NCBI RefSeq assembly: GCF_003990445.1
Contig: NZ_REEZ01000001.1
Span: 686,358-750,357 of the forward strand
Length of the DNA stretch: 64,000 nt
From: Pararhodobacter zhoushanensis
GTDB taxonomy: Bacteria; Pseudomonadota; Alphaproteobacteria; Rhodobacterales; Rhodobacteraceae
Direction: 5' to 3'
The position numbers and the translations under genes are program-made. The stretch's first letter is position 1. The number at the start of each line of letters is the position of its first letter. Positions 1-64,000 of the stretch are shown one piece after another. The notes beneath the pieces were generated by a model that was given only the letters and a program-made list of their open reading frames with translations, was not told where the DNA came from and did no database searches.

Positions 1-547
1 TCGTGGTGATCATCGCCACATCGGGCCGGGTAAGCAGGGCCAGCGGCTTGATTTCGCCGGGGTGGTTCATGCCGATCTCGACGATGGCGAAATCGGCATC
101 CGCCGGAAGGCGCGCCAGCGTGATCGGCACGCCCCAGTGGTTGTTGAAGCTGGCCTCGGCGGCGTGGACGGTGCCGAATTCGTCCAGCATCTCGCGCAAC
201 ATTTCCTTGGTCGAGGTCTTGCCGACCGAGCCGGTCACCGCAATCACCTTGCCCGTCGCCCGCGCCCGGCCTGCGGCCCCCAGCGCGGTCAGGCCCGCCA
301 GCACGTCATCGACCAGCAGACAGGGGCCGGTCACCCCCTCGGGAATATGGCTGACCAGCGCGGCCCCGGCGCCCTTCTCAAAGGCCTGCGCCACGAAGTC
401 ATGGCCGTCGCGCGCGGCTTTCAGGGCGACGAACAGATCGCCCTTCCTGATCGAACGCGTGTCGATGGACAGGCCCGAGACGGCGAAGGGCGCGGTGGCG
501 CGGCCCCCGGTCGCGGCAACGGCGTCGGTATCGGTCCACAGGGTCAT
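1..547 (-). CDS. murF: UDP-N-acetylmuramoyl-tripeptide--D-alanyl-D-alanine ligase, N-terminal part
   Basis: MurF adds D-Ala-D-Ala to UDP-MurNAc-tripeptide in the cytoplasm, the last soluble ligation of peptidoglycan precursor synthesis. Only about 182 N-terminal residues are present; the gene runs off the left edge. The minus-strand frame begins MTLWTDTDAVAATGGRAT and contains the Mur-ligase P-loop VTGSVGKTSTKEM (about residue 100) followed by the conserved FNNHWGVP and EIGMNHPGEI segments expected of MurF. The ATG follows the murE stop after one base (TGA-C-ATG), so translation is probably coupled. It is the most downstream visible gene of the dcw cluster. Identity is secure from motifs and order; the C-terminal domain cannot be assessed. 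Confidence 0.95.
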   Translation of the reverse strand, partial: MTLWTDTDAVAATGGRATAPFAVSGLSIDTRSIRKGDLFVALKAARDGHDFVAQAFEKGAGAALVSHIPEGVTGPCLLVDDVLAGLTALGAAGRARATGKVIAVTGSVGKTSTKEMLREMLDEFGTVHAAEASFNNHWGVPITLARLPADADFAIVEIGMNHPGEIKPLALLTRPDVAMITT

Positions 548-548
548 G

Positions 549-2021
549 TCACAGCTTTCCATCAAGCGCCGCTACCGCGACGCTGGCCTGTTCGAGATCG
601 TCAAAGGGATAGACCACATCGCCGATGGTCTGGCCCGTCTCATGGCCCTTGCCCGCGATGAGCAGGGCATCGCCCGGCTCGAGCGCATCGACGGCGCGCA
701 GGATGGCTTCGGCGCGGTCTGCGACCTCGATTGCGTCGGGGCAGGCTTTCACTATTTCTGCACGGATTGTGGCAGGAACCTCGCTTCGCGGGTTGTCGTC
801 TGTCACAAAAACAACATCGGCATTTTCCGCCGCGGCTTTACCCATCAGTGGGCGCTTGGTCTTGTCACGGTCGCCCCCCGCCCCCAGCACGACGATCAGA
901 CGCCCCATCACATGCGGACGCAGCGCCTTGAGCGCGGTCTCGACCGCCGCCGGGGTATGCGCGTAATCGACGAACACCGGCGCGCCGTTGTCGCGCGTCG
1001 CAGCCAGTTGCATCCGCCCGCGCACACCTTGCAGCTGCGCCATGGCGGTGATTGCCTCGGCGGTATCGCCGCCGGTGGCGATCACCAGCCCCAGCGCCAA
1101 AAGCGCATTGGCCCCCTGAAACCCGCCGACCAGCCCCAGCTCGACCTGATGCGACCGGCCCTTGAGGCCAAAGCGCAGGGTCTGGCCCTGCGCGTGGAAG
1201 CGCTGCGCGATCAGTTGCAGATCGCAGCTGGAGCCCGAGCCGACAGCAAGCACCGGCTGCGACACAAGCCGCACCAGCCGCGCGCCGAAACGGTCATCGG
1301 TGTTGATCACCGCGACGCCATCTTCTGGCAGCAAACGGGTGAAGAGCCCCGCTTTGGCCTGAAAATACTCCTCCATCGTCGCGTGATAATCGAGATGGTC
1401 CTGCGTCAGGTTGGTAAACGCCGCTGCCGCGAGCCGCACCCCGTCCAGCCGCCGCTGGTCCAGCCCGTGCGAGCTGGCCTCCATCGCGGCATGGGTCACG
1501 CCCGCCTCGGCGGCGTCGGCCAGCAGGCTCTGCAGGGTTAGCGGGTCGGGCGTGGTATGGGCCAGCGGACGGCCCCAGACGCCTTCGACCCCGGTGGTGC
1601 CGACGTTGATCGCGGCATGACCCATCGCGGCCCAGATCTGGCGGGTAAAGCTGGCGACCGAGGTTTTGCCGTTGGTGCCGGTCACCGCCACCATCACCGC
1701 AGGCTGCGCACCGTAGAACAGCGCGGCGGCGCGGGCCAAAGCCTCGCGCGGGTCTTCGGCAACGATCAGCGCGACATCCGGGTGACGGGCCAGCGTGTCA
1801 GCCGCGATGCGCGCGCCGTCGCGGTCGGTCAGCACCGCACTGGCGCCCATGCGCAGCGCCGGGTCGATGAACTCGGCCCCATGCACGCGCGACCCGGGAA
1901 GGGCTGCAAACAACGTGCCGGGCTTTACCGTGCGGCTGTCGAGCGTCAGCGCGCGAATGCGCACCCGCGTGTCGCCAGAGCGGGCGGTCAATCCCAGATC
2001 GCCAAGGCTTGTCTCTTGCAT
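549..2021 (-). CDS. murE: UDP-N-acetylmuramoyl-L-alanyl-D-glutamate--2,6-diaminopimelate ligase
   Basis: MurE adds the third stem-peptide residue to UDP-MurNAc-L-Ala-D-Glu using ATP. The 490-residue frame has the P-loop VTGTNGKTSVASF, the FVDYAHTP motif and DNPRSE, the motif that in this family selects meso-diaminopimelate, so the wall should be DAP-type. The ATG giving MQETSLGDLGL was chosen because it follows a GGGGG-containing purine stretch at usual spacing; an in-frame TTG four codons upstream is possible. It lies 30 nt after the ftsI stop and one base before murF, consistent with a continuous dcw transcript. Length and motifs are normal for the family. Confidence 0.96.
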   Translation of the reverse strand: MQETSLGDLGLTARSGDTRVRIRALTLDSRTVKPGTLFAALPGSRVHGAEFIDPALRMGASAVLTDRDGARIAADTLARHPDVALIVAEDPREALARAAALFYGAQPAVMVAVTGTNGKTSVASFTRQIWAAMGHAAINVGTTGVEGVWGRPLAHTTPDPLTLQSLLADAAEAGVTHAAMEASSHGLDQRRLDGVRLAAAAFTNLTQDHLDYHATMEEYFQAKAGLFTRLLPEDGVAVINTDDRFGARLVRLVSQPVLAVGSGSSCDLQLIAQRFHAQGQTLRFGLKGRSHQVELGLVGGFQGANALLALGLVIATGGDTAEAITAMAQLQGVRGRMQLAATRDNGAPVFVDYAHTPAAVETALKALRPHVMGRLIVVLGAGGDRDKTKRPLMGKAAAENADVVFVTDDNPRSEVPATIRAEIVKACPDAIEVADRAEAILRAVDALEPGDALLIAGKGHETGQTIGDVVYPFDDLEQASVAVAALDGKL

Positions 2022-2051
2022 TCTATCCCCCAACGCCGGTTAGGGCGATGC

Positions 2052-3851
2052 CTACCGCAGGCGCAGGGCCGCTTCAACGTCTGCCGGATCCTGTGGGCGC
2101 ATTCCCAGCACCGGCGCGGCCCGGCGCACGATCTCAGCCGCGACCGGAACCACGGTCCAACCGGCAGTGCGGCGCGCGACCGGACCCGAGGTATCCTGAG
2201 GTTCGTCCATGGTCACGACAATGACGTAACGCGGATCGTTCATCGGGAAAGCCCCGGCGAAGGTGGCGACCAGACGGTCGTCGTAATAGCCCCCTTGCGG
2301 GTTCGGCTTGTCGGCAGAGCCGGTCTTGCCGCCGACGACATAGCCCTCGACCTCGCCCATCGAGGCGGTGCCTTCGGTCACCACTTCGCGCATCAGCGTG
2401 CGCATGATGCGCGAGGTTTCCTCAGAGATCACCCTCGGACCCTGCATCACCGTGGCGCGGCGTTGCAGGGTCGGTTGCACCAGCGTTCCGCCGTTCACAA
2501 TCGCAGCATAGCCCGCGGCCAGATGCATCGGCGTCATCGACAGACCATGACCGTAGCTGATGGTCATCGCCGACAGATCCGACCAGCGCGGGTCGTATTG
2601 CGGTTGCGGGCGGCGGGCTTCGGGCAGCTCCAGTTGCAGCGGGTCCAGAAAGCCGAACTGCCGCAGGAACTCGCGCTGACGCTCGCCGCCGATCAATTGC
2701 GAAATACGGGCGGTGCCGATGTTGGACGATTGGATAAAGATATCCTCGACCGACATCTGCGCCCCGTAATTGTGGTAGTCGCGGATCGAGAAGCGGCCGA
2801 CCCGCATGGGTCCGCGCGTGTCGATCATCGTCTCGCGGGTGATCAGGCCCATATCCAGCGCCTGCGCCAGCGCGAAGGCCTTCATCACCGAGCCCAGCTC
2901 ATACAGACCCTGCACACCGCGGTTGAACAGAGGCGAGGTTTCCTGCTCGGCCAACGAAACAGGCGGCGCCGGGCGGTCGTTGGGATCAAACACCGGGGCC
3001 GAGGCCAGCGCGACGACTTCGCCGGTGTGCACATCCATCAGAATGGCCGAACCACCGATGGCGTTCAGCATGTCGATGCCGCCTGCCAGCACCTCTTCCA
3101 CGATGGCCTGAACGCCCAGATCTATCGACAGCGCAACCGGCACATCGGCCAGATCGGCGTCACTGAGCCGCTCGTTCATGTCGTACTCGACACCCGCAAC
3201 GCCTTGAATTTCCGCCGCGGTCACGCCTTGCTCGCCGTATGCCGTCCCGCCCAGCAAATGCGCTGCCAGTGAGCCATTGGGGTAAAGCCGCATGTCGCGC
3301 TGGCCCAGCAGCAGCCCCGGCTCACCGATGTCATGCGCGGCCTGCTCTTGCTCGGGCGACAAGCGCGAGCGCAGCCAGACGAAGCGACGGTTCGGGTCGG
3401 TCAACTGACCGACCAGCCGCTCTTCGTCCATATCAGGGAAAATCCGCGCCAGTTCATGCGCGGCGCGGCGGCCGTCGATCATGTAGCGTAGCTCGGCATA
3501 GAGCGAATGCGTCACCAGATTGGTCGCCAGCACCCGACCGTTGCGGTCCAGAATATCGGCCCGCTCGCCCGAGATACCCTCACCGACCCAAGGCTCGGCC
3601 TCGACCACCGGGGTGGCGGCGAGCATGCCCATCTTGGCCCCGATCGCGGCGTATCCAGCAAAGAACGCCGCCGCCAGAAACAGGATGCGCCATTCCGCCC
3701 GCCTGCGGCCCACATCACGGACCTGCTCGCGCCGGACGCGCAGGTTCTCGCGCTCGATGTTCTCAGGGTTCACGCCCTGCGCCCGCGCATCCAGAATGCG
3801 CGGCAAGGGGCGGAGCGGCGTACGGGGCGGCTGGTGGGAATGATCGGTCAC
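2052..3851 (-). CDS. ftsI: Division-specific peptidoglycan transpeptidase (PBP3)
   Basis: A class B penicillin-binding protein that cross-links septal peptidoglycan in the periplasm as part of the FtsQLB-FtsWI divisome. The 599-residue protein has a basic, Arg-rich cytoplasmic tail, one membrane helix near residues 53-75 (ILFLAAAFFAGYAAI), a dimerisation domain, and a C-terminal transpeptidase domain with SVMK (SxxK nucleophile within YELGSVMK), SSN (SxN) and KTGS (KTG). Translation starts at a GTG overlapping the ftsL TGA by four bases (GTGA), typical coupling in this cluster. The two upstream genes, ftsL and rsmH, fix the assignment as FtsI rather than another class B PBP. Confidence 0.96.
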   Translation of the reverse strand: MTDHSHQPPRTPLRPLPRILDARAQGVNPENIERENLRVRREQVRDVGRRRAEWRILFLAAAFFAGYAAIGAKMGMLAATPVVEAEPWVGEGISGERADILDRNGRVLATNLVTHSLYAELRYMIDGRRAAHELARIFPDMDEERLVGQLTDPNRRFVWLRSRLSPEQEQAAHDIGEPGLLLGQRDMRLYPNGSLAAHLLGGTAYGEQGVTAAEIQGVAGVEYDMNERLSDADLADVPVALSIDLGVQAIVEEVLAGGIDMLNAIGGSAILMDVHTGEVVALASAPVFDPNDRPAPPVSLAEQETSPLFNRGVQGLYELGSVMKAFALAQALDMGLITRETMIDTRGPMRVGRFSIRDYHNYGAQMSVEDIFIQSSNIGTARISQLIGGERQREFLRQFGFLDPLQLELPEARRPQPQYDPRWSDLSAMTISYGHGLSMTPMHLAAGYAAIVNGGTLVQPTLQRRATVMQGPRVISEETSRIMRTLMREVVTEGTASMGEVEGYVVGGKTGSADKPNPQGGYYDDRLVATFAGAFPMNDPRYVIVVTMDEPQDTSGPVARRTAGWTVVPVAAEIVRRAAPVLGMRPQDPADVEAALRLR

Positions 3852-4162
3852 AGCGAACCCTCGGTCTGGGTGGCGATCAGCGGATAGGGGATTTCACCGA
3901 TCTGGCCGAATTGCGCGCCCTGCAGCGGCATCAGGCCCAGACGGGCATAGTTCATGTCAACCAGCGCCCGCAGGCGTTGGGGCCGGTTCAGATACGCCCA
4001 TTCGGCGCGCTGGACACTCAGCGCTTCGTTCAGGGCGTGGATCTCGGCGCGCAGGCTGCGCACGTCACGCATGGCGGTCTGGGTTTTCTGGTTCTGATCA
4101 TAGGCCCAGATCGCCAGCCCCATCACCGCGAATGCCGACAGCACGTAGAAAAGCGCGCGCAT
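3848..4162 (-). CDS. ftsL: Cell division protein FtsL
   Basis: A small bitopic divisome protein that with FtsB and FtsQ activates FtsWI. The 104 residues begin [20 protein letters not shown], a single membrane helix, followed by a heptad-like region (VRSLRAEIHALNEAL) expected for the FtsL coiled coil. FtsL is poorly conserved, so position between rsmH and ftsI is the main support. The ATG overlaps the rsmH stop by one base (TGATG) and its own stop overlaps the ftsI GTG. A longer frame exists upstream but would lie wholly inside rsmH and was rejected. Confidence 0.9.
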   Translation of the reverse strand: MRALFYVLSAFAVMGLAIWAYDQNQKTQTAMRDVRSLRAEIHALNEALSVQRAEWAYLNRPQRLRALVDMNYARLGLMPLQGAQFGQIGEIPYPLIATQTEGSL

Positions 4163-5169
4163 CAACGCTCTCCTTTCAACGCTAACCTTGGCAGACCCAA
4201 TGCCGAGCGGTCGGCACCACTGGCCGGCGCATCGGTGCGGCGCGCGATGCGCAACAGCGCCGAGCGCGAGCGCGGGTTGGCGGCGCATTCGGCATCATCG
4301 GCGGCGATGGCCTTGCGGGTCAGGGTGACAAAGCGATCCGCCTCGACCTCGACCATCGGGGCGTGGCGGCTGCCCTGCCCCATCCGGCCCGAGCGCTGCT
4401 GCAAGAAGCGTTTGACGATACGGTCTTCAAGCGAGTGAAAGCTGACAACGGCCAGCATCCCGCCGGGCTTCAGCGCGCGCTCGGCGGCTTCCAGCCCGTC
4501 GGCAAGCTCGTGGAACTCGGCGTTCACGGCGATGCGCAGCGCCTGAAAGCTGCGCGTCGCGGGATGGCTCTGCCCCGGCTTGGGACGGGGCAGATTGGCT
4601 GAAACAATCTCGGCCAGTTTCAGCGTCGTCTCGATCGGTGCCACCGCGCGCGCCGCCACGATAGCGCGAGCGATCCGGCGCGAGGCGCGCTCTTCACCGT
4701 AATGATAGAGAATATCGGCCAGCTCGGTCTCGTCGCAGTCATTGACCAGATCCGCCGCCGACAACCCCTCCTGGCTCATCCGCATGTCCAGAGGGCCGTC
4801 GCGGTTGAACGAAAACCCGCGCTCGGGCAGGTCCAGCTGCATCGAGGACACGCCCAGATCCAGCACCACACCGTCCAGCAACTCACCGGCCAGCCTATCG
4901 AGGTTGGAAAACGTGCCCTGCACCGGCCGGAACCGCTCGCCGTAAGGCGCGGCCCACTCCTGCGCCAACTCCAGCGCCAGCGGGTCGCGGTCGATGCCGA
5001 TCACCGTATCCGCGCCCGCCTCGAACAGCCCGCGCGTATAGCCGCCAGCACCCAGCGTTCCGTCCAGCCAGACGCCTGCGACCGGCGCCACCCCGGCCAG
5101 CAAGGGGCCAAGGAGCACGGGGATATGCGGGGCGTCTGGGGTGTTCGGCGTCATCGGTCCTTGCGTCAC
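4162..5169 (-). CDS. rsmH: 16S rRNA (cytosine(1402)-N(4))-methyltransferase
   Basis: RsmH (MraW) N4-methylates C1402 of 16S rRNA with S-adenosylmethionine. The 335-residue protein shows [13 protein letters not shown] at the start, the SAM motif [23 protein letters not shown], the [11 protein letters not shown] segment and [15 protein letters not shown], all family signatures, and ends in the usual basic tail. The start is a GTG that overlaps the mraZ stop (GTGA); an internal ATG five codons later (MTPNTPDAP) is the alternative. Second gene of the dcw operon. Confidence 0.97.
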
Positions 5170-5684
5170 TCTGCAGCGGCCGCTTGCGGCGGCAATTTGG
5201 GCAACAGGGAGGTGGGGTTGAAGCGGTCGCCCCGCTCGCGCAGCAGCGCGTCGGTGCGGTCATTCTCAAAGTCGTCGTAGGTCTCGGGCTTCCACATCTT
5301 GAAGTGGTCGTTACCGGCGATGAAGAAAATCTTGTCGCCCAGATCCAGCTTGGTGCGCAGCTTTGCCGGCAGCACGATGCGACCATCGTCGCCCAGCTGA
5401 ACCGTCATGGCGCTGCCGTGGAAAATCGTTTCCAAAATCTCGCGGTCATCGCTACCATCATCCATCAGCTCGATGCGCGCTTCGATTTTCTCGATCTCGC
5501 GCAGCGTGTAGCATTTGAGATGGTTCTGAGAGCGGGTGCCGTACACAATGACAAAGCTCGGGCGCTCGCCCTGTGCCATGCGGTGGTCGCCGGACACGAT
5601 CACGGGACGAAAGTCGGCCGGGATGGAGACGCGCCCCTTCCCGTCGATGCCTTGCGTCTCGTTGCCGCGAAATCTCAGCGACAC
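5166..5684 (-). CDS. mraZ: Transcriptional regulator MraZ
   Basis: MraZ is a double AbrB-like-fold DNA-binding protein that autoregulates the dcw cluster. The 172-residue protein contains both half-repeats: [13 protein letters not shown] near residue 14 and [12 protein letters not shown] near residue 98. The C-terminal tail ([11 protein letters not shown]) makes it somewhat longer than the roughly 150-residue enterobacterial protein. It uses a GTG start. Immediately upstream is a strong leader hairpin, then a long untranslated region with many TGGGA-type boxes, the sequence class MraZ recognises in other bacteria. Confidence 0.96.
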
Positions 5685-5734
5685 TGTGCCCGCCTTCTCT
5701 ATGGGCCCGCCACAACGGAGGGCTGAAATTGAAA

Positions 5735-5768
5735 CGGCGGCCCGGGTGCTGCCATACCCGGACCGCCG
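5735..5768 (-). terminator. Leader terminator/attenuator hairpin upstream of mraZ
   Basis: On the minus strand two 13-nt arms (5756-5768 and 5735-5747) enclose an 8-nt loop ATGGCAGC and are followed by TTTCAATTTC. In RNA of the minus strand every position pairs, one of them as G-U; in plus-strand RNA that same position would be a C-A mismatch. This argues that the structure serves the mraZ transcript. It ends about 50 nt before the mraZ GTG, where the R. sphaeroides leader terminates to release UpsM. Confidence 0.7.
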
Positions 5769-5915
5769 CCCTCGTTCCCATTTTTCAGGGAGCCCAAATA
5801 CGAAACCATCTCATTGGGGGGGGGATGTGAGATGCTGCTCGCTTCGCTTTGGATCTTTCTTTGTAGTGTTTGCCTGTACTACTTCCCGGGTTTCTATTTT
5901 TGCTTTGCCTCGGTG
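5735..5915 (-). ncRNA. upsM: UpsM-like small RNA / mraZ 5' leader
   Basis: In R. sphaeroides the dcw cluster is preceded by an unusually long leader from which an abundant sRNA, UpsM, arises by termination at a hairpin just upstream of mraZ. This window shows the same layout: a strong terminator-like hairpin at 5735-5768 and a non-coding, comparatively A-rich stretch of roughly 180 nt before it. A weak promoter candidate (minus-strand TTGCTT at 5950-5945, 17-nt spacer, AATACC at 5927-5922) contains two TGGGA boxes (plus strand) in its spacer. The 5' end is a guess; primary-sequence homology to UpsM was not tested. Confidence 0.5.
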
Positions 5916-5930
5916 AAACAAGGTATTCCA

Positions 5931-5945
5931 TGGGAGATCATGGGA
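5931..5945. promoter_or_regulatory. Pair of TGGGA boxes 10 bp apart (candidate MraZ site)
   Basis: TGGGA at 5931 and again at 5941 on the plus strand form direct repeats with 10-bp periodicity, the spacing of known MraZ targets (TGGGN repeats with 5-nt spacers). The pair sits inside the putative promoter of the mraZ leader, where binding would interfere with RNA polymerase. MraZ specificity is inferred from other bacteria. Confidence 0.45.
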
Positions 5946-6164
5946 AGCAACGGTACATTTCAGTCCGCGCGACGATTTTCGCGGGATTGGGCGACATACT
6001 CAGCGCGGATGACGACCCCAGATCAAGCTTTCGGAGCCTTTGGTTAGCAAGATATTGTGGTTAATCGGCGTGCAGGCCACCACATCGGGCAGAAGACAAA
6101 GCCTGCGCTGTTCCCGAAAGAAACTCCAGCTCGCCCGAAAATTGTTGCTCTGACGCAACAGAAT

Positions 6165-6196
6165 TTATCCTCATTTTATTAACATGTTTATCCACA
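6165..6196 (+). promoter_or_regulatory. DnaA-box pair in an AT-rich island
   Basis: A perfect consensus DnaA box TTATCCACA lies at 6188-6196 and a one-mismatch copy TTATCCTCA at 6165-6173, in the same orientation, within an AT-rich patch (about 6161-6196) that stands out from the GC-rich surroundings. It lies about 480 bp upstream of mraZ. No dnaA, dnaN or oriC-type gene context is visible, so a regulatory role is more likely than an origin. Confidence 0.4.
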
Positions 6197-6312
6197 GGCT
6201 GAAATCGGCGTGCACAGGGCTGTGATCCGATTCGGCCAGTTCTTGCCGACAGATTCGCGCGTTTTGGGGTGAAATCGGCCCGATTCCATCGATTTTCGCG
6301 CTGAATCGGCGC

Positions 6313-6660
6313 TCCCATGGATTCCCAGTGGATGCCGGACCCGCCCCGAATCGGTCCACCCTCTCCCACCGCCACCCGGCCAGCCCGCACCTTTCCCACA
6401 CCGATCCCATCCAGGTGCCATGAATTCCCAAAGCGTGTCCCTGGATTTCCCAAAGCGCCCGCCAGAAGGGGCTAAGACGTAAAAACAACGACTTAGACCG
6501 ATATTTTCCACGATTTCCCGGTTCACCCCGGCTTACCGCCCGCAAACACCCCGGCGCGTGCCGGGATTTCCCGGTCCGTCCCTCCCCTGATTTCCCAGAC
6601 CGCCAACAGCAAACGGCCCGGAACCTCTCAGGTCCGGGCCGTTCTGGGAAATCACTGGGA
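6313..6660. repeat. Array of TCCCA/TGGGA boxes upstream of mraZ
   Basis: TCCCA (TGGGA on the mraZ strand) recurs at 6313, 6323, 6364, 6394, 6405, 6426, 6448 and 6593, with one-base variants TCCCG/TCCCT near 6438, 6516, 6569 and 6579; TGGGA in the opposite orientation occurs at 6645 and 6656. Several neighbours are spaced by 10, 11 or 30 bp and many share the longer form GATTTCCC. Together with the pair at 5931/5941 this resembles an expanded set of MraZ-type boxes. No ORF in 5685-6674 looks like a gene. Confidence 0.45.
6612..6643 (-). terminator. Terminator hairpin after mrp
   Basis: An 11-bp stem (AACGGCCCGGA at 6612-6622 with TCCGGGCCGTT at 6633-6643) plus two further G-C pairs lies 32 nt beyond the mrp stop. 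On the minus strand it is followed by TTGCTGTTGG, a modest T-containing tail. Confidence 0.7.
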
Positions 6661-6674
6661 AAGGATGGGCCGGA

Positions 6675-7763
6675 TCAGGCCAGTTGCGCCATCAGCCCCC
6701 GCGCGATCCGCCGATAGCTCTCAGCAACGGCGCTATCCGTGGCCGCCACTGGGACACCGCCATCCCCCGACAGCCTGACCTCCAGCGTCAACGGCAACGA
6801 GCCGAGGAACGGGATGCCGGTCTTCTCGGCCTCGCGCGCAACGCCACCGTCACCGAAGATATGCTCCTCGTGCCCGCAGTTGGGGCAGATGAAGGTCGAC
6901 ATGTTCTCGATCAGCCCGATCACCGGCGTCTTCAGCGTCGAGAACGCGTTCAGCGCCCGGCGCGCATCCAGCAGCGCGACGTCCTGCGGCGTCGACACCA
7001 CAATTGCACCCGTTACGTCGAACTTCTGGCACAGCGTCATCTGCACGTCGCCCGTACCCGGCGGCATGTCGATGATCAGCGCATCCAGATCGCCCCAGGC
7101 CACCTGCGTCATCAACTGTTGCAGCGCCCCCATCAGCATCGGTCCGCGCCAGATCAGTGCCTGATCCTCGGGCAGCATCAGCCCGATCGAGATCACCCGC
7201 ACGCCATGCGCCACCGGCGGGATGATCGTCTTGCCATCGGGCGAGGCCGGGCGCTTGGATACGCCCATCATGCGCGGCTGGCTGGGGCCATAGATGTCGG
7301 CATCGACCAGACCCACCCGCCAGCCCTCGCGCGCCATGGCGACAGCAAGGTTTGCGGACACGGTGGATTTGCCCACCCCGCCCTTGCCCGAGCCGACCGC
7401 GATGATCCGCTTCACGCCGGGCACCACCGACGGACCGGGCGTCGGGTGACGACCGATACTGAGCGACGGGGCCTCACCCTTGGGCGCCTGTTGCTTGGGT
7501 GCCGGGCCATGCGCGGTCATCGCCACCGATACCCGCGCGACGCCGGGCAATGCCGCCACGACGCGCTCGGCCTCTGCGCGCACCGGATCCAGCGCGCGGG
7601 CCTCGTCAGCCGTCTCAGCCTCGATCACAAAGCGCACCGCGCCGCCATCGACGACCAGAGCCCGAATCAAATCGGCACTGACCAGATCACCGCCCTTCGG
7701 CAGCGCCACGCCCTTCAGGGCTGCAAGAATCTCTTCGCGCGTCGGCGCCGAGCTGGATGACAT
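6675..7763 (-). CDS. mrp: Mrp/ApbC-family iron-sulfur cluster carrier ATPase
   Basis: A soluble P-loop ATPase that binds a bridging 4Fe-4S cluster and delivers it to apo-enzymes. The 362-residue protein has an N-terminal MIP18/DUF59-like domain ([15 protein letters not shown] onwards), a deviant Walker [16 protein letters not shown] near residue 127, the [13 protein letters not shown] segment, and the conserved CPNC pair ([13 protein letters not shown]) that ligates the cluster at the dimer interface. The ATG giving [11 protein letters not shown] was preferred over a TTG two codons upstream. It is monocistronic, ends in its own hairpin and diverges from the DUF1127 gene. Confidence 0.93.
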
Positions 7764-8070
7764 GGGCAAAGCCCCCCTTTATTCCGAATCATTGCGCCTA
7801 ACCTGAGTGTGTTTACGCACAAGGCAACCCCCACCCGATTAAGCAGCCTGTGGCGAAAAATGCTGCAACTGCGAAACCTCAGGGCGGGCCCGGAGCGGAT
7901 TGGGCCGCGCGCCGGAAACTCAGGCGCTTAGGTTACCCTACGTCGCCATGACTTCGCTGCATAGCAGCGTTGCTCATTCGAGGGATTGTGCAAGTGCAGC
8001 ATAAAGTCCATCTTTGCTTCAACGGGGAAAGAAAATTGTCCAACCCCAGATGAACGAAAGAGTAGACACC
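7764..8070. other. Divergent intergenic region between mrp and the DUF1127 gene
   Basis: This 307-bp stretch carries no credible ORF. It must hold the mrp promoter (minus) and the promoter of the DUF1127/cuckoo RNA unit (plus). A small inverted repeat CGCTGC-ATA-GCAGCG occurs at about 7955-7969. In R. sphaeroides the equivalent promoter is read by the heat-shock sigma factors RpoHI/RpoHII; I could not place a convincing -35/-10 pair here. Confidence 0.5.
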
Positions 8071-8292
8071 ATGGCATACGCATCAACCCAGCAGACCCGC
8101 GGCTTTGGCCTCTTTGGCCAGATCGCTTCGGCTTTCGGTTCGCTGAGCGCCGCTTGGACCCGCTCGCGCGTCTATGTTCGCACCTACAACGAACTGAACG
8201 CACTGACCACCCGCGAGCTGGCCGATCTGGGCATCAGCCGCAGCATGATCACCCGCCTGGCTTACGAAGCAGCCTACGGCCGCGACGTCTAA
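8071..8292 (+). CDS. ccaF1: DUF1127 small basic protein, CcaF1-like RNA-binding protein
   Basis: A 73-residue protein whose C-terminal half carries the DUF1127 signature: YNELNALTTRELADLGISRSMITRLAYE, with the invariant R-E-L-x-D-L-G-I-x-R core. In R. sphaeroides the equivalent gene, ccaF1, lies directly upstream of the CcsR1-4 RNAs; its product binds RNA and assists maturation of those RNAs. The same arrangement follows here: four CCTCCTCCC-loop hairpin pairs begin about 40 nt after the stop, with no separate terminator in between. The ATG is preceded by GAAAGAG at suitable spacing. The symbol is assigned by synteny and family. Confidence 0.85.
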   Translation: MAYASTQQTRGFGLFGQIASAFGSLSAAWTRSRVYVRTYNELNALTTRELADLGISRSMITRLAYEAAYGRDV

Positions 8293-8329
8293 AAGGCAAA
8301 GAATTCCAGGCCCTTGGGCCTGCGACCAG

Positions 8330-8405
8330 AACGACGGCCCCTCCTCCTCCCTGGGCCGATCGTGCAAGGAACCGCTGCTACCTCCTCCCAGCGGCAGGTT
8401 CCGAC
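8330..8405 (+). ncRNA. ccsR1: Cuckoo RNA 1 (CcsR-like)
   Basis: Two consecutive hairpins present C/T-rich loops. Hairpin one: CGGCCC (8335-8340), loop CTCCTCCTCCCT, GGGCCG (8353-8358). Hairpin two: GGAACC/GGTTCC outer and GCTG/CAGC inner stems around a loop containing CCTCCTCC (8368-8402). Paired hairpins with CUCCUCCC loops define the cuckoo family of Rhodobacteraceae, processed from the DUF1127 transcript under stress. Ends are approximate. Confidence 0.8.
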
Positions 8406-8411
8406 CAGTAG

Positions 8412-8485
8412 CTTAGGCCCCTCCTCCTCCCTGGGCCGACAGCACTCCGGCGCGGTTCCCCTCCTCCTCCCTGGGAACCGCGCCC
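8412..8485 (+). ncRNA. ccsR2: Cuckoo RNA 2 (CcsR-like)
   Basis: Second copy of the two-hairpin unit. Hairpin one: GGCCC (8416-8420) and GGGCC (8433-8437) around CTCCTCCTCCCT. Hairpin two: a perfect 12-bp stem, GGCGCGGTTCCC (8449-8460) with GGGAACCGCGCC (8473-8484), again around CTCCTCCTCCCT. Loop sequences are identical to copy 1 while stems differ, showing conservation of loop and pairing rather than primary sequence. Confidence 0.8.
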
Positions 8486-8519
8486 CGAATTCCGGGGCCG
8501 AAGGGCTCCAAAACAGATA

Positions 8520-8593
8520 CGACGACCGAACCTCCTCCCTCGGTTTTCGTTATGGCGCGGCGGCTCCTCCTCCTCCCTGAGGCGCTGCGCCCC
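8520..8593 (+). ncRNA. ccsR3: Cuckoo RNA 3 (CcsR-like)
   Basis: Third copy. Hairpin one pairs ACGACCGA with TCGG...TCGT around ACCTCCTCCC (about 8522-8550). Hairpin two pairs GGCGCGGCG (from about 8554) with CGCTGCGCC around a larger loop with CTCCTCCTCCTCCC. It is separated from copy 2 by about 34 nt, a longer spacer than the others, and its stems contain a bulge and a G-U pair, so it may be the least stable member. Confidence 0.72.
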
Positions 8594-8597
8594 ATAG

Positions 8598-8675
8598 ACG
8601 GCGGGCCAGACCTCCTCCCCTGTCCCGCGAACGGCGCGGTTGCCCCTCCTCCTCCCTGGGCAACCGCGCTTTTTT
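8598..8675 (+). ncRNA. ccsR4: Cuckoo RNA 4 (CcsR-like) with built-in terminator
   Basis: Fourth copy. Hairpin one pairs GCGGG (8601-8605) with CCCGC (8624-8628) around a loop containing CCTCCTCCCC. Hairpin two is a perfect 12-bp stem, GCGCGGTTGCCC (8634-8645) with GGGCAACCGCGC (8658-8669), loop CTCCTCCTCCCT, followed at once by T6. The last hairpin therefore doubles as the terminator for the whole DUF1127-cuckoo transcript. Confidence 0.8.
8634..8675 (+). terminator. Intrinsic terminator of the DUF1127/cuckoo RNA unit
   Basis: A 12-bp perfect GC-rich stem with the 12-nt loop CTCCTCCTCCCT is followed by six T residues (8670-8675). It is the only hairpin of the array with a T-tract, so it should mark the 3' end of the precursor. 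Confidence 0.85.
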
Positions 8676-8762
8676 CATGTCTTAAGGGCACCCTGAAAGG
8701 CGCTGGAAAACCCGCATCTGCGGCATTTCATTCAACTGCTATAGTTAAGCGCTCGACTTCCC

Positions 8763-11165
8763 TCAGAAGGGAACGTCGTCCATCCCGTCAGCGGGCAGCA
8801 CATATTGCGACAGGATGTGCTTTTCCCCTGCCTGATCGAAGGCCACGGCCAGCTTGTCGCCATCGACCGCGATGATCGTGCCGGTGCCGAATTTCTTGTT
8901 GAACACCCGCTCACCGGCCGAAAAATGCACCGACGGCTCGGCCGAGCCGCGCAGGGCCTTGGGCGCCGCCGGGGCAACCCGGCCCCGCGACCGCATCCGT
9001 TTCCAGCCCGGCGCGTTATAGACATCGGCCCGCGTGGCGCGGCCTTCGAGCGAGTCATCATCGACCGGCGTCGCGTGATGCGCTTTGCCCGCGCTGAAAC
9101 CGCCATGAATGCCCGGCGGTGTCAGCACATCGACATGCTCGGGCGGCAATTCGTCGATGAACCGGCTGGGCAACTGGCTTTGCCACTGCCCGAACACCCG
9201 GCGGTTGGCCGCGAACGAGATCATGCACAGCCGCTCTGCCCGCGTGATGCCGACATAGGCCAGACGGCGTTCCTCTTCCAAGCCCTTGAGCCCGCTTTCA
9301 TCCAGACTGCGCTGGCTGGGGAACAGCCCGTCTTCCCAGCCGGGCAGGAAAACGGCGGGGAATTCCAGACCCTTGGCCGCGTGCAGGGTCATGATGGTGA
9401 CCTTTTCCTGCGATTCCTCGGCCTCGTTATCCATGATCAGCGCGACATGCTCCAGAAAGCCTTGCAGGCTGTCGAAGCCTTCCAGCGCCTTGATCAGTTC
9501 TTTCAGGTTCTCCAGCCGCCCCTCAGCCTCAGGCGTTTTTTGCGCCTGCCACATGGCGGTATAGCCGGATTCGTCCAGCATCATCTCGGCCAGCCGCACA
9601 TGCGAGACGCCCGGCGGCGGCGCGTCATCCTCGATCACCAGATCATCATTGGCCGACACCACCGGGCTGCGCACCATATCGTGCCAGCGCGCCATGCTTT
9701 CGATGAACGCGCGCAGATTGCCTGCCGCCTTGCCGCCCAAGAGCCCGTCGCGCAACACCAGCGCCGCGCCCATCAGCAGCGGCACCTCGGCCTCGCGCGC
9801 GACGCGCTGGATGGTCTGCTGCGCTTTGTCGCCAATGCCGCGTTTGGGGTTGTTCACCACCCGCTCGAACGCCAGATCATCGGTCGGGCTGACGGCGAGG
9901 CGGAAATACGCCATCGCATCGCGAATTTCCAAACGCTCATAGAATCGCGGGCCGCCGACCACGCGATACGGCAGGCCGATGGTCAGAAACCGATCCTCGA
10001 ACGCGCGCATCTGGTGGCTGGCGCGAACCAGAATCGCCATGTCATCGGGGCTGATCGGGTCCAGCCCGCGCGTGCCACGCTCCAGCGCCTCGACCTCATC
10101 GCCGATCCAGCGCGCCTCATCCTCGCCGTCCCAATGGCCGATCAGGCGGACCTTTTCGCCCTCGGTCGCCTCGGTCCACAGGGTCTTGCCCAGCCGCCCC
10201 TCATTGGCGCTGATCACGCCCGAGGCCGCGGCCAGAATATGCGGGGTCGAGCGGTAGTTCTGCTCAAGCCGGATCACCTTGGCACCCGGGAAATCCCGTT
10301 CAAACCGCAGGATGTTGCCGACCTCGGCCCCGCGCCAGCCATAGATCGACTGGTCATCATCACCGACGCAGCAGATATTCTGATGCCCCTGCGCAAGAAG
10401 CCGCAGCAGCAGGTACTGGGCGACGTTGGTGTCCTGATATTCGTCCACCAGAATGAACCGCAGCCAGCGCTGGTATTGCGCCAGCACATCGGGGTTCTGC
10501 TGGAAGATCGTCACCACATGCAGCAGCAAGTCACCGAAATCGCAGGCGTTCAGCGTGCGCAGCCGCTCTTGATAGGCCTCATACAGCTCGGTCCCGCGGT
10601 TGTTGAACGCGCCCGCTTCGGCCCCCGGCACCATATCCGGGCGCCATGCGCGGTTCTTCCAGCCGTCGATCAGATTGGCCAGCGCGCGGGCGGGCCAGCG
10701 TTTGTCATCCAGATTGGCGGCCTGAATGAGCTGCTTCATCAGCCGCAGCTGGTCATCGGTGTCAATGATGGTGAAGTTAGATTTCAGCCCCACCAGTTCC
10801 GCATGCCGGCGCAGGAAGCGCACGCCGATCGAGTGGAAGGTGCCCAGCCATGGCATCCCCTCAACCGCGTCGCCCAAAAGGCCACCGATCCGGTGCTTCA
10901 TCTCGCGCGCGGCTTTGTTGGTGAAGGTAACGGCCAGAATCTCATTCGGCCGCGCCGTGCCGGTCGAGATCAGATGCGCAATCCGGGCGGTCAGGGCGCG
11001 GGTCTTGCCGGTTCCAGCGCCCGCCAGCATCAGCACCGGACCATTCAGCGCCTCAACCGCGGCGCGCTGCTCGCTGTTCAGCCCATCCAGATACGCCGCC
11101 TGACGCGAGGCGGTGGCGCCTGCAAAGGCCATGGACGACAGGCTGGGCCGGTTCGAGTCGCTCAT
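8763..11165 (-). CDS. uvrD: UvrD/PcrA-type superfamily 1 DNA helicase
   Basis: A 3'-5' DNA helicase for repair and replication restart. The 800-residue protein has the Q-motif region LNSEQRAAVEA, Walker A AGAGTGKTRAL (about residue 50), motif Ia TFTNKAAREM, DEYQDTN, DDDQSIYGWRGAE, QNYRSTP, and the late motifs TLHAAKGLEFPAVFLPG and YVGITRAE. The C-terminus (VFNKKFGTGTIIAVDGDKLAV) is the Tudor-like fold found in PcrA/UvrD that contacts RNA polymerase. The ATG gives MSDSNRPSL. It is transcribed toward the cuckoo RNA array, ending 87 nt from the array's terminator. UvrD versus PcrA naming is a convention. Confidence 0.93.
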   Translation of the reverse strand: MSDSNRPSLSSMAFAGATASRQAAYLDGLNSEQRAAVEALNGPVLMLAGAGTGKTRALTARIAHLISTGTARPNEILAVTFTNKAAREMKHRIGGLLGDAVEGMPWLGTFHSIGVRFLRRHAELVGLKSNFTIIDTDDQLRLMKQLIQAANLDDKRWPARALANLIDGWKNRAWRPDMVPGAEAGAFNNRGTELYEAYQERLRTLNACDFGDLLLHVVTIFQQNPDVLAQYQRWLRFILVDEYQDTNVAQYLLLRLLAQGHQNICCVGDDDQSIYGWRGAEVGNILRFERDFPGAKVIRLEQNYRSTPHILAAASGVISANEGRLGKTLWTEATEGEKVRLIGHWDGEDEARWIGDEVEALERGTRGLDPISPDDMAILVRASHQMRAFEDRFLTIGLPYRVVGGPRFYERLEIRDAMAYFRLAVSPTDDLAFERVVNNPKRGIGDKAQQTIQRVAREAEVPLLMGAALVLRDGLLGGKAAGNLRAFIESMARWHDMVRSPVVSANDDLVIEDDAPPPGVSHVRLAEMMLDESGYTAMWQAQKTPEAEGRLENLKELIKALEGFDSLQGFLEHVALIMDNEAEESQEKVTIMTLHAAKGLEFPAVFLPGWEDGLFPSQRSLDESGLKGLEEERRLAYVGITRAERLCMISFAANRRVFGQWQSQLPSRFIDELPPEHVDVLTPPGIHGGFSAGKAHHATPVDDDSLEGRATRADVYNAPGWKRMRSRGRVAPAAPKALRGSAEPSVHFSAGERVFNKKFGTGTIIAVDGDKLAVAFDQAGEKHILSQYVLPADGMDDVPF

Positions 11166-11223
11166 TCAACGTTCCCTACTTGTTCCAGTCATGCCCGTCT
11201 TGGCCGCAGGGTTCAACCCCTTG

Positions 11224-12129
11224 TCAGCGACGCCGCGCCAGATAGGCCTGCGAAAACGCGACATAGCCCGCCGCCGTCACCCGCAAATGCTCGCGCATCT
11301 GTTGATGCAAGGCGGGCAGCTTGTCAAAGGGCACGGCGGGAAAGACGTGATGTTCAGCGTGATACGGCATGTTCCAGGCGAAAAAGCGCACCAGAGCGGT
11401 CGTGAAGGTGGTGCGCGTGTTGGCGAACATGTCGGCGACCTGCGGGCAATCGCCATGCTCGGCCAGCAGATACACCCGCAGGAACGGCTGGCCCAGCAGC
11501 AGCGGGATGACCCAGAGCCACAGGATCAGAGGCGACCACAACAGGGTCAGCGCGGCCAGCGCATAGACGCCGAGCAACAACCGCGCTTCCCGTTCAGCCC
11601 GCGCGCGGGCACGGGCGGGCAGATAGGCAGGCGTCTCGCGCCCGCTGGCCAGCCGCAGGATCAGCCGGATCGAGGCCCCCCACAACGGCAGGCCCGACAC
11701 ATGCCAGAGCCATTGCGCGCGGGTCTCGGGCTTGGGGCTGTCCAGCTCGGGATCGCCCGGCTGATTGGTGAAGCGGTGATGCGCCAGATGGAAATAGCGA
11801 AACCATGTGAAAGGGTTAAGGATCAGCGCCCCGGTCACCGCCCCCACCCGGTCGCAAAGGCTGTCACTGGCAAAGGGGGTCTTGTGCGTGCACTCATGTT
11901 CCAGCGTGAACAGGAACACCAGCGCAATTCCCTGCAAGGGCAGCAAGACCCACCACCCCGGCACTCCGGCGGCAATCAGCGCCCCCAGCACGACGATCAC
12001 CCCGCCATGGCCGGCCAGATGCCACAAGCCCGCCGTGGGCGAGCGTTGGGTCAGCGCGGCGCGGGTGGCCGGCGTCAAAGCGGTCAGGAAATCACTGTGG
12101 GTCATAGGGTCCGGCGTCGTCCCGGGCAT
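11224..12129 (-). CDS. Membrane fatty acid desaturase/hydroxylase family protein
   Basis: An integral-membrane di-iron oxygenase of the fatty acid desaturase superfamily; substrate unknown (acyl lipid or carotenoid-like). The roughly 301-residue protein has the three histidine boxes: HECTHK (HxxxH), HLAHHRF (HxxHH) and HAEHHVFP (HxxHH), with an extra EHGDC before the third, and at least four membrane helices (for example GVIVVLGALIAAGVPGWW). The start is uncertain: the first ATG after the upstream gene's stop gives MPGTTPDPMTHSDF; MTHSDFLTAL eight codons later is equally possible. A longer frame overlaps the upstream gene and was rejected. It follows the amidotransferase gene by 8 nt. Confidence 0.85.
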   Translation of the reverse strand: MPGTTPDPMTHSDFLTALTPATRAALTQRSPTAGLWHLAGHGGVIVVLGALIAAGVPGWWVLLPLQGIALVFLFTLEHECTHKTPFASDSLCDRVGAVTGALILNPFTWFRYFHLAHHRFTNQPGDPELDSPKPETRAQWLWHVSGLPLWGASIRLILRLASGRETPAYLPARARARAEREARLLLGVYALAALTLLWSPLILWLWVIPLLLGQPFLRVYLLAEHGDCPQVADMFANTRTTFTTALVRFFAWNMPYHAEHHVFPAVPFDKLPALHQQMREHLRVTAAGYVAFSQAYLARRR

Positions 12130-12137
12130 CGCAACTG

Positions 12138-12932
12138 TCAAGCGGCCTGCACCAGCGGACAGGGCGAAAACGGCCGGATCTCGACCGCCGCGCCTTTGAA
12201 CAGACAGAACGAGGCTTGCGGGATCACTTCCCAGCCGCATTCGTCGGCCTCCAGCGGCTCGGACACGACGGCCCGCCCGCCCCGGCTGTCCGACCAGCGG
12301 TGCCACAGGCTGGGCGCGGCATCGTCTGAGGCATAACGCGCGGCATAAAGCGTCTCACCATCGCTGAACGCACAGGTCATGCGCAGATGCGGCGCGCCGC
12401 CCTTGGCTCGGCTCAGCGCCATCATACGCGCGGCGGCGCGCTCCAATGCGCCTTGCGGATCGCGGTCCAAACCCTCGGCCAGCGCGATCAGAAACAGCGC
12501 CTCGCTGTCGCTGGCGCCCTTGCGGTGGGGATACAGCGCCTCGGGGATCATCATATCGGCGTCGCGGCGAAAGCTCTCATAGCCGCCAATCTGACCGTTA
12601 TGCATGAAGCTCCACCGGCCGACGGTGAACGGATGACAATTGTTGCGGCTGGTCGCGGTGCCGGTCGACGCGCGCACATGTGCCAGAAACAAGGGCGAAC
12701 GCACCTGCGCGGTGATCGAACGCAGGTTGGGATCGGACCACGCCGGATAGGTGTCGCGGTAAAGCCCCGGCTCAGGCCGCTCGCCGTACCAGGCGATGCC
12801 GAACCCGTCAGCGTTGATCGCCGTCGAGCCCTGCGTTGCGTGCTGGCTCTGTTGGATCAGCGAATGGCCGGGCCGGCTGACGATGTCTTCCAGAAAGATC
12901 GGCGTTCCGACATAGGCAGCCCAACGGCACAT
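12138..12932 (-). CDS. Class II glutamine amidotransferase (YafJ/EgtC-like)
   Basis: An Ntn-hydrolase glutamine amidotransferase of 264 residues. It begins MCRWAAYVG, so Cys2 becomes the N-terminal nucleophile after Met removal. The typical residues follow: NADGFGIAWY, FLAHVRASTG and NNCHPF with the MHNGQI glutamine-binding segment. Relatives include YafJ and the ergothioneine enzyme EgtC; no other ergothioneine gene is nearby, so the substrate is unassigned. It starts directly after the DUF6356 stop and is followed by the desaturase, suggesting one transcript. Confidence 0.88.
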   Translation of the reverse strand: MCRWAAYVGTPIFLEDIVSRPGHSLIQQSQHATQGSTAINADGFGIAWYGERPEPGLYRDTYPAWSDPNLRSITAQVRSPLFLAHVRASTGTATSRNNCHPFTVGRWSFMHNGQIGGYESFRRDADMMIPEALYPHRKGASDSEALFLIALAEGLDRDPQGALERAAARMMALSRAKGGAPHLRMTCAFSDGETLYAARYASDDAAPSLWHRWSDSRGGRAVVSEPLEADECGWEVIPQASFCLFKGAAVEIRPFSPCPLVQAA

Positions 12933-13139
12933 TCAGTGACCCCGGTTTTCGATCCGTGCATGCAGACGGCGGATAATGCGGCTCGCCGTCGTTTGACACG
13001 CAAAGGGTAGCACGGCATGAACCGCCGCCGCCAGCCCCGCCAGCAACAGCCAGCCGCTGAAGCCGCTCGCGAAGCGGGCGTGCTCGAGATAGCTCTCGTC
13101 GACGGCGGCGGGGTGATCAAGGAACAGGCGCTGGATCAT
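12933..13139 (-). CDS. DUF6356-like small membrane protein
   Basis: A 68-residue protein, MIQRLFLDHPAAVDESYLEHARF..., with one hydrophobic helix (GWLLLAGLAAAVHAVLPFAC) and a basic C-terminal tail. The N-terminal pattern LFLDHPxxVxESYxEH matches, from memory, a small uncharacterised family common in Rhodobacterales and sphingomonads. Its stop codon immediately precedes the amidotransferase ATG, so the two are co-translated. Function unknown; inner-membrane location is inferred from the helix. Confidence 0.75.
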   Translation of the reverse strand: MIQRLFLDHPAAVDESYLEHARFASGFSGWLLLAGLAAAVHAVLPFACQTTASRIIRRLHARIENRGH

Positions 13140-13258
13140 GACGGGTCTCCGGTTTGGGGGTAGAGACAGTTTAGCGTGGGACTGGTGGGAAAGGGTCGCA
13201 AAACTTCGGCTGATATGCCAAGATCGCGTGACTGCTTCCCAAGAATTGGTCTAATGCG

Positions 13259-13714
13259 ATGATTCTGGACGACACCGACCGCCGCATCCTCGCCGTTCTG
13301 CAACGCGACACCTCGTTGCCGCTGGATGACATCGGCGCTGCCGTGAACCTGTCGCGCAATGCGGTGTGGCGGCGGATCAGGCTGCTGGAAGAGGCGGGCG
13401 TGATCCGCGCCCGTGTCGCGCTGCTGGATGCCGAGAAACTGGGTCTGGGCCTGACCGTCTTCCTGATGGTGCGCACCAACGATCACCGGCCCGACTGGCT
13501 GGCCCGCTTCGCCAAGGCAACCCGCGACATGCCCGAGATCCTGGGGGCCTATCGGATGACCGGCGATCTGGATTACCTGATCCGCGCGCGCGTGGCTGAT
13601 GTGAAAGCCTATGACGCACTCTATCAGCAACTGACCCGGCGGGTGGACTTGGCGGATGTCTCGGCGAGCTTTGTAATGGAAGAGCTGAAAGACACCACCG
13701 CCCTGCCCCTGTGA
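13259..13714 (+). CDS. Lrp/AsnC family transcriptional regulator
   Basis: A 151-residue feast/famine regulator. The N-terminal helix-turn-helix is clear (DTDRRILAVLQRDTSLPLDDIGAAVNLSRNAVWRRIRLLEE, read in parts), followed by the RAM ligand-binding/oligomerisation domain (FLMVRTNDHRPDWLARF to FVMEELKDT). It is divergent from the DUF6356-amidotransferase-desaturase unit with a 119-bp gap, so regulating that unit and itself is plausible but untested. The effector is probably an amino acid. It ends at a dispersed repeat. Confidence 0.93.
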   Translation: MILDDTDRRILAVLQRDTSLPLDDIGAAVNLSRNAVWRRIRLLEEAGVIRARVALLDAEKLGLGLTVFLMVRTNDHRPDWLARFAKATRDMPEILGAYRMTGDLDYLIRARVADVKAYDALYQQLTRRVDLADVSASFVMEELKDTTALPL

Positions 13715-13724
13715 GGCCGGGCAA

Positions 13725-13911
13725 GGGGGGCTAGCCCCCCTCTGCGCGTACCGCGCATTCACCCCCCAGGATATTTAAGGACAGATGATAAGGTTTCGTT
13801 AACCACGCCCCATTTTCTGTCTGAAAATATCCACGGGGGGTTTCCAAAGGGGGGAGCGTGCTCCCCCCTTTGGCGGGGGAGCGCGAGGGGCGAGCAGCCC
13901 CTCGCTTTTCA
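13725..13911. repeat. Dispersed palindromic repeat, copy A (complete)
   Basis: The fullest copy of a repeat seen elsewhere in this window. Inverted cores GGATATTTAAGGACAGA (13769-13785) and TCTGTCTGAAAATATCC (13816-13832) flank a 30-bp centre. They are followed by a perfect 14-bp hairpin CCAAAGGGGGGAGC/GCTCCCCCCTTTGG (13844-13873) and a second G/C-rich arm. It fills the gap between two convergent genes, so it may act as a bidirectional terminator. Confidence 0.75.
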
Positions 13912-14211
13912 GAGCTCCGCGTCGTCGACCAGTTCAACCACCACCAGATCGCGCACCGACGCGCCGCGCGCGTGGCTCAGCGCTTGTTGATACGCCTCCG
14001 AGCGGTAGCAGGCCGCGCCTTCTTCCAGCGAGGGGAAAACCGCCACGACGTGCCGCGCACGGTCGGCGCCTTCGAGCGTCTCATAGCGACCACCGCGGGC
14101 GATGAACTTGCCGTTGAACGCAGCGATTGCCGGGCCAGCGAGCTTGGCATAGCGGCCATACGCCTCGGCGTCGGTCACTTCGACATGGGCGATCCACAGA
14201 GCTTTGGGCAT
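13909..14211 (-). CDS. DUF1330 family protein
   Basis: A 100-residue small alpha-beta (dimeric ferredoxin-like) protein beginning MPKALWIAHVEVTDAEAYGRY. The pattern KxxGGRYETLEG (GGRYETLEGADRARH), the FPSLEEGAACYRSEAYQQAL segment and the tail VVVELVDDAEL are diagnostic of DUF1330. No catalytic role is established. It starts one base after the alaS stop and shares its strand, so it is probably co-transcribed with alaS. Confidence 0.9.
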   Translation of the reverse strand: MPKALWIAHVEVTDAEAYGRYAKLAGPAIAAFNGKFIARGGRYETLEGADRARHVVAVFPSLEEGAACYRSEAYQQALSHARGASVRDLVVVELVDDAEL

Positions 14212-14212
14212 G

Positions 14213-16864
14213 TTATCCTCCGATGACGGCTTGCGCCGCTTTGAGGGCTGCGTCCGCCCCGGCCATATCCGCGCCGCCGCCCTGCGCCAGCGCCGCGCGG
14301 CCGCCGCCGCCCTTGCCGCCCAGTGCCGCGACCGCAGCCTTGAGCACGTCGACCGCCGACAGCTGTGCCGTCAGATCGTCGGTGACGCCCGCGCAAACCG
14401 CCGGTTTGCCGCCGGTATCCGCGATCAGCAGCACCACGCCCGAGCCGAGCTTTTCCTTCATCGCGTCGACCATCGCGGGCAGATCCTTGCCCGAGACGCC
14501 GCTCAGCACCTGGCCGATGAACTTGACGCCGTTGACGTCCACGGCGTCAACCCCGCCGCCGCCCGTGCCGCCCATCGCCAGATCGCGTTTCAATTGTGCG
14601 ACCTCGTTGGACAGGGACCGGCGTTCATCTGCCAGCGCTTTCACCCGCTCGACCACATCGGCCATCGAGGTTTTCAGCACCGCCGCCACCTCGACCAGCC
14701 GGGCGTCCTGCGCGCGCAGGTGGCTGAGCGCCGCCTCGCCGGTCAGGGCCTCGATCCGGCGCACGCCGGACGAGGATGCGCTGTCACCCAGGAGCACAAA
14801 GGCGCCGATGTCGCCGGTGCGCGCTACATGCGTGCCGCCGCAGAGCTCCAGCGAATAGGTGTTACCCTCGGACCCCTTGCCGGAATCCAGCAGGCGGCCC
14901 ATCGACACCACGCGCACTTCGTCGCCGTATTTCTCGCCAAACAGCGCCTGCGCACCCAGAGCGCGCGCGTCGTCGGGCGTCATGATCCGCGTATCAACGG
15001 GGGCGTTCTGACGGATGAAGGCGTTCACCTCGGCCTCAACCCCCGCCACATCCGCAGCACTCAGCGCCGCGCCATGGCTGAAGTCGAACCGCAGCCGGTC
15101 GGGCGCATTCAGCGAGCCGCGCTGCGCGACATGGTCGCCCAGAGCGCGGCGCAGAGCCTCGTGCAGCAGGTGCGTCGCCGAGTGGTTGGCGCGGATCGCG
15201 CTGCGGCGGGTATGATCCACCTCCAGCTTCACCGGCTGACCGACGCGCAGCGCGCCCTGCGTGACCTCGGCCACATGCACGAAGACGCCGTTTATCTTGC
15301 GGGTGTCGCGCACCACGGCCTCGCCGCCGTCCCAGCGCAGCCAGCCGGTATCGCCGACCTGACCGCCGGATTCGCCATAGAACGGCGTCTGGTTGACCAC
15401 GACCGAAACCTCGCCCGTCGCCGTCTTGACCGACGCGTCGCCGGAAACCAGCGCCAGCACCTGCCCTTCGGCGGTCTCGGTGTCATAGCCCAGGAACTCG
15501 GTGCCGCCATGGGCATCGGCCAGCTCGAACCAGATCGCCAGATTGGCGGCCTCACCCGAACCCGACCAGCTGGCGCGCGCCTTGGCTTTTTGCTCGCCCA
15601 TCGCGGCCTCGAAGCCCGCGACATCCACTGCACGCCCGCGCTCGCGCAGCGCGTCCTGCGTCAGATCGAGCGGGAAGCCGTAGGTGTCATACAGTTTGAA
15701 CGCCGCTTCGCCCGGCAGGTTGCTGTCGTCGCTGATCTTGTCCAGCTCGGCATCCAGCAGCTTCAGCCCGCGGTCCAGCGTGGTGCGGAAACGGGTCTCT
15801 TCCAGCCGCAGCGTCTCGGTGATCAGCGCCTCGGCCTGTTTCAGCTCGGTGTAATGCCCACCCATCGCGCGCACCAGCGCCGGGACCAGCTTGTGCATCA
15901 CCGGGTCTTGCGCGCCCAGCATATGCGCGTGGCGCATGGCGCGGCGCATAATGCGGCGCAGCACATAGCCGCGCCCCTCGTTCGACGGCATCACGCCATC
16001 GGCGATCAGGAACGAGGTCGAACGCAGGTGATCCGCGATCACCCGGTGGTGGGTTTTGCCCGGCCCGTCCGGTGCGCCGTCGGTGACGTTGGCCGAGGCC
16101 TCGATCAGGCCGCGCATCAGGTCGGTGTCGTAGTTGTCGTGCTTGCCTTGCAGCAGCGCGCCGATCCGCTCCAGCCCCATGCCGGTGTCGATCGACTGAC
16201 GCGGCAGGTCGATCAGATCGCCGTTTTCCAGCTGTTCATTCTGCATGAACACAAGGTTCCAGATCTCGATGAACCGGTCGCCGTCTTCATCCTTGGAGCC
16301 CGGAGGGCCGCCCCAGATGTGATCGCCATGGTCATAGAAGATCTCGGTGCAGGGGCCACACGGCCCGGTCGGCCCCATGCGCCAGAAGTTGTCATCGGTC
16401 GGAATGCGGATGATGCGGTCGTCGGACAGACCGGCGACCTTCTTCCACATGTTCGCCGCTTCGTCGTCGGTGTGGTAAACGGTGACCAGGAGCCGGCTTT
16501 TGTCGATGCCGAAATCCTTGGTCAGCAGTTCCCATGCAAACGGGATCGCGTCGGACTTGAAGTAGTCGCCAAAGCTGAAGTTGCCCAGCATCTCAAAGAA
16601 CGTGTGGTGGCGCGCCGTGTAGCCGACGTTGTCGAGGTCATTGTGCTTGCCGCCCGCGCGCACGCATTTCTGCGAGGTGGTGGCGCGCGAATAGTCGCGG
16701 TGCTCCAGCCCGGTGAAGACGTTCTTGAACTGGACCATGCCCGAGTTGGTGAACATCAGCGTCGGATCATTGCGCGGCACCAGCGGAGAGCTGTCGACCA
16801 CGGCATGACCCTGGCGGCGGAAATAATCGAGGAAGGTCGAGCGGATATCGTTGAGGCTTGCCAT
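14213..16864 (-). CDS. alaS: Alanine--tRNA ligase
   Basis: AlaRS charges tRNA-Ala in the cytoplasm. The 883-residue length is normal. In order: class II catalytic core ([48 protein letters not shown]), tRNA-recognition region, editing domain with the zinc/catalytic motif [11 protein letters not shown] and the CGGTHV motif near residue 670, coiled coil ([22 protein letters not shown]) and the C-terminal C-Ala domain with Gly-rich GGKGGGGR. The [11 protein letters not shown] is clear. Confidence 0.98.
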
Positions 16865-16987
16865 CGGCGAAAGGGGCCCTTGCCTGAGGTGAAACGCGTG
16901 TCGCGCGACATTTAGAGGAATTCCGCCGCATGGTCCAAGGGGGAATCGCGCATCGGCGCGTTTCAGCGGGATCGCGGCGGCCGAACC

Positions 16988-17863
16988 TTAGCGCGGCATC
17001 AGAACCTGTACGCCGTCCAGCCCGGCCAGATCGGCCCATTCGGTGGTGTAGCCAGCATCCAGCTCGGCCAGCCGGTTGCGGACCCAGCCCGGCAGCGGAG
17101 CGGTCAGATCGGCCACTGGGGCGCGCCCGAAGCGCTCGGCAAAGGCATGGGCGACGTGACGCAGCTGGGCAGTGCTGACCAGCGGCTTGCCAGTCAGGTA
17201 GCGCTGCGCCCGCAGGCGGGCCTCGGCGCTGAGACCATTCAGGGCGAAATCCAGCAGACCATTGGGCGGCAGCACCGCGTCGGGACCGACAACCTGCCCC
17301 AGCACACGCGGCCAGACGGTGCCCAGATCCTCGTGCCGCCATGCCACCAGCGCGGCGCGCGGCAAATGGCGGCGGATCGCGGCACCAAGCCGCGACCACG
17401 GCAATGTATCATCGGGGATCAACGGCAGCAGCGCCTCGGCCGCGCCCGGCTCATCTGGCAACAGCATCGGGATCACGCCGCTGGCTGTGCGCACGGCCAT
17501 CAGGACGGTCAGGCGGGTGCGGGGAAACAGTGTGTGAAGCGCATACAGCCTGCGCGACACGTCATGCACATAGAAACCGTCGGCATCCAGCACATCGGCG
17601 GTGGACCCCAGCAGTCCCGGTGCGCTGACCACCATCCGCCGCTGCTCGCCCGAGGCCCCAAGACCCCGCAACAGGGTCTCTTCGCGCTGTTGCGGGTCGG
17701 TGTCGCGCCCGGCATCCAGCGCCTCAGAGATCCGGGTCAGAAACAAGCGCGGCGGCGGGGCGCAGATGCCTTGGGCGTTCAGCGCCCCGCGATTGCCCGC
17801 GATCCAGTCGGCGATCTGGCCCCCGTCGGTGCCATGCGCGCCGATATGAAGGACCAGATGCAT
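16988..17863 (-). CDS. Hypothetical protein, sulfotransferase-like N-terminus
   Basis: A 291-residue soluble protein of unknown function. Its start, MHLVLHIGAHGTDGGQIADWI, resembles the HIGxHKTGTT phosphosulfate-binding loop of sulfotransferase-like proteins, but the usual lysine and threonines are replaced (GAHGTDGG), so PAPS binding is doubtful. Later strings such as VVSAPGLLGS, TRLTVLMAVRTASG and WRHEDL fit the sulfotransferase order (strand, RNP-like segment, acidic helix). It lies between alaS and the cellulose operon on the same strand, 10 nt from the neighbouring stop. The fold assignment is inference. Confidence 0.55.
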   Translation of the reverse strand: MHLVLHIGAHGTDGGQIADWIAGNRGALNAQGICAPPPRLFLTRISEALDAGRDTDPQQREETLLRGLGASGEQRRMVVSAPGLLGSTADVLDADGFYVHDVSRRLYALHTLFPRTRLTVLMAVRTASGVIPMLLPDEPGAAEALLPLIPDDTLPWSRLGAAIRRHLPRAALVAWRHEDLGTVWPRVLGQVVGPDAVLPPNGLLDFALNGLSAEARLRAQRYLTGKPLVSTAQLRHVAHAFAERFGRAPVADLTAPLPGWVRNRLAELDAGYTTEWADLAGLDGVQVLMPR

Positions 17864-17873
17864 CAACGGGTCT

Positions 17874-19343
17874 TTAACCCCCGCTCATGATGCCCCGGGC
17901 CGATTGCAGCGCGCCACGGGTTTCTTCGGTGGACAGCTGGTCATTCAGCCGGGTGAACTCGGCCACGGCCTCGCGCGGCTGGTCATTGTTGAGATAGGCA
18001 TAGCCGCGCAGCATCGCCAGATCGCGGCGCAGCGAGCCGCTCAACTGTTCCAGCGCGGTGAGATAGGCAATCGACTGGCCGAAATCGCCCGAATGATAGG
18101 CCCGCACGCCGCGCTGATCCAGAATCGACGATTCCACCGTCACGCGCTGCTCTTGCGTCAACGGCGTCGAGGCGGCCAGTCGTGCCCCCTCTTCCGTCAT
18201 GTTCATCGACAGATAGGACAGGATCATGCCAAAGCGCGAATCACGCGGCACATCGCCGCCCAAGGCGCTGCCCGATTGCGAGGCGGCGGTGAACCCGGCC
18301 AGCGCCTCACCGGCGCGGTCGAGGTTATAGGCGCACCACGACCGCTCATAAAGCACCTCGATCGAGCGCGGGTTGGCCGATGCGGCAAGGCAGCCGGCCC
18401 AGTTGCCCTGATCTTTCAGCCCGCGCACCTGACTGGCGCGGTTGTCGCCGCGCAGCGGCAGACGGCCCGGCGCAGTTGCAACCTGCGGCGCTGCCGGCGC
18501 GGCACCACCCGTGACCACCGGCGCGGCGGCGCTTGGTGCGGCTGCCACCGCAGCGGCCGGAGCCGCCGTGCGCGCGGGCGTGCGCGCAGCACCCCCGCGA
18601 CCGGCGCGCAGCCGCGTTTCCAGCTCGTTCAGGCTGTTGGTGTTGCCCGGTGCGGCCTGACGGGCGACGTCAAACAGTGCGGCCAGTTCTTCCAGCGTGG
18701 TGACGTCATTGGCCTTTTCCAGCGTCGGGGTCACTTCGCTGATCCGCGTGCACGACGACACCACGCCGCGATAGGTGGTCACGGCGTTGCCGTTCTGCCC
18801 CGCCGCCTGATAAAGCTCGGCCAGACGCCACGCATTGTTGATCCGGTCGCAGCGCATCAGCGCCGGGGTGCGGCGCACGGCGGCAATCGCCGCAGCAGCG
18901 TCGCGGCGGGCGTAAGCCTCATCAAAGGCAATCTGCGACTCGCTGGTTTCCAGCACGCGCAGCATCTCGGCATCGGGCGACCAGCCCGGCACACGCGCGC
19001 GCGCTTCGTCGATCAGCGCCCGCGCTCCGACATAATCGTTGCGCTGGATACGCGCCCAGATCGGCTGAACATCGACCGATGCGCCGGTGGTCGAGGCCTG
19101 CGCGCGCAGGTCGTTCACATCCGTCGGCGGCGTCCAGCGCGGAAAGGCCGAGCGCAGGCGGCGCATCTCGGCCTGCACGGCTCGCTGATCGTCATGGTCG
19201 AGGTAGTAGATCAGCGCGCGCAGATCCTCGGCACCGGGGGCCTGCGCCATCGCCGGAGCGGGCATCGCCAAAGTCAGCGCCAGCGCCAGCCCGAAGCTGG
19301 CAGCGGACGCGCGAAGGGCGGATTGGATCAAATCGGGACGCAT
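17874..19343 (-). CDS. Exported TPR-like helical-repeat protein of the cellulose operon
   Basis: A 489-residue exported protein: signal peptide ending MPAPAMAQAPG (about residue 34), an N-terminal helical-repeat half, an Ala/Pro-rich linker (about residues 250-300), and a C-terminal half that again looks like TPR units (WCAYNLDRAGEALAGF, RDLAMLRGYAYLNNDQPREAVAEF). The ATG lies 16 nt inside the end of bcsZ, so it is translationally linked to the cellulose genes. In other bacteria the periplasmic TPR scaffold is the N-terminal part of BcsC; this protein may supply that role, but it has no visible C-terminal beta-barrel. Confidence 0.7.
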   Translation of the reverse strand: MRPDLIQSALRASAASFGLALALTLAMPAPAMAQAPGAEDLRALIYYLDHDDQRAVQAEMRRLRSAFPRWTPPTDVNDLRAQASTTGASVDVQPIWARIQRNDYVGARALIDEARARVPGWSPDAEMLRVLETSESQIAFDEAYARRDAAAAIAAVRRTPALMRCDRINNAWRLAELYQAAGQNGNAVTTYRGVVSSCTRISEVTPTLEKANDVTTLEELAALFDVARQAAPGNTNSLNELETRLRAGRGGAARTPARTAAPAAAVAAAPSAAAPVVTGGAAPAAPQVATAPGRLPLRGDNRASQVRGLKDQGNWAGCLAASANPRSIEVLYERSWCAYNLDRAGEALAGFTAASQSGSALGGDVPRDSRFGMILSYLSMNMTEEGARLAASTPLTQEQRVTVESSILDQRGVRAYHSGDFGQSIAYLTALEQLSGSLRRDLAMLRGYAYLNNDQPREAVAEFTRLNDQLSTEETRGALQSARGIMSGG

Positions 19344-20416
19344 TCGGGACTCACCTGATTGGCAGCGATCATCGCGAACATTTGCAAGGTCGCCGGGTAA
19401 TAGGGTTGGGTGGGATCAAACGCGGGCATATCGGAACCGACAGAGCCGGGATTGCCCGTACAATTGATCAGCGCGGCAAGGGCGCGGTAGCCGGGATCGT
19501 TGGACGCCTCGAGCACCGCGCCGGTGCTCGGCTCGATCCGGGTTGGCACCGGGGCACCGGGCAGAACCGTCTGCTCGTAGACGCGCATCATCTGCGTCAC
19601 CGCCGGATGCGACTTGAGCCCCGACCAGATCAGATACAGCGGAATGCGCATCGCCTCGTAGCCGGCGGCGGTCGAGAACCCGTCAGCCGGTCCGATCCCG
19701 CTGGCGGTTACCTGCAACCAGTCGGGCACCGGGCCGGATACGGCCACCCGCTGCATGATCGCTTCGGCGTGCTGCGCCACCTGCGCCAGCTCGACAACAC
19801 CGGTCGCCGCCGCCAGCTCGCGCAGCGCCAGTGGCATGATGTAGCACGGGTTGAACACTTGCCGGTCGGCATGAACAAAGCCCTGCGCGGCGGGCAGGAA
19901 AATCTTCTCGGCGGGATTGGCCATGCTGTCGACAACGCAGCGATCAACCAGCGCCGCAGCCGTGATCTGCGCGCGGCCCAGATAGCTGCGGTCGTCAAAC
20001 CGCGTCGCGGCGCGCACCATGGCCCAGGCATAGAACAGATCGCCGTCCGAGGCGTTGTTCAGATCCGGCACCCGGTTGCTTTCTTCGGGCAGATAGCGCC
20101 AGGCCAGCAACCCGTCGCCACGCACGGCAAGGTTCATCTCGCTCCACTCGACGATGCGCGCGAAGGCGTCCAGATCGTTGAACTCGGTCGCCAGCAGCGC
20201 CCCGTACCCCTGCCCTTCAGAGTGGCTGGCATTGTGCTGCAGCCCGTCCACGACCCGGCCATCGGCACGCAGATACGCCTCTTTCCACGCTTCCCACACC
20301 GGGGCGGCGCTGACCGACAGATCGGCGGTGGCCAGATAGCCCTGCGCCGAGGCACCGCCAGCCGCGGCAAAAGCCGGTGCGGCACCCAGCAACGTCAGGA
20401 AATTGCGACGATTCAT
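19328..20416 (-). CDS. bcsZ: Periplasmic endoglucanase, glycoside hydrolase family 8
   Basis: BcsZ cleaves beta-1,4-glucan in the periplasm and tunes cellulose export. The 362-residue protein has a twin-Arg-like N-terminus (MNRRNFLTLLGAAPAFAA) with an AXA-type cleavage site near residue 25. GH8 features follow: HNASHSEGQGYGALLA with the general-acid Glu, and DLNNASDGDLFYAWAMV with the downstream catalytic Asp region. Its ATG overlaps the bcsB stop by four bases (ATGA), and its own end overlaps the repeat protein. Family and operon context agree. Confidence 0.92.
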   Translation of the reverse strand: MNRRNFLTLLGAAPAFAAAGGASAQGYLATADLSVSAAPVWEAWKEAYLRADGRVVDGLQHNASHSEGQGYGALLATEFNDLDAFARIVEWSEMNLAVRGDGLLAWRYLPEESNRVPDLNNASDGDLFYAWAMVRAATRFDDRSYLGRAQITAAALVDRCVVDSMANPAEKIFLPAAQGFVHADRQVFNPCYIMPLALRELAAATGVVELAQVAQHAEAIMQRVAVSGPVPDWLQVTASGIGPADGFSTAAGYEAMRIPLYLIWSGLKSHPAVTQMMRVYEQTVLPGAPVPTRIEPSTGAVLEASNDPGYRALAALINCTGNPGSVGSDMPAFDPTQPYYPATLQMFAMIAANQVSPECVPI

Positions 20417-22653
20417 TTCTCATGCTCCCGCGTGGCAATCACCAATCTGAGGGCGAAAAGTGCCGAAATAAGGGCGAGGAAGAACAGGCCGGCCACGTAA
20501 CGGATCGGCATGGCCGACACGAAATTGCCGACCACATGGCGGACGTTGCCCAGCGTCACGGCCTCCAGCAGCACCGGCTGGCGGTCAGGCGCGACCCAGC
20601 TTTGCCACTGGCCGTCCTGATCCAGAACCGAAACCTGACCGCGCGGGCCTTCGGCATTGGTCCGGGCGGCGACGATGGCCGAGGCGATCGCGCTGATGTC
20701 CGAATCCGGCGCGCGCACCATCCACAGGTTGTTGGGATGCGTCGCGTCCAGCTGGATCAACACCGCCTGCGCGTGCTGTTGTTCAAGCCATTGCTCCAGC
20801 AACATACCCGACCGCGGCTGCAACCATTGCAGCGCCGTGCTGAACCCGTTCTGGATCCAGTCCCAGCCCCGCGCCAGCGCAGCGGTGCTGTCGGTACGGT
20901 CCTGCACGCGCAGCAACGCATGCGCGGGCTGCTCGGCGGGCGCGCCTGTCAGCGTCGACGGGTAGTCTGTCATGGCCGCCTCAAGCGACCGGCGGCTCAG
21001 CTGATAGCCCCCCATCGGCACCGAGCCAAGATCATCCAGCGACAACAGCGTCAGCCGTGTGTTCAGCGCCGCCGCATCGCTGCGCTCGCCACCGCTGAGA
21101 GCGGCACGCAGGGTCACCACGTCATTGGCGTCGAACGACCGCGAGGACATCTCGTTCACATGGACGCTGGCCGGGGTCAGACCGGCAAAGCCGATTTGCA
21201 TGTCGGGCAGATACATCGACGGGCTGTAGGGCATCGTCAGGGTCGAGCTTTGGCCGATCGCCAGAAACGGCGTTTCGGTGAACGGGCATGGCATATCGGG
21301 CGGCGAGCCGGGGATCATCGCCTCGAAGCTCACGGTGTTGATGCCCGAGCGCAGGTAGCGCGCCTCGAACCGCAGCGGGAATTGCTCGATCAACTGACCG
21401 CCCTCGCCGCGCAGCGGCAACAGGCGAATGTTGGTGCCGTTGACATTGACCAGCAGCGCCGCGCCTTCGGGCAGACCGTCGACATAGATGTAGTCCAGCG
21501 CGATCTCGGCCTTGGCGTTGGTCAGCACCACGTAATCGTCGGGCAAGCGAAAGCGTGCATCGATGCGCGCATAGCGGTCGTAAACTTCGGTCGTGCGGAA
21601 GCCGAACTCCGAGAATGCCACCGGGCGCTGGGTGTCGATCAGGGTCGGCGCGGCGCGTTCAGCGACGCGGGGCAGGATGTTCTCGAACTCGGGCAAGGAG
21701 CCGGGGCGCGAATCGGGGACGTATTCCACCACCATCACCTGCGCGCCGTCACCCGCCGCACGAAAGCTCAGCCGGTTGACCGCCGACGGCAGGAACGTGA
21801 TGCGCGAGGCCGAACGGCCCGTGCTCTGCACGCTCCAATACGGCGTAAAGCGGAACGGAATCGGATCGCCCCCCAGCGCCGCGCTGATGCGCTGCGTGAT
21901 GGTCGAGACCCACTCGTCCTGATAGGCCCCCAGCCCGTCGGCCCCGCGGATCTCGATGCCCGAGCCGGTCGCCGACGCGGCGGCGAGCCCCATCAGGAAA
22001 CCCTCTTGCCCCGAAATCCCCTCGGACGACGACAGCACCGCACCCGAATTGGCCAGATCAATGTCCGACCACAGGGCAAAACTGGCATCGGGGCCGCAAT
22101 AGATGCGGTGATACTGCATCAGCTCGATGCGCACGTTATTTTGTCCGGCCAGCACCACGGCTGCCCCCATCGGGAAATCAACCGCCCCGAATTCGGTGAA
22201 ATTCTCCAGCCGCCCCTCGCCCACCAGCGTGTCGTTGACGAAAACGCGGTAATGCGAGCGCTCGGGCAGCACGTTGATCGACGACAGGGTCGAGATGCGC
22301 ATCGCGCGCACCTGATCCGGGCGCGGCACGAACAGCGCGAACTGCAACGTGCGCCGCTCACCGTCGAAACGGATGGCGCTGCCCGCCGGACGACCGCGGG
22401 CCTCGACCGGGCGCAGCGGGCTGACCACAGACGGATCATAGGCCACCGGCTCGACAAAGTTGCCGCGGTGCGCCTCGGCGTCGAAGCGTTCCTCATTCAG
22501 GCGGTCCAGATCGCCTTCGGACATACCGCCGATCAGCGCGTCATCGGTGCTGGGCAGCGGGATGATACCGTCGGACTGGGCAAAGGCCGGGGCGATCCCG
22601 ACCGGCATGGCCAGCGCAAGCGCGGCCAGCAGGGTGACGCGACGCATCAGCAT
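20413..22653 (-). CDS. bcsB: Cellulose synthase periplasmic subunit BcsB
   Basis: BcsB is the membrane-anchored periplasmic partner that guides the nascent glucan. The 746-residue protein has a signal peptide (MLMRRVTLLAALALAMPVG, cleavage near AFAQ), two carbohydrate-binding/flavodoxin-like modules, and a C-terminal membrane anchor (YVAGLFFLALISALFALRLV) required for BcsA activity. The first ATG overlaps the bcsA TGA by one base (TGATG). A longer upstream frame lies inside bcsA and was discarded. Length matches the Rhodobacter protein. Confidence 0.95.
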   Translation of the reverse strand: MLMRRVTLLAALALAMPVGIAPAFAQSDGIIPLPSTDDALIGGMSEGDLDRLNEERFDAEAHRGNFVEPVAYDPSVVSPLRPVEARGRPAGSAIRFDGERRTLQFALFVPRPDQVRAMRISTLSSINVLPERSHYRVFVNDTLVGEGRLENFTEFGAVDFPMGAAVVLAGQNNVRIELMQYHRIYCGPDASFALWSDIDLANSGAVLSSSEGISGQEGFLMGLAAASATGSGIEIRGADGLGAYQDEWVSTITQRISAALGGDPIPFRFTPYWSVQSTGRSASRITFLPSAVNRLSFRAAGDGAQVMVVEYVPDSRPGSLPEFENILPRVAERAAPTLIDTQRPVAFSEFGFRTTEVYDRYARIDARFRLPDDYVVLTNAKAEIALDYIYVDGLPEGAALLVNVNGTNIRLLPLRGEGGQLIEQFPLRFEARYLRSGINTVSFEAMIPGSPPDMPCPFTETPFLAIGQSSTLTMPYSPSMYLPDMQIGFAGLTPASVHVNEMSSRSFDANDVVTLRAALSGGERSDAAALNTRLTLLSLDDLGSVPMGGYQLSRRSLEAAMTDYPSTLTGAPAEQPAHALLRVQDRTDSTAALARGWDWIQNGFSTALQWLQPRSGMLLEQWLEQQHAQAVLIQLDATHPNNLWMVRAPDSDISAIASAIVAARTNAEGPRGQVSVLDQDGQWQSWVAPDRQPVLLEAVTLGNVRHVVGNFVSAMPIRYVAGLFFLALISALFALRLVIATREHEK

Positions 22654-25061
22654 CAGATCGTCCCCCCTTGCAGATCGGGCGAGCGTCCATCCGCGCCGCG
22701 CGCCGCATTCTGCGAGATCGCAGCCTGCAACAGAGAGACCGGACGCGACGGTGCCGCAGGATCGAAAGCCTCGCCAAAGGCGAGCAGATGCGCCGGCGTT
22801 GCCTCGTTGATCTCTTCGGTGCGCTCGCGGATACGGGCGCGCTTTTGGCGGGCCGGTTCGTTCGCAAGGGCGCGCAGTGTGTGGTAAATGCCCTGAAACG
22901 ACAGCGACAGCACATAGGCCATGCCGCGTACCAGTCCCATCTGCTTGTGACGGCTGGCGCGCACGGCTTCCCACGAGGCCGAGTCGCCAAAGATCATATG
23001 CGCCACCGTTTCGCGCACGATCATCGGCTGATCGGGGTCAAACCGGACCCCCAGCGCCACGGTTTCGCCTTCGCGCGTGACCGACTGAACCTGCGCGCGC
23101 ACAGCGTTTTCCAGATGCGGCGACTTGGGGAATTCGGGCGTGAAGTAGAACGCCTCGCCCTTGACCGGCAGCGGCGCGGACGAGCCGTCGGCGTTGGTCC
23201 GCGTGCGCAGCACGATCCGGCAACCCGAGGTCGAGGCATCAACCACCGTGGCCGACTGGAACGACGGGTTGTCGACCCCGATGGCCACCGTTGCGGGCAC
23301 ATTGACCGGCACCCGCGGCACCGACCGGCGCTGCTGACGCTCGGCGACAGCCCGCAGCGCGGCCCCGACCAGCAGGAAGTTGTAAACAGCCCAGCCGCCG
23401 ACAACCATGATGATGTTGTGATCGCCCGGGAACATGACCCAACGCGCCGCCGCCGCCACGACGCCCAGCAGGGTCAGCGTGAAGATGAACACCATCGGCT
23501 TGTAGATCGGCGAGACGAAATCCTCGATCAGAACCTCGTCCTTGGCGGTCACGTTGAACTTGGCGCCGCGCGGGTTCCAGAAGGTCTTGAAGATCGCCGC
23601 CGACAGATAGGGCGCCTGCGCCGTCTCATAGATCTCGGAAATCAGCGGCCAGCGCACTTTGCCGTACAAGGCGTTCTGGATCATAAGGTTAACGACCATG
23701 TAGCTGGTCATGTAAACCGCGACTTCCTCGATGGTCGCCACGAAGATCTGCAAGCCGAAGAACAGATACATCAGCGGCGCAAGGATGAAGGTCATCCGCA
23801 CCAGCGGGAACAGCCAGAAGGTCATCGAGTTCAGGTAGCACAGCTTTTGCGTGATGCTGAGACCGCCGTATTTCAACGGGTTCTTCAGGATCAGCAGCTG
23901 CATCATCCCCGTCGCCCAGCGGCCCCGCTGTTCGATGAAGGACACGAAGGTCTCAGGCTGCAGACCGGCGATCATCGCGTGATCGACATAGAGCGACTTC
24001 CAGCCCCGCGCGTGAATCCCCAGCGCGGTTTCGGCGTCCTCGGTGATGGTGTCACCGGCGAAACCGCCCGCCTCGTCCAGCGCCTTGCGGCGCAGCAGTG
24101 CCGCCGAGCCGCAGAAAAACGCCCCGCCCCACCGGTCAAGACCGCGGTGCGACAGGTGATAGAACATCTCGTTCTCGGGCGGGCAATCCTTGCGCAGACC
24201 GACGTTCCGGTCGATGGGATCGGGGTTCAGGAAGAAGTGCGGCGTCTGCACCAGAAAAAGCTTGGGGTCTTCAACGAAGTACCCAATCGTGCGGGCCAGA
24301 AAATCGCGGCTGGGGACGTGGTCGGCGTCGAAGACGACCACGATCTCGCCGTCCAGTTTTTCCAGCGCCGCCGACATGTTGCCGGCTTTGGCGTGCTCGT
24401 TGCGCGCGCGGGTCGAATACATGACGCCCAGCTCACTGCACAGCTGGATCAGCTCGCGCCGACGTTTGCGCGATTTGGCCGCCAGCTCGGGGTCATCCGA
24501 GTTGCACCGCTGATCGGTGCCGCCGTCGTCGCACAGAACAACCGTACGCTTGTCGACCGGGTAGTGCATGTTCTTGGCGGCCGACAGCGTGACGGCCAGC
24601 ATTTCGACCGGCTCGTTGTAAGAGGGCACCAGAATATCGACGGTCGGCAGATCCTTGGCTGCCACCCGCGGCGGCAGGTCGCGCGTGGCGGGGTCTGCGG
24701 TCATGAAGGCCGACAGGAAAAACACGCCAATGGCGTAGGTTTCCACGATAAACAGAACAATCGCCGGGATGAACGAGACAATATCGCTGGGCGGCGGCAG
24801 CGTTTCGGTGACCCGCCAGGCCCAGTAGCGCATCACCAGCGTCGAGGCGACGGCCATCATGGCAAAGCGCGCGACCATGCTCTGCATCGCCACCGGCTTG
24901 AGAACGGCCACCACGATCACCGAGGCAATGCCGAGCGTCGCCTGCACCTGAATGGAGGTCGGCACGCTGACCAGGCCCGCAACCAGGACCATCACACCGA
25001 TCCATAACAACAGGTTCGTCTTGTCGCCAAGCGACAGCGCCCTTGTCCCGATGATCCTCAT
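22653..25061 (-). CDS. bcsA: Cellulose synthase catalytic subunit (UDP-forming), c-di-GMP-activated
   Basis: BcsA polymerises UDP-glucose and translocates the chain across the inner membrane. The 802-residue protein closely follows the crystallised R. sphaeroides enzyme: N-terminal membrane helices, GT2 domain with VDILVPSYNEP, CDDGGTDQRC, DADHVPSRD (DxD), TITEDAET (TED base) and EQRGRWATGM (QxxRW), the gating loop FNVTAKDE, and a C-terminal PilZ domain with RRSVPR (RxxxR) and DASTSGCR (DxSxxG) for c-di-GMP. Two diguanylate cyclases encoded 10-14 kb away could supply the ligand. Confidence 0.98.
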   Translation of the reverse strand: MRIIGTRALSLGDKTNLLLWIGVMVLVAGLVSVPTSIQVQATLGIASVIVVAVLKPVAMQSMVARFAMMAVASTLVMRYWAWRVTETLPPPSDIVSFIPAIVLFIVETYAIGVFFLSAFMTADPATRDLPPRVAAKDLPTVDILVPSYNEPVEMLAVTLSAAKNMHYPVDKRTVVLCDDGGTDQRCNSDDPELAAKSRKRRRELIQLCSELGVMYSTRARNEHAKAGNMSAALEKLDGEIVVVFDADHVPSRDFLARTIGYFVEDPKLFLVQTPHFFLNPDPIDRNVGLRKDCPPENEMFYHLSHRGLDRWGGAFFCGSAALLRRKALDEAGGFAGDTITEDAETALGIHARGWKSLYVDHAMIAGLQPETFVSFIEQRGRWATGMMQLLILKNPLKYGGLSITQKLCYLNSMTFWLFPLVRMTFILAPLMYLFFGLQIFVATIEEVAVYMTSYMVVNLMIQNALYGKVRWPLISEIYETAQAPYLSAAIFKTFWNPRGAKFNVTAKDEVLIEDFVSPIYKPMVFIFTLTLLGVVAAAARWVMFPGDHNIIMVVGGWAVYNFLLVGAALRAVAERQQRRSVPRVPVNVPATVAIGVDNPSFQSATVVDASTSGCRIVLRTRTNADGSSAPLPVKGEAFYFTPEFPKSPHLENAVRAQVQSVTREGETVALGVRFDPDQPMIVRETVAHMIFGDSASWEAVRASRHKQMGLVRGMAYVLSLSFQGIYHTLRALANEPARQKRARIRERTEEINEATPAHLLAFGEAFDPAAPSRPVSLLQAAISQNAARGADGRSPDLQGGTI

Positions 25062-25118
25062 TGCAAACTTCCCCGCATCACTCGTACATCCCGATAAAGT
25101 CTATGAAAATCATTGATC

Positions 25119-25871
25119 TTATCCACGTGGCGCCGCGTGGGGAGACAGCGTGTAAATCGTGCCCTGCGCACCGCCAACACCCATTGCACCGCCGCTCATC
25201 GGGGCCAGAGCCTGCTCGAGCGAGCCGTTCACACAGTTGCGCATGACCACATCCAGGGCCTGCGTGCCGCGCGGCAAGGGGCGCGCGCCGACACCAAGAC
25301 GGCGCAACACCAAAACGCAAACCCCGCCCGTACCGACGTTCTGCGTTGCGTACAGATACGCACCCAGCGAATCCGTGCCGGTCTGCATGCTGCTGGCCTG
25401 AACGGTCTCGAAGGGCGACGGCATGCCGCCGAACCGCGCCGACATCTGGGCGAAATCGAGCCGGTTCAGATCGGCGCTGCCCGAGGTCTGCGCCCGGATA
25501 TGGATAGCGTTGTCGCCGCGCATCGCGGTTGCGTTGGGCAGGATGATCCGCTGCTCGATCGCGCCGCCAAGGTTGCGCTCGAACACGACCAGCGCCTCGG
25601 GCGCGTTCACCATCGCCCGGTTGGGCGCGACGACGGCAAATTCAACGGTGTTTTCCAGCGTTTCCATGGCCGGGCTGCGGCTTGAGTTGAAGAACCCGTA
25701 AACGCCGCCGGCCGCCTGGTTGCCGGCCTGTTCCGAGCAACCGGCGAGCACCGCAACCGACGCCGTCAGAGCCAGAAAAGCCCGACCCATGGTCGAGCGT
25801 GCCGCGAAAATCCGCTGTGCAACGGACGCAATGGAGCGTTGAGGGACAAGTCCCTGGACTGAATTGATCAT
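25119..25871 (-). CDS. bcsN: BcsN-like lipoprotein of the cellulose operon
   Basis: A roughly 250-residue exported protein 57 nt upstream of bcsA. A lipobox is visible in MGRAFLALTASVAVLAGCSE, predicting an acylated Cys. The following domain (ETLENTVEFAVVAPNRAMVNAPEALVVFERNLGG in parts, then RGDNAIHIRAQTSG) is consistent with the cellulose biosynthesis protein BcsN found at this position in alphaproteobacterial bcs operons; BcsN identity rests on memory of the family and synteny. The ATG at 25871 has an AGCAGG upstream; the ATG at 25790, which starts exactly at the signal peptide, is an equally good start. Confidence 0.65.
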   Translation of the reverse strand: MINSVQGLVPQRSIASVAQRIFAARSTMGRAFLALTASVAVLAGCSEQAGNQAAGGVYGFFNSSRSPAMETLENTVEFAVVAPNRAMVNAPEALVVFERNLGGAIEQRIILPNATAMRGDNAIHIRAQTSGSADLNRLDFAQMSARFGGMPSPFETVQASSMQTGTDSLGAYLYATQNVGTGGVCVLVLRRLGVGARPLPRGTQALDVVMRNCVNGSLEQALAPMSGGAMGVGGAQGTIYTLSPHAAPRG

Positions 25872-26152
25872 GGTGCCTGCTCTGCCGTTTGTGCCGTCGA
25901 CACCAACAGGCCTCGGGTCAGACGCAGTTTTCCGGGCTGTACCGCCCAGATCAACCGCCCGTTTTGACCGAATTTCTGCCACTGCCTCGGTTTTTCTTTG
26001 CTGATAACTTTACGAAATTCGTCCGAATCACGCAATCCACTTTCTCAGACTGCGATTCAGACCGGGCATTTCCGTGACATTGCCGGGGCGAGTGGCCACA
26101 ATTCACCCCCGTCGCCCCTATTTTTGGCAACAATAATGCGGTTCTTCAGCGA
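25872..26152. other. Intergenic region upstream of the cellulose operon
   Basis: This 281-bp gap between the ends of tadA and the start of bcsN is relatively AT-rich and should contain the bcs operon promoter (minus strand). I see no convincing -35/-10 pair, inverted repeat or ORF in it. Confidence 0.4.
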
Positions 26153-26623
26153 TTATCGCCGAAGTGAGGAAAAGAAGCTGCGCAGCAGGTCGGCGGCGGG
26201 CTCTTCGGCAATCCCGTCGTAAACCTCAGGGGCATGATGACATTGAGGATGGGTAAAAACCCGCGGCGCCTGCGCCACGCCGCCCGATTTCGGATCGCTG
26301 GCGCCGTAGTACAGCCGGGCGATCCGGGCAAAACCGATCGCGGCGGCGCACATCGGACAGGGCTCCAGCGTCACCCATAGCGCGTGGCCCGGCAGCCGCT
26401 CGCTGCCCGCCGCCGCACAGGCCGCGCGCAGGGCCAGCATCTCGGCATGGGCGGTAGGGTCGCTCAACTCGCGCGTGCGGTTGCCCGCGCGGGCCACGAC
26501 AACGCCCTGCGGATTGGTGATCACCGCTCCCACCGGCACCTCGCCGCGCGCGGCGGCGGCGCGGGCTTCGTCCAGCGCGATCTCCATCGGCTTGATTGAC
26601 ATGGGGCTCGGGAACGGGTTCAT
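26153..26623 (-). CDS. tadA: tRNA-specific adenosine deaminase
   Basis: TadA converts A34 to inosine in tRNA-Arg(ACG). The 156-residue protein has the zinc-site motifs of this deaminase: TAHAEMLALRAAC (His and proton-shuttling Glu) and EPCPMCAAAI (two Cys), plus ARLYYGASDPKSGGV. The ATG giving MNPFPSPMSIKPMEIAL was used; the next ATG (MSIKPMEIAL) is seven codons on. It diverges from rluB across 118 bp. An in-frame extension upstream overlaps rluB and is not real. Confidence 0.95.
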   Translation of the reverse strand: MNPFPSPMSIKPMEIALDEARAAAARGEVPVGAVITNPQGVVVARAGNRTRELSDPTAHAEMLALRAACAAAGSERLPGHALWVTLEPCPMCAAAIGFARIARLYYGASDPKSGGVAQAPRVFTHPQCHHAPEVYDGIAEEPAADLLRSFFSSLRR

Positions 26624-26741
26624 GGGGCCTAGATGCCCGTCCCCGCCCGACCGCGCAAGCCTGCCCGCATGGGTTGGCGTCGCCACACCGGGTTTTCGCG
26701 GGAAAACCGCCCGTCCCCCTCCCCTGCCCCGCGTTGACCTG

Positions 26742-27848
26742 ATGACCAAACCCTCGACCCCGAAACGCCCCAAAGCCACAGCCCTGGAGACCGGTGCCGT
26801 CCGTGACGGCGACCGCATCGCCAAAGTGCTGGCCCGGCTGGGCGTCGCCTCGCGCCGCGTTGCCGAGACGATGATCGCCGAGGGCCGCGTCCGCGTGAAC
26901 GGTGAGGTGATCGATAGCCCCGCCCTGAACGTCACCGACCGCGACAAGATCATCGTCGATGGCGTGCCCCTGGGGTCCAAAGAGCCGACGCGCGTCTGGC
27001 TTTATAACAAGCCGCTGGGTCTGGTGACGTCAGAGCGCGACGAAAAAGGCCGTCGCACGGTGTTTGACGAACTGCCCGAGGACATGCCGCGCGTGCTCTC
27101 CATCGGCCGGCTTGACCTGAACTCGGAAGGCCTGCTGCTGCTCACCAACGACGGCGAGCTCAAGCGCCGGCTCGAACTGCCCTCGACCGGGTGGCTGCGC
27201 AAGTACCGCGTCCGGGTGAACGGTCGACCGACCGACGCCACGCTGGCCCCGCTCAAGGCGGGCGTGACCATCGACGGCGAGCGCTTCCAGCCGATGATGG
27301 TCTCGATTGACCGCCAGCAAGGCGCGAACGCCTGGCTGAGCGTCGGCATCCGTGAGGGCCGCAACCGCGAGATCCGCCGCGCACTGGAATCCGTCGGCCT
27401 GACCGTCAACCGCCTGATCCGCACCGCTTATGGCCCGTTCCAGCTGGGCGATCTGGCCGATGGAGCGGTCGAGGAACTGCGTCCGCGCGTGCTGCGCGAC
27501 CAATTGGGGCTTGGGGCCGATGACGTCGCCTCGGGCCGCGCCGCGCCGTCCAGACCGACCGAAAAACCCGCGCCCGCCGGGGGCAAGCCCATGGGCGGGA
27601 AACCCGCCACCGGCAAGCCCACCACCGGCAAGCCCGCTACCAAGCGCCCGGTGCGCCCTGCGAAACCCGGCACCATCGCGCCCGACGAGATGACCGGGCG
27701 CAAATCCTGGGGGGCCAAATCGCATGGCGGGCCGCGCAAGGGGCCGGATGGCGAAACCGTCAAGCCACGCTCATGGGGCCAGAAATCGGCCAGCCCCAGC
27801 GGCAGCAAGGACGGCGCGCCACCCCGCCGCCCCAAACCGCGCGGCTGA
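26742..27848 (+). CDS. rluB: Ribosomal large-subunit pseudouridine synthase (RluB-like)
   Basis: An RsuA-family enzyme that isomerises a uridine of 23S rRNA. The 368-residue protein has an N-terminal S4 RNA-binding domain (RIAKVLARLGVASRRVAETMI), then the catalytic core with GRLDLNSEGLLLLTND, which holds the catalytic Asp, and REGRNREIRRALESVGL. The final ~100 residues are a basic low-complexity tail with GKP repeats (KPATGKPTTGKPATKRP), likely disordered and RNA-contacting. RluB is favoured over RluE/RluF by the S4 domain plus tail, but site specificity cannot be read from sequence. Confidence 0.9.
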   Translation: MTKPSTPKRPKATALETGAVRDGDRIAKVLARLGVASRRVAETMIAEGRVRVNGEVIDSPALNVTDRDKIIVDGVPLGSKEPTRVWLYNKPLGLVTSERDEKGRRTVFDELPEDMPRVLSIGRLDLNSEGLLLLTNDGELKRRLELPSTGWLRKYRVRVNGRPTDATLAPLKAGVTIDGERFQPMMVSIDRQQGANAWLSVGIREGRNREIRRALESVGLTVNRLIRTAYGPFQLGDLADGAVEELRPRVLRDQLGLGADDVASGRAAPSRPTEKPAPAGGKPMGGKPATGKPTTGKPATKRPVRPAKPGTIAPDEMTGRKSWGAKSHGGPRKGPDGETVKPRSWGQKSASPSGSKDGAPPRRPKPRG

Positions 27849-27894
27849 GCCCGGCACGGACCCCATCGGTGCTTTCCAATCCCGCCGGACCTGT

Positions 27895-27922
27895 CTTATA
27901 GTTTCATAAATCTCTCCTATAT
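27895..27922 (+). promoter_or_regulatory. Putative promoter of the XpaC-TelA operon
   Basis: CTTATA (27895-27900), a 16-nt spacer and CTATAT (27917-27922) lie in a locally AT-rich patch between rluB and the first gene of the operon, about 77 nt before the small ORF. The CTATAT -10 would also suit an alphaproteobacterial heat-shock sigma factor. Prediction by eye only. Confidence 0.4.
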
Positions 27923-27998
27923 CGAGGGAACTCTCCCGCTATTGGGGGGGGCAAGACACAAAGCCCCGGCCTTGGGGCACGCGACGGGGAATTGTGAC

Positions 27999-28079
27999 GT
28001 GAGCACCACGGGCCTGCAAAAGACCTCCTACCTGCTGTTGGTAGCCTTGATCGTCTACGTCTGGTTCGTGGGGGGCTGA
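27999..28079 (+). CDS. Small membrane peptide (26 aa)
   Basis: A short frame opening with GTG and encoding STTGLQKTSYLLLVALIVY (after the start) then VWFVGG, that is a short polar N-terminus and a single hydrophobic helix. It is preceded by GGGGA at about 8 nt and ends three bases before the xpaC ATG, so it could be co-translated with xpaC. Its composition (one membrane span, LQK before it) looks like a genuine micro-protein, but no family is recognised and no independent coding evidence is available. Confidence 0.45.
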   Translation: MSTTGLQKTSYLLLVALIVYVWFVGG

Positions 28080-28082
28080 GGC

Positions 28083-29039
28083 ATGGCACGGCGATACGGC
28101 GGCGAATACAGCCCCGGTGGCGATCCCCGCTCGGACGCGGAACGCAGTTCGAACGCGGTCAGCACCGGCCCCAAGCGCGGCAAGAAGACCAGGCGTAAAC
28201 GGGTGAACCCGGTGGGCGCGCGGGTCAACATCCTGTTTATGCTGCCTTTCCTCTGGGCGTTCAGCGCGTTCTTCCGCGACCCCGCCGGGTTGGCGCAGCA
28301 TCTGGGCGTTTTTGCGGTGCTGATGCTCTCGGCCTGGCTGACGCGCGAAGGCGTGATCGCTCAGGACGCCTACGCGCAGCGCCGCGTCGCCCGCCGCCCG
28401 GCCATCCCGCGCAAGATCTTCGGCTCGGTGGTGATGGGTCTTGGCCTTGGTCTGGCGGGGCTGGGCAGCGCCTATGGCATGGCCGGTCCGGTGATTTTCG
28501 GCCTGTTCGGCGCGGGCCTGCATTTCTTCGCTTTCGGCCCCGACCCCTTGCGCGACAAGGGGATGGAGGGGATCGACGAGTTCCAGACCGACCGCGTCGC
28601 CCGCGCCATCGACACTGCCGAGGCGTATCTGGCCGCAATGACCGACGCGATGCTGCGCGCCCGCGACCGCACGCTGGAAAGCCGCCTGACCGATTTTCAG
28701 TCCCATGTCCGCGAGCTGTTGCGCGCGGTCGAGGATGATCCGCAAAACCTGACCGCTGCGCGCCGCTATCTGAGTGTCTACCTCGAAGGCGCGCGCGATG
28801 CGACGGTCAAGTTTGTCGAGATTTATGAGCGCGATCGCAACGCCGAGGCGCGCAGCGATTACGTGGCCCTGCTGGACGATCTTGAGCAAAACTTCATGCT
28901 GCGCACCGAAACCCTGCGCGACAACGACCGTCAGGCGCTGGACATCGAAATCGACGTGCTGCGCGAGCGGCTGGAACGCGAGGGCCTGCGCCCGCGTATT
29001 CCCGGCCCCGACAGCATCCCCGACCCGCAACCCCGTTGA
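28083..29039 (+). CDS. xpaC: XpaC-family membrane protein
   Basis: A 318-residue protein with a basic N-terminus (KRGKKTRRKR), two or three hydrophobic segments (about residues 48-65 and 115-150), and a C-terminal cytosolic helical region (AEAYLAAMTDAMLRARDRTLESRLTDF in parts) typical of XpaC, the 5-bromo-4-chloroindolyl phosphate hydrolysis family. XpaC genes are regularly paired with telA, as here (39 nt downstream). Biochemical function is unknown; comparative work links the pair to envelope stress. Confidence 0.8.
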   Translation: MARRYGGEYSPGGDPRSDAERSSNAVSTGPKRGKKTRRKRVNPVGARVNILFMLPFLWAFSAFFRDPAGLAQHLGVFAVLMLSAWLTREGVIAQDAYAQRRVARRPAIPRKIFGSVVMGLGLGLAGLGSAYGMAGPVIFGLFGAGLHFFAFGPDPLRDKGMEGIDEFQTDRVARAIDTAEAYLAAMTDAMLRARDRTLESRLTDFQSHVRELLRAVEDDPQNLTAARRYLSVYLEGARDATVKFVEIYERDRNAEARSDYVALLDDLEQNFMLRTETLRDNDRQALDIEIDVLRERLEREGLRPRIPGPDSIPDPQPR

Positions 29040-29078
29040 CCCTGTTTTCAGCACCTTATCCCTTGAAAGGAAGCCCCG

Positions 29079-30245
29079 ATGTCCGACGAGATCCGCCAGC
29101 AGGCCACGCAACTTGCGACCGCCGTTGAAGAAACGGCGCTGACGAGACTGCCCGAGCCGGTCGGCGAGCTTGTCCCGCTGGAGCAGGCCGAGGCCCCCGT
29201 CGCCGATGCGATCCGCAGCCGGATGAATGAAATCGACATGGCGGAAACCTCCTCCATCATCGGGTTCGGTGCCCGCGCGCAGGTCGAGCTGCAGACCATC
29301 AGCCAGGCCATGCTGAACGACGTGCGCAACAAGGATGTTGGTCCCGCCGGCGACAGCCTGCGCCAGATCGTCACCACCATCCGTGGCTTTTCCGTCAGCG
29401 AACTCGACACCCGCCGCGAGCGCAGCTGGTGGGAGCGTCTGACCGGCAAGGCCGCACCGCTGGCCAATTTCATGGCCCGTTATGAGACCGTGCAGGGCCA
29501 GATCGACAAGATCACGGAGAACCTGCTCAGCCATGAGACCGTTCTGCTCAAAGACATCAAGTCGCTGGATGTGCTCTATGAAAAGACCCTCGATTTTTAC
29601 AACGAGCTGGCACTCTACATCGCCGCTGGTGAAGAAAAGCTGAAGGAACTCGACGCCACCACGATCCCGGCTCAGGAGGCCGTGGTCGAGGCCGCGCCCG
29701 AAGATCAGAAGATCATCATGGCGCAGGAGTTGCGCGATCTGCGCGCCGCGCGCGACGATCTGGAACGCCGGGTGCATGACCTCAAGCTGACCCGTCAGGT
29801 CACCATGCAGTCGCTGCCCTCAATCCGTCTGGTGCAGGAAAACGACAAGTCGCTGGTCACCAAGATCAACTCGACCTTGGTCAACACCGTGCCGCTGTGG
29901 GAAACCCAGCTGGCGCAGGCGCTGACCATCCAGCGTTCGCGCGAGGCGGCGGAATCGATCAAGGCGGCCAATGACCTGACCAACGAACTGCTGACCAAGA
30001 ACGCCGACAACCTGCGCGAAACCAACCGCACGGTGCGCGAGCAGATGGAGCGCGGCGTCTTCGATATCGAGGCCGTCAAGCACGCCAACGATCAGCTGGT
30101 TGCGACCATTCAGGACAGCCTGCAGATCGCCGACGAAGGCAAGGCCAAGCGCGCCGCCGCCGAAGAGGAACTGCGCAAGATGGAGATCGAGCTGCGCGAT
30201 TCGCTCTCGGCTGCCAAAGCGCGCGAAAACGGCGCTCAGGCCTGA
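29079..30245 (+). CDS. telA: TelA-family toxic anion resistance protein
   Basis: A 388-residue, almost wholly helical cytosolic protein with family signatures: FNELALYIAAGEEKL (here YNELALYIAAGEEKL), DLERRVHDLKLTRQVTMQS, and IRLVQENDKSLVTKINSTL, followed by WETQLAQALT. TelA homologues confer tellurite or other anion/antimicrobial tolerance by an unresolved mechanism. Strong AAAGGAA-type ribosome site before ATG. It forms the middle of a plus-strand operon with xpaC upstream and a lipoprotein starting one base after its stop. Confidence 0.93.
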   Translation: MSDEIRQQATQLATAVEETALTRLPEPVGELVPLEQAEAPVADAIRSRMNEIDMAETSSIIGFGARAQVELQTISQAMLNDVRNKDVGPAGDSLRQIVTTIRGFSVSELDTRRERSWWERLTGKAAPLANFMARYETVQGQIDKITENLLSHETVLLKDIKSLDVLYEKTLDFYNELALYIAAGEEKLKELDATTIPAQEAVVEAAPEDQKIIMAQELRDLRAARDDLERRVHDLKLTRQVTMQSLPSIRLVQENDKSLVTKINSTLVNTVPLWETQLAQALTIQRSREAAESIKAANDLTNELLTKNADNLRETNRTVREQMERGVFDIEAVKHANDQLVATIQDSLQIADEGKAKRAAAEEELRKMEIELRDSLSAAKARENGAQA

Positions 30246-30246
30246 C

Positions 30247-31203
30247 ATGCGCATACCGGGCGACCTTTCGGTCCGCTCCCTCGCGGCGCTGGGGTTCAGC
30301 GCCGCGCTGACGGCTGGTTGCACGTCGCTCGGCGGCAGTGCGCCCAATCCGATGGCCGCCCCCGCGCCGGCCCGGCCCGCCGAGGTGCTGGCCATCGACC
30401 CGCAATCGGCCGACCTGCGCCGCTATTACACCGAAATCGAGACACAGCGCGTCTCGAACCGGATGATGCGCACCGATCCCGGCACCGACGACCTGCGGCT
30501 GACCGCCGGTCGGCTGGCTGAAACCTATATCGACGTCGCCCTGCGTGACGAGCATTCCGAGCGCGGCGCGGCCTCGGGCCGCTCCAGCGTGCTGCGTCGC
30601 TGGGCCGTGCCGGTGCGCTATTCGCTGGAGTTCGGCGCAACCACCAGCAGGGCCACCCGCGCGGCCGATTACCAGCACATCCGCGCGCTTGCCTCCCGGC
30701 TGGCGGCGGCCTCGGACCACCCGATCAGCGTTACCCCACTGGGCCAGACTGACGGCAATTTCCACGTGCTGATCCTGTCCGAAAGCGAACGGCAGGGGGC
30801 AGGCGACCGGCTGCGCGCCCTAATCCCCGGCATTGACGACGGCGCCGTGCGCCTGATCACCGACATGCCGCGCGAGACCTTCTGCATGGTGCTGGCCTTT
30901 GCCCGCGACGGGTCGGCCAATTATACCGAAGCCGTCGCCATCATCCGCGCCGAACACCCCGACCTGACCCGCCTCGCCTGCTATCACGAAGAACTGACCC
31001 AAGGGCTGGGGCTGGCGGCGGATTCCGACGGTGCGCGGCCGTCGATTTTCAACGATGATCAGGAATTCGCGCTGCTGACCGAGCAGGATCTGCTCTTGCT
31101 GCGCATCCACTACGACCCGCGCCTGACCCCCGGCATGACCGAGGCCCGGGCTCGCCGAACGATTTTTTCAATTGCCTCCGAGCTTGTGGCGGGTGCAAGT
31201 TGA
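30247..31203 (+). CDS. DUF2927 family lipoprotein
   Basis: A 318-residue exported protein. The N-terminus has a lipobox (ALTAGCTSLGG, Cys near 24). The mature part (NRMMRTDPGTDDLRLTAGRLAETYIDVALRDEH in pieces, then FCMVLAFARDGSANYTEAVAIIRAEHPDL and LTRLACYHEELTQGLGL) fits DUF2927, an uncharacterised alphaproteobacterial family. It starts at an ATG one base after the telA stop, so it is tightly coupled. Location: outer or inner membrane periplasmic face. Confidence 0.8.
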   Translation: MRIPGDLSVRSLAALGFSAALTAGCTSLGGSAPNPMAAPAPARPAEVLAIDPQSADLRRYYTEIETQRVSNRMMRTDPGTDDLRLTAGRLAETYIDVALRDEHSERGAASGRSSVLRRWAVPVRYSLEFGATTSRATRAADYQHIRALASRLAAASDHPISVTPLGQTDGNFHVLILSESERQGAGDRLRALIPGIDDGAVRLITDMPRETFCMVLAFARDGSANYTEAVAIIRAEHPDLTRLACYHEELTQGLGLAADSDGARPSIFNDDQEFALLTEQDLLLLRIHYDPRLTPGMTEARARRTIFSIASELVAGAS

Positions 31204-31239
31204 CCCCATCTTTTGATTAGATTTCTTAAGGAGTGACCC

Positions 31240-32367
31240 ATGGTATTCAATTTCCTCAAGGGCCAGTTCATCGACGTCATCGAATGGCTGGACGACAGCC
31301 GCGATACACTCGTTTACCGATTTGAACGCTACGGCAACAACATCATGATGGGCGCCAAGCTGACGGTCCGTGAAGGACAGGCGGCCGTGTTCATCCACGA
31401 AGGCCAGATGGCCGACATCTTTGGTCCCGGCCTTTATGAGCTGGAAACCAACAACATGCCGATCATGACGGCGCTGCGCAGCTGGAGCCACGGCTTCAAC
31501 TCGCCCTTCAAGTCCGAGGTGTATTTCGTCAACACCCGGCGCTTTCCGGGCCTGAAATGGGGCACGCAGAACCCGATCATGCTGCGCGACCCGGAATTCG
31601 GCGCGCTGCGCCTGCGGGCCTTTGGCAGCTATACGATCCGCGTGACCGATCCGTCCAAGTTCATGACCGAGATCGTCGGCACTGATGGCGAATTCACCCA
31701 GGACGAAATCTCGGGGCAGATCCGCAATATCGTTGTGCAGAAGGTCTCGCAATCGCTGGCGGCCTCGGGGATTCCGGCGCTGGACATGGCGGCGAACACG
31801 CAAGATCTGTCCAAGATCGTCGGCGAAGCGATCGAGCCGACGCTGACCGAATACGGCCTGTCGATGCCGGAACTCTACATCGAAAACATCTCGCTGCCGC
31901 CGGAAGTCGAGAAGGTGCTCGACCAGCGCTCGTCGATGGGGATCGTGGGCGATCTGAACAAATACACCCAGTTTTCGGCGGCTCAGGCGATGCAGCAGGC
32001 GGCCTCGGCCGGGGGCGACAACGCGATGGGTGCCGGTATGGGCATGGGGATGGGCATGGGCATGGCGCAATCCATGGCCAATGCGATGGCCGGAAACAAT
32101 CAGGGCAACAGCCAGCCTGCCGCCGCTGCGCCGCCCCCGCCGCCGCCGCCCCCCGCCGCCGCGCAGTTCCACGTCGCGGTGAATGGCCAGACGACCGGGC
32201 CCTTCGGCACCGCGCAGCTGCAGCAGATGCTGGCACAGGGTCAGCTGACCCGTGACACGATGGTCTGGACGCAGGGCATGGCCGGCTGGGAAAAGGCCGG
32301 GGCCGTGCCGGCGCTGGCACAGGTGTTCGCCTCCATGCCGCCGCCCCCGCCGCCGCCCGCGGGGTAA
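31240..32367 (+). CDS. SPFH-domain protein with C-terminal GYF_2 module (YdjI-like)
   Basis: A 375-residue cytosolic protein: an SPFH/band-7-like domain typical of the YdjI ('virion core protein-like') group (residues ~1-250, with FKSEVYFVNTRRFPGLKWGT and LRAFGSYTIRV), a Gly-Met stretch (MGAGMGMGMGMGMAQSMAN), a poly-Pro linker (PPPPPPPP), and a GYF_2 domain (VNGQTTGPFGTAQLQQML, TMVWTQGMAGWEKA). In Bacillus the YdjI homologue recruits PspA to the membrane with YdjG/YdjH. A strong AAGGAG precedes the ATG. No pspA is visible here. Confidence 0.85.
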   Translation: MVFNFLKGQFIDVIEWLDDSRDTLVYRFERYGNNIMMGAKLTVREGQAAVFIHEGQMADIFGPGLYELETNNMPIMTALRSWSHGFNSPFKSEVYFVNTRRFPGLKWGTQNPIMLRDPEFGALRLRAFGSYTIRVTDPSKFMTEIVGTDGEFTQDEISGQIRNIVVQKVSQSLAASGIPALDMAANTQDLSKIVGEAIEPTLTEYGLSMPELYIENISLPPEVEKVLDQRSSMGIVGDLNKYTQFSAAQAMQQAASAGGDNAMGAGMGMGMGMGMAQSMANAMAGNNQGNSQPAAAAPPPPPPPPAAAQFHVAVNGQTTGPFGTAQLQQMLAQGQLTRDTMVWTQGMAGWEKAGAVPALAQVFASMPPPPPPPAG

Positions 32368-32373
32368 CGGGCC

Positions 32374-33495
32374 ATGAGCGACGCAAGCCCCCCCGCCCCG
32401 CCCGTTGCGGGTGATGAACACCGTTTTCCGTGCGAAAATTGCGGCGCGCAGCTGCGGTTTTCGCCCGGCCAGCGACGGCTCACCTGCCAGTATTGCGGCC
32501 ACGAACAGGACATCCCGCATTCCGAGGCCGAGCGCGATATCGCGCTCGAGACCATGGATCTGCGCGAGGCACTGGCCAATCACCTGCCCGCCGACGCGAT
32601 CGAGGAACACCGCATCCTCAGCTGCTCGAACTGCGGCGCGCAGGTCGATTTCGACCCCGCGCAGCACGCTGCGCAATGCCCGTTCTGCGGCTCGCCGGTG
32701 GTGACGGACACCGGCACCCAACGCCAGATCAAACCCGCCGCCGTCCTGCCCTTCAAGCTGGCCGAGCGCGAGGCCCATGACGCGATGAAGTCATGGCTGG
32801 GGCGGCTGTGGTTCGCGCCCAACAAGCTCAAGGAATACGCGCGCTCGGACGGCTCGCGGCTGGACGGGCTCTATGTGCCCTATTGGTCCTTCGACAGCGA
32901 CACCCGCTCGCGCTATACCGGCGAACGGGGCGACGCCTATTACGAAACCCGCACGGTGAACCGTAACGGCAAGATGGAAACCGAGCAGGTGCGCAAGATC
33001 CGCTGGCACCGCGTGTCAGGTCGGGTCGCGCGGCATTTCCACGATATGCTGATCATGGCTTCGCAATCGCTGCCACGCAAATACGTCCGCGCGCTTGAGC
33101 CGTGGATGCTGGGCGAACTGGCGCCCTATTCGCCGCAGTTCCTGTCCGGTTTCCGCGCCGAGGGGTACACGGTGCAACTGCCCGACGGGCATGTTCTGGC
33201 GGTCGGGCGCATGGATGAGGTGATCCGTCAGGACGTGCGCCGCGACATCGGCGGCGACGAGCAGCGGGTGCATTCCGTCGACACCGACCATCAGGACGAG
33301 CGGTTCAAGCACGTCCTCTTGCCGATCTGGATGGCGGCCTATCGCTATCGCGGTAAATCCTATCGGTTCGTGGTGAACGGCCAGACCGGCAAGGTGCAGG
33401 GCGAACGCCCGTGGTCCGCCTGGAAGATTACCGGCGCGGTGATCGTCGCGATCATCGTCGCGGGCGTCATCTTCTACGTGACGCAGAACCGCTGA
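32374..33495 (+). CDS. Zinc-ribbon, membrane-anchored protein (YdjG/H-like)
   Basis: A 373-residue protein with two zinc ribbons: [12 protein letters not shown] with [10 protein letters not shown], and [11 protein letters not shown] with [11 protein letters not shown] long beta-rich middle region ([21 protein letters not shown]) and one C-terminal membrane helix ([18 protein letters not shown]) follow. Databases often mislabel this family as replication factor Y or TFIIB zinc-binding. It lies 6 nt after the SPFH gene, matching the YdjI-YdjG/H pairing, which suggests it is the membrane anchor for that protein. Confidence 0.78.
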
Positions 33496-33932
33496 TGCGC
33501 GCGCTTGTACAACGGGTGACCGAGGCGTCGGTGTCGGTCGACGGGTCGGTGGTCGGGGCCTGCGGGCCGGGGTTGATGATCCTGATCTGCGCGATGCAGG
33601 GCGACGGGCCTGACAAGGCCCGCGCGCTAGCCGACAAGATCCTGAAACTGCGCATTTTCCGCGACGAGGCGGGCAAGACCAACCGCTCGCTGGCGGATGT
33701 GGGCGGCGGGGCGCTGGTGGTCAGCCAGTTCACGCTGGCGGCGGATACCTCACGCGGGAACCGGCCGGGGTTTTCCGCGGCCGCGCCGCCGGATGAAGGG
33801 CGCGCACTGTATGAGCTTTTCGCCGACAATCTCAGTGCGCAGGGCATCGTGGTGGGGCGCGGGGAGTTTGGCGCCGAGATGCAGTTAGCGCTGGTCAACG
33901 ACGGGCCAATGACGATCTGGCTGGATCTGTAA
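33495..33932 (+). CDS. dtd: D-aminoacyl-tRNA deacylase
   Basis: Dtd removes D-amino acids (and Gly from tRNA-Ala) from mischarged tRNA. The 145-residue protein begins [17 protein letters not shown] and has the active-site [17 protein letters not shown] segment. The GP motif appears as NDGPMTI, a mild variant of the usual N-x-GP-V/F-T. The ATG overlaps the preceding stop (TGATG), so it is co-translated with the stress operon, though its function is unrelated as far as known. Confidence 0.95.
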
Positions 33933-33939
33933 AGCGGGG

Positions 33940-34040
33940 GGGTGTTTCGCCCTCGTCCCCCGCGCTGACGCGCAGGCTCCTCGGGCGACCCGCCGGGGGG
34001 GGCTGCCCCCCGGACCCCCAGGGATATTTGGCGAGCAAAG
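33940..34040. repeat. Dispersed palindromic repeat, related copy F
   Basis: A variant of the window's repeat: a GGGGGGCTGCCCCCC palindrome followed by GGACCCCCAGGGATATTTGG and GCGAGCAAAGAGAGG. It shares the GGATATTT core and the G/C hairpin but lacks the CCAAAGGGGG stem and the GGACAGA half. It fills most of the 265-bp gap between dtd and doeA. Confidence 0.55.
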
Positions 34041-34197
34041 AGAGGCCAGCCGTCCGCGCCACGGTTAACACAAGGTTACCTCGGACAGGTAGGGCGTTGG
34101 ATCTCTTGAGAAAACCCTGTTGTCCCATCGGGGGACATCGCGCCTTTGCGTCTGTTTCGCTGCCGTGCCATGCTTGGCACATCGACAGGAGGGCCCG

Positions 34198-35364
34198 ATG
34201 GACGACAGTGATTTCACCCGCACCGAATACGACGCCCGGCTCGCCCAGACCCGCGCTGCCATGGCGAAGGCCGGGCTCGACTCGCTGATCGTGTCAGACC
34301 CGTCCAACATGGCCTGGCTGACCGGCTATGATGGCTGGTCCTTCTATGTCCACCAGGCGGTGATCATCGGCCCCGACGGCCCGCCGCTCTGGTGGGGCCG
34401 CAGCATGGACACCGCCGGGGCGCGGCGGACGGTGTGGATGGAGGCCGACCGGATCCACGGCTACGACGACACCTATGTCCAGAACCCGGCCAAGCATCCG
34501 ATGGAAACGCTTTGCGCGCTGCTGGCCGATCTTGGCTGGGCGGCAGGCCGCGTGGGTGTCGAGATGGACAACTATTACTATTCCGCCAAAGCCCATGCCG
34601 TGCTGGCGCAGTCCCTGCGCCTGAGTGATGCAACCGGGTTGGTCAACTGGCAGCGCGCGGTGAAGTCCCCGGCCGAGATCACCCGGCTGCGCCGCGCTGC
34701 CCGGATCGTCGAAGCGATGCACCACCGCATCGTCGAGGTTGCCGAGCCGGGGCTGGCCAAGCACAAGCTAGTCGCCGAGATCCTGCACGCCGGGGCGATC
34801 GGCGCGGACGGGCATTGGGGCGATTACCCGGCGATCGTGCCGATGACCCCGTCCGGCATGGACGCCACCGCACCGCATCTGACCTGGGACGACCGGCCGA
34901 TGCAGCGCGGCGAGGCGCATTTCTTTGAGATCGCCGGGGTTTACCGGCGCTATCACTGCCCGCAATCGCGCACCTTGTTCTTCGGCGAGCCGCCCGCGAC
35001 CTACCGGCGCGCAGAAGAAGCGGTGCAGGAGGCGACAAGCGCCGCGCTGGCCGTCGCACGCCCGGGTGCGCTGTGTGAGGACGTCGCCGAGGCGTTCAAC
35101 AGCACGCTCAACGCGCGCGGGTTTCACAAGGACAGCCGCGTCGGCTATTCCATCGGGCTGAGCTACCCGCCGGACTGGGGTGAGCGCACCCTGTCGCTGC
35201 GCCGGGGCGACACGACCGAGTTGCGGCCCGGCATGGTGTTCCATTTCATGCCCGCGCTTTGGCTGGACGATGGCGGGATCGAAATCACCGAGCCGATCCT
35301 GATCACCGACAGCGGTGTCGAGCAACTGTGCACCCTGCCGGGAACGCTGTTCGTCAAAGGGTAG
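34198..35364 (+). CDS. doeA: Ectoine hydrolase (M24 peptidase/creatinase fold)
   Basis: DoeA opens the ectoine ring to N-acetyl-diaminobutyrate, the first step of ectoine use as carbon and nitrogen source. The 388-residue protein shows the characteristic strings DPSNMAWLTGYDGWSFYVHQ, VGVEMDNYYYSAKAHAVL, ATGLVNWQRAVKSPAEI, HLTWDDRPMQRGEAHFFEI and GYSIGLSYPPDWGERTLSLR. A canonical CAGGAGG precedes the ATG. It stands alone: doeB, doeC, doeD and the usual uptake genes and EnuR regulator are not nearby, so its in vivo partner set is unknown. Related creatinase-like hydrolases are the alternative. Confidence 0.85.
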   Translation: MDDSDFTRTEYDARLAQTRAAMAKAGLDSLIVSDPSNMAWLTGYDGWSFYVHQAVIIGPDGPPLWWGRSMDTAGARRTVWMEADRIHGYDDTYVQNPAKHPMETLCALLADLGWAAGRVGVEMDNYYYSAKAHAVLAQSLRLSDATGLVNWQRAVKSPAEITRLRRAARIVEAMHHRIVEVAEPGLAKHKLVAEILHAGAIGADGHWGDYPAIVPMTPSGMDATAPHLTWDDRPMQRGEAHFFEIAGVYRRYHCPQSRTLFFGEPPATYRRAEEAVQEATSAALAVARPGALCEDVAEAFNSTLNARGFHKDSRVGYSIGLSYPPDWGERTLSLRRGDTTELRPGMVFHFMPALWLDDGGIEITEPILITDSGVEQLCTLPGTLFVKG

Positions 35365-35372
35365 AGCGCGCC

Positions 35373-36398
35373 TTACCCCACGCGCGCCACGCTGAGCACC
35401 TCTTGCACGACACCGGATTCGCTGAACAAGGTCATCCGCGCGCGCCCTGCGCCCTTTGAGGCATAGAGTGCGCGGTCGGCCATCGCCAGAACCGACGCTG
35501 GCGCACAGGGGTGGGTCGGATCGGCGAAAACGGCACCGATGGAGAGGCTGATCCGACAGGGCGTGCCATGATAGTGGATGGGATCGCGCATCTCGTGGAA
35601 GATCCGCTCACCGACGCGCTGGACCGGCCCAAGATCCTGCACACCGGCCAGAAGCACGACGAACTCATCTCCGCCGATGCGCGCGACCAGATCCCCGATC
35701 CGTGCGCTGGCCCGGAGTTTCACCGCAATTTCGGCCAGAACATGGTCACCAGCCGCGTGGCCCAAGGTGTCATTGACCTGTTTGAAATGATCGAGGTCAA
35801 TATGCAGCAGCGCGAACCCCTGCCCCGCATTCAGATACCGCTCCATCCTCGCCTCAAGCGCGCGCCGGTTGCCGAGGCCCGTCAGGACATCGGTCAACGC
35901 CTCTTCCTCGGCCCGGGCTTTCGCGCCTTTCAGCCGCGCTGCCATCTTGGTCACCTCACCCATGACCGCGGCCTTGGCCTCAGCCAAATAGAGCAGCTCG
36001 ATCGCCAGATCGGTGGCGGCGAAATCGGTGGCCGACAGCCCGTGATCGCGCACGGCATCGCGCACCGCGTAGCCGAACGACAGATTGACCAAGGCCCCGT
36101 CTTGACCTTGAAGCGGCACAGCGACGCCCTTGAAACGGGTCCCCGGCGGCGCGCGCAGCGTCATCGACACGCGTTGTGCCTGAACCAGACGCAAAGCGCC
36201 CCCCGACCGGCGCGGTCGGCGCAGCGTGAACACGCTCTCAAGATCCTGCCCGATCACCCCGTCGCCCAGCAGTTTGCGCAGCGTCGGCCCGGCACCCCGG
36301 ATCAGGCAATCGCTGTCCAGCCACAGGAACAGGGGCATCAGATCGCCCAACGTCGCGTCGCTGAACGCGTAGCCGGGCTGGCGCGCAGCGTCGTGCAT
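35373..36398 (-). CDS. HNOBA-GGDEF diguanylate cyclase
   Basis: A soluble 341-residue diguanylate cyclase. The N-terminal ~150 residues (PLFLWLDSDCLIRGAGPTLRKLLG, then SVFTLRRPRR) fit the HNOBA domain that partners H-NOX proteins; a helical linker (VMGEVTKMAARLKGAKARAEEEA) leads to a GGDEF domain with LTDVLTGLGNRRAL and an intact RIGGDEFVVLL active site. The inhibitory I-site RxxD is present as RIGD. The ATG overlaps the H-NOX stop (TGATG). Its expected role is c-di-GMP synthesis controlled by the neighbouring H-NOX-like protein. Confidence 0.88.
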   Translation of the reverse strand: MHDAARQPGYAFSDATLGDLMPLFLWLDSDCLIRGAGPTLRKLLGDGVIGQDLESVFTLRRPRRSGGALRLVQAQRVSMTLRAPPGTRFKGVAVPLQGQDGALVNLSFGYAVRDAVRDHGLSATDFAATDLAIELLYLAEAKAAVMGEVTKMAARLKGAKARAEEEALTDVLTGLGNRRALEARMERYLNAGQGFALLHIDLDHFKQVNDTLGHAAGDHVLAEIAVKLRASARIGDLVARIGGDEFVVLLAGVQDLGPVQRVGERIFHEMRDPIHYHGTPCRISLSIGAVFADPTHPCAPASVLAMADRALYASKGAGRARMTLFSESGVVQEVLSVARVG

Positions 36399-37000
36399 CA
36401 CCGCCCCTCGACGGCAAGGTCAAAACGGCGCCCGGCGTAATAGGCCGGATCATGAACCTCGATGGCGATCACCTCCTCCGTGCCCGAACCGGTGCCATGG
36501 TGCTCAAGCACCACCAGCGCCCCATAGTCATCGGCCAGTGCCCTGAGAGCGCCGACCAGAACATGGCCAAACCCCGGCCAGCCGTCGCGACATGCCAGCG
36601 AGAAACCACCGGTTTCAACTTCACTGATCGACAGTTCCGGCAGGCCCAGTTCGGGCACAGCCAGATGGCTGCGGCCCTGCAAGTCATCGAGCGAAAACAG
36701 AAAATCGGTGAAACTGACGCCGCCAAAGCGCAGCAGGCGGCGCAGGGGTTCCTGCCGTTCACCGGAAATCAGATAGGTGCCCAAGTCTTCAAGCAACGCA
36801 TCGCGGGACCGTCGCAGCAACTGGGCGGCCGTTGCCAGCACGGTCACTGTCAGGCCGTCGTCATAGAGCTGCATCGCCTCGAATCCGTCGCTGCCCAGCA
36901 CAGCGTCGGCACCTGATCGGTGGAGGATTTCTTCCCATGCATCCGCGCCGAATGCATCGCAGATGAACGCCTGCAGCGCCTTGTTGATAAGACCGTGCAT
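36398..37000 (-). CDS. H-NOX-like protein lacking the canonical haem-ligand histidine
   Basis: A 200-residue protein whose start (MHGLINKALQAFICDAFG) and fold pattern match H-NOX/HNOB nitric-oxide sensors, encoded next to its usual HNOBA-GGDEF partner. The key sites differ. In the segment that normally reads LDxLH, this protein has SLDDLQGRSH: Gln108 stands where the proximal haem His belongs, with a His four residues later. The porphyrin-anchoring YxSxR motif is SLACR (134-138), keeping only the Arg. Haem binding in the standard way is therefore unlikely unless His112 substitutes. The ATG follows AAGGGG. Confidence 0.75.
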   Translation of the reverse strand: MHGLINKALQAFICDAFGADAWEEILHRSGADAVLGSDGFEAMQLYDDGLTVTVLATAAQLLRRSRDALLEDLGTYLISGERQEPLRRLLRFGGVSFTDFLFSLDDLQGRSHLAVPELGLPELSISEVETGGFSLACRDGWPGFGHVLVGALRALADDYGALVVLEHHGTGSGTEEVIAIEVHDPAYYAGRRFDLAVEGR

Positions 37001-37064
37001 CGCCGCCCCTTTGAGGTCACAGCGGCGACATTGCGGCAAACTCCCTAAGAAAGTGCAAACGCGT

Positions 37065-37751
37065 TCAAAGCAGCGCCAGAAGCTCTGGCAGATGGCCGAT
37101 GTCAGGCCGCACCGCATCGGCCAGATCGGCCAGATCCGCCGCCGTGGCAACCCCGGTCAGTACCGCCAGCGTGGCCATGCCCGCAGCGCGACCGGCCTGC
37201 AAATCATGGCGCGAATCGCCCACCATCAGCACCGTCTGCGGGTCCAGATTGCAGGCGCGGGCAAAGGCCAGCAGCATGCCCGGCGCCGGCTTTCCGCCGT
37301 GACCGCTGTCGAATCCGGCCACAAAATCAAAGAGATCAAGCACATCGTGCAAATGGCTTCGCGCCACGGCTTCGAAATCATTCGTCGCTACGCCGAGCTG
37401 CAAACCCGCGTCGCGCAGGCGTTGGAGCAAGGGCCGCAGCGGCACCGCCTGCGCCAGAGGCGCGCTGGCCGCTGCCGAGGCGATCCGCGCCTCGAGCGTG
37501 TCGGCAGAGACCGCGAGGATCGGCGCGAGCAGTTCAGCCACCTCGCGCCCGGTACCCGCGATCACCGGCGACTCGGGCAGAAACCGACCGGACTCAAGGT
37601 CAAAGGCCATCGCCTGTGCCATCGCCCGCTCGCGCACCGGATCCCCCTGCGCAAGCTCGGCAATCAGCGCGCGCGCCCAGGCGCCCCAGGTTGCCTGGAA
37701 ATCGAACAGCGTGCCGTCCTTGTCGAAAAGAATACCGCGAATTGTCTGCAT
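37065..37751 (-). CDS. gph: HAD-superfamily phosphatase (phosphoglycolate phosphatase-like)
   Basis: A 228-residue HAD hydrolase with motif I FDKDGTLFDF (nucleophile Asp and acid/base Asp), motif II GVATND, the Lys in HGGKPAPGM, and motif IV VLMVGDSRHD. The cap is the helical C1 type, as in Gph/YjjG/PhnX relatives. Phosphoglycolate specificity is a family default rather than shown. Its ATG lies 3 nt after the DUF3572 stop. Confidence 0.8.
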   Translation of the reverse strand: MQTIRGILFDKDGTLFDFQATWGAWARALIAELAQGDPVRERAMAQAMAFDLESGRFLPESPVIAGTGREVAELLAPILAVSADTLEARIASAAASAPLAQAVPLRPLLQRLRDAGLQLGVATNDFEAVARSHLHDVLDLFDFVAGFDSGHGGKPAPGMLLAFARACNLDPQTVLMVGDSRHDLQAGRAAGMATLAVLTGVATAADLADLADAVRPDIGHLPELLALL

Positions 37752-37754
37752 CTG

Positions 37755-38039
37755 TCAGGTCCAGTGAAAATCGGCCCCGCCCGGCAGCGCTGAGCGCGCC
37801 TGCAGGGGCGTTTCGGGCGGGTAATCGAGAGCGGCGCAAGCATCGATCAGCAAAGCTTCGTCTGTCATCAGAAACTCGATCACCGCCAGCAAAAAGCCCG
37901 GATCGGTCAGGCGCCCGGCCAGCGTCGAGGGGCTTTCACCAGACCAGCTGAGAAAGCCGGTGATCCGGGCGTTATCATCAGCCAGCCAGGCTAGAACCTG
38001 AGCGGCAAAGGTTTCGGCGGATTGCCGCGTCATGGCCAT
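37755..38039 (-). CDS. DUF3572 family protein
   Basis: A 94-residue acidic, helical protein: MTRQSAETFAAQVLAWLADD, then ITGFLSWSGESPSTLAGR and the segment FLLAVIEFLMTDEALLIDAC. These are the hallmarks of DUF3572, an uncharacterised alphaproteobacterial family usually encoded near response regulators such as PleD/DivK homologues. Here it is divergent from the PleD-like gene and in line with gph. Two in-frame ATGs two codons apart are possible starts. Confidence 0.85.
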   Translation of the reverse strand: MAMTRQSAETFAAQVLAWLADDNARITGFLSWSGESPSTLAGRLTDPGFLLAVIEFLMTDEALLIDACAALDYPPETPLQARSALPGGADFHWT

Positions 38040-38166
38040 GGCTGTGAGTGCCTTCGGGGAAGTGGAAAGAATTCATTAACTATTTGGGGCGTAAGATGAA
38101 CAACGTCCGCGACCAAACAGGTTCAAGGGTAACGTGCCATGGACTGGCCGCGCAAGGTATAGGGTG

Positions 38167-39555
38167 ATGACCGGTAGGATTCTCATCGTTGACGATCTGG
38201 CCACCAACCGGATCATTCTGAAAGTGAAACTGAACGCTGCATGCCACGAAACGTTGCTTGCCGCTACAGGGGCCGAGGCGCTTGAAATCGCGCATGCCCA
38301 ACAGCCCAAGCTGATCTTGATGGACATGCAACTGCCTGACATGTCGGGCATCGATGTATGTCGCCGCCTGCGCGCGTCTCCCGCCACGCAGCATATCCCC
38401 GTGGTCATCGTGACCGGCATCAACGACCGGGCCAGCCGGTTGCAGGCGCTTGAGGCCGGGGTGGATGAATTTCTCGCCAAGCCGCTCAATGAGGTGATCT
38501 TGCTGGCGCGGATCCGCAGCCTTCTGCGCGCGCATCAGACCGAGACCGAATTGCGGCTGCGGTCGGAAACCTGGGGCGGGATGGATCTGGCCGAGGGAGA
38601 GACGGTGTTCGCGCTGCCGGGGCGGATCGGGCTGATCGCGGCGGAAACGGCGATCTCGATGGTGTGGCGCAGCGCCCTGTCCCCCTATCTGAGAGAACGG
38701 CTGATGGTGCTGTCTCCGGCCGCAGCGCTGGCCGACACCCCGCCGGGCGCCGCACCCGATTTCTATATGATTGCCAGTGATCTGGGCCGCTATGGATCGG
38801 GCCAGCGGCTGGTCTCGGATCTGCGGTCACGGACGACAAGCCGGCATTCGGCGATTGCACTGGTGCTGACGCAGGCCGATCCGGAAACGGCGGCGATGGC
38901 GCTGGATGTCGGCGCAAGCGATCTGTTCACCATGCCGATGGATCCGCAGGAAACCGCGCTGCGCATCAGCCTGCATGTGCAGCGCAAGCGCCGCGCCGAC
39001 GGGTTGCGCAGTGCGGTCAGCACAGGGCTGAAAATGGCGATCACTGACCCGCTGACCGGGCTCTACAACCGTCGCTATGCACTGGCGCATCTGGACCGCA
39101 TCGCCGCCGAGTCGCGCGAAACCGGGCGGCGCTTTGCCGTGATGGTGCTGGATCTGGACCGGTTCAAAGCGATCAACGATACCTATGGCCATGCCACGGG
39201 TGACGCCGTGCTGGAAACCGTCGCACGCCGATTGAGCGGGGCGCTGGACCCCGGCACGCTGCTCGCCCGGATCGGCGGAGAGGAGTTTCTGGTGGTGATC
39301 CCCACGGCAACCCTTGCCGACGCTCGCCATACCGCCGAAACGCTGTGCCAGGCGATCGGGGGCGCGCCGATCTCGCTGCCCGATGGACGTGGCAACATCA
39401 CCGTGACCATCTCGGTCGGGCTGGCGATGTGCTCCAATCCGCCGCCCACACCGACGCGGTCCGCCGCGCGCGAGGCGCTTGCGCGGGCGGATGCAGCACT
39501 GATGGGGTCCAAAACCGACGGGCGCAATCAGGTGACCATCAATAGCGCGGCGTGA
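38167..39555 (+). CDS. pleD: PleD-like response regulator diguanylate cyclase
   Basis: A 462-residue REC-REC-GGDEF protein. REC1 is complete: ILIVDDLATNR, LILMDMQLPDMSG with the phospho-acceptor Asp, VVIVTGIND and EFLAKPLNE. The second receiver-like domain (about 150-280) lacks clear acidic residues and serves as adaptor, as in PleD. The GGDEF domain has TDPLTGLYNRRYAL, LDLDRFKAINDTYGHATGD and an intact RIGGEEFLVVI. The I-site position reads DPGT, so allosteric product inhibition through RxxD is probably missing. No kinase is adjacent. Confidence 0.9.
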   Translation: MTGRILIVDDLATNRIILKVKLNAACHETLLAATGAEALEIAHAQQPKLILMDMQLPDMSGIDVCRRLRASPATQHIPVVIVTGINDRASRLQALEAGVDEFLAKPLNEVILLARIRSLLRAHQTETELRLRSETWGGMDLAEGETVFALPGRIGLIAAETAISMVWRSALSPYLRERLMVLSPAAALADTPPGAAPDFYMIASDLGRYGSGQRLVSDLRSRTTSRHSAIALVLTQADPETAAMALDVGASDLFTMPMDPQETALRISLHVQRKRRADGLRSAVSTGLKMAITDPLTGLYNRRYALAHLDRIAAESRETGRRFAVMVLDLDRFKAINDTYGHATGDAVLETVARRLSGALDPGTLLARIGGEEFLVVIPTATLADARHTAETLCQAIGGAPISLPDGRGNITVTISVGLAMCSNPPPTPTRSAAREALARADAALMGSKTDGRNQVTINSAA

Positions 39556-39849
39556 CTAAGGGGCGTGAACGGCGCAGGATCCGGGCAACCGCAGGACCGC
39601 GACCTTTGGGGCTTTGCAGGGTTGCGGGCTGACCGGACCTATCGCCGGACCGACTGGGGCGGGGTGCAAAAGAGACCGCAGTGAAGGGGGAGCGCAGCCG
39701 CTTCAGCCGAATAGGGTTGTGCGGCCTTAGCCGTTACGCCTGTCAATCGGGGAGCGACATCGCCAGTTTTTCCCGCAGACCCAAAGCAACTGAACCGGAA
39801 CAGCGAAACGGGGCCCGACAGGCCCCGCTCACACCGACCTGAGCAGAAC
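39556..39849. other. Convergent intergenic region after pleD
   Basis: This 294-bp gap lies between the convergent pleD and CpxP-like genes. Apart from the terminator hairpin at its right end no ORF, tRNA or clear repeat is seen. Confidence 0.4.
39809..39827 (-). terminator. Terminator hairpin after the ECF sigma operon
   Basis: CGGGGCC (39809-39815), loop CGACA, GGCCCCG (39821-39827); on the minus strand TTTCGCTG follows. It lies 23 nt beyond the stop of the CpxP-like gene. Confidence 0.6.
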
Positions 39850-40362
39850 TCACCGCCCGTGGCGCTGCAAACCTTCTTCGAACCGGTCCGCCATCGCGCG
39901 GCGTTGCTCTGGCGTCAACTGTGCAACCTGCGCTGCAAAGTCTGCATGCACGGCGTCCAGCCGACGCGCGCGCTCGTCGCGATCCCCGGCCATCACGGTG
40001 GCAAAAGCCTGCGGATCGAACGGATCAGCGCGCAGACCGGCGAGCATGCGGGCGTTCAGCTCGGCGTTGCGGGCGCGGCGCTCTTCGCGGCTGGGTCGAT
40101 GGCCATGATCGCCCGGCATCCCCCGCTGGTTGACCGAGGCGCGCAGCGCATCGCGCGAGTCATCGGGCAGTGCCCACCAGAGCGCGCGCATATCGGGTTG
40201 GCCCGGCACAAAGCCATCCATCCGTGAGGCGCGCATCGCCCCGCCGACCAGCACGCCGACAACCAGCAGGTTAACCATCAACGACAGCACAAGCGCGATG
40301 CGCAGACCGCGTCCGGGTTTGCGCAGGCGCGGGGTCGCAGGGGGGGGTGTCAGATCGCTCAT
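39850..40362 (-). CDS. CpxP/Spy-like periplasmic stress sensor
   Basis: A 170-residue protein with a cytosolic Pro-rich start, one membrane helix (IALVLSLMVNLLVVGVLVGGAM) and an Arg/Glu-rich helical periplasmic domain ending LTPEQRRAMADRFEEGLQRHG. This is the pattern of the periplasmic heavy-metal sensor/CpxP-Spy superfamily. It starts 7 nt after the putative anti-sigma gene and is the last of the sigma operon, consistent with signal input to that pair. The ligand is unknown. Confidence 0.75.
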   Translation of the reverse strand: MSDLTPPPATPRLRKPGRGLRIALVLSLMVNLLVVGVLVGGAMRASRMDGFVPGQPDMRALWWALPDDSRDALRASVNQRGMPGDHGHRPSREERRARNAELNARMLAGLRADPFDPQAFATVMAGDRDERARRLDAVHADFAAQVAQLTPEQRRAMADRFEEGLQRHGR

Positions 40363-40369
40363 GATCGCC

Positions 40370-40789
40370 TCATTCGATATCGCCGTCGATCAGCGCCAGA
40401 AGGTCGCTGGCCGAGGTCGCCAATACATACGTCTCGGTTCCGTCCCATTCCGTCGCGGTGGGGCTGACACTGGCGGCAGTTTGCAGCACGGTACTGATCA
40501 GATCACCGGTCGATCCGGGCGCGGCAAAGCCGATCCAGACCCCCGCCAACCCGGCAGCGCCGACACCCGCCAGCGACGGCGCCCCGCCGAATTCCGCCAA
40601 CGCGCTGCGCAAGCGGGCCAGCCAACCGGGTTTCGGCAGCACGAGGGCGCTCTGCGCGTCAAGCGATGCCGCAACGAGGCGGGCTGTGAAGGCCTCGGAC
40701 AGGGCAGCAGGCGGCGCAGCGCGCGCCTGAGCAAACAGGGCGTCCAGGGCGGTGTCGTCAAATGGATCGTCTGAACGGTCAGTGCTCAT
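40370..40789 (-). CDS. Putative anti-sigma factor
   Basis: A 139-residue protein: an acidic N-terminal cytosolic part (DDPFDDTALDALFAQAR), a possible membrane helix (about residues 70-95, SLAGVGAAGLAGVWIGFAA) and a short periplasmic tail. Its ATG overlaps the ECF sigma stop (ATGA), the usual anti-sigma position. No zinc-binding HxxxCxxC motif is seen, so it is not a ZAS-type anti-sigma. Role inferred from gene order alone. Confidence 0.6.
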   Translation of the reverse strand: MSTDRSDDPFDDTALDALFAQARAAPPAALSEAFTARLVAASLDAQSALVLPKPGWLARLRSALAEFGGAPSLAGVGAAGLAGVWIGFAAPGSTGDLISTVLQTAASVSPTATEWDGTETYVLATSASDLLALIDGDIE

Positions 40790-41379
40790 CGGTCATACCC
40801 CAGTTCATCGCGTCGGCCCGCCAACAGCTGGGCAAGACGCCGTTTTCCGCGCGCGGTCAGGCTTTCGACAGCCTCGACCCCAAGTCCCATACTCACGCCG
40901 ATGTCGGGATTGGTCATCCCTTCCAGATGGCGCAGCACCACCGCCACACGCTGGCGTTCGGGCAACAGCGCCAGTGCCTCGTCCAGCGCGCGCTTGCGGT
41001 CGTCGTCGATCATCGTTTCGACAGCACCGGGCGAAGGATCGTCGGGCTCGTCGATGGTATCCAGCCCCACCCCCCGCCTGCGCCGCAGCCGGTCGGTGGC
41101 CAGATTGACGGTCACCCGGTGCAACCATGTCGACGGTTGCGCGACGCCCGGTTCCCATTTCGGCGCGATCTTCCACAGCCGCAGCAAGGCTTCTTGCGTT
41201 ACATCCTCGGCCTCGGCCTGATCCTGCAACAAGCGCTGCGCCAGCCGAAAGACCCGCGGCGACAGCCGGTCCACCAACAGCCGCGCCGCCAGTGCATCGC
41301 CCGTTGCATAACGGGCGAGCAGCGCGTCATCGCTGTCGGTCTCGGCTGCGGTCATCGTGAGGGCGGTGTCCCTTGGCAT
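40786..41379 (-). CDS. ECF-family RNA polymerase sigma factor
   Basis: A 197-residue sigma-70-like factor with only regions 2 and 4. Region 2: LVDRLSPRVFRLAQRLLQDQAEAEDVTQEALLRLWK and STWLHRVTVNLATDRLRRRR (read in parts). Region 4: ALALLPERQRVAVVLRHLEGMTNPDIGVSMGLGVEAVES. The first ATG (MPRDTALTM) is annotated; an internal ATG (MTAAETDSDD) is also plausible. It sits between an EF-hand protein gene and the putative anti-sigma gene. Confidence 0.9.
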   Translation of the reverse strand: MPRDTALTMTAAETDSDDALLARYATGDALAARLLVDRLSPRVFRLAQRLLQDQAEAEDVTQEALLRLWKIAPKWEPGVAQPSTWLHRVTVNLATDRLRRRRGVGLDTIDEPDDPSPGAVETMIDDDRKRALDEALALLPERQRVAVVLRHLEGMTNPDIGVSMGLGVEAVESLTARGKRRLAQLLAGRRDELGYDR

Positions 41380-41419
41380 GGATCCGTCTGGCGCGTCGGG
41401 GCCGTGAGAGGGCGGTGAA

Positions 41420-41456
41420 CGGGCCGGGTTCCCGCTGAGGGGTAACGCCCGGCCCG
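41420..41456 (-). terminator. Hairpin between the EF-hand gene and the sigma gene
   Basis: CGGGCCGGG (41420-41428) pairs perfectly with CCCGGCCCG (41448-41456) across a 19-nt loop. On the minus strand it follows the EF-hand stop by about 28 nt. There is no T-run, so it may be a partial terminator or an RNA-stability element that lowers expression of the downstream sigma unit. Confidence 0.5.
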
Positions 41457-41483
41457 CCGGTTAGCAACTCAGATCAACGGATC

Positions 41484-42095
41484 TCAGTTGAAGCGCGGGC
41501 GCTGTGCCATCCAGTTCAGGAACTCCTGCGCCTGCCCCAGTTCGGTGGCGTCGATGCTGCCATCGTCGTTGCGGTCCATGCGGGCAAAGCTGCGCGAGGC
41601 CATGTCGCCGCCGCGCTCACCGCGCATCTCGCCGCGCTGGCCGCCACGCTGCCCGTCGCGCATCTCGCCCCGCCGACCGTGGTCGTCGTCGCCGCGCATG
41701 TGGTGGCCGCCCCAGCCGCCGTGGTCGCCGCGCATGCCGTGACGCTCACCATGGCCGCCCCGCATGCCGCCGCGGCTCTCACGGCGGGTGTCGCCCATCG
41801 CGGTCATGCCGGTGATCAGCTCGTCACGGGTCAGCGCGCCGTCGCCGTCAGCATCCGCCGCAGCAATCAGCGCATCGACGCGGGTGGCGGTCCGCTGAGC
41901 GCGCATTTCGCTGTGCAGCGTTGCGCTGTAGGCGGTCCATTCTTCAGCCGAGATGCCGCCGCTGCCATCGGCATCCGCAGCCGCGAAATCGAGCGTCGGC
42001 GGCGTCATGCCAGCCATCGGGCCACTCTGGGCAAAGCTTGCTGCCGGAACGGCGGCGATCAGCAGGGCGATAGCGGTGAGGGTCTTGGTGTTCAT
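41484..42095 (-). CDS. Exported EF-hand protein with Arg/Gly/His-rich region
   Basis: A 203-residue exported protein: signal peptide (MNTKTLTAIALLIAAVPAASFAQ), three EF-hand calcium loops (DADGSGGISAEE, DADGDGALTRDE, DRNDDGSIDATE) and, between loops two and three, a low-complexity stretch of about 60 residues rich in RGG, GH and GD (for example GGWGGHHMRGDDDHGRRG). The His/Asp content suggests extra metal binding. Same strand and just upstream of the ECF sigma/anti-sigma/CpxP-like genes, so it may belong to their regulon. Confidence 0.8.
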   Translation of the reverse strand: MNTKTLTAIALLIAAVPAASFAQSGPMAGMTPPTLDFAAADADGSGGISAEEWTAYSATLHSEMRAQRTATRVDALIAAADADGDGALTRDELITGMTAMGDTRRESRGGMRGGHGERHGMRGDHGGWGGHHMRGDDDHGRRGEMRDGQRGGQRGEMRGERGGDMASRSFARMDRNDDGSIDATELGQAQEFLNWMAQRPRFN

Positions 42096-42366
42096 GGTTC
42101 TCTCCTATCGTGCGCCGCCGGAGGCATCCTTTGGCGCGTTGATACCTCTCTAACGGCGGGCGTCGGACATTCCGTCGCAGCGTTTCGCGTTATCCTGAAC
42201 TTGACCTGTTTCTTTGCATGCACCATCTTGAGGGCAACACGGATCAACTGGCTTTGATGCCCCCCGCGTCGAAGGCTCGGTCCGTCCCTTCCGACATCGC
42301 TGCGGTGCCAGAAGACCCCGCACACGACTTTCTTTCATCGCCGCGACGCGGCAGAGAGGTTCCGCC

Positions 42367-42765
42367 ATGACCATGATCGCCCAACCCATCGAAATGGTTG
42401 ACGACCGCCCGTTGAAGCCTGCGCTGCGCAAGGGCTGGTCGGGGCGTTGCCCGGCCTGTGGCACCGGCAAGATCATGCGCGGCTATCTGAAGGTGGTCGA
42501 CGAATGCCCCAATTGCGGTGAAGACCTGCATCACCAGCGCGCCGATGACGGCCCGGCCTATCTGACAATTCTGGTGGTCGGCAAATCCATCATGGCGCTG
42601 TATCTGGCGGTGTATCTGGCCTGGGGCCCCTCGCCCTGGGTGATGATCACCCTGTGCTGGACGCTGGCCTTGGCGCTGGCGCTGTATCTGCTGCCCCGGT
42701 TCAAGGGGGCACTGGTTGCGCTGCAATGGTCACGGCGCATGCATGGCTTTGGCAGCGACGCATGA
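42367..42765 (+). CDS. DUF983 family membrane protein
   Basis: A 132-residue protein with a zinc-ribbon-like start (RCPACGTGKIM, ECPNCGEDLHHQRADDGPAYLTI) followed by two membrane helices (VGKSIMALYLAVYLAW, WVMITLCWTLALALALYLL) and the RFKGALVALQWSRRMHGF ending typical of DUF983. Function unknown. Its stop overlaps the Nudix ATG (ATGA), so the two are expressed together. The 271-bp region upstream is shared with the divergent EF-hand gene. Confidence 0.88.
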   Translation: MTMIAQPIEMVDDRPLKPALRKGWSGRCPACGTGKIMRGYLKVVDECPNCGEDLHHQRADDGPAYLTILVVGKSIMALYLAVYLAWGPSPWVMITLCWTLALALALYLLPRFKGALVALQWSRRMHGFGSDA

Positions 42766-43457
42766 CGCTGGCCGCCGTCGCCTCGCCCCCGATACGGGAC
42801 GCTGCCACCATCGTTCTGGTGCGCGATGCCGACACGGCGACGCCCCGCGTGTTGATGGGGCAGCGCGGGTCGGCTGCGGCCTTCATGCCGTCGAAATATG
42901 TGTTTCCGGGCGGTGCGGTCGATGCCGATGACCGGCTGGTTGCCCTGCCCGCTCCGTTGGCCGAGGTTGAACGCGCGCGACTGGCCGACCGGCCCGTCAC
43001 CGCGACCGCCCCGGCGCCTGAGGCGATGACCGCCGCCGCGATCCGCGAGCTGTGGGAAGAGGCCGGTCTGATGCTGGGGCGTCCCGGCACATGGGAGGGC
43101 GACGTGCCCGCCGATTGGGCCGAGTTCGCCGCCGCCGGGCTGCGCCCGTCGGGCGATGCGTTGCGGTTCCTGTTTCGCGCGGTGACGCCGCCGGGCCGGC
43201 CGCGCCGCTTTGACGCGCGCTTCTTTCTGGCCCGGGCCGAGGATATCGCGGGCGACCCCGACGATTTCTCGCGCGCGACGGATGAATTGAGCCACCTGCA
43301 CTGGATCGCCCTGTCCGAGGCGCGCTCACTCGACCTGCCGTTCATCACCGAGGTTGTGCTGGCTGAAGCCGAGGCGATCCTGCGCGAACAGCGTCAGGAC
43401 AGCGTGCCGTTCTTTGACAACTCGGGCGCTGACTCGACATTCCGCCGCATCGCCTGA
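42762..43457 (+). CDS. Nudix hydrolase
   Basis: A 231-residue Nudix-fold pyrophosphohydrolase. The N-terminal strand (ATIVLVRDAD), YVFPGGAVDADD and the Nudix helix with AAIRELWEEAGLML (REUXEE core) are present. A ~40-residue insert separates PGGAVD from the helix, as in the longer CoA/8-oxo-NTP-like group, so the strict 23-residue Nudix box spacing is relaxed. The substrate cannot be assigned. Confidence 0.85.
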   Translation: MTLAAVASPPIRDAATIVLVRDADTATPRVLMGQRGSAAAFMPSKYVFPGGAVDADDRLVALPAPLAEVERARLADRPVTATAPAPEAMTAAAIRELWEEAGLMLGRPGTWEGDVPADWAEFAAAGLRPSGDALRFLFRAVTPPGRPRRFDARFFLARAEDIAGDPDDFSRATDELSHLHWIALSEARSLDLPFITEVVLAEAEAILREQRQDSVPFFDNSGADSTFRRIA

Positions 43458-43609
43458 TCTGTCCGCGTGGCGGATCGGCCCCCGAAAGGATGGCCCGGAT
43501 GTTTTCGGCTCAGTTCGCCATAAATATTTGAACGATTTCCCGTCTTGGTTGCACTAACAAAAACGCTGTGTATCGTCAGCGTCGTTGTTTCAAGATCGGG
43601 ATTCTTCAT

Positions 43610-45181
43610 ATGTCCAAGACCCTGCTGCGTTTCGCGGCTTCTTCGCTGGCCCTTGCCTGTGCGGTTTCGGCGCAGGCCCAAACCACCCCCATCACCCCCC
43701 GCACAATGATCGTCATGGATGGCTCGGGCTCGATGTGGGGCCAGATTGACGGCGTGCCCAAGCTGGAAATCGCCCGCTCGGTGGTGGGTGAGGTGCTGGC
43801 CGGGATGGCCCCTGATGCGACGCTGGGTCTGATCGGCTATGGCCACCGTCGCCGTGGCGATTGCTCGGACATCGAAGTGATGGTTGAACCCGCTGCCGGG
43901 ACCGCCGGACAGATTTCGCAAGCCGTCAACGCCATGCGCTTTCAGGGCCGCACGCCGCTGACCGATGCGGTCCGCCGTGCCGCCGAGGCGCTGCGCTATT
44001 CCGAAGACCCCGCGACCGTGGTTCTGGTTACCGACGGGATCGAAACCTGCGAGGCTGACCCCTGTGCGCTGGGGCGCGAGCTGGAAGCCTCGGGCGTCAA
44101 CTTCACCGCGCATGTGGTCGGCTTTGGGCTGAGCGCCGAGGAAGGCGCGCAGGTCGCCTGTCTGGCTGACGAAACCGGCGGGCAGTACTTTCAGGCCGAT
44201 GACGCCGCCGCCCTCACCCGGGCGCTGACGCAAACGCTGGCCGCCCCCGCCGCCGCACCGGCGGTCGAGCCGGTGCCCGCGCCGGTTGTCGAACCCGCAG
44301 CTGCCCCACCCGCCCCCCTGCCCCTGCCCCCGGCCAGCCTGTCGGCCTCGCTGACCGCACCGGCGCAGAGCATTCTGACGGTCGAGGTGACCGGTCCGCT
44401 GAACCCGCTGGATTACATCGACATTATCGAAGAGGGCGGCACCCGCACCAATGCGGTGCCCAGCTACACCTATCTGCGCGACGGCCTGCCCGCGCAGATC
44501 CGCGTACCGGTCGCGCCGGGGCGCTACACCCTGCGCTATGTCGAAGAAGTCGAGGGGCGCGCACCGCGCATTCTGGCCTCGCAACCGCTGGAAGTGACCG
44601 AGCTGACCTATGCCCTGACCGCGCCCGAAATGGCGATGGCAGGCAGCATGCTGAGCATCGGCTGGACCGGCCCCAACGCGCAAGGCGACTATATCGACGT
44701 GATCGAGGCGGGCGCTACGCGGACCAACTCGGCGGCCGCGGATGACTACCTGACCGCCAACCCGCTGCCACTGATCCTGCCGCTGACACCGGGTGCCTAC
44801 GAGATCCGCTATATCGCCGAAGGCCCTGAGGGCCGGGTGGTTGCGATGACCCGCCCACTGACCGTCACGCCGCCGATGGTCACCCTGACTGCGCCCGCGA
44901 CGGTCGCGCCGGGGGCGGAGTTCAGCGTGCAATGGACAGGACCGGCAAACCCGCGCAGCTGGATCGACATCGTCATGCCGGGCAATGCCGAGTTCTCGGG
45001 CGAGCTGACCTATGCCTATCTCGACCCGGCCAGCCCGCAGGTCACGCTCTATGCGCCGACCGAGGCAGGCAGCTACGAGTTGCGGTTTGTGGCTGAGGAT
45101 ATGCGCATGAACCGGCAGATTCTGGCGCGGGTCCCCCTGAGCGTGGCGGCGGGCGCTGCGGCACCGTCGGACGGGAAGTAA
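43610..45181 (+). CDS. Exported VWA-domain protein with three C-terminal repeats
   Basis: A 523-residue exported protein. Signal peptide (MSKTLLRFAASSLALACAVSAQAQ), then a von Willebrand A domain with a complete MIDAS (MDGSGSMWGQ, GRTPLTDAV and VTDGIETC). A Pro/Ala-rich linker (APAVEPVPAPVVEPAAAP) leads to three beta-sandwich-like repeats of about 85-90 residues, each with the pattern YALTAP...W/VTGP...YIDIIE..GTRTN...YLR..P...LP..PGxYxLRYV. Extracellular or periplasmic metal-dependent adhesion/assembly is likely; the partner is unknown. It ends at repeat copy B. Confidence 0.85.
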   Translation: MSKTLLRFAASSLALACAVSAQAQTTPITPRTMIVMDGSGSMWGQIDGVPKLEIARSVVGEVLAGMAPDATLGLIGYGHRRRGDCSDIEVMVEPAAGTAGQISQAVNAMRFQGRTPLTDAVRRAAEALRYSEDPATVVLVTDGIETCEADPCALGRELEASGVNFTAHVVGFGLSAEEGAQVACLADETGGQYFQADDAAALTRALTQTLAAPAAAPAVEPVPAPVVEPAAAPPAPLPLPPASLSASLTAPAQSILTVEVTGPLNPLDYIDIIEEGGTRTNAVPSYTYLRDGLPAQIRVPVAPGRYTLRYVEEVEGRAPRILASQPLEVTELTYALTAPEMAMAGSMLSIGWTGPNAQGDYIDVIEAGATRTNSAAADDYLTANPLPLILPLTPGAYEIRYIAEGPEGRVVAMTRPLTVTPPMVTLTAPATVAPGAEFSVQWTGPANPRSWIDIVMPGNAEFSGELTYAYLDPASPQVTLYAPTEAGSYELRFVAEDMRMNRQILARVPLSVAAGAAAPSDGK

Positions 45182-45185
45182 ATGA

Positions 45186-45275
45186 AGCGGGGGGCTGCTC
45201 GCCCCCCGGGCCTCCTCGCCAAAGGGGGCCACGGCCCCCTTTGGAAACCCCGTGGATATTTAGGGACAGATGATG
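45186..45275. repeat. Dispersed palindromic repeat, copy B
   Basis: In inverse orientation to copy A: GGGGGGCTGCTCGCCCCCC, then the hairpin CCAAAGGGGGCC/GGCCCCCTTTGG, then GTGGATATTTAGGGACAGATG. It fills the gap between the convergent VWA and gltX genes and so may terminate both. Confidence 0.72.
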
Positions 45276-45285
45276 CGCGCCCGGG

Positions 45286-46611
45286 TCAGCTGCGGCCGGG
45301 CGCTTTTTGCAACAAGGGCATCAGCGAGGCCATGTCAGGGCCGTGGTCCATGCCGGTGACGGCACGGCGCAAGGGCATGAACAGGCCCTTGCCCTTGCGG
45401 CCCGTGGCGGCTTTGACGGCGCCGGTCCAGTCGGACCAGCTGGTCGGGCCGTAAGGCGGCGGCGGCAGCAGGGTGAAGGCCTCGGCGATGAAGTCCGTGT
45501 CTTCCTCGGCGACCAACGGCTGCGCGCCGTCGCGGCAGAGCACCCACCAGGCGTCGACATCGGCCAGCGTGGTGACATTGGCCTTGGCCACGTCCCAGAA
45601 GGCCGGGGCGATATCAGCGGGCACGCCGCGGGCGGTCAGGTGATCGGCGACGGTTTCATACGGCAGCGCCTGCACGTGCTGGCGGGTCAGCGGCCAGAGG
45701 TCTTCGGCGTCGAATTTGGTGGGTGCGGCGCCGAACTGGCTGAGATCGAAACCCTCGGCGATTTCGTCAAGGTTGGCGCGCAGCTCAACCGGCTGCGACG
45801 AGCCGAGCCGGGCCATAAGCGAGAGCAGCGCCATGCGCTCGACGCCCTGCGCGCGCAGGTCGCGAAGGCTGAGCGTACCCAGACGTTTGGACAGCGCCTC
45901 GCCCTGCGGACCGGTCAGCAGGCTGTGGTGGGCGAAATCGGGCGGGGTGCCGCCGATCGCCTTGATGATCTGGATCTGCGTCGCGGTGTTGGTGACATGG
46001 TCGCCACCGCGCACGATATGCGTGACGCCCATATCGGTGTCATCTACCGACGAGGCGAAGGTATAGAGCACCTGCCCATCGGCACGGATCAGCACCGGGT
46101 CACTGACCGAGGCGGCATCGATGGAGATGTCGCCCAGAATACCGTCGGTCCATTCGATGCGCTCGAGGTCCAGTTGGAAGCGCCAGTACCCCTCGCGCCC
46201 TTCGGCGCGCAGCTTCTCGCGACCCGCCTCGTCCAGCGCCAGCGAGGCGCGGTCATAGACCGGCGGCTTGCCCATGTTGAGCTGTTTCTTGCGCTTGAGA
46301 TCCAGCTCAGTCGGGGTCTCGAAGCACTCATAGAACTTGCCCGCCGCGCGCAGCTGGTCGGCAACCTCGGCATAGCGGTCCAGCCTTTCCGACTGCCGCT
46401 CGACCTGATCCCATTCCAGACCCAGCCACTCAAGATCGGTCTTGATCCCGTCGATGTACTCTTGCTTCGAGCGCTCGCGGTCGGTGTCATCCAGACGCAG
46501 GATGAACTTGCCGCCGGTCTTGCGGGCGATGAGGTAGTTGAACAGCGCCGTGCGCAGGTTGCCGATGTGCAGGTAGCCGGTGGGCGACGGGGCGAAACGG
46601 GTGACGGTCAT
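45286..46611 (-). CDS. gltX: Glutamate--tRNA ligase
   Basis: GluRS charges tRNA-Glu (and, in many alphaproteobacteria with two copies, one copy charges tRNA-Gln for amidation). The 441-residue protein has the class I HIGH-type FAPSPTGYLHIGNLRTALFN, the segment THIVRGGDHVTNTATQ and a divergent KMSKS loop ALSKRLG. The ATG giving MTVTRFAPSPTG is preceded by AGGAG; an upstream in-frame ATG has no better signal. Its C-terminal anticodon-binding part is normal. Whether this is the discriminating or the non-discriminating copy cannot be told. Confidence 0.96.
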   Translation of the reverse strand: MTVTRFAPSPTGYLHIGNLRTALFNYLIARKTGGKFILRLDDTDRERSKQEYIDGIKTDLEWLGLEWDQVERQSERLDRYAEVADQLRAAGKFYECFETPTELDLKRKKQLNMGKPPVYDRASLALDEAGREKLRAEGREGYWRFQLDLERIEWTDGILGDISIDAASVSDPVLIRADGQVLYTFASSVDDTDMGVTHIVRGGDHVTNTATQIQIIKAIGGTPPDFAHHSLLTGPQGEALSKRLGTLSLRDLRAQGVERMALLSLMARLGSSQPVELRANLDEIAEGFDLSQFGAAPTKFDAEDLWPLTRQHVQALPYETVADHLTARGVPADIAPAFWDVAKANVTTLADVDAWWVLCRDGAQPLVAEEDTDFIAEAFTLLPPPPYGPTSWSDWTGAVKAATGRKGKGLFMPLRRAVTGMDHGPDMASLMPLLQKAPGRS

Positions 46612-47324
46612 GATATGCTCCTGTTGGCCGCTGTCTTGAACCAGCAGCCGCGATTTGTCCATATCGACGCCCGTTTCGCACTCTGCTTTGCGTGCAATCC
46701 CGTCAGTCGCGCCCGGCTTTCAGGATCCCTGCTACCAGCGCGCCCGGATCGGGGAAGCGCAGCGTGTGGTTGTGAGGATGGAGACCAGGAAGAACAGCCC
46801 CGGTTTTTCCGACGGCTGCGGGAGGGGCAGTTGAGCAAATCGCTGACGTCCGGCGCCTGGGGATGGTCGGTGCCATGGATAATGGCTCGCACCGATCGGG
46901 ATGGTCACTTGACGGACGTATCGTTGCTCGTGAACGACACCGCAGCGAACTGGGCTGCGAAAAGGCGGCAGCAGATCGTTGAACGCCACGCCATTGCTGG
47001 GTACCTAGAGGTTCTGACTGGCGCGACATCGCAAACGCGCGGACACGCGACGGTCATTCCGGTCCATTCCTGCTGTTTTGCCTGCATACCCGAACTGACC
47101 GTTCCCATGCGTATACTGGACACGCATGATGTGCGCGTTGACGATTGCGATGACGAGATCATCGATCGCACTCTGTCGATGCAAACGAAACAAGAGCGCG
47201 CGGCGGGTATCGACGCGGCGACAGCTAGCAGGGGACCGGCGGGCTCCCTCCTCGGCTAACGGATCAAAGATCCATTCGCCTCGTTGGGCCGGGCGCGCCG
47301 CTGACGCGGCGCGCGAAGGGGCTT
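46612..47324. other. Gene-poor stretch between gltX and repeat copy C
   Basis: About 700 bp without a recognisable gene. One plus-strand frame opens at ATG 46882 and runs to TAA 47259 (125 codons, starting MARTDRDGHLTDVSLLV). It has mixed third positions unlike the strong G/C bias of neighbours, no ribosome site and no family resemblance, so it is not called. Minus-strand frames are equally unconvincing. The composition could reflect decayed or acquired DNA. Confidence 0.4.
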
Positions 47325-47503
47325 TCTGCCCCCTCTTTGCTGCGCAAATTCACCCCCGAGGATATTTCAAGACAGAAAATAGGGATCTGTTAACCAAGCC
47401 CATTTTCTGTCTGAAAATATCCACGGGGGAAGTCCAGAAGGGGGAGCGTGCTCCCCCTTTTTGGCGAGGGGGTTCGGGGGGCGAGCAGCCCCCCGACGCG
47501 CCG
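47325..47503. repeat. Dispersed palindromic repeat, copy C (complete)
   Basis: Nearly the same as copy A and in the same orientation: GAGGATATTTCAAGACAGAAA, then GATCTGTTAACCAAGCCC, the inverse core TTTTCTGTCTGAAAATATCC, a hairpin AGAAGGGGGAGCGTGCTCCC, and GGGGGGCGAGCAGCCCCCC. It abuts the 3' end of rlmE. Confidence 0.75.
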
Positions 47504-48274
47504 TCAGTCGTCGCTCTCGGTTACCGCCGGGGCATCGCGGAAACCCGTCGCGACCACGTATTTCTCTGACGAATCCGCACGGCTTGCCGGCGGCTTGACG
47601 TTCACCACCTTGGTAAACCGCTGCTTGAGCAGTTGTTGCAGCTCGCCCTCGGCCCCGCCGGCCAGCACTTTGGCGACAAAGGTACCGCCCGGGGCCAGGA
47701 CGTCGAAGGCGAAATAGGCGGCGTGTTCGCACAAGGCCATGATACGGTTGTGGTCGGTCTGTTTGTGACCGGAAGCGGACGCGGCCATGTCGGACATGAC
47801 CACATCGGCCTGCCCGTTAAGCCAGACCTTGACCTGCTCGTCTGCGCCGTCGGCCAGAAAGTCGAGCACATGGACCTCGGCCCCGGCGATCGGCTCGACT
47901 TCTTGCAGATCGACGCCCAGCAGGGTGCCCACCCGTTTACCCTGTTTCTCACCCAAGGCGTTCACGCGCGGCACGGCCACCTGCAGCCAGCCGCCGGGCG
48001 CGCAGCCCAGATCGACCACCCGCGCGCCGGGTACAAGGAAGCGGAACTTGTCATCCAGTTCCAGGATCTTGAACGCCGCGCGGCCGCGATAGCCCTCGCG
48101 TTGTGCGCGGCTGACGTAGGGGTCATTGAGCTGGCGCTCAAGCCAGCGCGTGGACGACAATTTGCGTCCCTTGGCCGTCTTGACCTTGACCTTGAGGTCG
48201 CGTTGCCCGCGCCCCGAGGTGTTCTTGCCACTTGGCGTTTTGGTACTTGGTGGTTTTCCGGGCGGTGTCGCCAT
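47504..48274 (-). CDS. rlmE: 23S rRNA (uridine(2552)-2'-O)-methyltransferase
   Basis: RlmE (FtsJ/RrmJ) 2'-O-methylates U2552 in the A-loop. The 256-residue protein has a basic Lys-rich leader (residues 1-40) then the SAM motif [31 protein letters not shown] with the catalytic Asp, and FVAKVLAGG with the catalytic Lys, plus the terminal Glu region [25 protein letters not shown] precedes the chosen ATG. It follows ppx by 11 nt, so the two probably share a transcript. Confidence 0.95.
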
Positions 48275-48285
48275 CGTCTTTCCTT

Positions 48286-49437
48286 TCACAGCCCCGCCAG
48301 CACGCCGTCGTGGCTCATCTGTGCATAAAGCAACCCTTCGCGCAGGCCGCGGTCGGCGACCGACATAACATCGGTTGGCCAGACGCGCATCAGGGCCTGA
48401 AGGATCGCGGCGCCGGACATGATCAGCCCGTGCCGCTCGCGCCCGATGCGCGGGTCGGTGCGCCGGCCTTCGGGGCCAAGCGCGAGATAGTCGCGGATCA
48501 CCCGGTCGATCTGCGCCGAGGTCATGGTCAGCCCGTCGACCTTGTTGCGGTCATAGCGCCGCAGCCCCAGATACGAGGCCGCGACCGTCGTCACCGTGCC
48601 CGAGGTGCCGATGATCTGGAAACCCTCGCGCGGGGCCGGGTTCTGGTAGGGCGAGAAATTGTGCAGCTGTTCCTCGAAATGCCAGCTCATCAGGGCAAAG
48701 CGTGCCGCGTCATCCTCGACATCGTTGAACTGCTCGCGCAGCGTCGCCACACCCAGCGGCACGCTGATCCAGTCGACCACCCGCGCCTGCCCCGGCAGGG
48801 GTGCTGCCAGCCCCTGCGCGGCGAAGCCCAGCTTGACGGTGAGGATGGAGGCGCGGCGCTCGGCCGGGGGCACATCCGACAGGTCAATCCAGACCAGTTC
48901 GGTCGAGCCGCCGCCGATGTCGATGACCAGAAGCTGCTCGGTTTCCCCCGCCACCAGCGGCGCGCAGGAGATCACCGCCAGCCGCGCTTCCTCCTCAGCC
49001 GGGATGATTTCCAGCCGCAGGCCGGTCTCACGCTGGATCTTGCGGATGAATTCGGCAGAATTGCGCGCGCGGCGGCAGGCCTCGGTCGCGACCAGCCGCA
49101 TGCGGATGACGGCGTGTTCATCGAGCTTGCGGCGGCAGATGCGCAAGGCTTGTACGGTACGGGCCATCGGCACATGCCCCAGCCGCCCGGTGCTTTCCAG
49201 CCCGGTGCCGAGCTCAACCGCTCGGGAAAAACTGTCGACAACCTCAAACTGCGCGCCTTTGGGGCGTGCAATCAGCATGCGACAAGAGTTGGTTCCCAGA
49301 TCGAGGGCGGCATAAAGCCCCCCATCACTGGGACCAGACTGGCGCTTTGGCTCGATTCCGGCCGGAGTCCGCGCGCGATTGGGCGGCCTCGACGATTGCG
49401 GATGCGCCGCCGCGCCTGCGGGACGCTCGGGCGTCAT
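48286..49437 (-). CDS. ppx: Ppx/GppA exopolyphosphatase family protein
   Basis: A 383-residue ASKHA-fold phosphatase acting on polyphosphate or pppGpp. It has [18 protein letters not shown] (phosphate-1), [24 protein letters not shown] (phosphate-2) and [14 protein letters not shown] ~40-residue Pro/Arg-rich, likely disordered N-terminus precedes the domain. It lacks the C-terminal HD-like domain of the long Ppx proteins. Exopolyphosphatase versus guanosine-pentaphosphatase cannot be decided. Confidence 0.92.
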
Positions 49438-49789
49438 GTACGCCCTCCATTTCGTGTTACCGCTACTTTAGAGTGCGGCGGAAACCCACGCAAGCGCGTT
49501 CACGGTTTGCATCCGTCCTGCAACCGAGGTTCGCGGTTGCAGGAGCGCCCTGCGGTGTCGGCAACTTATCGCCAAGCGGGAAGACGCCGAAAATCGACGC
49601 ACATCCTGGGCGCACAGCGGCGTGATTGGCTTTCGGTCGGCAGCAGGCGGATATTTCAGCTTAACGAAATCCGAGGCTCAGGGTGATTCGAACGCCCGGG
49701 CATCCCGAACAACGACGCGTGACACCTGCCCCCAACCTGCACGCCCGCCTTTTCAACCGGGCACCCCTTTTTCAACGGAGAGCGATACC
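49438..49789. other. Divergent intergenic region between ppx and the outer-membrane protein gene
   Basis: This 352-bp gap has no plausible ORF. It contains a perfect 10-bp inverted repeat CCTGCAACCG (49517-49526) / CGGTTGCAGG (49534-49543) with loop AGGTTCG, and otherwise only presumed promoters of the flanking genes. A CAACGGAGAGC ribosome site precedes the right-hand ATG. Confidence 0.5.
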
Positions 49790-50497
49790 ATGACGCGTTT
49801 CATTCCATCCAGCATCGCCATCCCGGCCCTTTTGGCGGTTTTCTCCGCCGGAGCGGCGCTCGCATCGGGGCCAACGGAACCCGTCTATCAACCGCCGATG
49901 ACGGTTGCTGCGCCCATTGCGACCTATGACTGGGGCGGCGCTTACGTGGGTGTAACGATCGCCAGCCCGACGGGCGACAATTTCTGGGCCGAGCGCAGCG
50001 TCGGTGGCACCGCAAACCCGGATGACTGGAGCGGCCACCCCTGGGGTGTGACTTTTGGCTACGACATGCAGAGCGGGCCGATGGTCTATGGCGCTGCGTT
50101 TGACTATTCCGGCTCGACGCTGGAAGCGCATGGCACAACCAGCGGCACCTTTGGCTGCAGCCTGAGCAACGACTGTTCGACCGAGGTCAGCGACGTTTAC
50201 AATCTGCGGGGCCGCATTGGCCGGGCCTTTGACCGGACTCTGGTCTATGGGACACTCGGCTTTGCCAGCGGCGCCGCCACGGGCACGGCGACGGCGACAG
50301 CCGGCAGCGATCGCCTGAACGGCTGGGTCGCGGGCCTGGGCGTCGAACATGCCCTGACGAATTCGTTCTCGGTCAACCTCGAGTATCTTCACACCGATCT
50401 CGGCCGTCTGGAGTTGCCGGGCGGCGGCTGTTCCGCCGACTGCTTTACCGACGTCGCCTACGGACAAGTCCGACTGGGTGCGAACTTCCGCTTCTAA
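49790..50497 (+). CDS. Outer-membrane beta-barrel protein, paralogue 1
   Basis: A 235-residue small porin-like barrel: signal peptide ending ALASGP, then the motif PVYQPPMTVAAPIATYDWGG AYVG (split here) that starts the barrel. Alternating strands follow (GVTFGYDMQSGPMVYGAAFDY, NLRGRIGRAFDRTLVYGTLGF) and the final strand ends in Phe (VRLGANFRF), the outer-membrane assembly signal. A Cys pair (CSLSNDC) may form a loop disulfide. It is homologous to the next gene. Confidence 0.87.
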   Translation: MTRFIPSSIAIPALLAVFSAGAALASGPTEPVYQPPMTVAAPIATYDWGGAYVGVTIASPTGDNFWAERSVGGTANPDDWSGHPWGVTFGYDMQSGPMVYGAAFDYSGSTLEAHGTTSGTFGCSLSNDCSTEVSDVYNLRGRIGRAFDRTLVYGTLGFASGAATGTATATAGSDRLNGWVAGLGVEHALTNSFSVNLEYLHTDLGRLELPGGGCSADCFTDVAYGQVRLGANFRF

Positions 50498-50522
50498 CCA
50501 GACCGCTCTCACCGAATTCCGT

Positions 50523-50546
50523 GGCACGCCCCGTCCGGGGCGTGCC
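50523..50546 (+). terminator. Hairpin after paralogue 1
   Basis: GGCACGCCCC (50523-50532), loop GTCC, GGGGCGTGCC (50537-50546), 25 nt after the stop. No T-run follows, so termination may be partial. Confidence 0.55.
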
Positions 50547-50676
50547 CGGTTATGTCCCTGCCGGGACACGCCTTTGCAAAATGCAACGAAAATGCACCGC
50601 GCACGGGCACAAATGGAACCAAGTGCGCCAGACCGCGTTGTCTGGTCAGCACATCAAGAAACGATTGGAATGAGCC

Positions 50677-51336
50677 ATGAAAACCTTTGTCATCGCAGCC
50701 CTCACCTCTGTCGTCGGCACCGCTGCCCTGGCGTCGGGCCCCGTTGCTCCCGTCTATGAACCCCCTGTCACCATCGCTCCGGTTGCCTCGTATGACTGGT
50801 CCGGCGCGTATGCAGGTCTTGGCGTGACCTACGGTCGGGGCGATATGTCCACCGGTGTTGCCACGCCGAACTACCCCGACGTGCAAGGCGCGGGTCTGAG
50901 CGGGATCGCCGGTTACAACTGGCAGAACGGCAACATGGTCTATGGTGCGGAAATCGCGCTTGACGTATCGAACCGCGACGGCACCAACGATTGTGGTGTC
51001 GGCGGTACGCTGACCTGTACAAGCGCCTCTGACCATCAGGCCTCGATCCGTGGTCGTCTGGGCTATGCCATGGACCGCTCGCTGGTCTTCATGACCGCCG
51101 GCTACGGCACGGATTCGCGCAGTGTCGTTGTCGATAACGCCGGTGTCACCGTTGCGGGCGACGGCGCGCGCTTTGGCGGTGCCATGCTGGGTCTGGGCTA
51201 TGAGCATGCCCTGTCCAACGACTGGACCGTTCGCGGCGACTACGAGCATTACTTCTATGGCGACGAGACCTTCGGCGCGACCACGGTCGACGGCGATCTG
51301 GATCTGGTGCGCTTCTCTCTGGTGCGCCGCTTCTGA
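50677..51336 (+). CDS. Outer-membrane beta-barrel protein, paralogue 2
   Basis: A 219-residue barrel similar to the preceding protein throughout: signal peptide (MKTFVIAALTSVVGTAALA), then SGPVAPVYEPPVTIAPVASY and DWSGAYAGLGVTYGRGD, repeated amphipathic strands (SIRGRLGYAMDRSLVFMTAGY) and terminal RFSLVRRF. Also has a Cys pair (CGVGGTLTC). The two genes are tandem duplicates separated by 179 bp with separate hairpins, so they may be differently regulated. Confidence 0.87.
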   Translation: MKTFVIAALTSVVGTAALASGPVAPVYEPPVTIAPVASYDWSGAYAGLGVTYGRGDMSTGVATPNYPDVQGAGLSGIAGYNWQNGNMVYGAEIALDVSNRDGTNDCGVGGTLTCTSASDHQASIRGRLGYAMDRSLVFMTAGYGTDSRSVVVDNAGVTVAGDGARFGGAMLGLGYEHALSNDWTVRGDYEHYFYGDETFGATTVDGDLDLVRFSLVRRF

Positions 51337-51360
51337 TCTGACGCTTCAGCGCTGACAACG

Positions 51361-51394
51361 GGCCCGCTCTCCGGCACAGGAGAGCGGGCCTTTT
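51361..51394 (+). terminator. Intrinsic terminator after paralogue 2
   Basis: A perfect 12-bp stem GGCCCGCTCTCC (51361-51372) / GGAGAGCGGGCC (51379-51390) with loop GGCACA is followed by TTTT. It lies 24 nt downstream of the stop codon. Confidence 0.88.
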
Positions 51395-51568
51395 GCTGTT
51401 TTCCGCATCAAGATGCTGAGGATTTTTCACATCCCGACGGCTGGCCCCTGTCACGCAGCACCTGCTATCACGGGCAGGTCGCTTACTGGTGCGGCAAGGT
51501 CGAAAACGGCGCGCCCGCTGCGCACGGTTCCGGCCAGAGTGCGCCGTAACGCCCCTACAGGAGTCCCT

Positions 51569-51889
51569 ATGTCAGACGCCCCGATGCAGCCGGTCACCAT
51601 CGTCTTCTGGCGCGATATTCCCGCGCAGGTCATCGTCGGCAAAGGCCGCCGCGCCGCCAAGGTGCAACTGCCCGAGCGCTTCGAACAGGCCATCGACCGC
51701 TGCGCGATGAAAGTGGGCGCACGCGACGCTGACAGCTACATGGCGGCATGGCGCAAAGCCGACCCCTACGATGTCGCTGGCGAGCAGGAACAGGTCGCCC
51801 GCGCCGAGGCTGCCAAGCTGGAACAGGACTACGACGCAGAGGCAATCAAGGCGCTGATCGCCAATGACGGGTGGGCGGCGCGTGGCTAA
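51569..51889 (+). CDS. Small 'virulence factor' family protein of C1 gene clusters
   Basis: A 106-residue protein (MSDAPMQPVTIVFWRDIPAQVIVGKG...) with the pattern VxWRDIPAQVxxxxGR, FEQAIDRCAMKVG and ADPYDVAGEQE, which I associate with the family labelled 'virulence factor' in alphaproteobacteria. It commonly precedes methylenetetrahydrofolate reductase and methyl-THF:corrinoid methyltransferase genes, as it does here, so a role in corrinoid/C1 chemistry is more likely than virulence. CAGGAG precedes the ATG. Confidence 0.7.
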   Translation: MSDAPMQPVTIVFWRDIPAQVIVGKGRRAAKVQLPERFEQAIDRCAMKVGARDADSYMAAWRKADPYDVAGEQEQVARAEAAKLEQDYDAEAIKALIANDGWAARG

Positions 51890-51905
51890 CCTCTGGGAGG
51901 CTCTC

Positions 51906-52820
51906 ATGGCTCTGTTCCCCTTTGGCCGCAAGGCCGCTTCTGCCCCGACCGGCTCTGCCGCGCTGACCGCGTTTCTGAACGGCTACTCGATCGAGGTGAT
52001 GCCGCGCACCGCCGAAAAGATCCCCGATTTCCGCACGCTGTTGCCCGCTGGCACCCGCGTCTACATCGCCCATATCGAGGGCACGCCGATCGAGGAAATG
52101 GTCGCGACCGCCGCCCGCCTGCGCGCTGAGGGCTACGAGCCGATGCCGCATTTCCCCGCGCGCATCATCGCCGACAAGGCGATGCTGGCCGACTGGGTGG
52201 CGCGCTATCAGGGTGAGGCAGGCGTCAAGCAGGGCCTGATCCTGGCGGGCAACCCGCAAAAGCAGCTGGGCGAGTATGACTCGTCCATGCAGCTGCTGGA
52301 ATCGGGCTGCTTTGACGGGTTCGAGCGGCTGCACGTCGCCGGTCACCCCGAGGGCAACAAGGACATCGACCCCGACGGTTCGGACCGCATGGTGATGGAA
52401 GCCGCGCGTTGGAAGACCGCCTTTGCGCAGCGCACCGATGCGAAAATGGCCATGGCGACGCAATTCTGCTTTGACGCCGGCCCGGTGATCGACTGGGTCA
52501 ACAGCCTGCAGAAGGCGGGCGTGGATCTGCCGGTACATATCGGCATCGCGGGCCCGGCCAAGCTGCAGACGCTGATCAAGTTCGCCATTGCCTGCGGTGT
52601 CGGCCCGTCGCTGAAGGTCTTGCAGAAACGCGCGATGGACGTGTCCAAGCTGCTCCTGCCCTATGAGCCGGACGAGCTGCTGATCCAGCTGGCCGAGCAC
52701 AAGGCCGCAAACCCCGGCTTTGGCATTGAATCGGTGCATTTCTTCCCGCTGGGCGGGATCAAGACCAACGCCGAATGGACCCACCGTCACGGCCAGACCC
52801 CCGTCAGCGCGGCGGCCTGA
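51906..52820 (+). CDS. metF: Methylenetetrahydrofolate reductase-family protein
   Basis: A 304-residue TIM-barrel FAD enzyme interconverting methylene-THF and methyl-THF. It has SIEVMPRTAEKIPDF, YIAHIEGTPIEEMVATAARL, GCFDGFERLHVAGHPEGN, ATQFCFDAGPVIDWV and PVHIGIAGPAKLQTLIKFA. These are MTHFR features in a divergent branch that travels with corrinoid methyltransferase genes. The ATG after GGGAGG was chosen; an in-frame ATG at 51864 would overlap the previous gene. In this operon it may run toward methylene-THF to oxidise methyl groups. Confidence 0.82.
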   Translation: MALFPFGRKAASAPTGSAALTAFLNGYSIEVMPRTAEKIPDFRTLLPAGTRVYIAHIEGTPIEEMVATAARLRAEGYEPMPHFPARIIADKAMLADWVARYQGEAGVKQGLILAGNPQKQLGEYDSSMQLLESGCFDGFERLHVAGHPEGNKDIDPDGSDRMVMEAARWKTAFAQRTDAKMAMATQFCFDAGPVIDWVNSLQKAGVDLPVHIGIAGPAKLQTLIKFAIACGVGPSLKVLQKRAMDVSKLLLPYEPDELLIQLAEHKAANPGFGIESVHFFPLGGIKTNAEWTHRHGQTPVSAAA

Positions 52821-52824
52821 CCGG

Positions 52825-53490
52825 ATGCGGCGCGCGGCTTTGCTCTTCGATCTGGACGGCACGATGCTGCACACCGATCCGATCCATATCGCGGTCTTTG
52901 CCGATCTGATGGCGCAGCGCGGGCTGGCGGTGGACGAGGCGTTTTATATGGCCCATGTCCACGGTCGCCTGAACGTCGACATCTTCGCCGAATTTCTGCC
53001 CAGTGAAGCCGACCCCCAGGCGCTGTCCGACGCCAAGGAAGCCGAGTTCCGCCGCCGCCTGCCCCGCCCCTTCCCCGCCATGCCGGGACTGGGCGCGGTG
53101 CTGGATCACGCCGAGCGCGCCGGTCACGGGCTGGCCGTTGTCACCAACGCCAACCGGCTCAACGCCGAGGCGATGCTGGCCGCGATTGGCCAGCGGGCGC
53201 GCTTCGAGGTGCTGGTCATCGGCGAGGAATGCGCACGCGGCAAGCCGCATCCTGACCCTTACGCGCAGGCGATGACCCTTTTGGGCGTCGCCCCCGCCGA
53301 TTGCCTTGCGTTCGAGGACAGCCCCTCGGGCATCCGCGCCGCCCGTGCCGCCGGCGCGCAGGTGATTGGCCTGCGCTCGACCCTTTCCGACGCCGCATTG
53401 CGGGCGGCCGGTGCTCACCACACGATTTCCGATTTCACCGATCCCACGCTGGCCCCGCTGCTGGCGAGCCTTGAAGGAGTTACCCCTTGA
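52825..53490 (+). CDS. HAD-superfamily hydrolase (beta-phosphoglucomutase/phosphatase type)
   Basis: A 221-residue HAD enzyme: motif I LLFDLDGTMLHTDP, motif II AVVTNANRLN, Lys in GKPHPDPYAQAM, and motif IV AFEDSPSGIRAARAAG. The DLDGTMLHTDPIH form with helical cap resembles phosphatase/mutase-like subfamilies. It lies between metF (4-nt gap) and the corrinoid methyltransferase (overlap), so it is co-transcribed with them; the biochemical link is unknown. Confidence 0.83.
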   Translation: MRRAALLFDLDGTMLHTDPIHIAVFADLMAQRGLAVDEAFYMAHVHGRLNVDIFAEFLPSEADPQALSDAKEAEFRRRLPRPFPAMPGLGAVLDHAERAGHGLAVVTNANRLNAEAMLAAIGQRARFEVLVIGEECARGKPHPDPYAQAMTLLGVAPADCLAFEDSPSGIRAARAAGAQVIGLRSTLSDAALRAAGAHHTISDFTDPTLAPLLASLEGVTP

Positions 53491-54467
53491 CCCGCACCGT
53501 CCTCGAATCCGCGACCAAGACCGTCATCATCGGCTTTGACGAGCCCTTCTGCGTGATCGGCGAGCGCATCAACCCCACGGGCCGCAAAAAGCTGGCCGCC
53601 GAGCTGGAGCTGGACGATTTCTCGACCGTCGAGCGTGACGCGATCGAGCAGGTGATCTGCGGCGCGACGGTGCTCGACATCAACTCGGGTGCCGTGTTCA
53701 CCAACAAGATGGCCAGCGACCCGCGCTATGCCGACAACAATTTTGTCGAGCCGCCGCTGATGAAACTGCTGATCGAGCGCGTGCAGGCGATCACCGACGT
53801 GCCGCTGTGCATCGACAGCTCGGTCCCCGGCGCGCTGGAAGCCGGTCTGAAAGCCTGCAACGGTCGCCCGCTCTTGAACTCGGTCACGGGCGAGGAAGAC
53901 CGGCTTGAGATGGTGCTCCCGCTGGTCAAGAAATACAACGTGCCGGTTGTGGCGATCTCGAACGACGACACGGGGATTTCCACCGACCCCGACGTGCGCT
54001 TTGCCGTCGCCAAGAAGATCGTCGAGCGCGCCGCCGATTTCGGCATCCCCGCGCATGACATCGTCGTCGACCCGCTGGTCATGCCGATCGGCGCTATGGC
54101 GACCGCCGGGCATCAGGTGTTCTCGCTGGTGCGCCGTCTGCGCGATGAGCTGGGCGTGAACACCACCTGCGGTGCGTCGAACATCTCGTTCGGCCTGCCC
54201 AACCGCCACGGGATCAACGCGGCCTTCCTGCCGATGGCGATGGGCGCGGGCATGACCTCGGCCATCATGAACCCGATCCGCAGTCAGGAAATGGAGGCGA
54301 TCCGCGCCGCCAACCTGCTGATGAACCACGATTCCAACGGGGGTGAATGGATCCGTCTGGCCAAGGTGCTGGAAGCGATGAAAGAGGGCGCGAGTTTCGC
54401 CGAAGCCTCGGCTGCCGCCTCTGCCGCCGCCTCGGGCCGTCGCGGCGGGCGTCGCGGTCGCGGCTGA
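53487..54467 (+). CDS. Methyltetrahydrofolate:corrinoid methyltransferase
   Basis: A 326-residue pterin-binding (dihydropteroate-synthase-like) TIM barrel of the AcsE/MtrH group, moving methyl between THF and a corrinoid protein. Features: CVIGERINPTGRKKL, ATVLDINSGAV, PLCIDSSVPGALEAGL, NSVTGEEDRLEMVLPLV and the GASNISFGLPNRHGIN signature. It starts at a TTG with AAGGAG 8 nt upstream, overlapping the HAD stop. The C-terminal ~30 residues are Ala- then Arg/Gly-rich (GRRGGRRGRG). The cognate corrinoid protein is not in this window. Confidence 0.88.
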   Translation: MTRTVLESATKTVIIGFDEPFCVIGERINPTGRKKLAAELELDDFSTVERDAIEQVICGATVLDINSGAVFTNKMASDPRYADNNFVEPPLMKLLIERVQAITDVPLCIDSSVPGALEAGLKACNGRPLLNSVTGEEDRLEMVLPLVKKYNVPVVAISNDDTGISTDPDVRFAVAKKIVERAADFGIPAHDIVVDPLVMPIGAMATAGHQVFSLVRRLRDELGVNTTCGASNISFGLPNRHGINAAFLPMAMGAGMTSAIMNPIRSQEMEAIRAANLLMNHDSNGGEWIRLAKVLEAMKEGASFAEASAAASAAASGRRGGRRGRG

Positions 54468-54477
54468 CAGGTCTCAG

Positions 54478-54504
54478 GGGCAGCCCGCCGGGGCTGCCCT
54501 TTTT
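54478..54504 (+). terminator. Intrinsic terminator of the metF-corrinoid methyltransferase operon
   Basis: GGGCAGCC (54478-54485), loop CGCCGG, GGCTGCCC (54492-54499), then TTTTT. It lies 10 nt after the methyltransferase stop and just before the convergent LysE-type gene, which it may also terminate. Confidence 0.85.
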
Positions 54505-54513
54505 CCTCTGCGC

Positions 54514-55128
54514 TCAGGCCTTGGCCGCAATCGCCGCCGCCGCGCCACCCATCACCAGCGCGCTGGCCCGGTTCGTCAACCTGACCGCCCGCGCGGTGCG
54601 CAGCAATGCCCGCGCCCGCTGTGCCAGCGCGATCCACGCCAGATCCACCACGGCCAGCGTGACCAGCGTCACCCCGGCCAGCACCGCCGCCTCACCCCAG
54701 CCGGTCTGGTGCACATCCACCAGTGTCGGCAACAGCGCCAGATAGAAGACCATGATCTTGGGGTTGCCCAGCGTCACCGCCAGCCCCGCCCCGAACATCG
54801 ACCACGCCGACCCTCGACGCGGCAGCGCGCCCTCACCCGTCTGCCCCGGCGCGCGCCACATCTGCACCGCCATCCAGACCAGATAAGCGACACCGGCCCA
54901 TTTGAGCACCACAAAGGCCAGATGAAAGCTCTGCGCCAGTGTGCTCAGCCCGGCCAATGCGGCGAGCAGCCACGCCACCTCGCCCAGCCACATCGCGGCC
55001 ACGAAGGGCAGCACATCGCGCCAGCCACGCGCCAGTACCCGCGACACCAGCGCGCCAATGCTGGGACCGGGTGTGCCCGCCGCCACCATCAAGGCCAGCG
55101 CAAACACTGAAATCGACACCATATCCAT
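54514..55128 (-). CDS. LysE/RhtB family amino-acid exporter
   Basis: A 204-residue inner-membrane protein with five to six hydrophobic helices and the family signature TPGPSIGALVSRVLARGWRD near the N-terminus, plus LGNPKIMVFYLALLP in the middle. Members export amino acids or small metabolites; the substrate is unknown. It converges with the corrinoid methyltransferase gene and diverges from the Pr6Pr-type gene. Confidence 0.9.
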   Translation of the reverse strand: MDMVSISVFALALMVAAGTPGPSIGALVSRVLARGWRDVLPFVAAMWLGEVAWLLAALAGLSTLAQSFHLAFVVLKWAGVAYLVWMAVQMWRAPGQTGEGALPRRGSAWSMFGAGLAVTLGNPKIMVFYLALLPTLVDVHQTGWGEAAVLAGVTLVTLAVVDLAWIALAQRARALLRTARAVRLTNRASALVMGGAAAAIAAKA

Positions 55129-55205
55129 GCAAACCCTCCCTGCGCTGCCCGCAGTCTGTCGCGATCTTTGGAGCCGTGCAATCCTGACGTGATTTCCTCC
55201 GAAAA

Positions 55206-55225
55206 GGCGCTATTCTTTTAGCGCC
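55206..55225 (+). promoter_or_regulatory. Small inverted repeat in the leader of the Pr6Pr-family gene
   Basis: GGCGCTA (55206-55212) and TAGCGCC (55219-55225) flank a T-rich 6-nt loop, directly upstream of the CGGAGG ribosome site of the next gene. It could be an operator or a small 5' leader hairpin. Confidence 0.3.
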
Positions 55226-55240
55226 ATACCGGAGGCCCCC

Positions 55241-55882
55241 ATGACACCGCCCATCGCCCGTGCTGCCGCCGCGTTGATTGCGCTGATCGCTTTCGCTTCG
55301 ATCTACGGGCAGCTTCTGATCATGGGCGCGCAGCCCGAACTGGGCGGCGTGCTGGCCCGCCTGTGGGTGCTGGTGCGGTTCTTTACCATTCTGACCAATG
55401 GGTTGACCGGCATCGCCTTCGCGCTGATCGCGCTGGGGTGGCGTCCCGGTGACGGCTGGCTGGCGGGGATCGTGCTGTCCATCGCCATGGTCGGCGGCGT
55501 CTATCACACGCTGCTGGTCCCCGACGCCCCCCTGACCGGACCCGACTTCTGGACCGATCTGGGCTATCACACACTGGTGCCCTTGGGTGCCGTGCTATGG
55601 TGGCTGATCTGGGGCGGCAAGGCGCTGAGCTTGCGGATGCTGCCTTTCTGGCTGATCTGGCCGCTGGCCTATTGCCTTTACGCGCTGGCGCGTGGGCAAA
55701 GCGACGGGATCTATCCCTATTTCTTCCTCGACCTTGGCCAGTATGCCGCTGCGCAGGTCGCGCTGAACATCGTCGGGCTCTGCATGGCCTTTGCGCTTGG
55801 CGGGCTGGCCCTGCTGGGCATCGCCCGTCTCATGCGCGGCCTTGACCCAGATCAACGCAGCCCGTCACCGCCCGCGCTATAA
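55241..55882 (+). CDS. Pr6Pr-family membrane protein
   Basis: A 213-residue protein with six hydrophobic helices. The strings LARLWVLVRFFTILTNGLTGI, GVYHTLLVPDAPLTGPDFWTDLGYHTLVPLGAVLWWLIWGG (read in parts) and GQSDGIYPYFFLDLGQYG-like YPYFFLDL match the Pr6Pr family (bacterial relatives of FAR-17a/AIG1 hydrolases). Function unknown. CGGAGG lies just upstream of the ATG; it is followed 30 nt later by the universal stress protein gene. Confidence 0.8.
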   Translation: MTPPIARAAAALIALIAFASIYGQLLIMGAQPELGGVLARLWVLVRFFTILTNGLTGIAFALIALGWRPGDGWLAGIVLSIAMVGGVYHTLLVPDAPLTGPDFWTDLGYHTLVPLGAVLWWLIWGGKALSLRMLPFWLIWPLAYCLYALARGQSDGIYPYFFLDLGQYAAAQVALNIVGLCMAFALGGLALLGIARLMRGLDPDQRSPSPPAL

Positions 55883-55912
55883 TCCCCTCACACGCGAACA
55901 CGGAGCACCACC

Positions 55913-56323
55913 ATGTACACCAACATCATCGTCGCCGTCGATCTGAGCCATGGCGAGGCAGGCAAGGCCCTGATCGCAAAGGCCGAACAGCTGCTGGACG
56001 ACGGCGGCGTGATCCGCCTTCTGCACGTTCTTGAGGATGTGCCGACCTATATCGCCGCCGAACTGCCGCGAGATCTGAACGACCGCCGTCAGGCCGAGGC
56101 CAAGGTCGAACTGGCGCTGCTCTCTGACGGCAAATCGGCCTCGATCCAGACCGAGATCCGCACTGGGGCGGCTGCCAGCCAGATCCTGCAATGCGCCGAT
56201 GACACCGGTGCCGACCTGATCATGATCGCCTCGCACCGTCCGGGCTTGAGCGACTATTTCATCGGCTCGACCGCCGCCCGCGTCGTGCGGCATGCGCAAT
56301 GCTCGGTGCTGATCTCGCGCTGA
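55913..56323 (+). CDS. Universal stress protein, UspA family
   Basis: A 136-residue single Usp domain: NIIVAVDLSHGEAG at strand 1 and DLIMIASHRPGLSDYFIGSTAARVVRHAQCSVLI at the end. The ATP-binding G-2x-G-9x-G(S/T) pattern appears as SHRPGLSDYFIGSTA, with the first Gly altered, so nucleotide binding is uncertain. It converges on the MttB-family gene, 6 nt apart. Confidence 0.92.
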   Translation: MYTNIIVAVDLSHGEAGKALIAKAEQLLDDGGVIRLLHVLEDVPTYIAAELPRDLNDRRQAEAKVELALLSDGKSASIQTEIRTGAAASQILQCADDTGADLIMIASHRPGLSDYFIGSTAARVVRHAQCSVLISR

Positions 56324-56329
56324 GCGGCA

Positions 56330-57877
56330 TCAGGTGAAGTGAATGTTGAACCGGCTGCGCACCGCTCGGTCCGTGGCCGGGTCAATCTGGCTGGGTGCCA
56401 TCGCCAGAATATCCGCCGTGCGCTTCTTGGCGGCGTCCAGCAGCATCGGCCGCCCCGCCTCGCCCCATTCCTTGGGGCTCATTCGGTTGGCGACCGCCGG
56501 ATAGATGTATTCGGTCTGCATCAGTTTCAGCGTCTGATCGGTGCCCAGATAATGCCCCGGCCCGCCCAGACAGACCTCTTTCATCACCTCCAGCGATACC
56601 GAGTCCTCGGTAACGTCGATGCCCCGCACGCATCTGAGCGCCTGTCCCAGCAGATCATCCCCCAGCGTGATCGATTCAAAGCTGAACCCCAGCAATGAGG
56701 CATGCATGCCTACCGCCTCGTAGCACAGGTTCAGCCCGGCCAGCCCGGCCAGCGTGTTGGTGATGCCCTGCTCCCAACCCGCCTGCATATCGGGCAGTTT
56801 GCTGTCGGAAATGCCGCTCGCCGCCCCGCCGGGCAGCCCGTAGAACCGGTGCATCTGCGCGCAGCCCGCTGTCAGCAGCGCCTGCTCGGCACTGCCGCCC
56901 GACATCGCCCCGGTGCGCAGATCGCTGACGAAGGGCCATGTGCCGAACACCGCCGGATGGCCGGGCGACATGGCGTTGACATAGACCACGCCCGCCAGAC
57001 ATTCCGCCACCGCCTGCACGATGGTGGCGGCGATCGGCGCGGGGCTAGTCGCCCCCGCCTGCCCGGCTGACAGCAGCAGCACCGGCATGCCCGCGCGGAT
57101 GCAGGCCTCCATGGTGACGCAGCTTTCCTCGGCAAATTTCATCGGCGGGACGACGAAGCAGTTGGAGTTGCTCACGAAAGGCCGCGCGCGCCACGCCTCT
57201 TCGCCGCCCGCCACCATATGCAACAGCTCAAAGCTCCCCGCCACATGCGCAGGGTCGCTGAACGAGGTGCCGACATGCTTGGTCGTCCCTGCCAGCGCGC
57301 CGTAAAGCGTGTTGATATCCATGTCGAAATTGTCGACCACATCGCGGCAGACACAGATCCGCTGGAAGAAATGCACATTGTCCAGATGGTGCACCAGCCG
57401 CGCCGCGTCGTGCAGATCCTGCGCGGTCGACTCGCGGTAGCTGTTGGTCTCCAGATCGACCACATGCACCGCCGCGCCCGCCGTGCCGTAATGCACCCGC
57501 GTGCCCTCAAGATGCAGATCGTAGCGCGGATCCCGACCATGCAGGGTGATGCCGCGCGCCGCCTTGGCCAGCATGTCCTCGACCAGCGCGCGCGGATAGC
57601 GCAGCCGCCCGTCACCGCCCAGAATGGCCCCGGCCCGCGTCATGATCTCGATGCCCGATTGCGGCGCATTGGCCAGCCCGATGACCTCCAGCGCCTCCAG
57701 CGCCGCCGCATGGAGGCGCTGTACCGAGGCCGCGCTCAGCGGGTTGTATTGCCCGCCTGACATCCCCGCCCGTACCGGGCGCAGCGTCTCTTCCAAAGGT
57801 GCCGCGCGCAGCGCAACCCGCGCCCCGCGCCCCCCATTCCGCCGCGCCTTTGCAGGCGCACAGTGATCGTTTGCCAA
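56330..57877 (-). CDS. MttB-family (non-pyrrolysine) methylamine:corrinoid methyltransferase
   Basis: A 515-residue TIM-barrel methyltransferase of the trimethylamine methyltransferase family; members without pyrrolysine demethylate glycine betaine, proline betaine or carnitine onto a corrinoid protein. Matching segments: RPVRAGMSGGQYNPLS, VHYGTAGAAVHVVDL, FSDPAHVAGSFELLHMVAGG, SAGQAGATSPAPIAAT and GGAASGISDSKLPDMQAGWEQ. The frame is open throughout, with no in-frame amber. A TTG start was chosen (LANDHCAPAKARRNGGRGAR..), with GGAG 8-9 nt upstream; frames beginning further upstream run through repeat copy D. Last gene of the four-gene operon. Confidence 0.85.
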   Translation of the reverse strand: MANDHCAPAKARRNGGRGARVALRAAPLEETLRPVRAGMSGGQYNPLSAASVQRLHAAALEALEVIGLANAPQSGIEIMTRAGAILGGDGRLRYPRALVEDMLAKAARGITLHGRDPRYDLHLEGTRVHYGTAGAAVHVVDLETNSYRESTAQDLHDAARLVHHLDNVHFFQRICVCRDVVDNFDMDINTLYGALAGTTKHVGTSFSDPAHVAGSFELLHMVAGGEEAWRARPFVSNSNCFVVPPMKFAEESCVTMEACIRAGMPVLLLSAGQAGATSPAPIAATIVQAVAECLAGVVYVNAMSPGHPAVFGTWPFVSDLRTGAMSGGSAEQALLTAGCAQMHRFYGLPGGAASGISDSKLPDMQAGWEQGITNTLAGLAGLNLCYEAVGMHASLLGFSFESITLGDDLLGQALRCVRGIDVTEDSVSLEVMKEVCLGGPGHYLGTDQTLKLMQTEYIYPAVANRMSPKEWGEAGRPMLLDAAKKRTADILAMAPSQIDPATDRAVRSRFNIHFT

Positions 57878-57882
57878 CTTTA

Positions 57883-57985
57883 TGCTCCAAATATCCACGG
57901 GGGGTTTCCAAAGGGGGGTGCGTGCGCCCCCCTTGGGCGAGGGGGGCCCGGGGGGGCGAGCAGCCCCCCCGGATCTTGCTTTGTG
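57883..57985. repeat. Dispersed palindromic repeat, copy D
   Basis: CCAAATATCCACGGGGGG, then TTTCCAAAGGGGGGTGCGTG with its mirror GCGCCCCCCTTGGG, then a GGGGGGCGAGCAGCCCCCCC palindrome. Orientation as copy A, right half only. It lies inside the operon between the FAD/GcvT gene and the MttB gene; its edge supplies the GGAG that serves as the MttB ribosome site. Confidence 0.72.
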
Positions 57986-58014
57986 GCGGGGGGCCGAATA
58001 GCCCCCCGGTTTCG

Positions 58015-60444
58015 TCACATGCGAACGCGCAAGGCCTTCGGGTCATAGAGCGGCGCCAGCGACGGCCGCGCCGCCACCCGCCGCCCGGCAATGTCGATCT
58101 CATACGCCCCGGCCAGCAGATCCTCGCCCGGCGCGCAGGGCACGTAGCCCATGGCGACCGAAGCCCCCAGCGCATGCCCGTAATTGCCCGAGCTGACCGT
58201 GCCCACGATCCGCCCGTCGCGCCAGATCGGCTCGTTGTGATAGGCCATCGCGGCGGGGTCCGAGAGCAGAAATTGCACCATCCGGCGGGTCTGCCCGGCC
58301 TCGCGCTTGCGCAGCACCGCGTCGCGGCCGATGAAATCGCCCTTGCCCGTCCTGACCGCGAAACCAAGCCCGGCCTCAAGCACGTGATCCTCATCGGTGA
58401 TGTCGTGGCCCCAGTGCCGAAAGCCCTTCTCGATGCGGCAGCTGTCGAGCGCGTGCAGACCGCAGAGCGCCATCTCGGGCGCAGCCTCGACCAGCGTCTC
58501 GAACACATGCGCGGCCTGATCGGTGCTGACATAGAGCTCCCAGCCCAGCTCGCCCACGTAAGACACCCGGTGCGCGCGGGCCAGACCAAGGCCAAGTTCG
58601 ATTGTTTGCGCGGTGGCATAGGGGAAAGTGTCATTGTCCAGCGCCGCCGGGCTGACCCGCGCCAGCACATCGCGCGCCTGCGGGCCCATCAGGCAGAGCA
58701 CGGCCTCGCCCGCCGTCACATCGGTGATCACCGCAAAGGCATCGCCGACATGCCGCCGCAGCCAGGCCAGATCGCGCTGCAGCGTCGCGCCGGGGACAAC
58801 CAGCAGGAAGGCGCTCTCGGACAGGCGCGTCACGGTCAGGTCGCTCTCGATCCCGCCGCGGTCGTTGAGCATCTGCGTATAGACGATGCGCCCCGCCGCC
58901 AAATCGACATCATTGGCGCAGACCCGTTGCAGGAACGCGCACGCATCGCGCCCCTCGACCCGGATCTTGCCGAACGAGGTCATATCGAACAGCCCGACGC
59001 CGGTGCGCACCGCCAGATGTTCGGCCTTCTGGTTGCCAAACCAGTTCTGCGGCCCCCAGGCATAGCGGTATTCGCGTTCCTGCCCCGGGTTGGCGAACCA
59101 GTTCGCACGCTCCCATCCCGCCACTTCGCCAAACACCGCGCCGCGCGCCTCCAGATGCGTGTGCAGGGGCGAGCGACGGACGCCGCGCGCGGTTTCGACC
59201 TGCCGATACGGGAAGTGATCGGCATAGAGCAGGCCCAGCGTCTCGGTCACCCTTTCCTTCAGATAGCGGCGATTGCGCTGGAACGGCTGCGCGCGGCGGA
59301 TGTCGACGTCCCACAGATCAAACGGCGCCTCGCCTTGCGTCATCCAATGCGCCAGCGCCATCCCCGCCCCGCCGGACGACACGATCCCCACCGAATTATA
59401 CCCCGCCGCGACCCAGTAATTGCCCAATTCCGGCGCGGGGCCGAGGTAGTAGCGATCATCCGGCGTAAAGCTTTCGGGACCGTTAAAGAACGTGTGGATG
59501 CCGGCGGTTTCAAACAGCGGCATACGGTTCATCGCCATGCCGAGGATCGGCTCGAAATGCTCGAAATCCTCGGGCAGGCTGTCGAAGCAGAAATCCTCAG
59601 GAATGCCCGCCATGCCCCAGGGTTTTGCCTTGGGCTCAAACGCGCCCAGCATCATTTTCCCGGCGTCTTCCTTGTAATAGGCGCATTCATCGGGCACGCG
59701 CAGCACCGGCAGGCGGCCCAAGCCCTCGATCGGTTCGGTCACCAGATAGAAGTGCTCAGCGGCATGCAGCGGCAGCGTGACGCCTGAAGCCGCCGCCAGA
59801 TCGCGGCCCCACATGCCGCCGCAATTCACCACATGCTCGCAGGCGATCACCCCGGCCTCGCCCGCCGCCTCGTAGGCGACGCCGGTGACCCGCGCGCCAT
59901 CATCCAACACCTTCGTGACCTTGACGCCCTCATGCACCTGCGCGCCGCGCATCCGCGCGCCCTTGGCCAGCGCCAGCGCGATGTTGCCGGGATCACATTG
60001 GCCATCGAGCGGCAGATGCACGGCCCCCACCACATCGCCGACGTTGAGATGCGGGTACATCGCCTTGACCTGCGCCGGGCTGATCTCATCGACGGCGACG
60101 TCAAAGGCGCGGGCCAGCGCGGCCGAGCGATAGAGTTCCTCTCGCCGCGCCTCGGTCAGCGCGACGCTGATCGAGCCGGTCTGGCGCATGCCGGTGGCGA
60201 TGCCGGTCTCCTCCTCGAGCCGGACGTAGAGATCGGCGGAATATTTGGCGAGGCGGGTCATGTTCAGCGAGCCGCGCAGCTGGCCGATCAGCCCCGCCGC
60301 GTGCCAGGTGGTGCCGCAGGTCAGTTGCTTGCGTTCCAGCAGGACGATGTCGGTCCAGCCAGCCTTGGCCAGATGATAGGCAACCGAGCAGCCCGATATG
60401 CCCCCGCCAATAATCACCACACGGGCATGAGTTGGCAGGGGCAT
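58015..60444 (-). CDS. FAD-dependent dehydrogenase fused to GcvT domain (dimethylglycine/sarcosine dehydrogenase-like), 1
   Basis: An 809-residue cytosolic flavoprotein. The N-terminal DAO domain starts with the dinucleotide motif VVIIGGGISGCSVAYHL and has TTWHAAGLIGQLR, where the His corresponds to the covalent FAD anchor of dimethylglycine dehydrogenase. From about residue 420 an FAO_M linker and a GcvT folate-binding domain follow (FGKIRVEGRDACAFLQRVCAND, YVGELGWELYV, ALDSCRIEKGFRHWGHD). It would oxidise N-methyl groups and pass formaldehyde to THF. It starts 10 nt after the homocysteine methyltransferase stop. Confidence 0.88.
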   Translation of the reverse strand: MPLPTHARVVIIGGGISGCSVAYHLAKAGWTDIVLLERKQLTCGTTWHAAGLIGQLRGSLNMTRLAKYSADLYVRLEEETGIATGMRQTGSISVALTEARREELYRSAALARAFDVAVDEISPAQVKAMYPHLNVGDVVGAVHLPLDGQCDPGNIALALAKGARMRGAQVHEGVKVTKVLDDGARVTGVAYEAAGEAGVIACEHVVNCGGMWGRDLAAASGVTLPLHAAEHFYLVTEPIEGLGRLPVLRVPDECAYYKEDAGKMMLGAFEPKAKPWGMAGIPEDFCFDSLPEDFEHFEPILGMAMNRMPLFETAGIHTFFNGPESFTPDDRYYLGPAPELGNYWVAAGYNSVGIVSSGGAGMALAHWMTQGEAPFDLWDVDIRRAQPFQRNRRYLKERVTETLGLLYADHFPYRQVETARGVRRSPLHTHLEARGAVFGEVAGWERANWFANPGQEREYRYAWGPQNWFGNQKAEHLAVRTGVGLFDMTSFGKIRVEGRDACAFLQRVCANDVDLAAGRIVYTQMLNDRGGIESDLTVTRLSESAFLLVVPGATLQRDLAWLRRHVGDAFAVITDVTAGEAVLCLMGPQARDVLARVSPAALDNDTFPYATAQTIELGLGLARAHRVSYVGELGWELYVSTDQAAHVFETLVEAAPEMALCGLHALDSCRIEKGFRHWGHDITDEDHVLEAGLGFAVRTGKGDFIGRDAVLRKREAGQTRRMVQFLLSDPAAMAYHNEPIWRDGRIVGTVSSGNYGHALGASVAMGYVPCAPGEDLLAGAYEIDIAGRRVAARPSLAPLYDPKALRVRM

Positions 60445-60454
60445 GGGCGTTACC

Positions 60455-61342
60455 TCAGGCGATGGGATAACCCGCCGCGCGCAGGCGGTGGGCGATGGCG
60501 GCGATGTGGTCGGGCACGGTTTCGCAGCAGCCCCCGATCAGGGTGGCCCCCTGCGCGACCCAGCCCATGGCGAAGTCGGCGTAGCGTTCCGGCGTCATCT
60601 CGGGCCGGTTGGTCAGCGCGTCGACGGTCGGATTGGCTTTCAGGAAATCCGAGGTGATCTGCTGGAAGCCGTTGCCCTGCCCGCCGAAGGGTTTGCCGAA
60701 AGTGGCAAGGATCGGCATGGCCTGATCAATCGCCTCGGGCGATGAGCAGTTGACCAGCACGGCATCTGCCTGCTGTGCAAAGTCGGCCAGATCGGTGAGC
60801 GGCTCGCCCGAGCGCAGGAGGGTGCCGTCACGATCCTCGACCGTGACGGAAATCCAGCGCGGCGTGTGCGGCGCGGCCTGTGCGGTGCCGTCGAGGAAGG
60901 CGCGGACGTTGGAAAGCGTGGCCAGCGTCTCGCCGATGATCACGTCCACGCGGGGAGCGAGGATCGCGGCGATCTCGGCATAGAGGGCCGCGGCTTTTTG
61001 CGGCGGTGGCATCAGGTCGCTGCGGTACGAAGCCCCCAGCGGGCCGGTGGAGCCAGCGATCAGTCCCACGCCATGCGCTTTGCACGCGGCGGCGGCCTCA
61101 TCAAGTGCGGCCTCATGCAGCTGGGCAAAGCGATGATCCATCGCGTTATTGACCAGCCGGTCGTGGTGGATCGCGTAGGTGTTGGTGGTGGCAAGGCTGG
61201 CCCCGGCGGAGAAGTAATCGGCGTGGATCGCCTGCACCAGACCGGGGTGGTCGATCATCACCCGCGTCGCCCAGAGCGGCGAGGGATTATCGCCGCCACG
61301 GCGGATGAGTTCCTGCCCCATGCCGCCGTCGAGCAGCGTCAC
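60455..61342 (-). CDS. Homocysteine S-methyltransferase family protein (Bmt-like)
   Basis: A zinc-dependent methyltransferase of about 295 residues: VTLLDGGMGQELIRRGG at the start, GLIAGSTGPLGA, the first zinc Cys in VLVNCSSPEAI and the CC pair in LIGGCCETVPDHI. Family members move methyl from betaine or S-methylmethionine to homocysteine; context favours betaine. The start is ambiguous: the frame is open to an ATG at 61450 overlapping the previous stop (ATGA), but the extra 36 residues are encoded by repeat copy E, so the GTG before TLLDGGMG is annotated. Confidence 0.82.
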   Translation of the reverse strand: MTLLDGGMGQELIRRGGDNPSPLWATRVMIDHPGLVQAIHADYFSAGASLATTNTYAIHHDRLVNNAMDHRFAQLHEAALDEAAAACKAHGVGLIAGSTGPLGASYRSDLMPPPQKAAALYAEIAAILAPRVDVIIGETLATLSNVRAFLDGTAQAAPHTPRWISVTVEDRDGTLLRSGEPLTDLADFAQQADAVLVNCSSPEAIDQAMPILATFGKPFGGQGNGFQQITSDFLKANPTVDALTNRPEMTPERYADFAMGWVAQGATLIGGCCETVPDHIAAIAHRLRAAGYPIA

Positions 61343-61442
61343 GGTGGGAAGCGGGGGGGCTGCTCGCCCCCCCGAGCCCCCCTCGCCAAAGGGGGAGTAC
61401 ACTCCCCCTTTGGAAACCCCCGTGGATATTTCAGGACAGAAA
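61343..61442. repeat. Dispersed palindromic repeat, copy E
   Basis: In inverse orientation: GGGGGGCTGCTCGCCCCCC, the hairpin CCAAAGGGGGAGT/ACTCCCCCTTTGG, then CCCGTGGATATTTCAGGACA. It lies between the two operon genes and reads as an in-frame N-terminal extension (PEISTGVSKGG and so on) of the homocysteine methyltransferase. Confidence 0.75.
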
Positions 61443-61446
61443 ATGC

Positions 61447-63864
61447 TCATGCGCGCAGTCTTTCGTTCGATGGATCCCAGAGCGGGCCGGGGCCTTGGAT
61501 GGTGGCCGGGCGGCGCTCGCCATAGATCTCGATCTGCACGTCTGTTCCGGGGGTTGCAAGGTCAGCGCGGATCATGCCAAGCGCGACGCAGGCGTTGACG
61601 CGGTGCCCCCAGGCGGCCGAGGTCACTTCGCCGACGATCTGATCGCCGAGCCAGATATTGGCCATATAGGGCGGGTCGAAATCGGGGGCGTCGACGGTGA
61701 GGGTGGTGAAGCGTTTCGCCGGGCCTTGCTGGCGCTCGGCCTCGAGCGGGGCTTTGCCGGGGAAGTCGTGGCTCCAGTCGATGAAACGCTCAAGCCCGCC
61801 TTGTAGAAGGGAGTAGTCGGTGGAGAGGTCGCCTTTCCATGCGCGGTAGGCTTTCTCGATGCGCAGAGCGTTCAGGGCTTTCATGCCGAAGGGCGTGGCC
61901 CCGGCGGTGAGGAGGGCGTCGTAGAGCGCGGGGGCGTCGGTGAGGCTGGCGTGCAACTCCCAGCCGAGTTCCCCCGCGAAGGAGACACGGACCAGCGCGC
62001 AGGGCTGTCCTGCCACGGTGGCGTGCTGGACCGAGAGCCAGGGCAGCGTCAGGTCGGCATCCGTGAGCGGGGTCAGCAGGCTGCGGGCCAGTGGGCCGGT
62101 GACGATGAAGCATGTGGCGGCGTCGGTGTGGTCTTCGATCTGGCAGCCCGCGGGCAGGCCGCGTTCGAGCACCGAGCGGTCATGCAGTTGCGCCACGGCG
62201 GCAGTGATCAGGCCGACCGCGTCGGGGCCCTCGTTCATCACCGTCATCTCGGTCAGGATGCGGCCGCGATGGTCGGGGAAATAGGCCAGCCCGATGCGGC
62301 CCGGCGCGGGCATCTTGCCGCTGATCAGCGCCGCGACATGATCGCGCGCGCCCGGCCCGGTGACGCGCAGGCGGGTGAAGCCCGGCAGGTCCAGCACACC
62401 GCAGCCATCGCGCACGGCCTCGCATTCCGCCTTGATCCGCTCGGTCCACGGACCGTCACGGCGGAAGGTCTGCGTGGCCTCCCATGACGTGTCGTCGCCG
62501 GGCTGCGCGAACCACTCGGCGCGCTCCCAGCCATTGTAGGGCGCCATCTGGCCGCCCAGCGCGACCACGCGCTCGTGCACGGGCGAGCGCTTCTGGTCCG
62601 CCCCGGCGGGCCAGCGCGCCATCGGGAAATGGATGCCGTATTCGTGGCCATAGACCTCCATCCCCTTGGCAACGCAGTAATCATGCCCCTCGAACCCGGT
62701 AAAGCGGCGCGGATCGCAGGACCACATGTCCCATTCCGTACCGCCTTGGGTCACCCATTCCGCCAGCACCTTGCCTGCGCCCCCGGCCTGACAGATGCCG
62801 AAGGTGAAGACGCAGGCCTCGAACGCATTGGGCACGCCGGGCATCGGGCCGATCAGCGGGTTGCCGTCGGGGGTATAGGGGATCGGACCGTTGATCACCT
62901 TCTGCAGCTTGGCCTTTTCCAAGAGCGGCACGCGGGCCATGGCGTCGGCCATGTGCCATTCCAGCCGGTCCAGATCATCGGGGTACAGCTGAAAGCTGAA
63001 ATCCTCGGGCATCGGGTCATCGGGCGTGGCCCAATGCGCGCGGCAGGGGTTTTCATAGGGGCCAAGGTTGAAGCCCATTTTCTCTTGCCGCAGGTAATAC
63101 GAGCTGTCCACGTCGCGCAGCAGCGGCAGCTTGCCGCCGGTTTCCTTGGACCACGCTTCCAGTTCAGGGATGGTGTCGAAGAGCAGATACTGGTGGCTCA
63201 TCACCATCATCGGCACCCGGCGCCCGAACAGCGCGCCCACGCGCGCGGCGTAATAGCCCGCTGCGTTCACGACATATTCGCAGCGCACCTCACCCTTGGG
63301 CGTGTCGAGCACCCATTCGCCCTTCTCCCAACGCGCGGCGGTCACCGGGCGGAACCGCTCGATCCGCCCACCCAGCTGGCGCGCACCGGCGGCCATCGCC
63401 TGTGTCAGCTGGGCGGGGTCGATGTCGCCGTCATAAGGGTCATAGAGCGCTCCAGTCAGGTCGTGGGTTTCGAGGAACGGATAGCGGCTGCGGATTTCGC
63501 CGGGGCTGAGGATCGACAGATCCATACCCTGCGTGCGGCCCATGCCGACAACCTTGTGGAACTCGCGCAGCCGCTCTTGGCTGTGGCCCAGCCGTACAGA
63601 GCCGGTGACGTGATAGTTCATCGGATAGCCGACAGCATCGCCCAAACCGCGGTAAAGACCGGCCGAATAGCGCTGCATGTTCATGATTGACCATGAGGAC
63701 GAGAAGGTCGGCACATTGCCCGCCGCGTGCCAGGTCGAGCCTGCGGTCAGCTCGTTGCGCTCCAGCAGCAGGCAATCGGTCCAGCCCGCCAGCGCCAGAT
63801 GATAGAGCGCCGAGGCGCCGACGGCCCCTCCCCCGATGATCACGACGCGCGCTGTCTCGACCAT
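61447..63864 (-). CDS. FAD-dependent dehydrogenase fused to GcvT domain, 2
   Basis: An 805-residue paralogue of the other FAD/GcvT protein. It has VVIIGGGAVGASALYHLALAG, STWHAAGNVPTFSSSWS with the equivalent His, and the GcvT half with LDLPGFTRLRVTGPGARDHVA, FAGELGWELHASL and ALRIEKAYRAWKGDLS. Overall identity to the first copy looks low outside the motifs, so different substrates (for example dimethylglycine versus sarcosine) are likely. It is the first gene of the minus-strand operon; a perfect palindrome lies about 73 bp upstream of its ATG. Confidence 0.88.
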   Translation of the reverse strand: MVETARVVIIGGGAVGASALYHLALAGWTDCLLLERNELTAGSTWHAAGNVPTFSSSWSIMNMQRYSAGLYRGLGDAVGYPMNYHVTGSVRLGHSQERLREFHKVVGMGRTQGMDLSILSPGEIRSRYPFLETHDLTGALYDPYDGDIDPAQLTQAMAAGARQLGGRIERFRPVTAARWEKGEWVLDTPKGEVRCEYVVNAAGYYAARVGALFGRRVPMMVMSHQYLLFDTIPELEAWSKETGGKLPLLRDVDSSYYLRQEKMGFNLGPYENPCRAHWATPDDPMPEDFSFQLYPDDLDRLEWHMADAMARVPLLEKAKLQKVINGPIPYTPDGNPLIGPMPGVPNAFEACVFTFGICQAGGAGKVLAEWVTQGGTEWDMWSCDPRRFTGFEGHDYCVAKGMEVYGHEYGIHFPMARWPAGADQKRSPVHERVVALGGQMAPYNGWERAEWFAQPGDDTSWEATQTFRRDGPWTERIKAECEAVRDGCGVLDLPGFTRLRVTGPGARDHVAALISGKMPAPGRIGLAYFPDHRGRILTEMTVMNEGPDAVGLITAAVAQLHDRSVLERGLPAGCQIEDHTDAATCFIVTGPLARSLLTPLTDADLTLPWLSVQHATVAGQPCALVRVSFAGELGWELHASLTDAPALYDALLTAGATPFGMKALNALRIEKAYRAWKGDLSTDYSLLQGGLERFIDWSHDFPGKAPLEAERQQGPAKRFTTLTVDAPDFDPPYMANIWLGDQIVGEVTSAAWGHRVNACVALGMIRADLATPGTDVQIEIYGERRPATIQGPGPLWDPSNERLRA

Positions 63865-63936
63865 GCCGACCTCCGATCTTCGCCTTCATATGAGCGCAGC
63901 CCGCGCGCGCTGGCAATTCGCATTTTCGCGGCCAAT

Positions 63937-63955
63937 TGATCGGAAATTCCGATCA
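63937..63955. promoter_or_regulatory. 19-bp perfect palindrome, candidate operator of the methyl-catabolism operon
   Basis: TGATCGGAA-A-TTCCGATCA is a perfect 9+1+9 palindrome, centred about 82 bp before the first gene's ATG, where a dimeric regulator would bind near the promoter. The regulator gene is not in the window. Chance occurrence of a 9-bp perfect arm with 1-bp spacing is unlikely but was not calculated. Confidence 0.55.
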
Positions 63956-64000
63956 GCAGGCGTTGCCTTGTCGCGCTGCTCCGAACCCCCTACCTGTTGC

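Follow-up and report, generated by a model that had tools for sequence, protein, structure and literature searches.

A ccaF1-cuckoo type regulatory RNA locus with a changed layout in Pararhodobacter zhoushanensis

The 64-kb stretch of DNA analyzed here (hereafter the window), which is part of the 4.83-Mb genome of Pararhodobacter zhoushanensis, contains a real regulatory RNA locus, known in kind and changed in layout. The best explanation, which we hold to be highly probable, is that it is the Pararhodobacter ccaF1-cuckoo RNA (CIN1-type) locus: a single transcript would carry a DUF1127 protein and eight anti-Shine-Dalgarno (anti-SD) loops, be cut by RNase E, and act by blocking Shine-Dalgarno (SD) sequences. 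The features are listed below by position in the window.

6675-7769, - strand: Mrp/ApbC-type iron-sulfur carrier ATPase, upstream neighbor and locus marker (PF10609, E 5e-97)
7957-7967, + strand: CTGCATAGCAG, match to the published R. sphaeroides PhaR sequence CTGCNNNGCAG (YGCN3GCR core 5' of box 2 in all 44 of 48 promoters where box 2 was found)
7986-8001, + strand: conserved box TTGTGCANNYGCAGCA (box 2), with TTG 7986-7988 at -36 to -34 of a predicted RpoH-type promoter (alignment of 21 upstream regions)
8008-8014, + strand: predicted -10 element CCATCTT, A-12 at 8010 and T-9 at 8013, predicted transcription start at about 8022 (alignment and published positions)
8071-8292, + strand: CcaF1-type DUF1127 gene, 73 aa (PF06568, E 6e-12, 45.5 bits)
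8301-8322, + strand: punctuation element 1, GAATTCC running into the hairpin CAGGCC-CTTG-GGCCTG, without a cuckoo loop (fold, genus comparison)
8331-8363, + strand: cuckoo hairpin 1, loop 8341-8352 (resembles the first hairpin of Cereibacter unit 2)
8368-8402, + strand: cuckoo hairpin 2, loop 8380-8389 (fold, compensatory pairs among relatives)
8416-8437, + strand: cuckoo hairpin 3, five-pair core, loop 8421-8432 (fold)
8449-8484, + strand: cuckoo hairpin 4, loop 8461-8472 (fold)
8487-8509, + strand: punctuation element 2, GAATTCC then the hairpin GGGGCC-GAAG-GGCTCC, boundary between blocks (genus linkers, fold)
8519-8550, + strand: cuckoo hairpin 5, weakest stem, loop 8530-8539 (arm energies, fold)
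8554-8591, + strand: cuckoo hairpin 6, loop 8567-8578 (fold)
8601-8628, + strand: cuckoo hairpin 7, loop 8610-8619 (fold)
8634-8675, + strand: cuckoo hairpin 8, loop 8646-8657, twelve-pair stem plus T-run, shared intrinsic terminator (fold, terminator alignment)
8763-11165, - strand: PcrA/UvrD helicase, downstream neighbor and locus marker (PF00580, E 3e-90)

The Pfam match to PF06568 confirmed the claim of the earlier note that a DUF1127 gene lies directly 5' of the hairpins; its stop is at 8292, and the earliest loop motif starts at 8343. Of the 17 array loci in other genomes of the same genus, all have mrp next to the array and 16 have uvrD there, the sole miss being L017, whose contig stops shortly past the array. 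The comparison with ccaF1-ccsR1-4 was made on Cereibacter azotoformans, C. johrii, C. ovatus, and C. changlensis as congeners of R. (Cereibacter) sphaeroides, and both genes lie near the arrays in all four species; at a second C. johrii locus (L095), the contig runs out before the neighbors are reached. Because the mrp and pcrA/uvrD flanks are common to the window, the same genus, and Cereibacter, the Pararhodobacter locus is the positional orthologue of the ccaF1-ccsR1-4 locus, and therefore a locus of known kind.

The loop motif CCTCCTCCC starts at 8343, 8381, 8423, 8463, 8531, 8569, 8611, and 8648 on the + strand and was not found elsewhere in the 64-kb window on either strand. Dinucleotide shuffles of 8293-8680 (n = 2000) contained 0.07 motifs on average and 100 shuffles of the entire window 0.31, with a maximum of 2 in each case. 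In the minimum-energy fold, all eight motifs lie inside open hairpin loops, and CCUCCUCCC likewise occurs in eight of eight loops. When the arms were swapped among hairpins, the own 3' arm was the best partner of the 5' arm in seven of the eight, and the energy sum of the native combination (-148.2 kcal/mol) was matched by none of 20,000 random permutations, the best of which reached -136.8. The shuffles, the fold, and the permutations thus bear out the description of eight hairpins with a common loop whose stems have diverged with pairing kept. The arm-swap preference was lower in some relatives with similar arms, where the own partner was best in 5/9 (L014), 4/8 (L016), and 15/26 (L077) hairpins. 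Tandem Repeats Finder saw no array of hairpins in the window. The array is the only place in its own genome with two motifs 25 to 55 nt apart.

The unit-1 alignment comprised 19 sequences (15 Pararhodobacter rows and four from Cereibacter; L010, L015, and L012, a near copy of the window, were omitted), and 97.9% of its cells were paired, although the structure came from the very alignment on which it was then tested, a bias in its favor. Covariation was 0.267 versus 0.114 in shuffles, and two-sided changes amounted to 23 cells versus 8.8, with none of 500 shuffles as high in either measure. The number of pairs with a two-sided change in unit 1 was 4, not above the shuffles, and helix 1 is hardly variable. 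A T-run (six T, 8670-8675) follows hairpin 8 only, in agreement with the single shared terminator that had been described; L029, L010, L012, and L015 were omitted from the terminator alignment. The arm energies of hairpins 1 to 8 were -16.6, -18.3, -13.4, -25.5, -11.8, -23.5, -12.7, and -26.4 kcal/mol. The third unit had been said to have weaker stems and a longer spacer: hairpin 5 does have the weakest stem of all, but the stems of pair 1 (-34.9) are no stronger than those of pair 3 (-35.3), and the longer spacer falls 5' of hairpin 5, at a block boundary.

The grouping into four two-hairpin units given in the earlier note did not hold. The loops are spaced at 38, 42, 40, 68, 38, 42, and 37 nt, a series without pairs, and GAATTCC followed by a short GC hairpin precedes both hairpin 1 and hairpin 5; two punctuated blocks of four hairpins are therefore the better reading. 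Long linkers were compared in nine genus arrays, with the near copies L012 and L019 left out: every array has one or more long linkers with ATTC immediately 5' of a GGGG hairpin, 11 of 19 long linkers overall, and the element is missing from the remaining 8 of 19. Of 18 genus loci, 12 have an exact AATTCC 5' of hairpin 1 and most of the rest have a variant of it; none of the four Cereibacter loci examined has the exact sequence. The stretch 5' of hairpin 1 was also considered as a loop-less remnant of the first CcsR1 hairpin, and this was rejected; its stem varies in the genus, yet the AATTCC-like stretch is mostly kept, and it is therefore read as a punctuation element. Pararhodobacter arrays carry four to 11 exact motifs, the divergent L010 excepted. 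Seven genus members (L017, L018, L020, L021, L023, L024, and L025) carry exactly four, which together with the linker elements makes an initial block of four, followed by further blocks, the natural reading. The 70 to 80-nt products predicted earlier thus compete with two products of about 186 to 190 nt.

That four two-hairpin RNAs of 70 to 80 nt are released, as with CcsR1-4 in R. sphaeroides, is possible but rather unlikely, and this alternative concerns the packaging step alone. Spaced pairs are what the Cereibacter arrays show (39, 66, 37, 76, 39, 74, and 39 nt between loops in C. johrii), the linkers within pairs of the window are mostly shorter (about 4, 11, 3, and 5 nt) than those between them (13, 34, and 9 nt), the CcsR1 model gives pair-like matches at 8329, 8408, and 8593 with a fourth at about 8516 in the own-genome search, and cutting at linkers 2-3 and 6-7 could still yield pairs. 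These points are set against the near-even loop spacing inside the blocks (38, 42, 40 and 38, 42, 37), the sole long linker, which with the GAATTCC elements delimits blocks of four, and the seven genus members with exactly four exact motifs. In the predicted minimum-energy fold, the two GAAUUC sites pair with each other, and RNase E would thereby be denied them.

A different role for the array, mainly in cis, was also weighed: the hairpins would form a stabilizing or CcaF1-binding 3' UTR and terminator of the DUF1127 mRNA, and the loops would have no mRNA targets. The array does lie directly behind the DUF1127 gene in most loci examined, and CcaF1 is reported to participate in the processing of its own transcript in R. 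sphaeroides (PMC10253847). We nevertheless regard this role as improbable, given that the loop letters are conserved while the stems change, a constancy that a protective stem would not need, and that the related NfeR1 loops are described as silencing mRNAs in trans (PMC10746234) and FlhR mRNA as a target of CcsR1-4 (PMC8307010). Chance or low-complexity C/T repeats, or a protein-coding repeat, have virtually no chance of accounting for the array, even with overlapping open frames of 88 to 141 aa on both strands; the shuffles, the arm swap, and the covariation contradict them, and place and strand are conserved.

Two boxes and a -10-like element are shared when the upstream regions of the window and of 20 of the 80 named loci are aligned, except that box 2 is missing from L114; the -10-like element reads CCAT in 13 of the 21 regions, TATCTT in six (in place of CCATNTT), and other letters in two. 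The positions of TTG, A-12, and T-9 are those named for RpoHI/RpoHII (PMC3441632), and CcsR1-4 are reported to be under alternative sigma factors including RpoHI/RpoHII (PMC8307010). The promoter fits these positions, and an RpoH-type promoter is predicted, in keeping with the stress induction suggested earlier.

The 5'-most box corresponds to CTGCNNNGCAG, the PhaR sequence reported for R. sphaeroides (PMC12542648). The single exact match in the window (7957-7967) has no weight alone, as 2.9 are expected per window by chance. Box 2 was found in 44 of 48 promoters (L084-L131), each of the 44 with a YGCN3GCR core no more than 45 nt 5' of the box, versus a mean of 2.2 and a maximum of 8 in shuffles, although the loci are related and so not independent. 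Conservation of this core carries weight as sequence evidence, but another TGC-box regulator is possible because no more than 19 of the 44 related promoters retain the exact palindrome. All 15 recognized phasin genes of the genus, out of 22 loci (in the other seven, the start was unrecognized by the pattern), carry a CTGCNNNGCAG box, and 14 carry two, 28 to 29 bp apart; the double boxes at L203 and other phasin loci of L195-L212 represent a clean PhaR-type operator for the genus. In the own genome, a PhaR-type protein is encoded beside the phasin gene. The double-box pattern with three middle bases in each box found the phasin promoter of this genome and not the present locus, where box 2 has four middle bases.

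Box 2 (TTGTGCANNYGCAGCA) is present in 15 of 19 genus genomes (control, 0). Of ten of its places examined away from ccaF1, one lies before a DUF1127-like gene, two lie before an acetyltransferase-like frame, and seven have no recognizable gene start nearby. L231 (G014) has, at about position 1501 of the reversed strand, a comparable two-box promoter in front of a second DUF1127-like gene (74 aa, read by eye), and this promoter type may define a DUF1127 regulon. At about position 1501 of L215 (G010) and L223 (G017), TTGTGCAGGTGCAGCA lies 54 bp 5' of an acetyl-CoA acetyltransferase-like frame (by eye), which would suit a PHB-linked regulator, since an enzyme of this kind would serve the first step to PHB. 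The product of the pyruvate dehydrogenase complex also feeds PHB. CcsR RNAs are reported to affect this complex (PMC8625941), and S. meliloti PhaR (AniA) to repress MmgR (PMC12542648), an sRNA that has a link to PHB and contains an anti-SD motif. The PhaR-type box suggests that carbon storage may be tied to the stress RNA locus. No title joining PhaR to the ccaF1-cuckoo locus was among the matches listed in the literature search.

The mechanism that we propose borrows several steps from R. sphaeroides, in which ccsR is described as co-transcribed with ccaF1, with RNase E and CcaF1 involved (PMC10253847, PMC8625941, PMC8307010) and CcaF1 taking part in the processing of its own transcript (PMC10253847). 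One transcript from the predicted RpoH-type promoter would encode a small, putatively RNA-binding DUF1127 protein and carry in its 3' UTR the eight hairpins, whose loops would copy the anti-SD sequence, and hairpin 8 would terminate transcription. The AU-rich GAAUUCC sites are the probable places at which RNase E, for which a preference for AU-rich single strands is reported (PMC6238624), would cut the transcript with the aid of the DUF1127 protein; two RNAs of about 186 to 190 nt, with four loops each, would result. Pairing of the loops with ribosome sites of the GGAGGAGG type would then keep stress-time mRNAs from being translated and promote their decay. By analogy with NfeR1, which is described as silencing mRNAs via anti-SD loops (PMC10746234), and with CcsR1-4, for which FlhR mRNA is reported as a target (PMC8307010), such blocking of ribosome sites is likely. 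Effects on C1 metabolism are known from R. sphaeroides only.

GGGAGGAGGN4-11ATG occurs at three places in the own genome (reversed control, 0). One (L045) lies 5' of a TRAP-type substrate-binding protein gene (named from the translation), with the same 19 letters in G018, and another (L044) 5' of a small YrhK-like frame that has ureE- and ureF-like genes on either side (named from translations); the third has no clear gene assignment. Across the genus, 15 of 19 genomes have it, with 61 places versus 11 for the control, a comparison of matched letters and not of genes. These matches are ordinary strong ribosome sites and are not claimed as targets.

Elsewhere in the window, an Rfam PYLIS_3 match (45.1 bits) lies at 56713-56812 on the - strand, inside the ORF 56330-58018 (-). 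This ORF is an uninterrupted MTTB-family frame (PF06253, E 9e-106) that scored 323.6 of 525 bits with the pyrrolysine-type model, below the cut-off, and it is probably a non-pyrrolysine MTTB homologue; the PYLIS_3 match is therefore taken to reflect gene homology.

The association of DUF1127 genes with loop motifs extends beyond the genus. Among L009-L031, 21 of 22 loci with a motif have a DUF1127 gene beside the array (profile seeded from nine such proteins). At least two motifs lie within 1.5 kb downstream on the same strand at 45 of 48 DUF1127 loci (L084-L131) and at 23 of 32 others (L132-L163), and within that distance none of the 80 loci has motifs on the opposite strand; three of the 32 have motifs upstream of the DUF1127 gene. 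In the reverse direction, the loop pattern picked out 33 loci; at 25 of them a DUF1127 gene ends less than 130 nt 5' of a motif, and six of the eight without a near stop have two motifs. A close motif pair occurs in 142 of 198 family genomes (one per genus), whereas a reversed control pattern matches in 29.

Motif number behind the DUF1127 genes of relatives varies from none or one to 26 and is therefore not taken as defining for the wider ccaF1-CcsR (CIN1-type) kind. At L077 (G199:C1:333500-336900), 26 loop motifs stand in a row directly behind the DUF1127 gene, and Tandem Repeats Finder resolved the G199 array into a 140-bp three-hairpin unit with 6.5 copies and 97% matches. Close motif pairs at one place each number 15 in G084, 14 in G141, and 13 in G052. 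At L010 (G014), the same locus holds a diverged array with some loops altered and long gaps, and no array was found in the genome G013 (70% complete). The locus thus keeps its place, upstream boxes, and loops in most of the Rhodobacterales examined but varies in the number and packaging of its hairpins; the arrangement of R. sphaeroides as four pairs is accordingly one of several solutions. These natural variants make it possible to ask what number of anti-SD loops is required in an RNA and how cutting of the precursor proceeds.

Beyond what is described for such loci, the present analysis contributes the reading as two blocks, the variation in array length, and a candidate PhaR box. Taken jointly, they allow a tentative and on the whole doubtful reading of cuckoo loci as expandable, punctuated arrays of anti-SD loops. 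Units would be gained or lost through tandem duplication, with the first block and the terminator hairpin staying fixed at either end, loop number would set the dose, and GAAUUC plus GC hairpin elements would mark the cuts. The operon would be wired both to heat and singlet-oxygen stress, through RpoH, and to carbon storage, through a PHB-sensing PhaR binding CTGCNNNGCAG and the TTGTGCANNYGCAGCA box that overlaps the -35 region.

A covariance search of the kind proposed in the earlier note gave, at Rfam gathering cut-offs, no cuckoo match in the window: the CcsR1 model (RF02791) scored 40.6, 36.7, 29.8, and 18.1 bits against a gathering threshold of 65.3, and alpha-r14 (RF02344) 44.5 and 34.3 bits against 58.8, with 69.5 in Gemmobacter lutimaris L110. 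The three best CcsR1 matches of the own genome fall in this array. As a positive control, CcsR1 scored 83.8 to 106.2 bits with unit 1 of four Cereibacter loci and 73.2 in L110; the later units of the four Cereibacter loci scored 39 to 56 bits, likewise below 65.3. Judged by these scores, the units in the window appear similar to later Cereibacter units and not to strict CcsR1. The low-threshold CcsR1 search (E up to 10) was unspecific, giving matches in 12 of 14 control genomes, and weak matches without the loop motif were therefore set aside.

The earlier interpretation is thus supported in part, but the statement that the locus reproduces ccsR1-4 is not. In common with the Cereibacter ccaF1-ccsR loci are the ccaF1-type DUF1127 gene, cuckoo-type hairpins with CCUCCUCCC loops, the place in the mrp/uvrD neighborhood, the upstream boxes, and one terminator, and hairpins 1 and 2 of the window resemble Cereibacter unit 2; strict CcsR1 is lacking. 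Cereibacter arrays consist of spaced pairs, four in three species and six in C. changlensis, whereas the window has two blocks of four; in Cereibacter, the apparent terminator is a separate hairpin that lacks the full motif, whereas in the window the last cuckoo hairpin has the T-run. Like the window, alpha-r14/NfeR1 of Sinorhizobium is described with several hairpins, the same anti-SD loop, and variable stems; unlike it, NfeR1 has three hairpins and its own promoter, and the available description names no DUF1127 gene. The cuckoo family is described with two to four hairpins. SmelA075 and SmelA099 (RFM families of the cuckoo RNA family), described as Rhizobiales sRNA families with several copies per genome, share with the window adjacent hairpins, three or four of them, carrying CCUCCUCCC, and their four-hairpin form resembles one block of the window.
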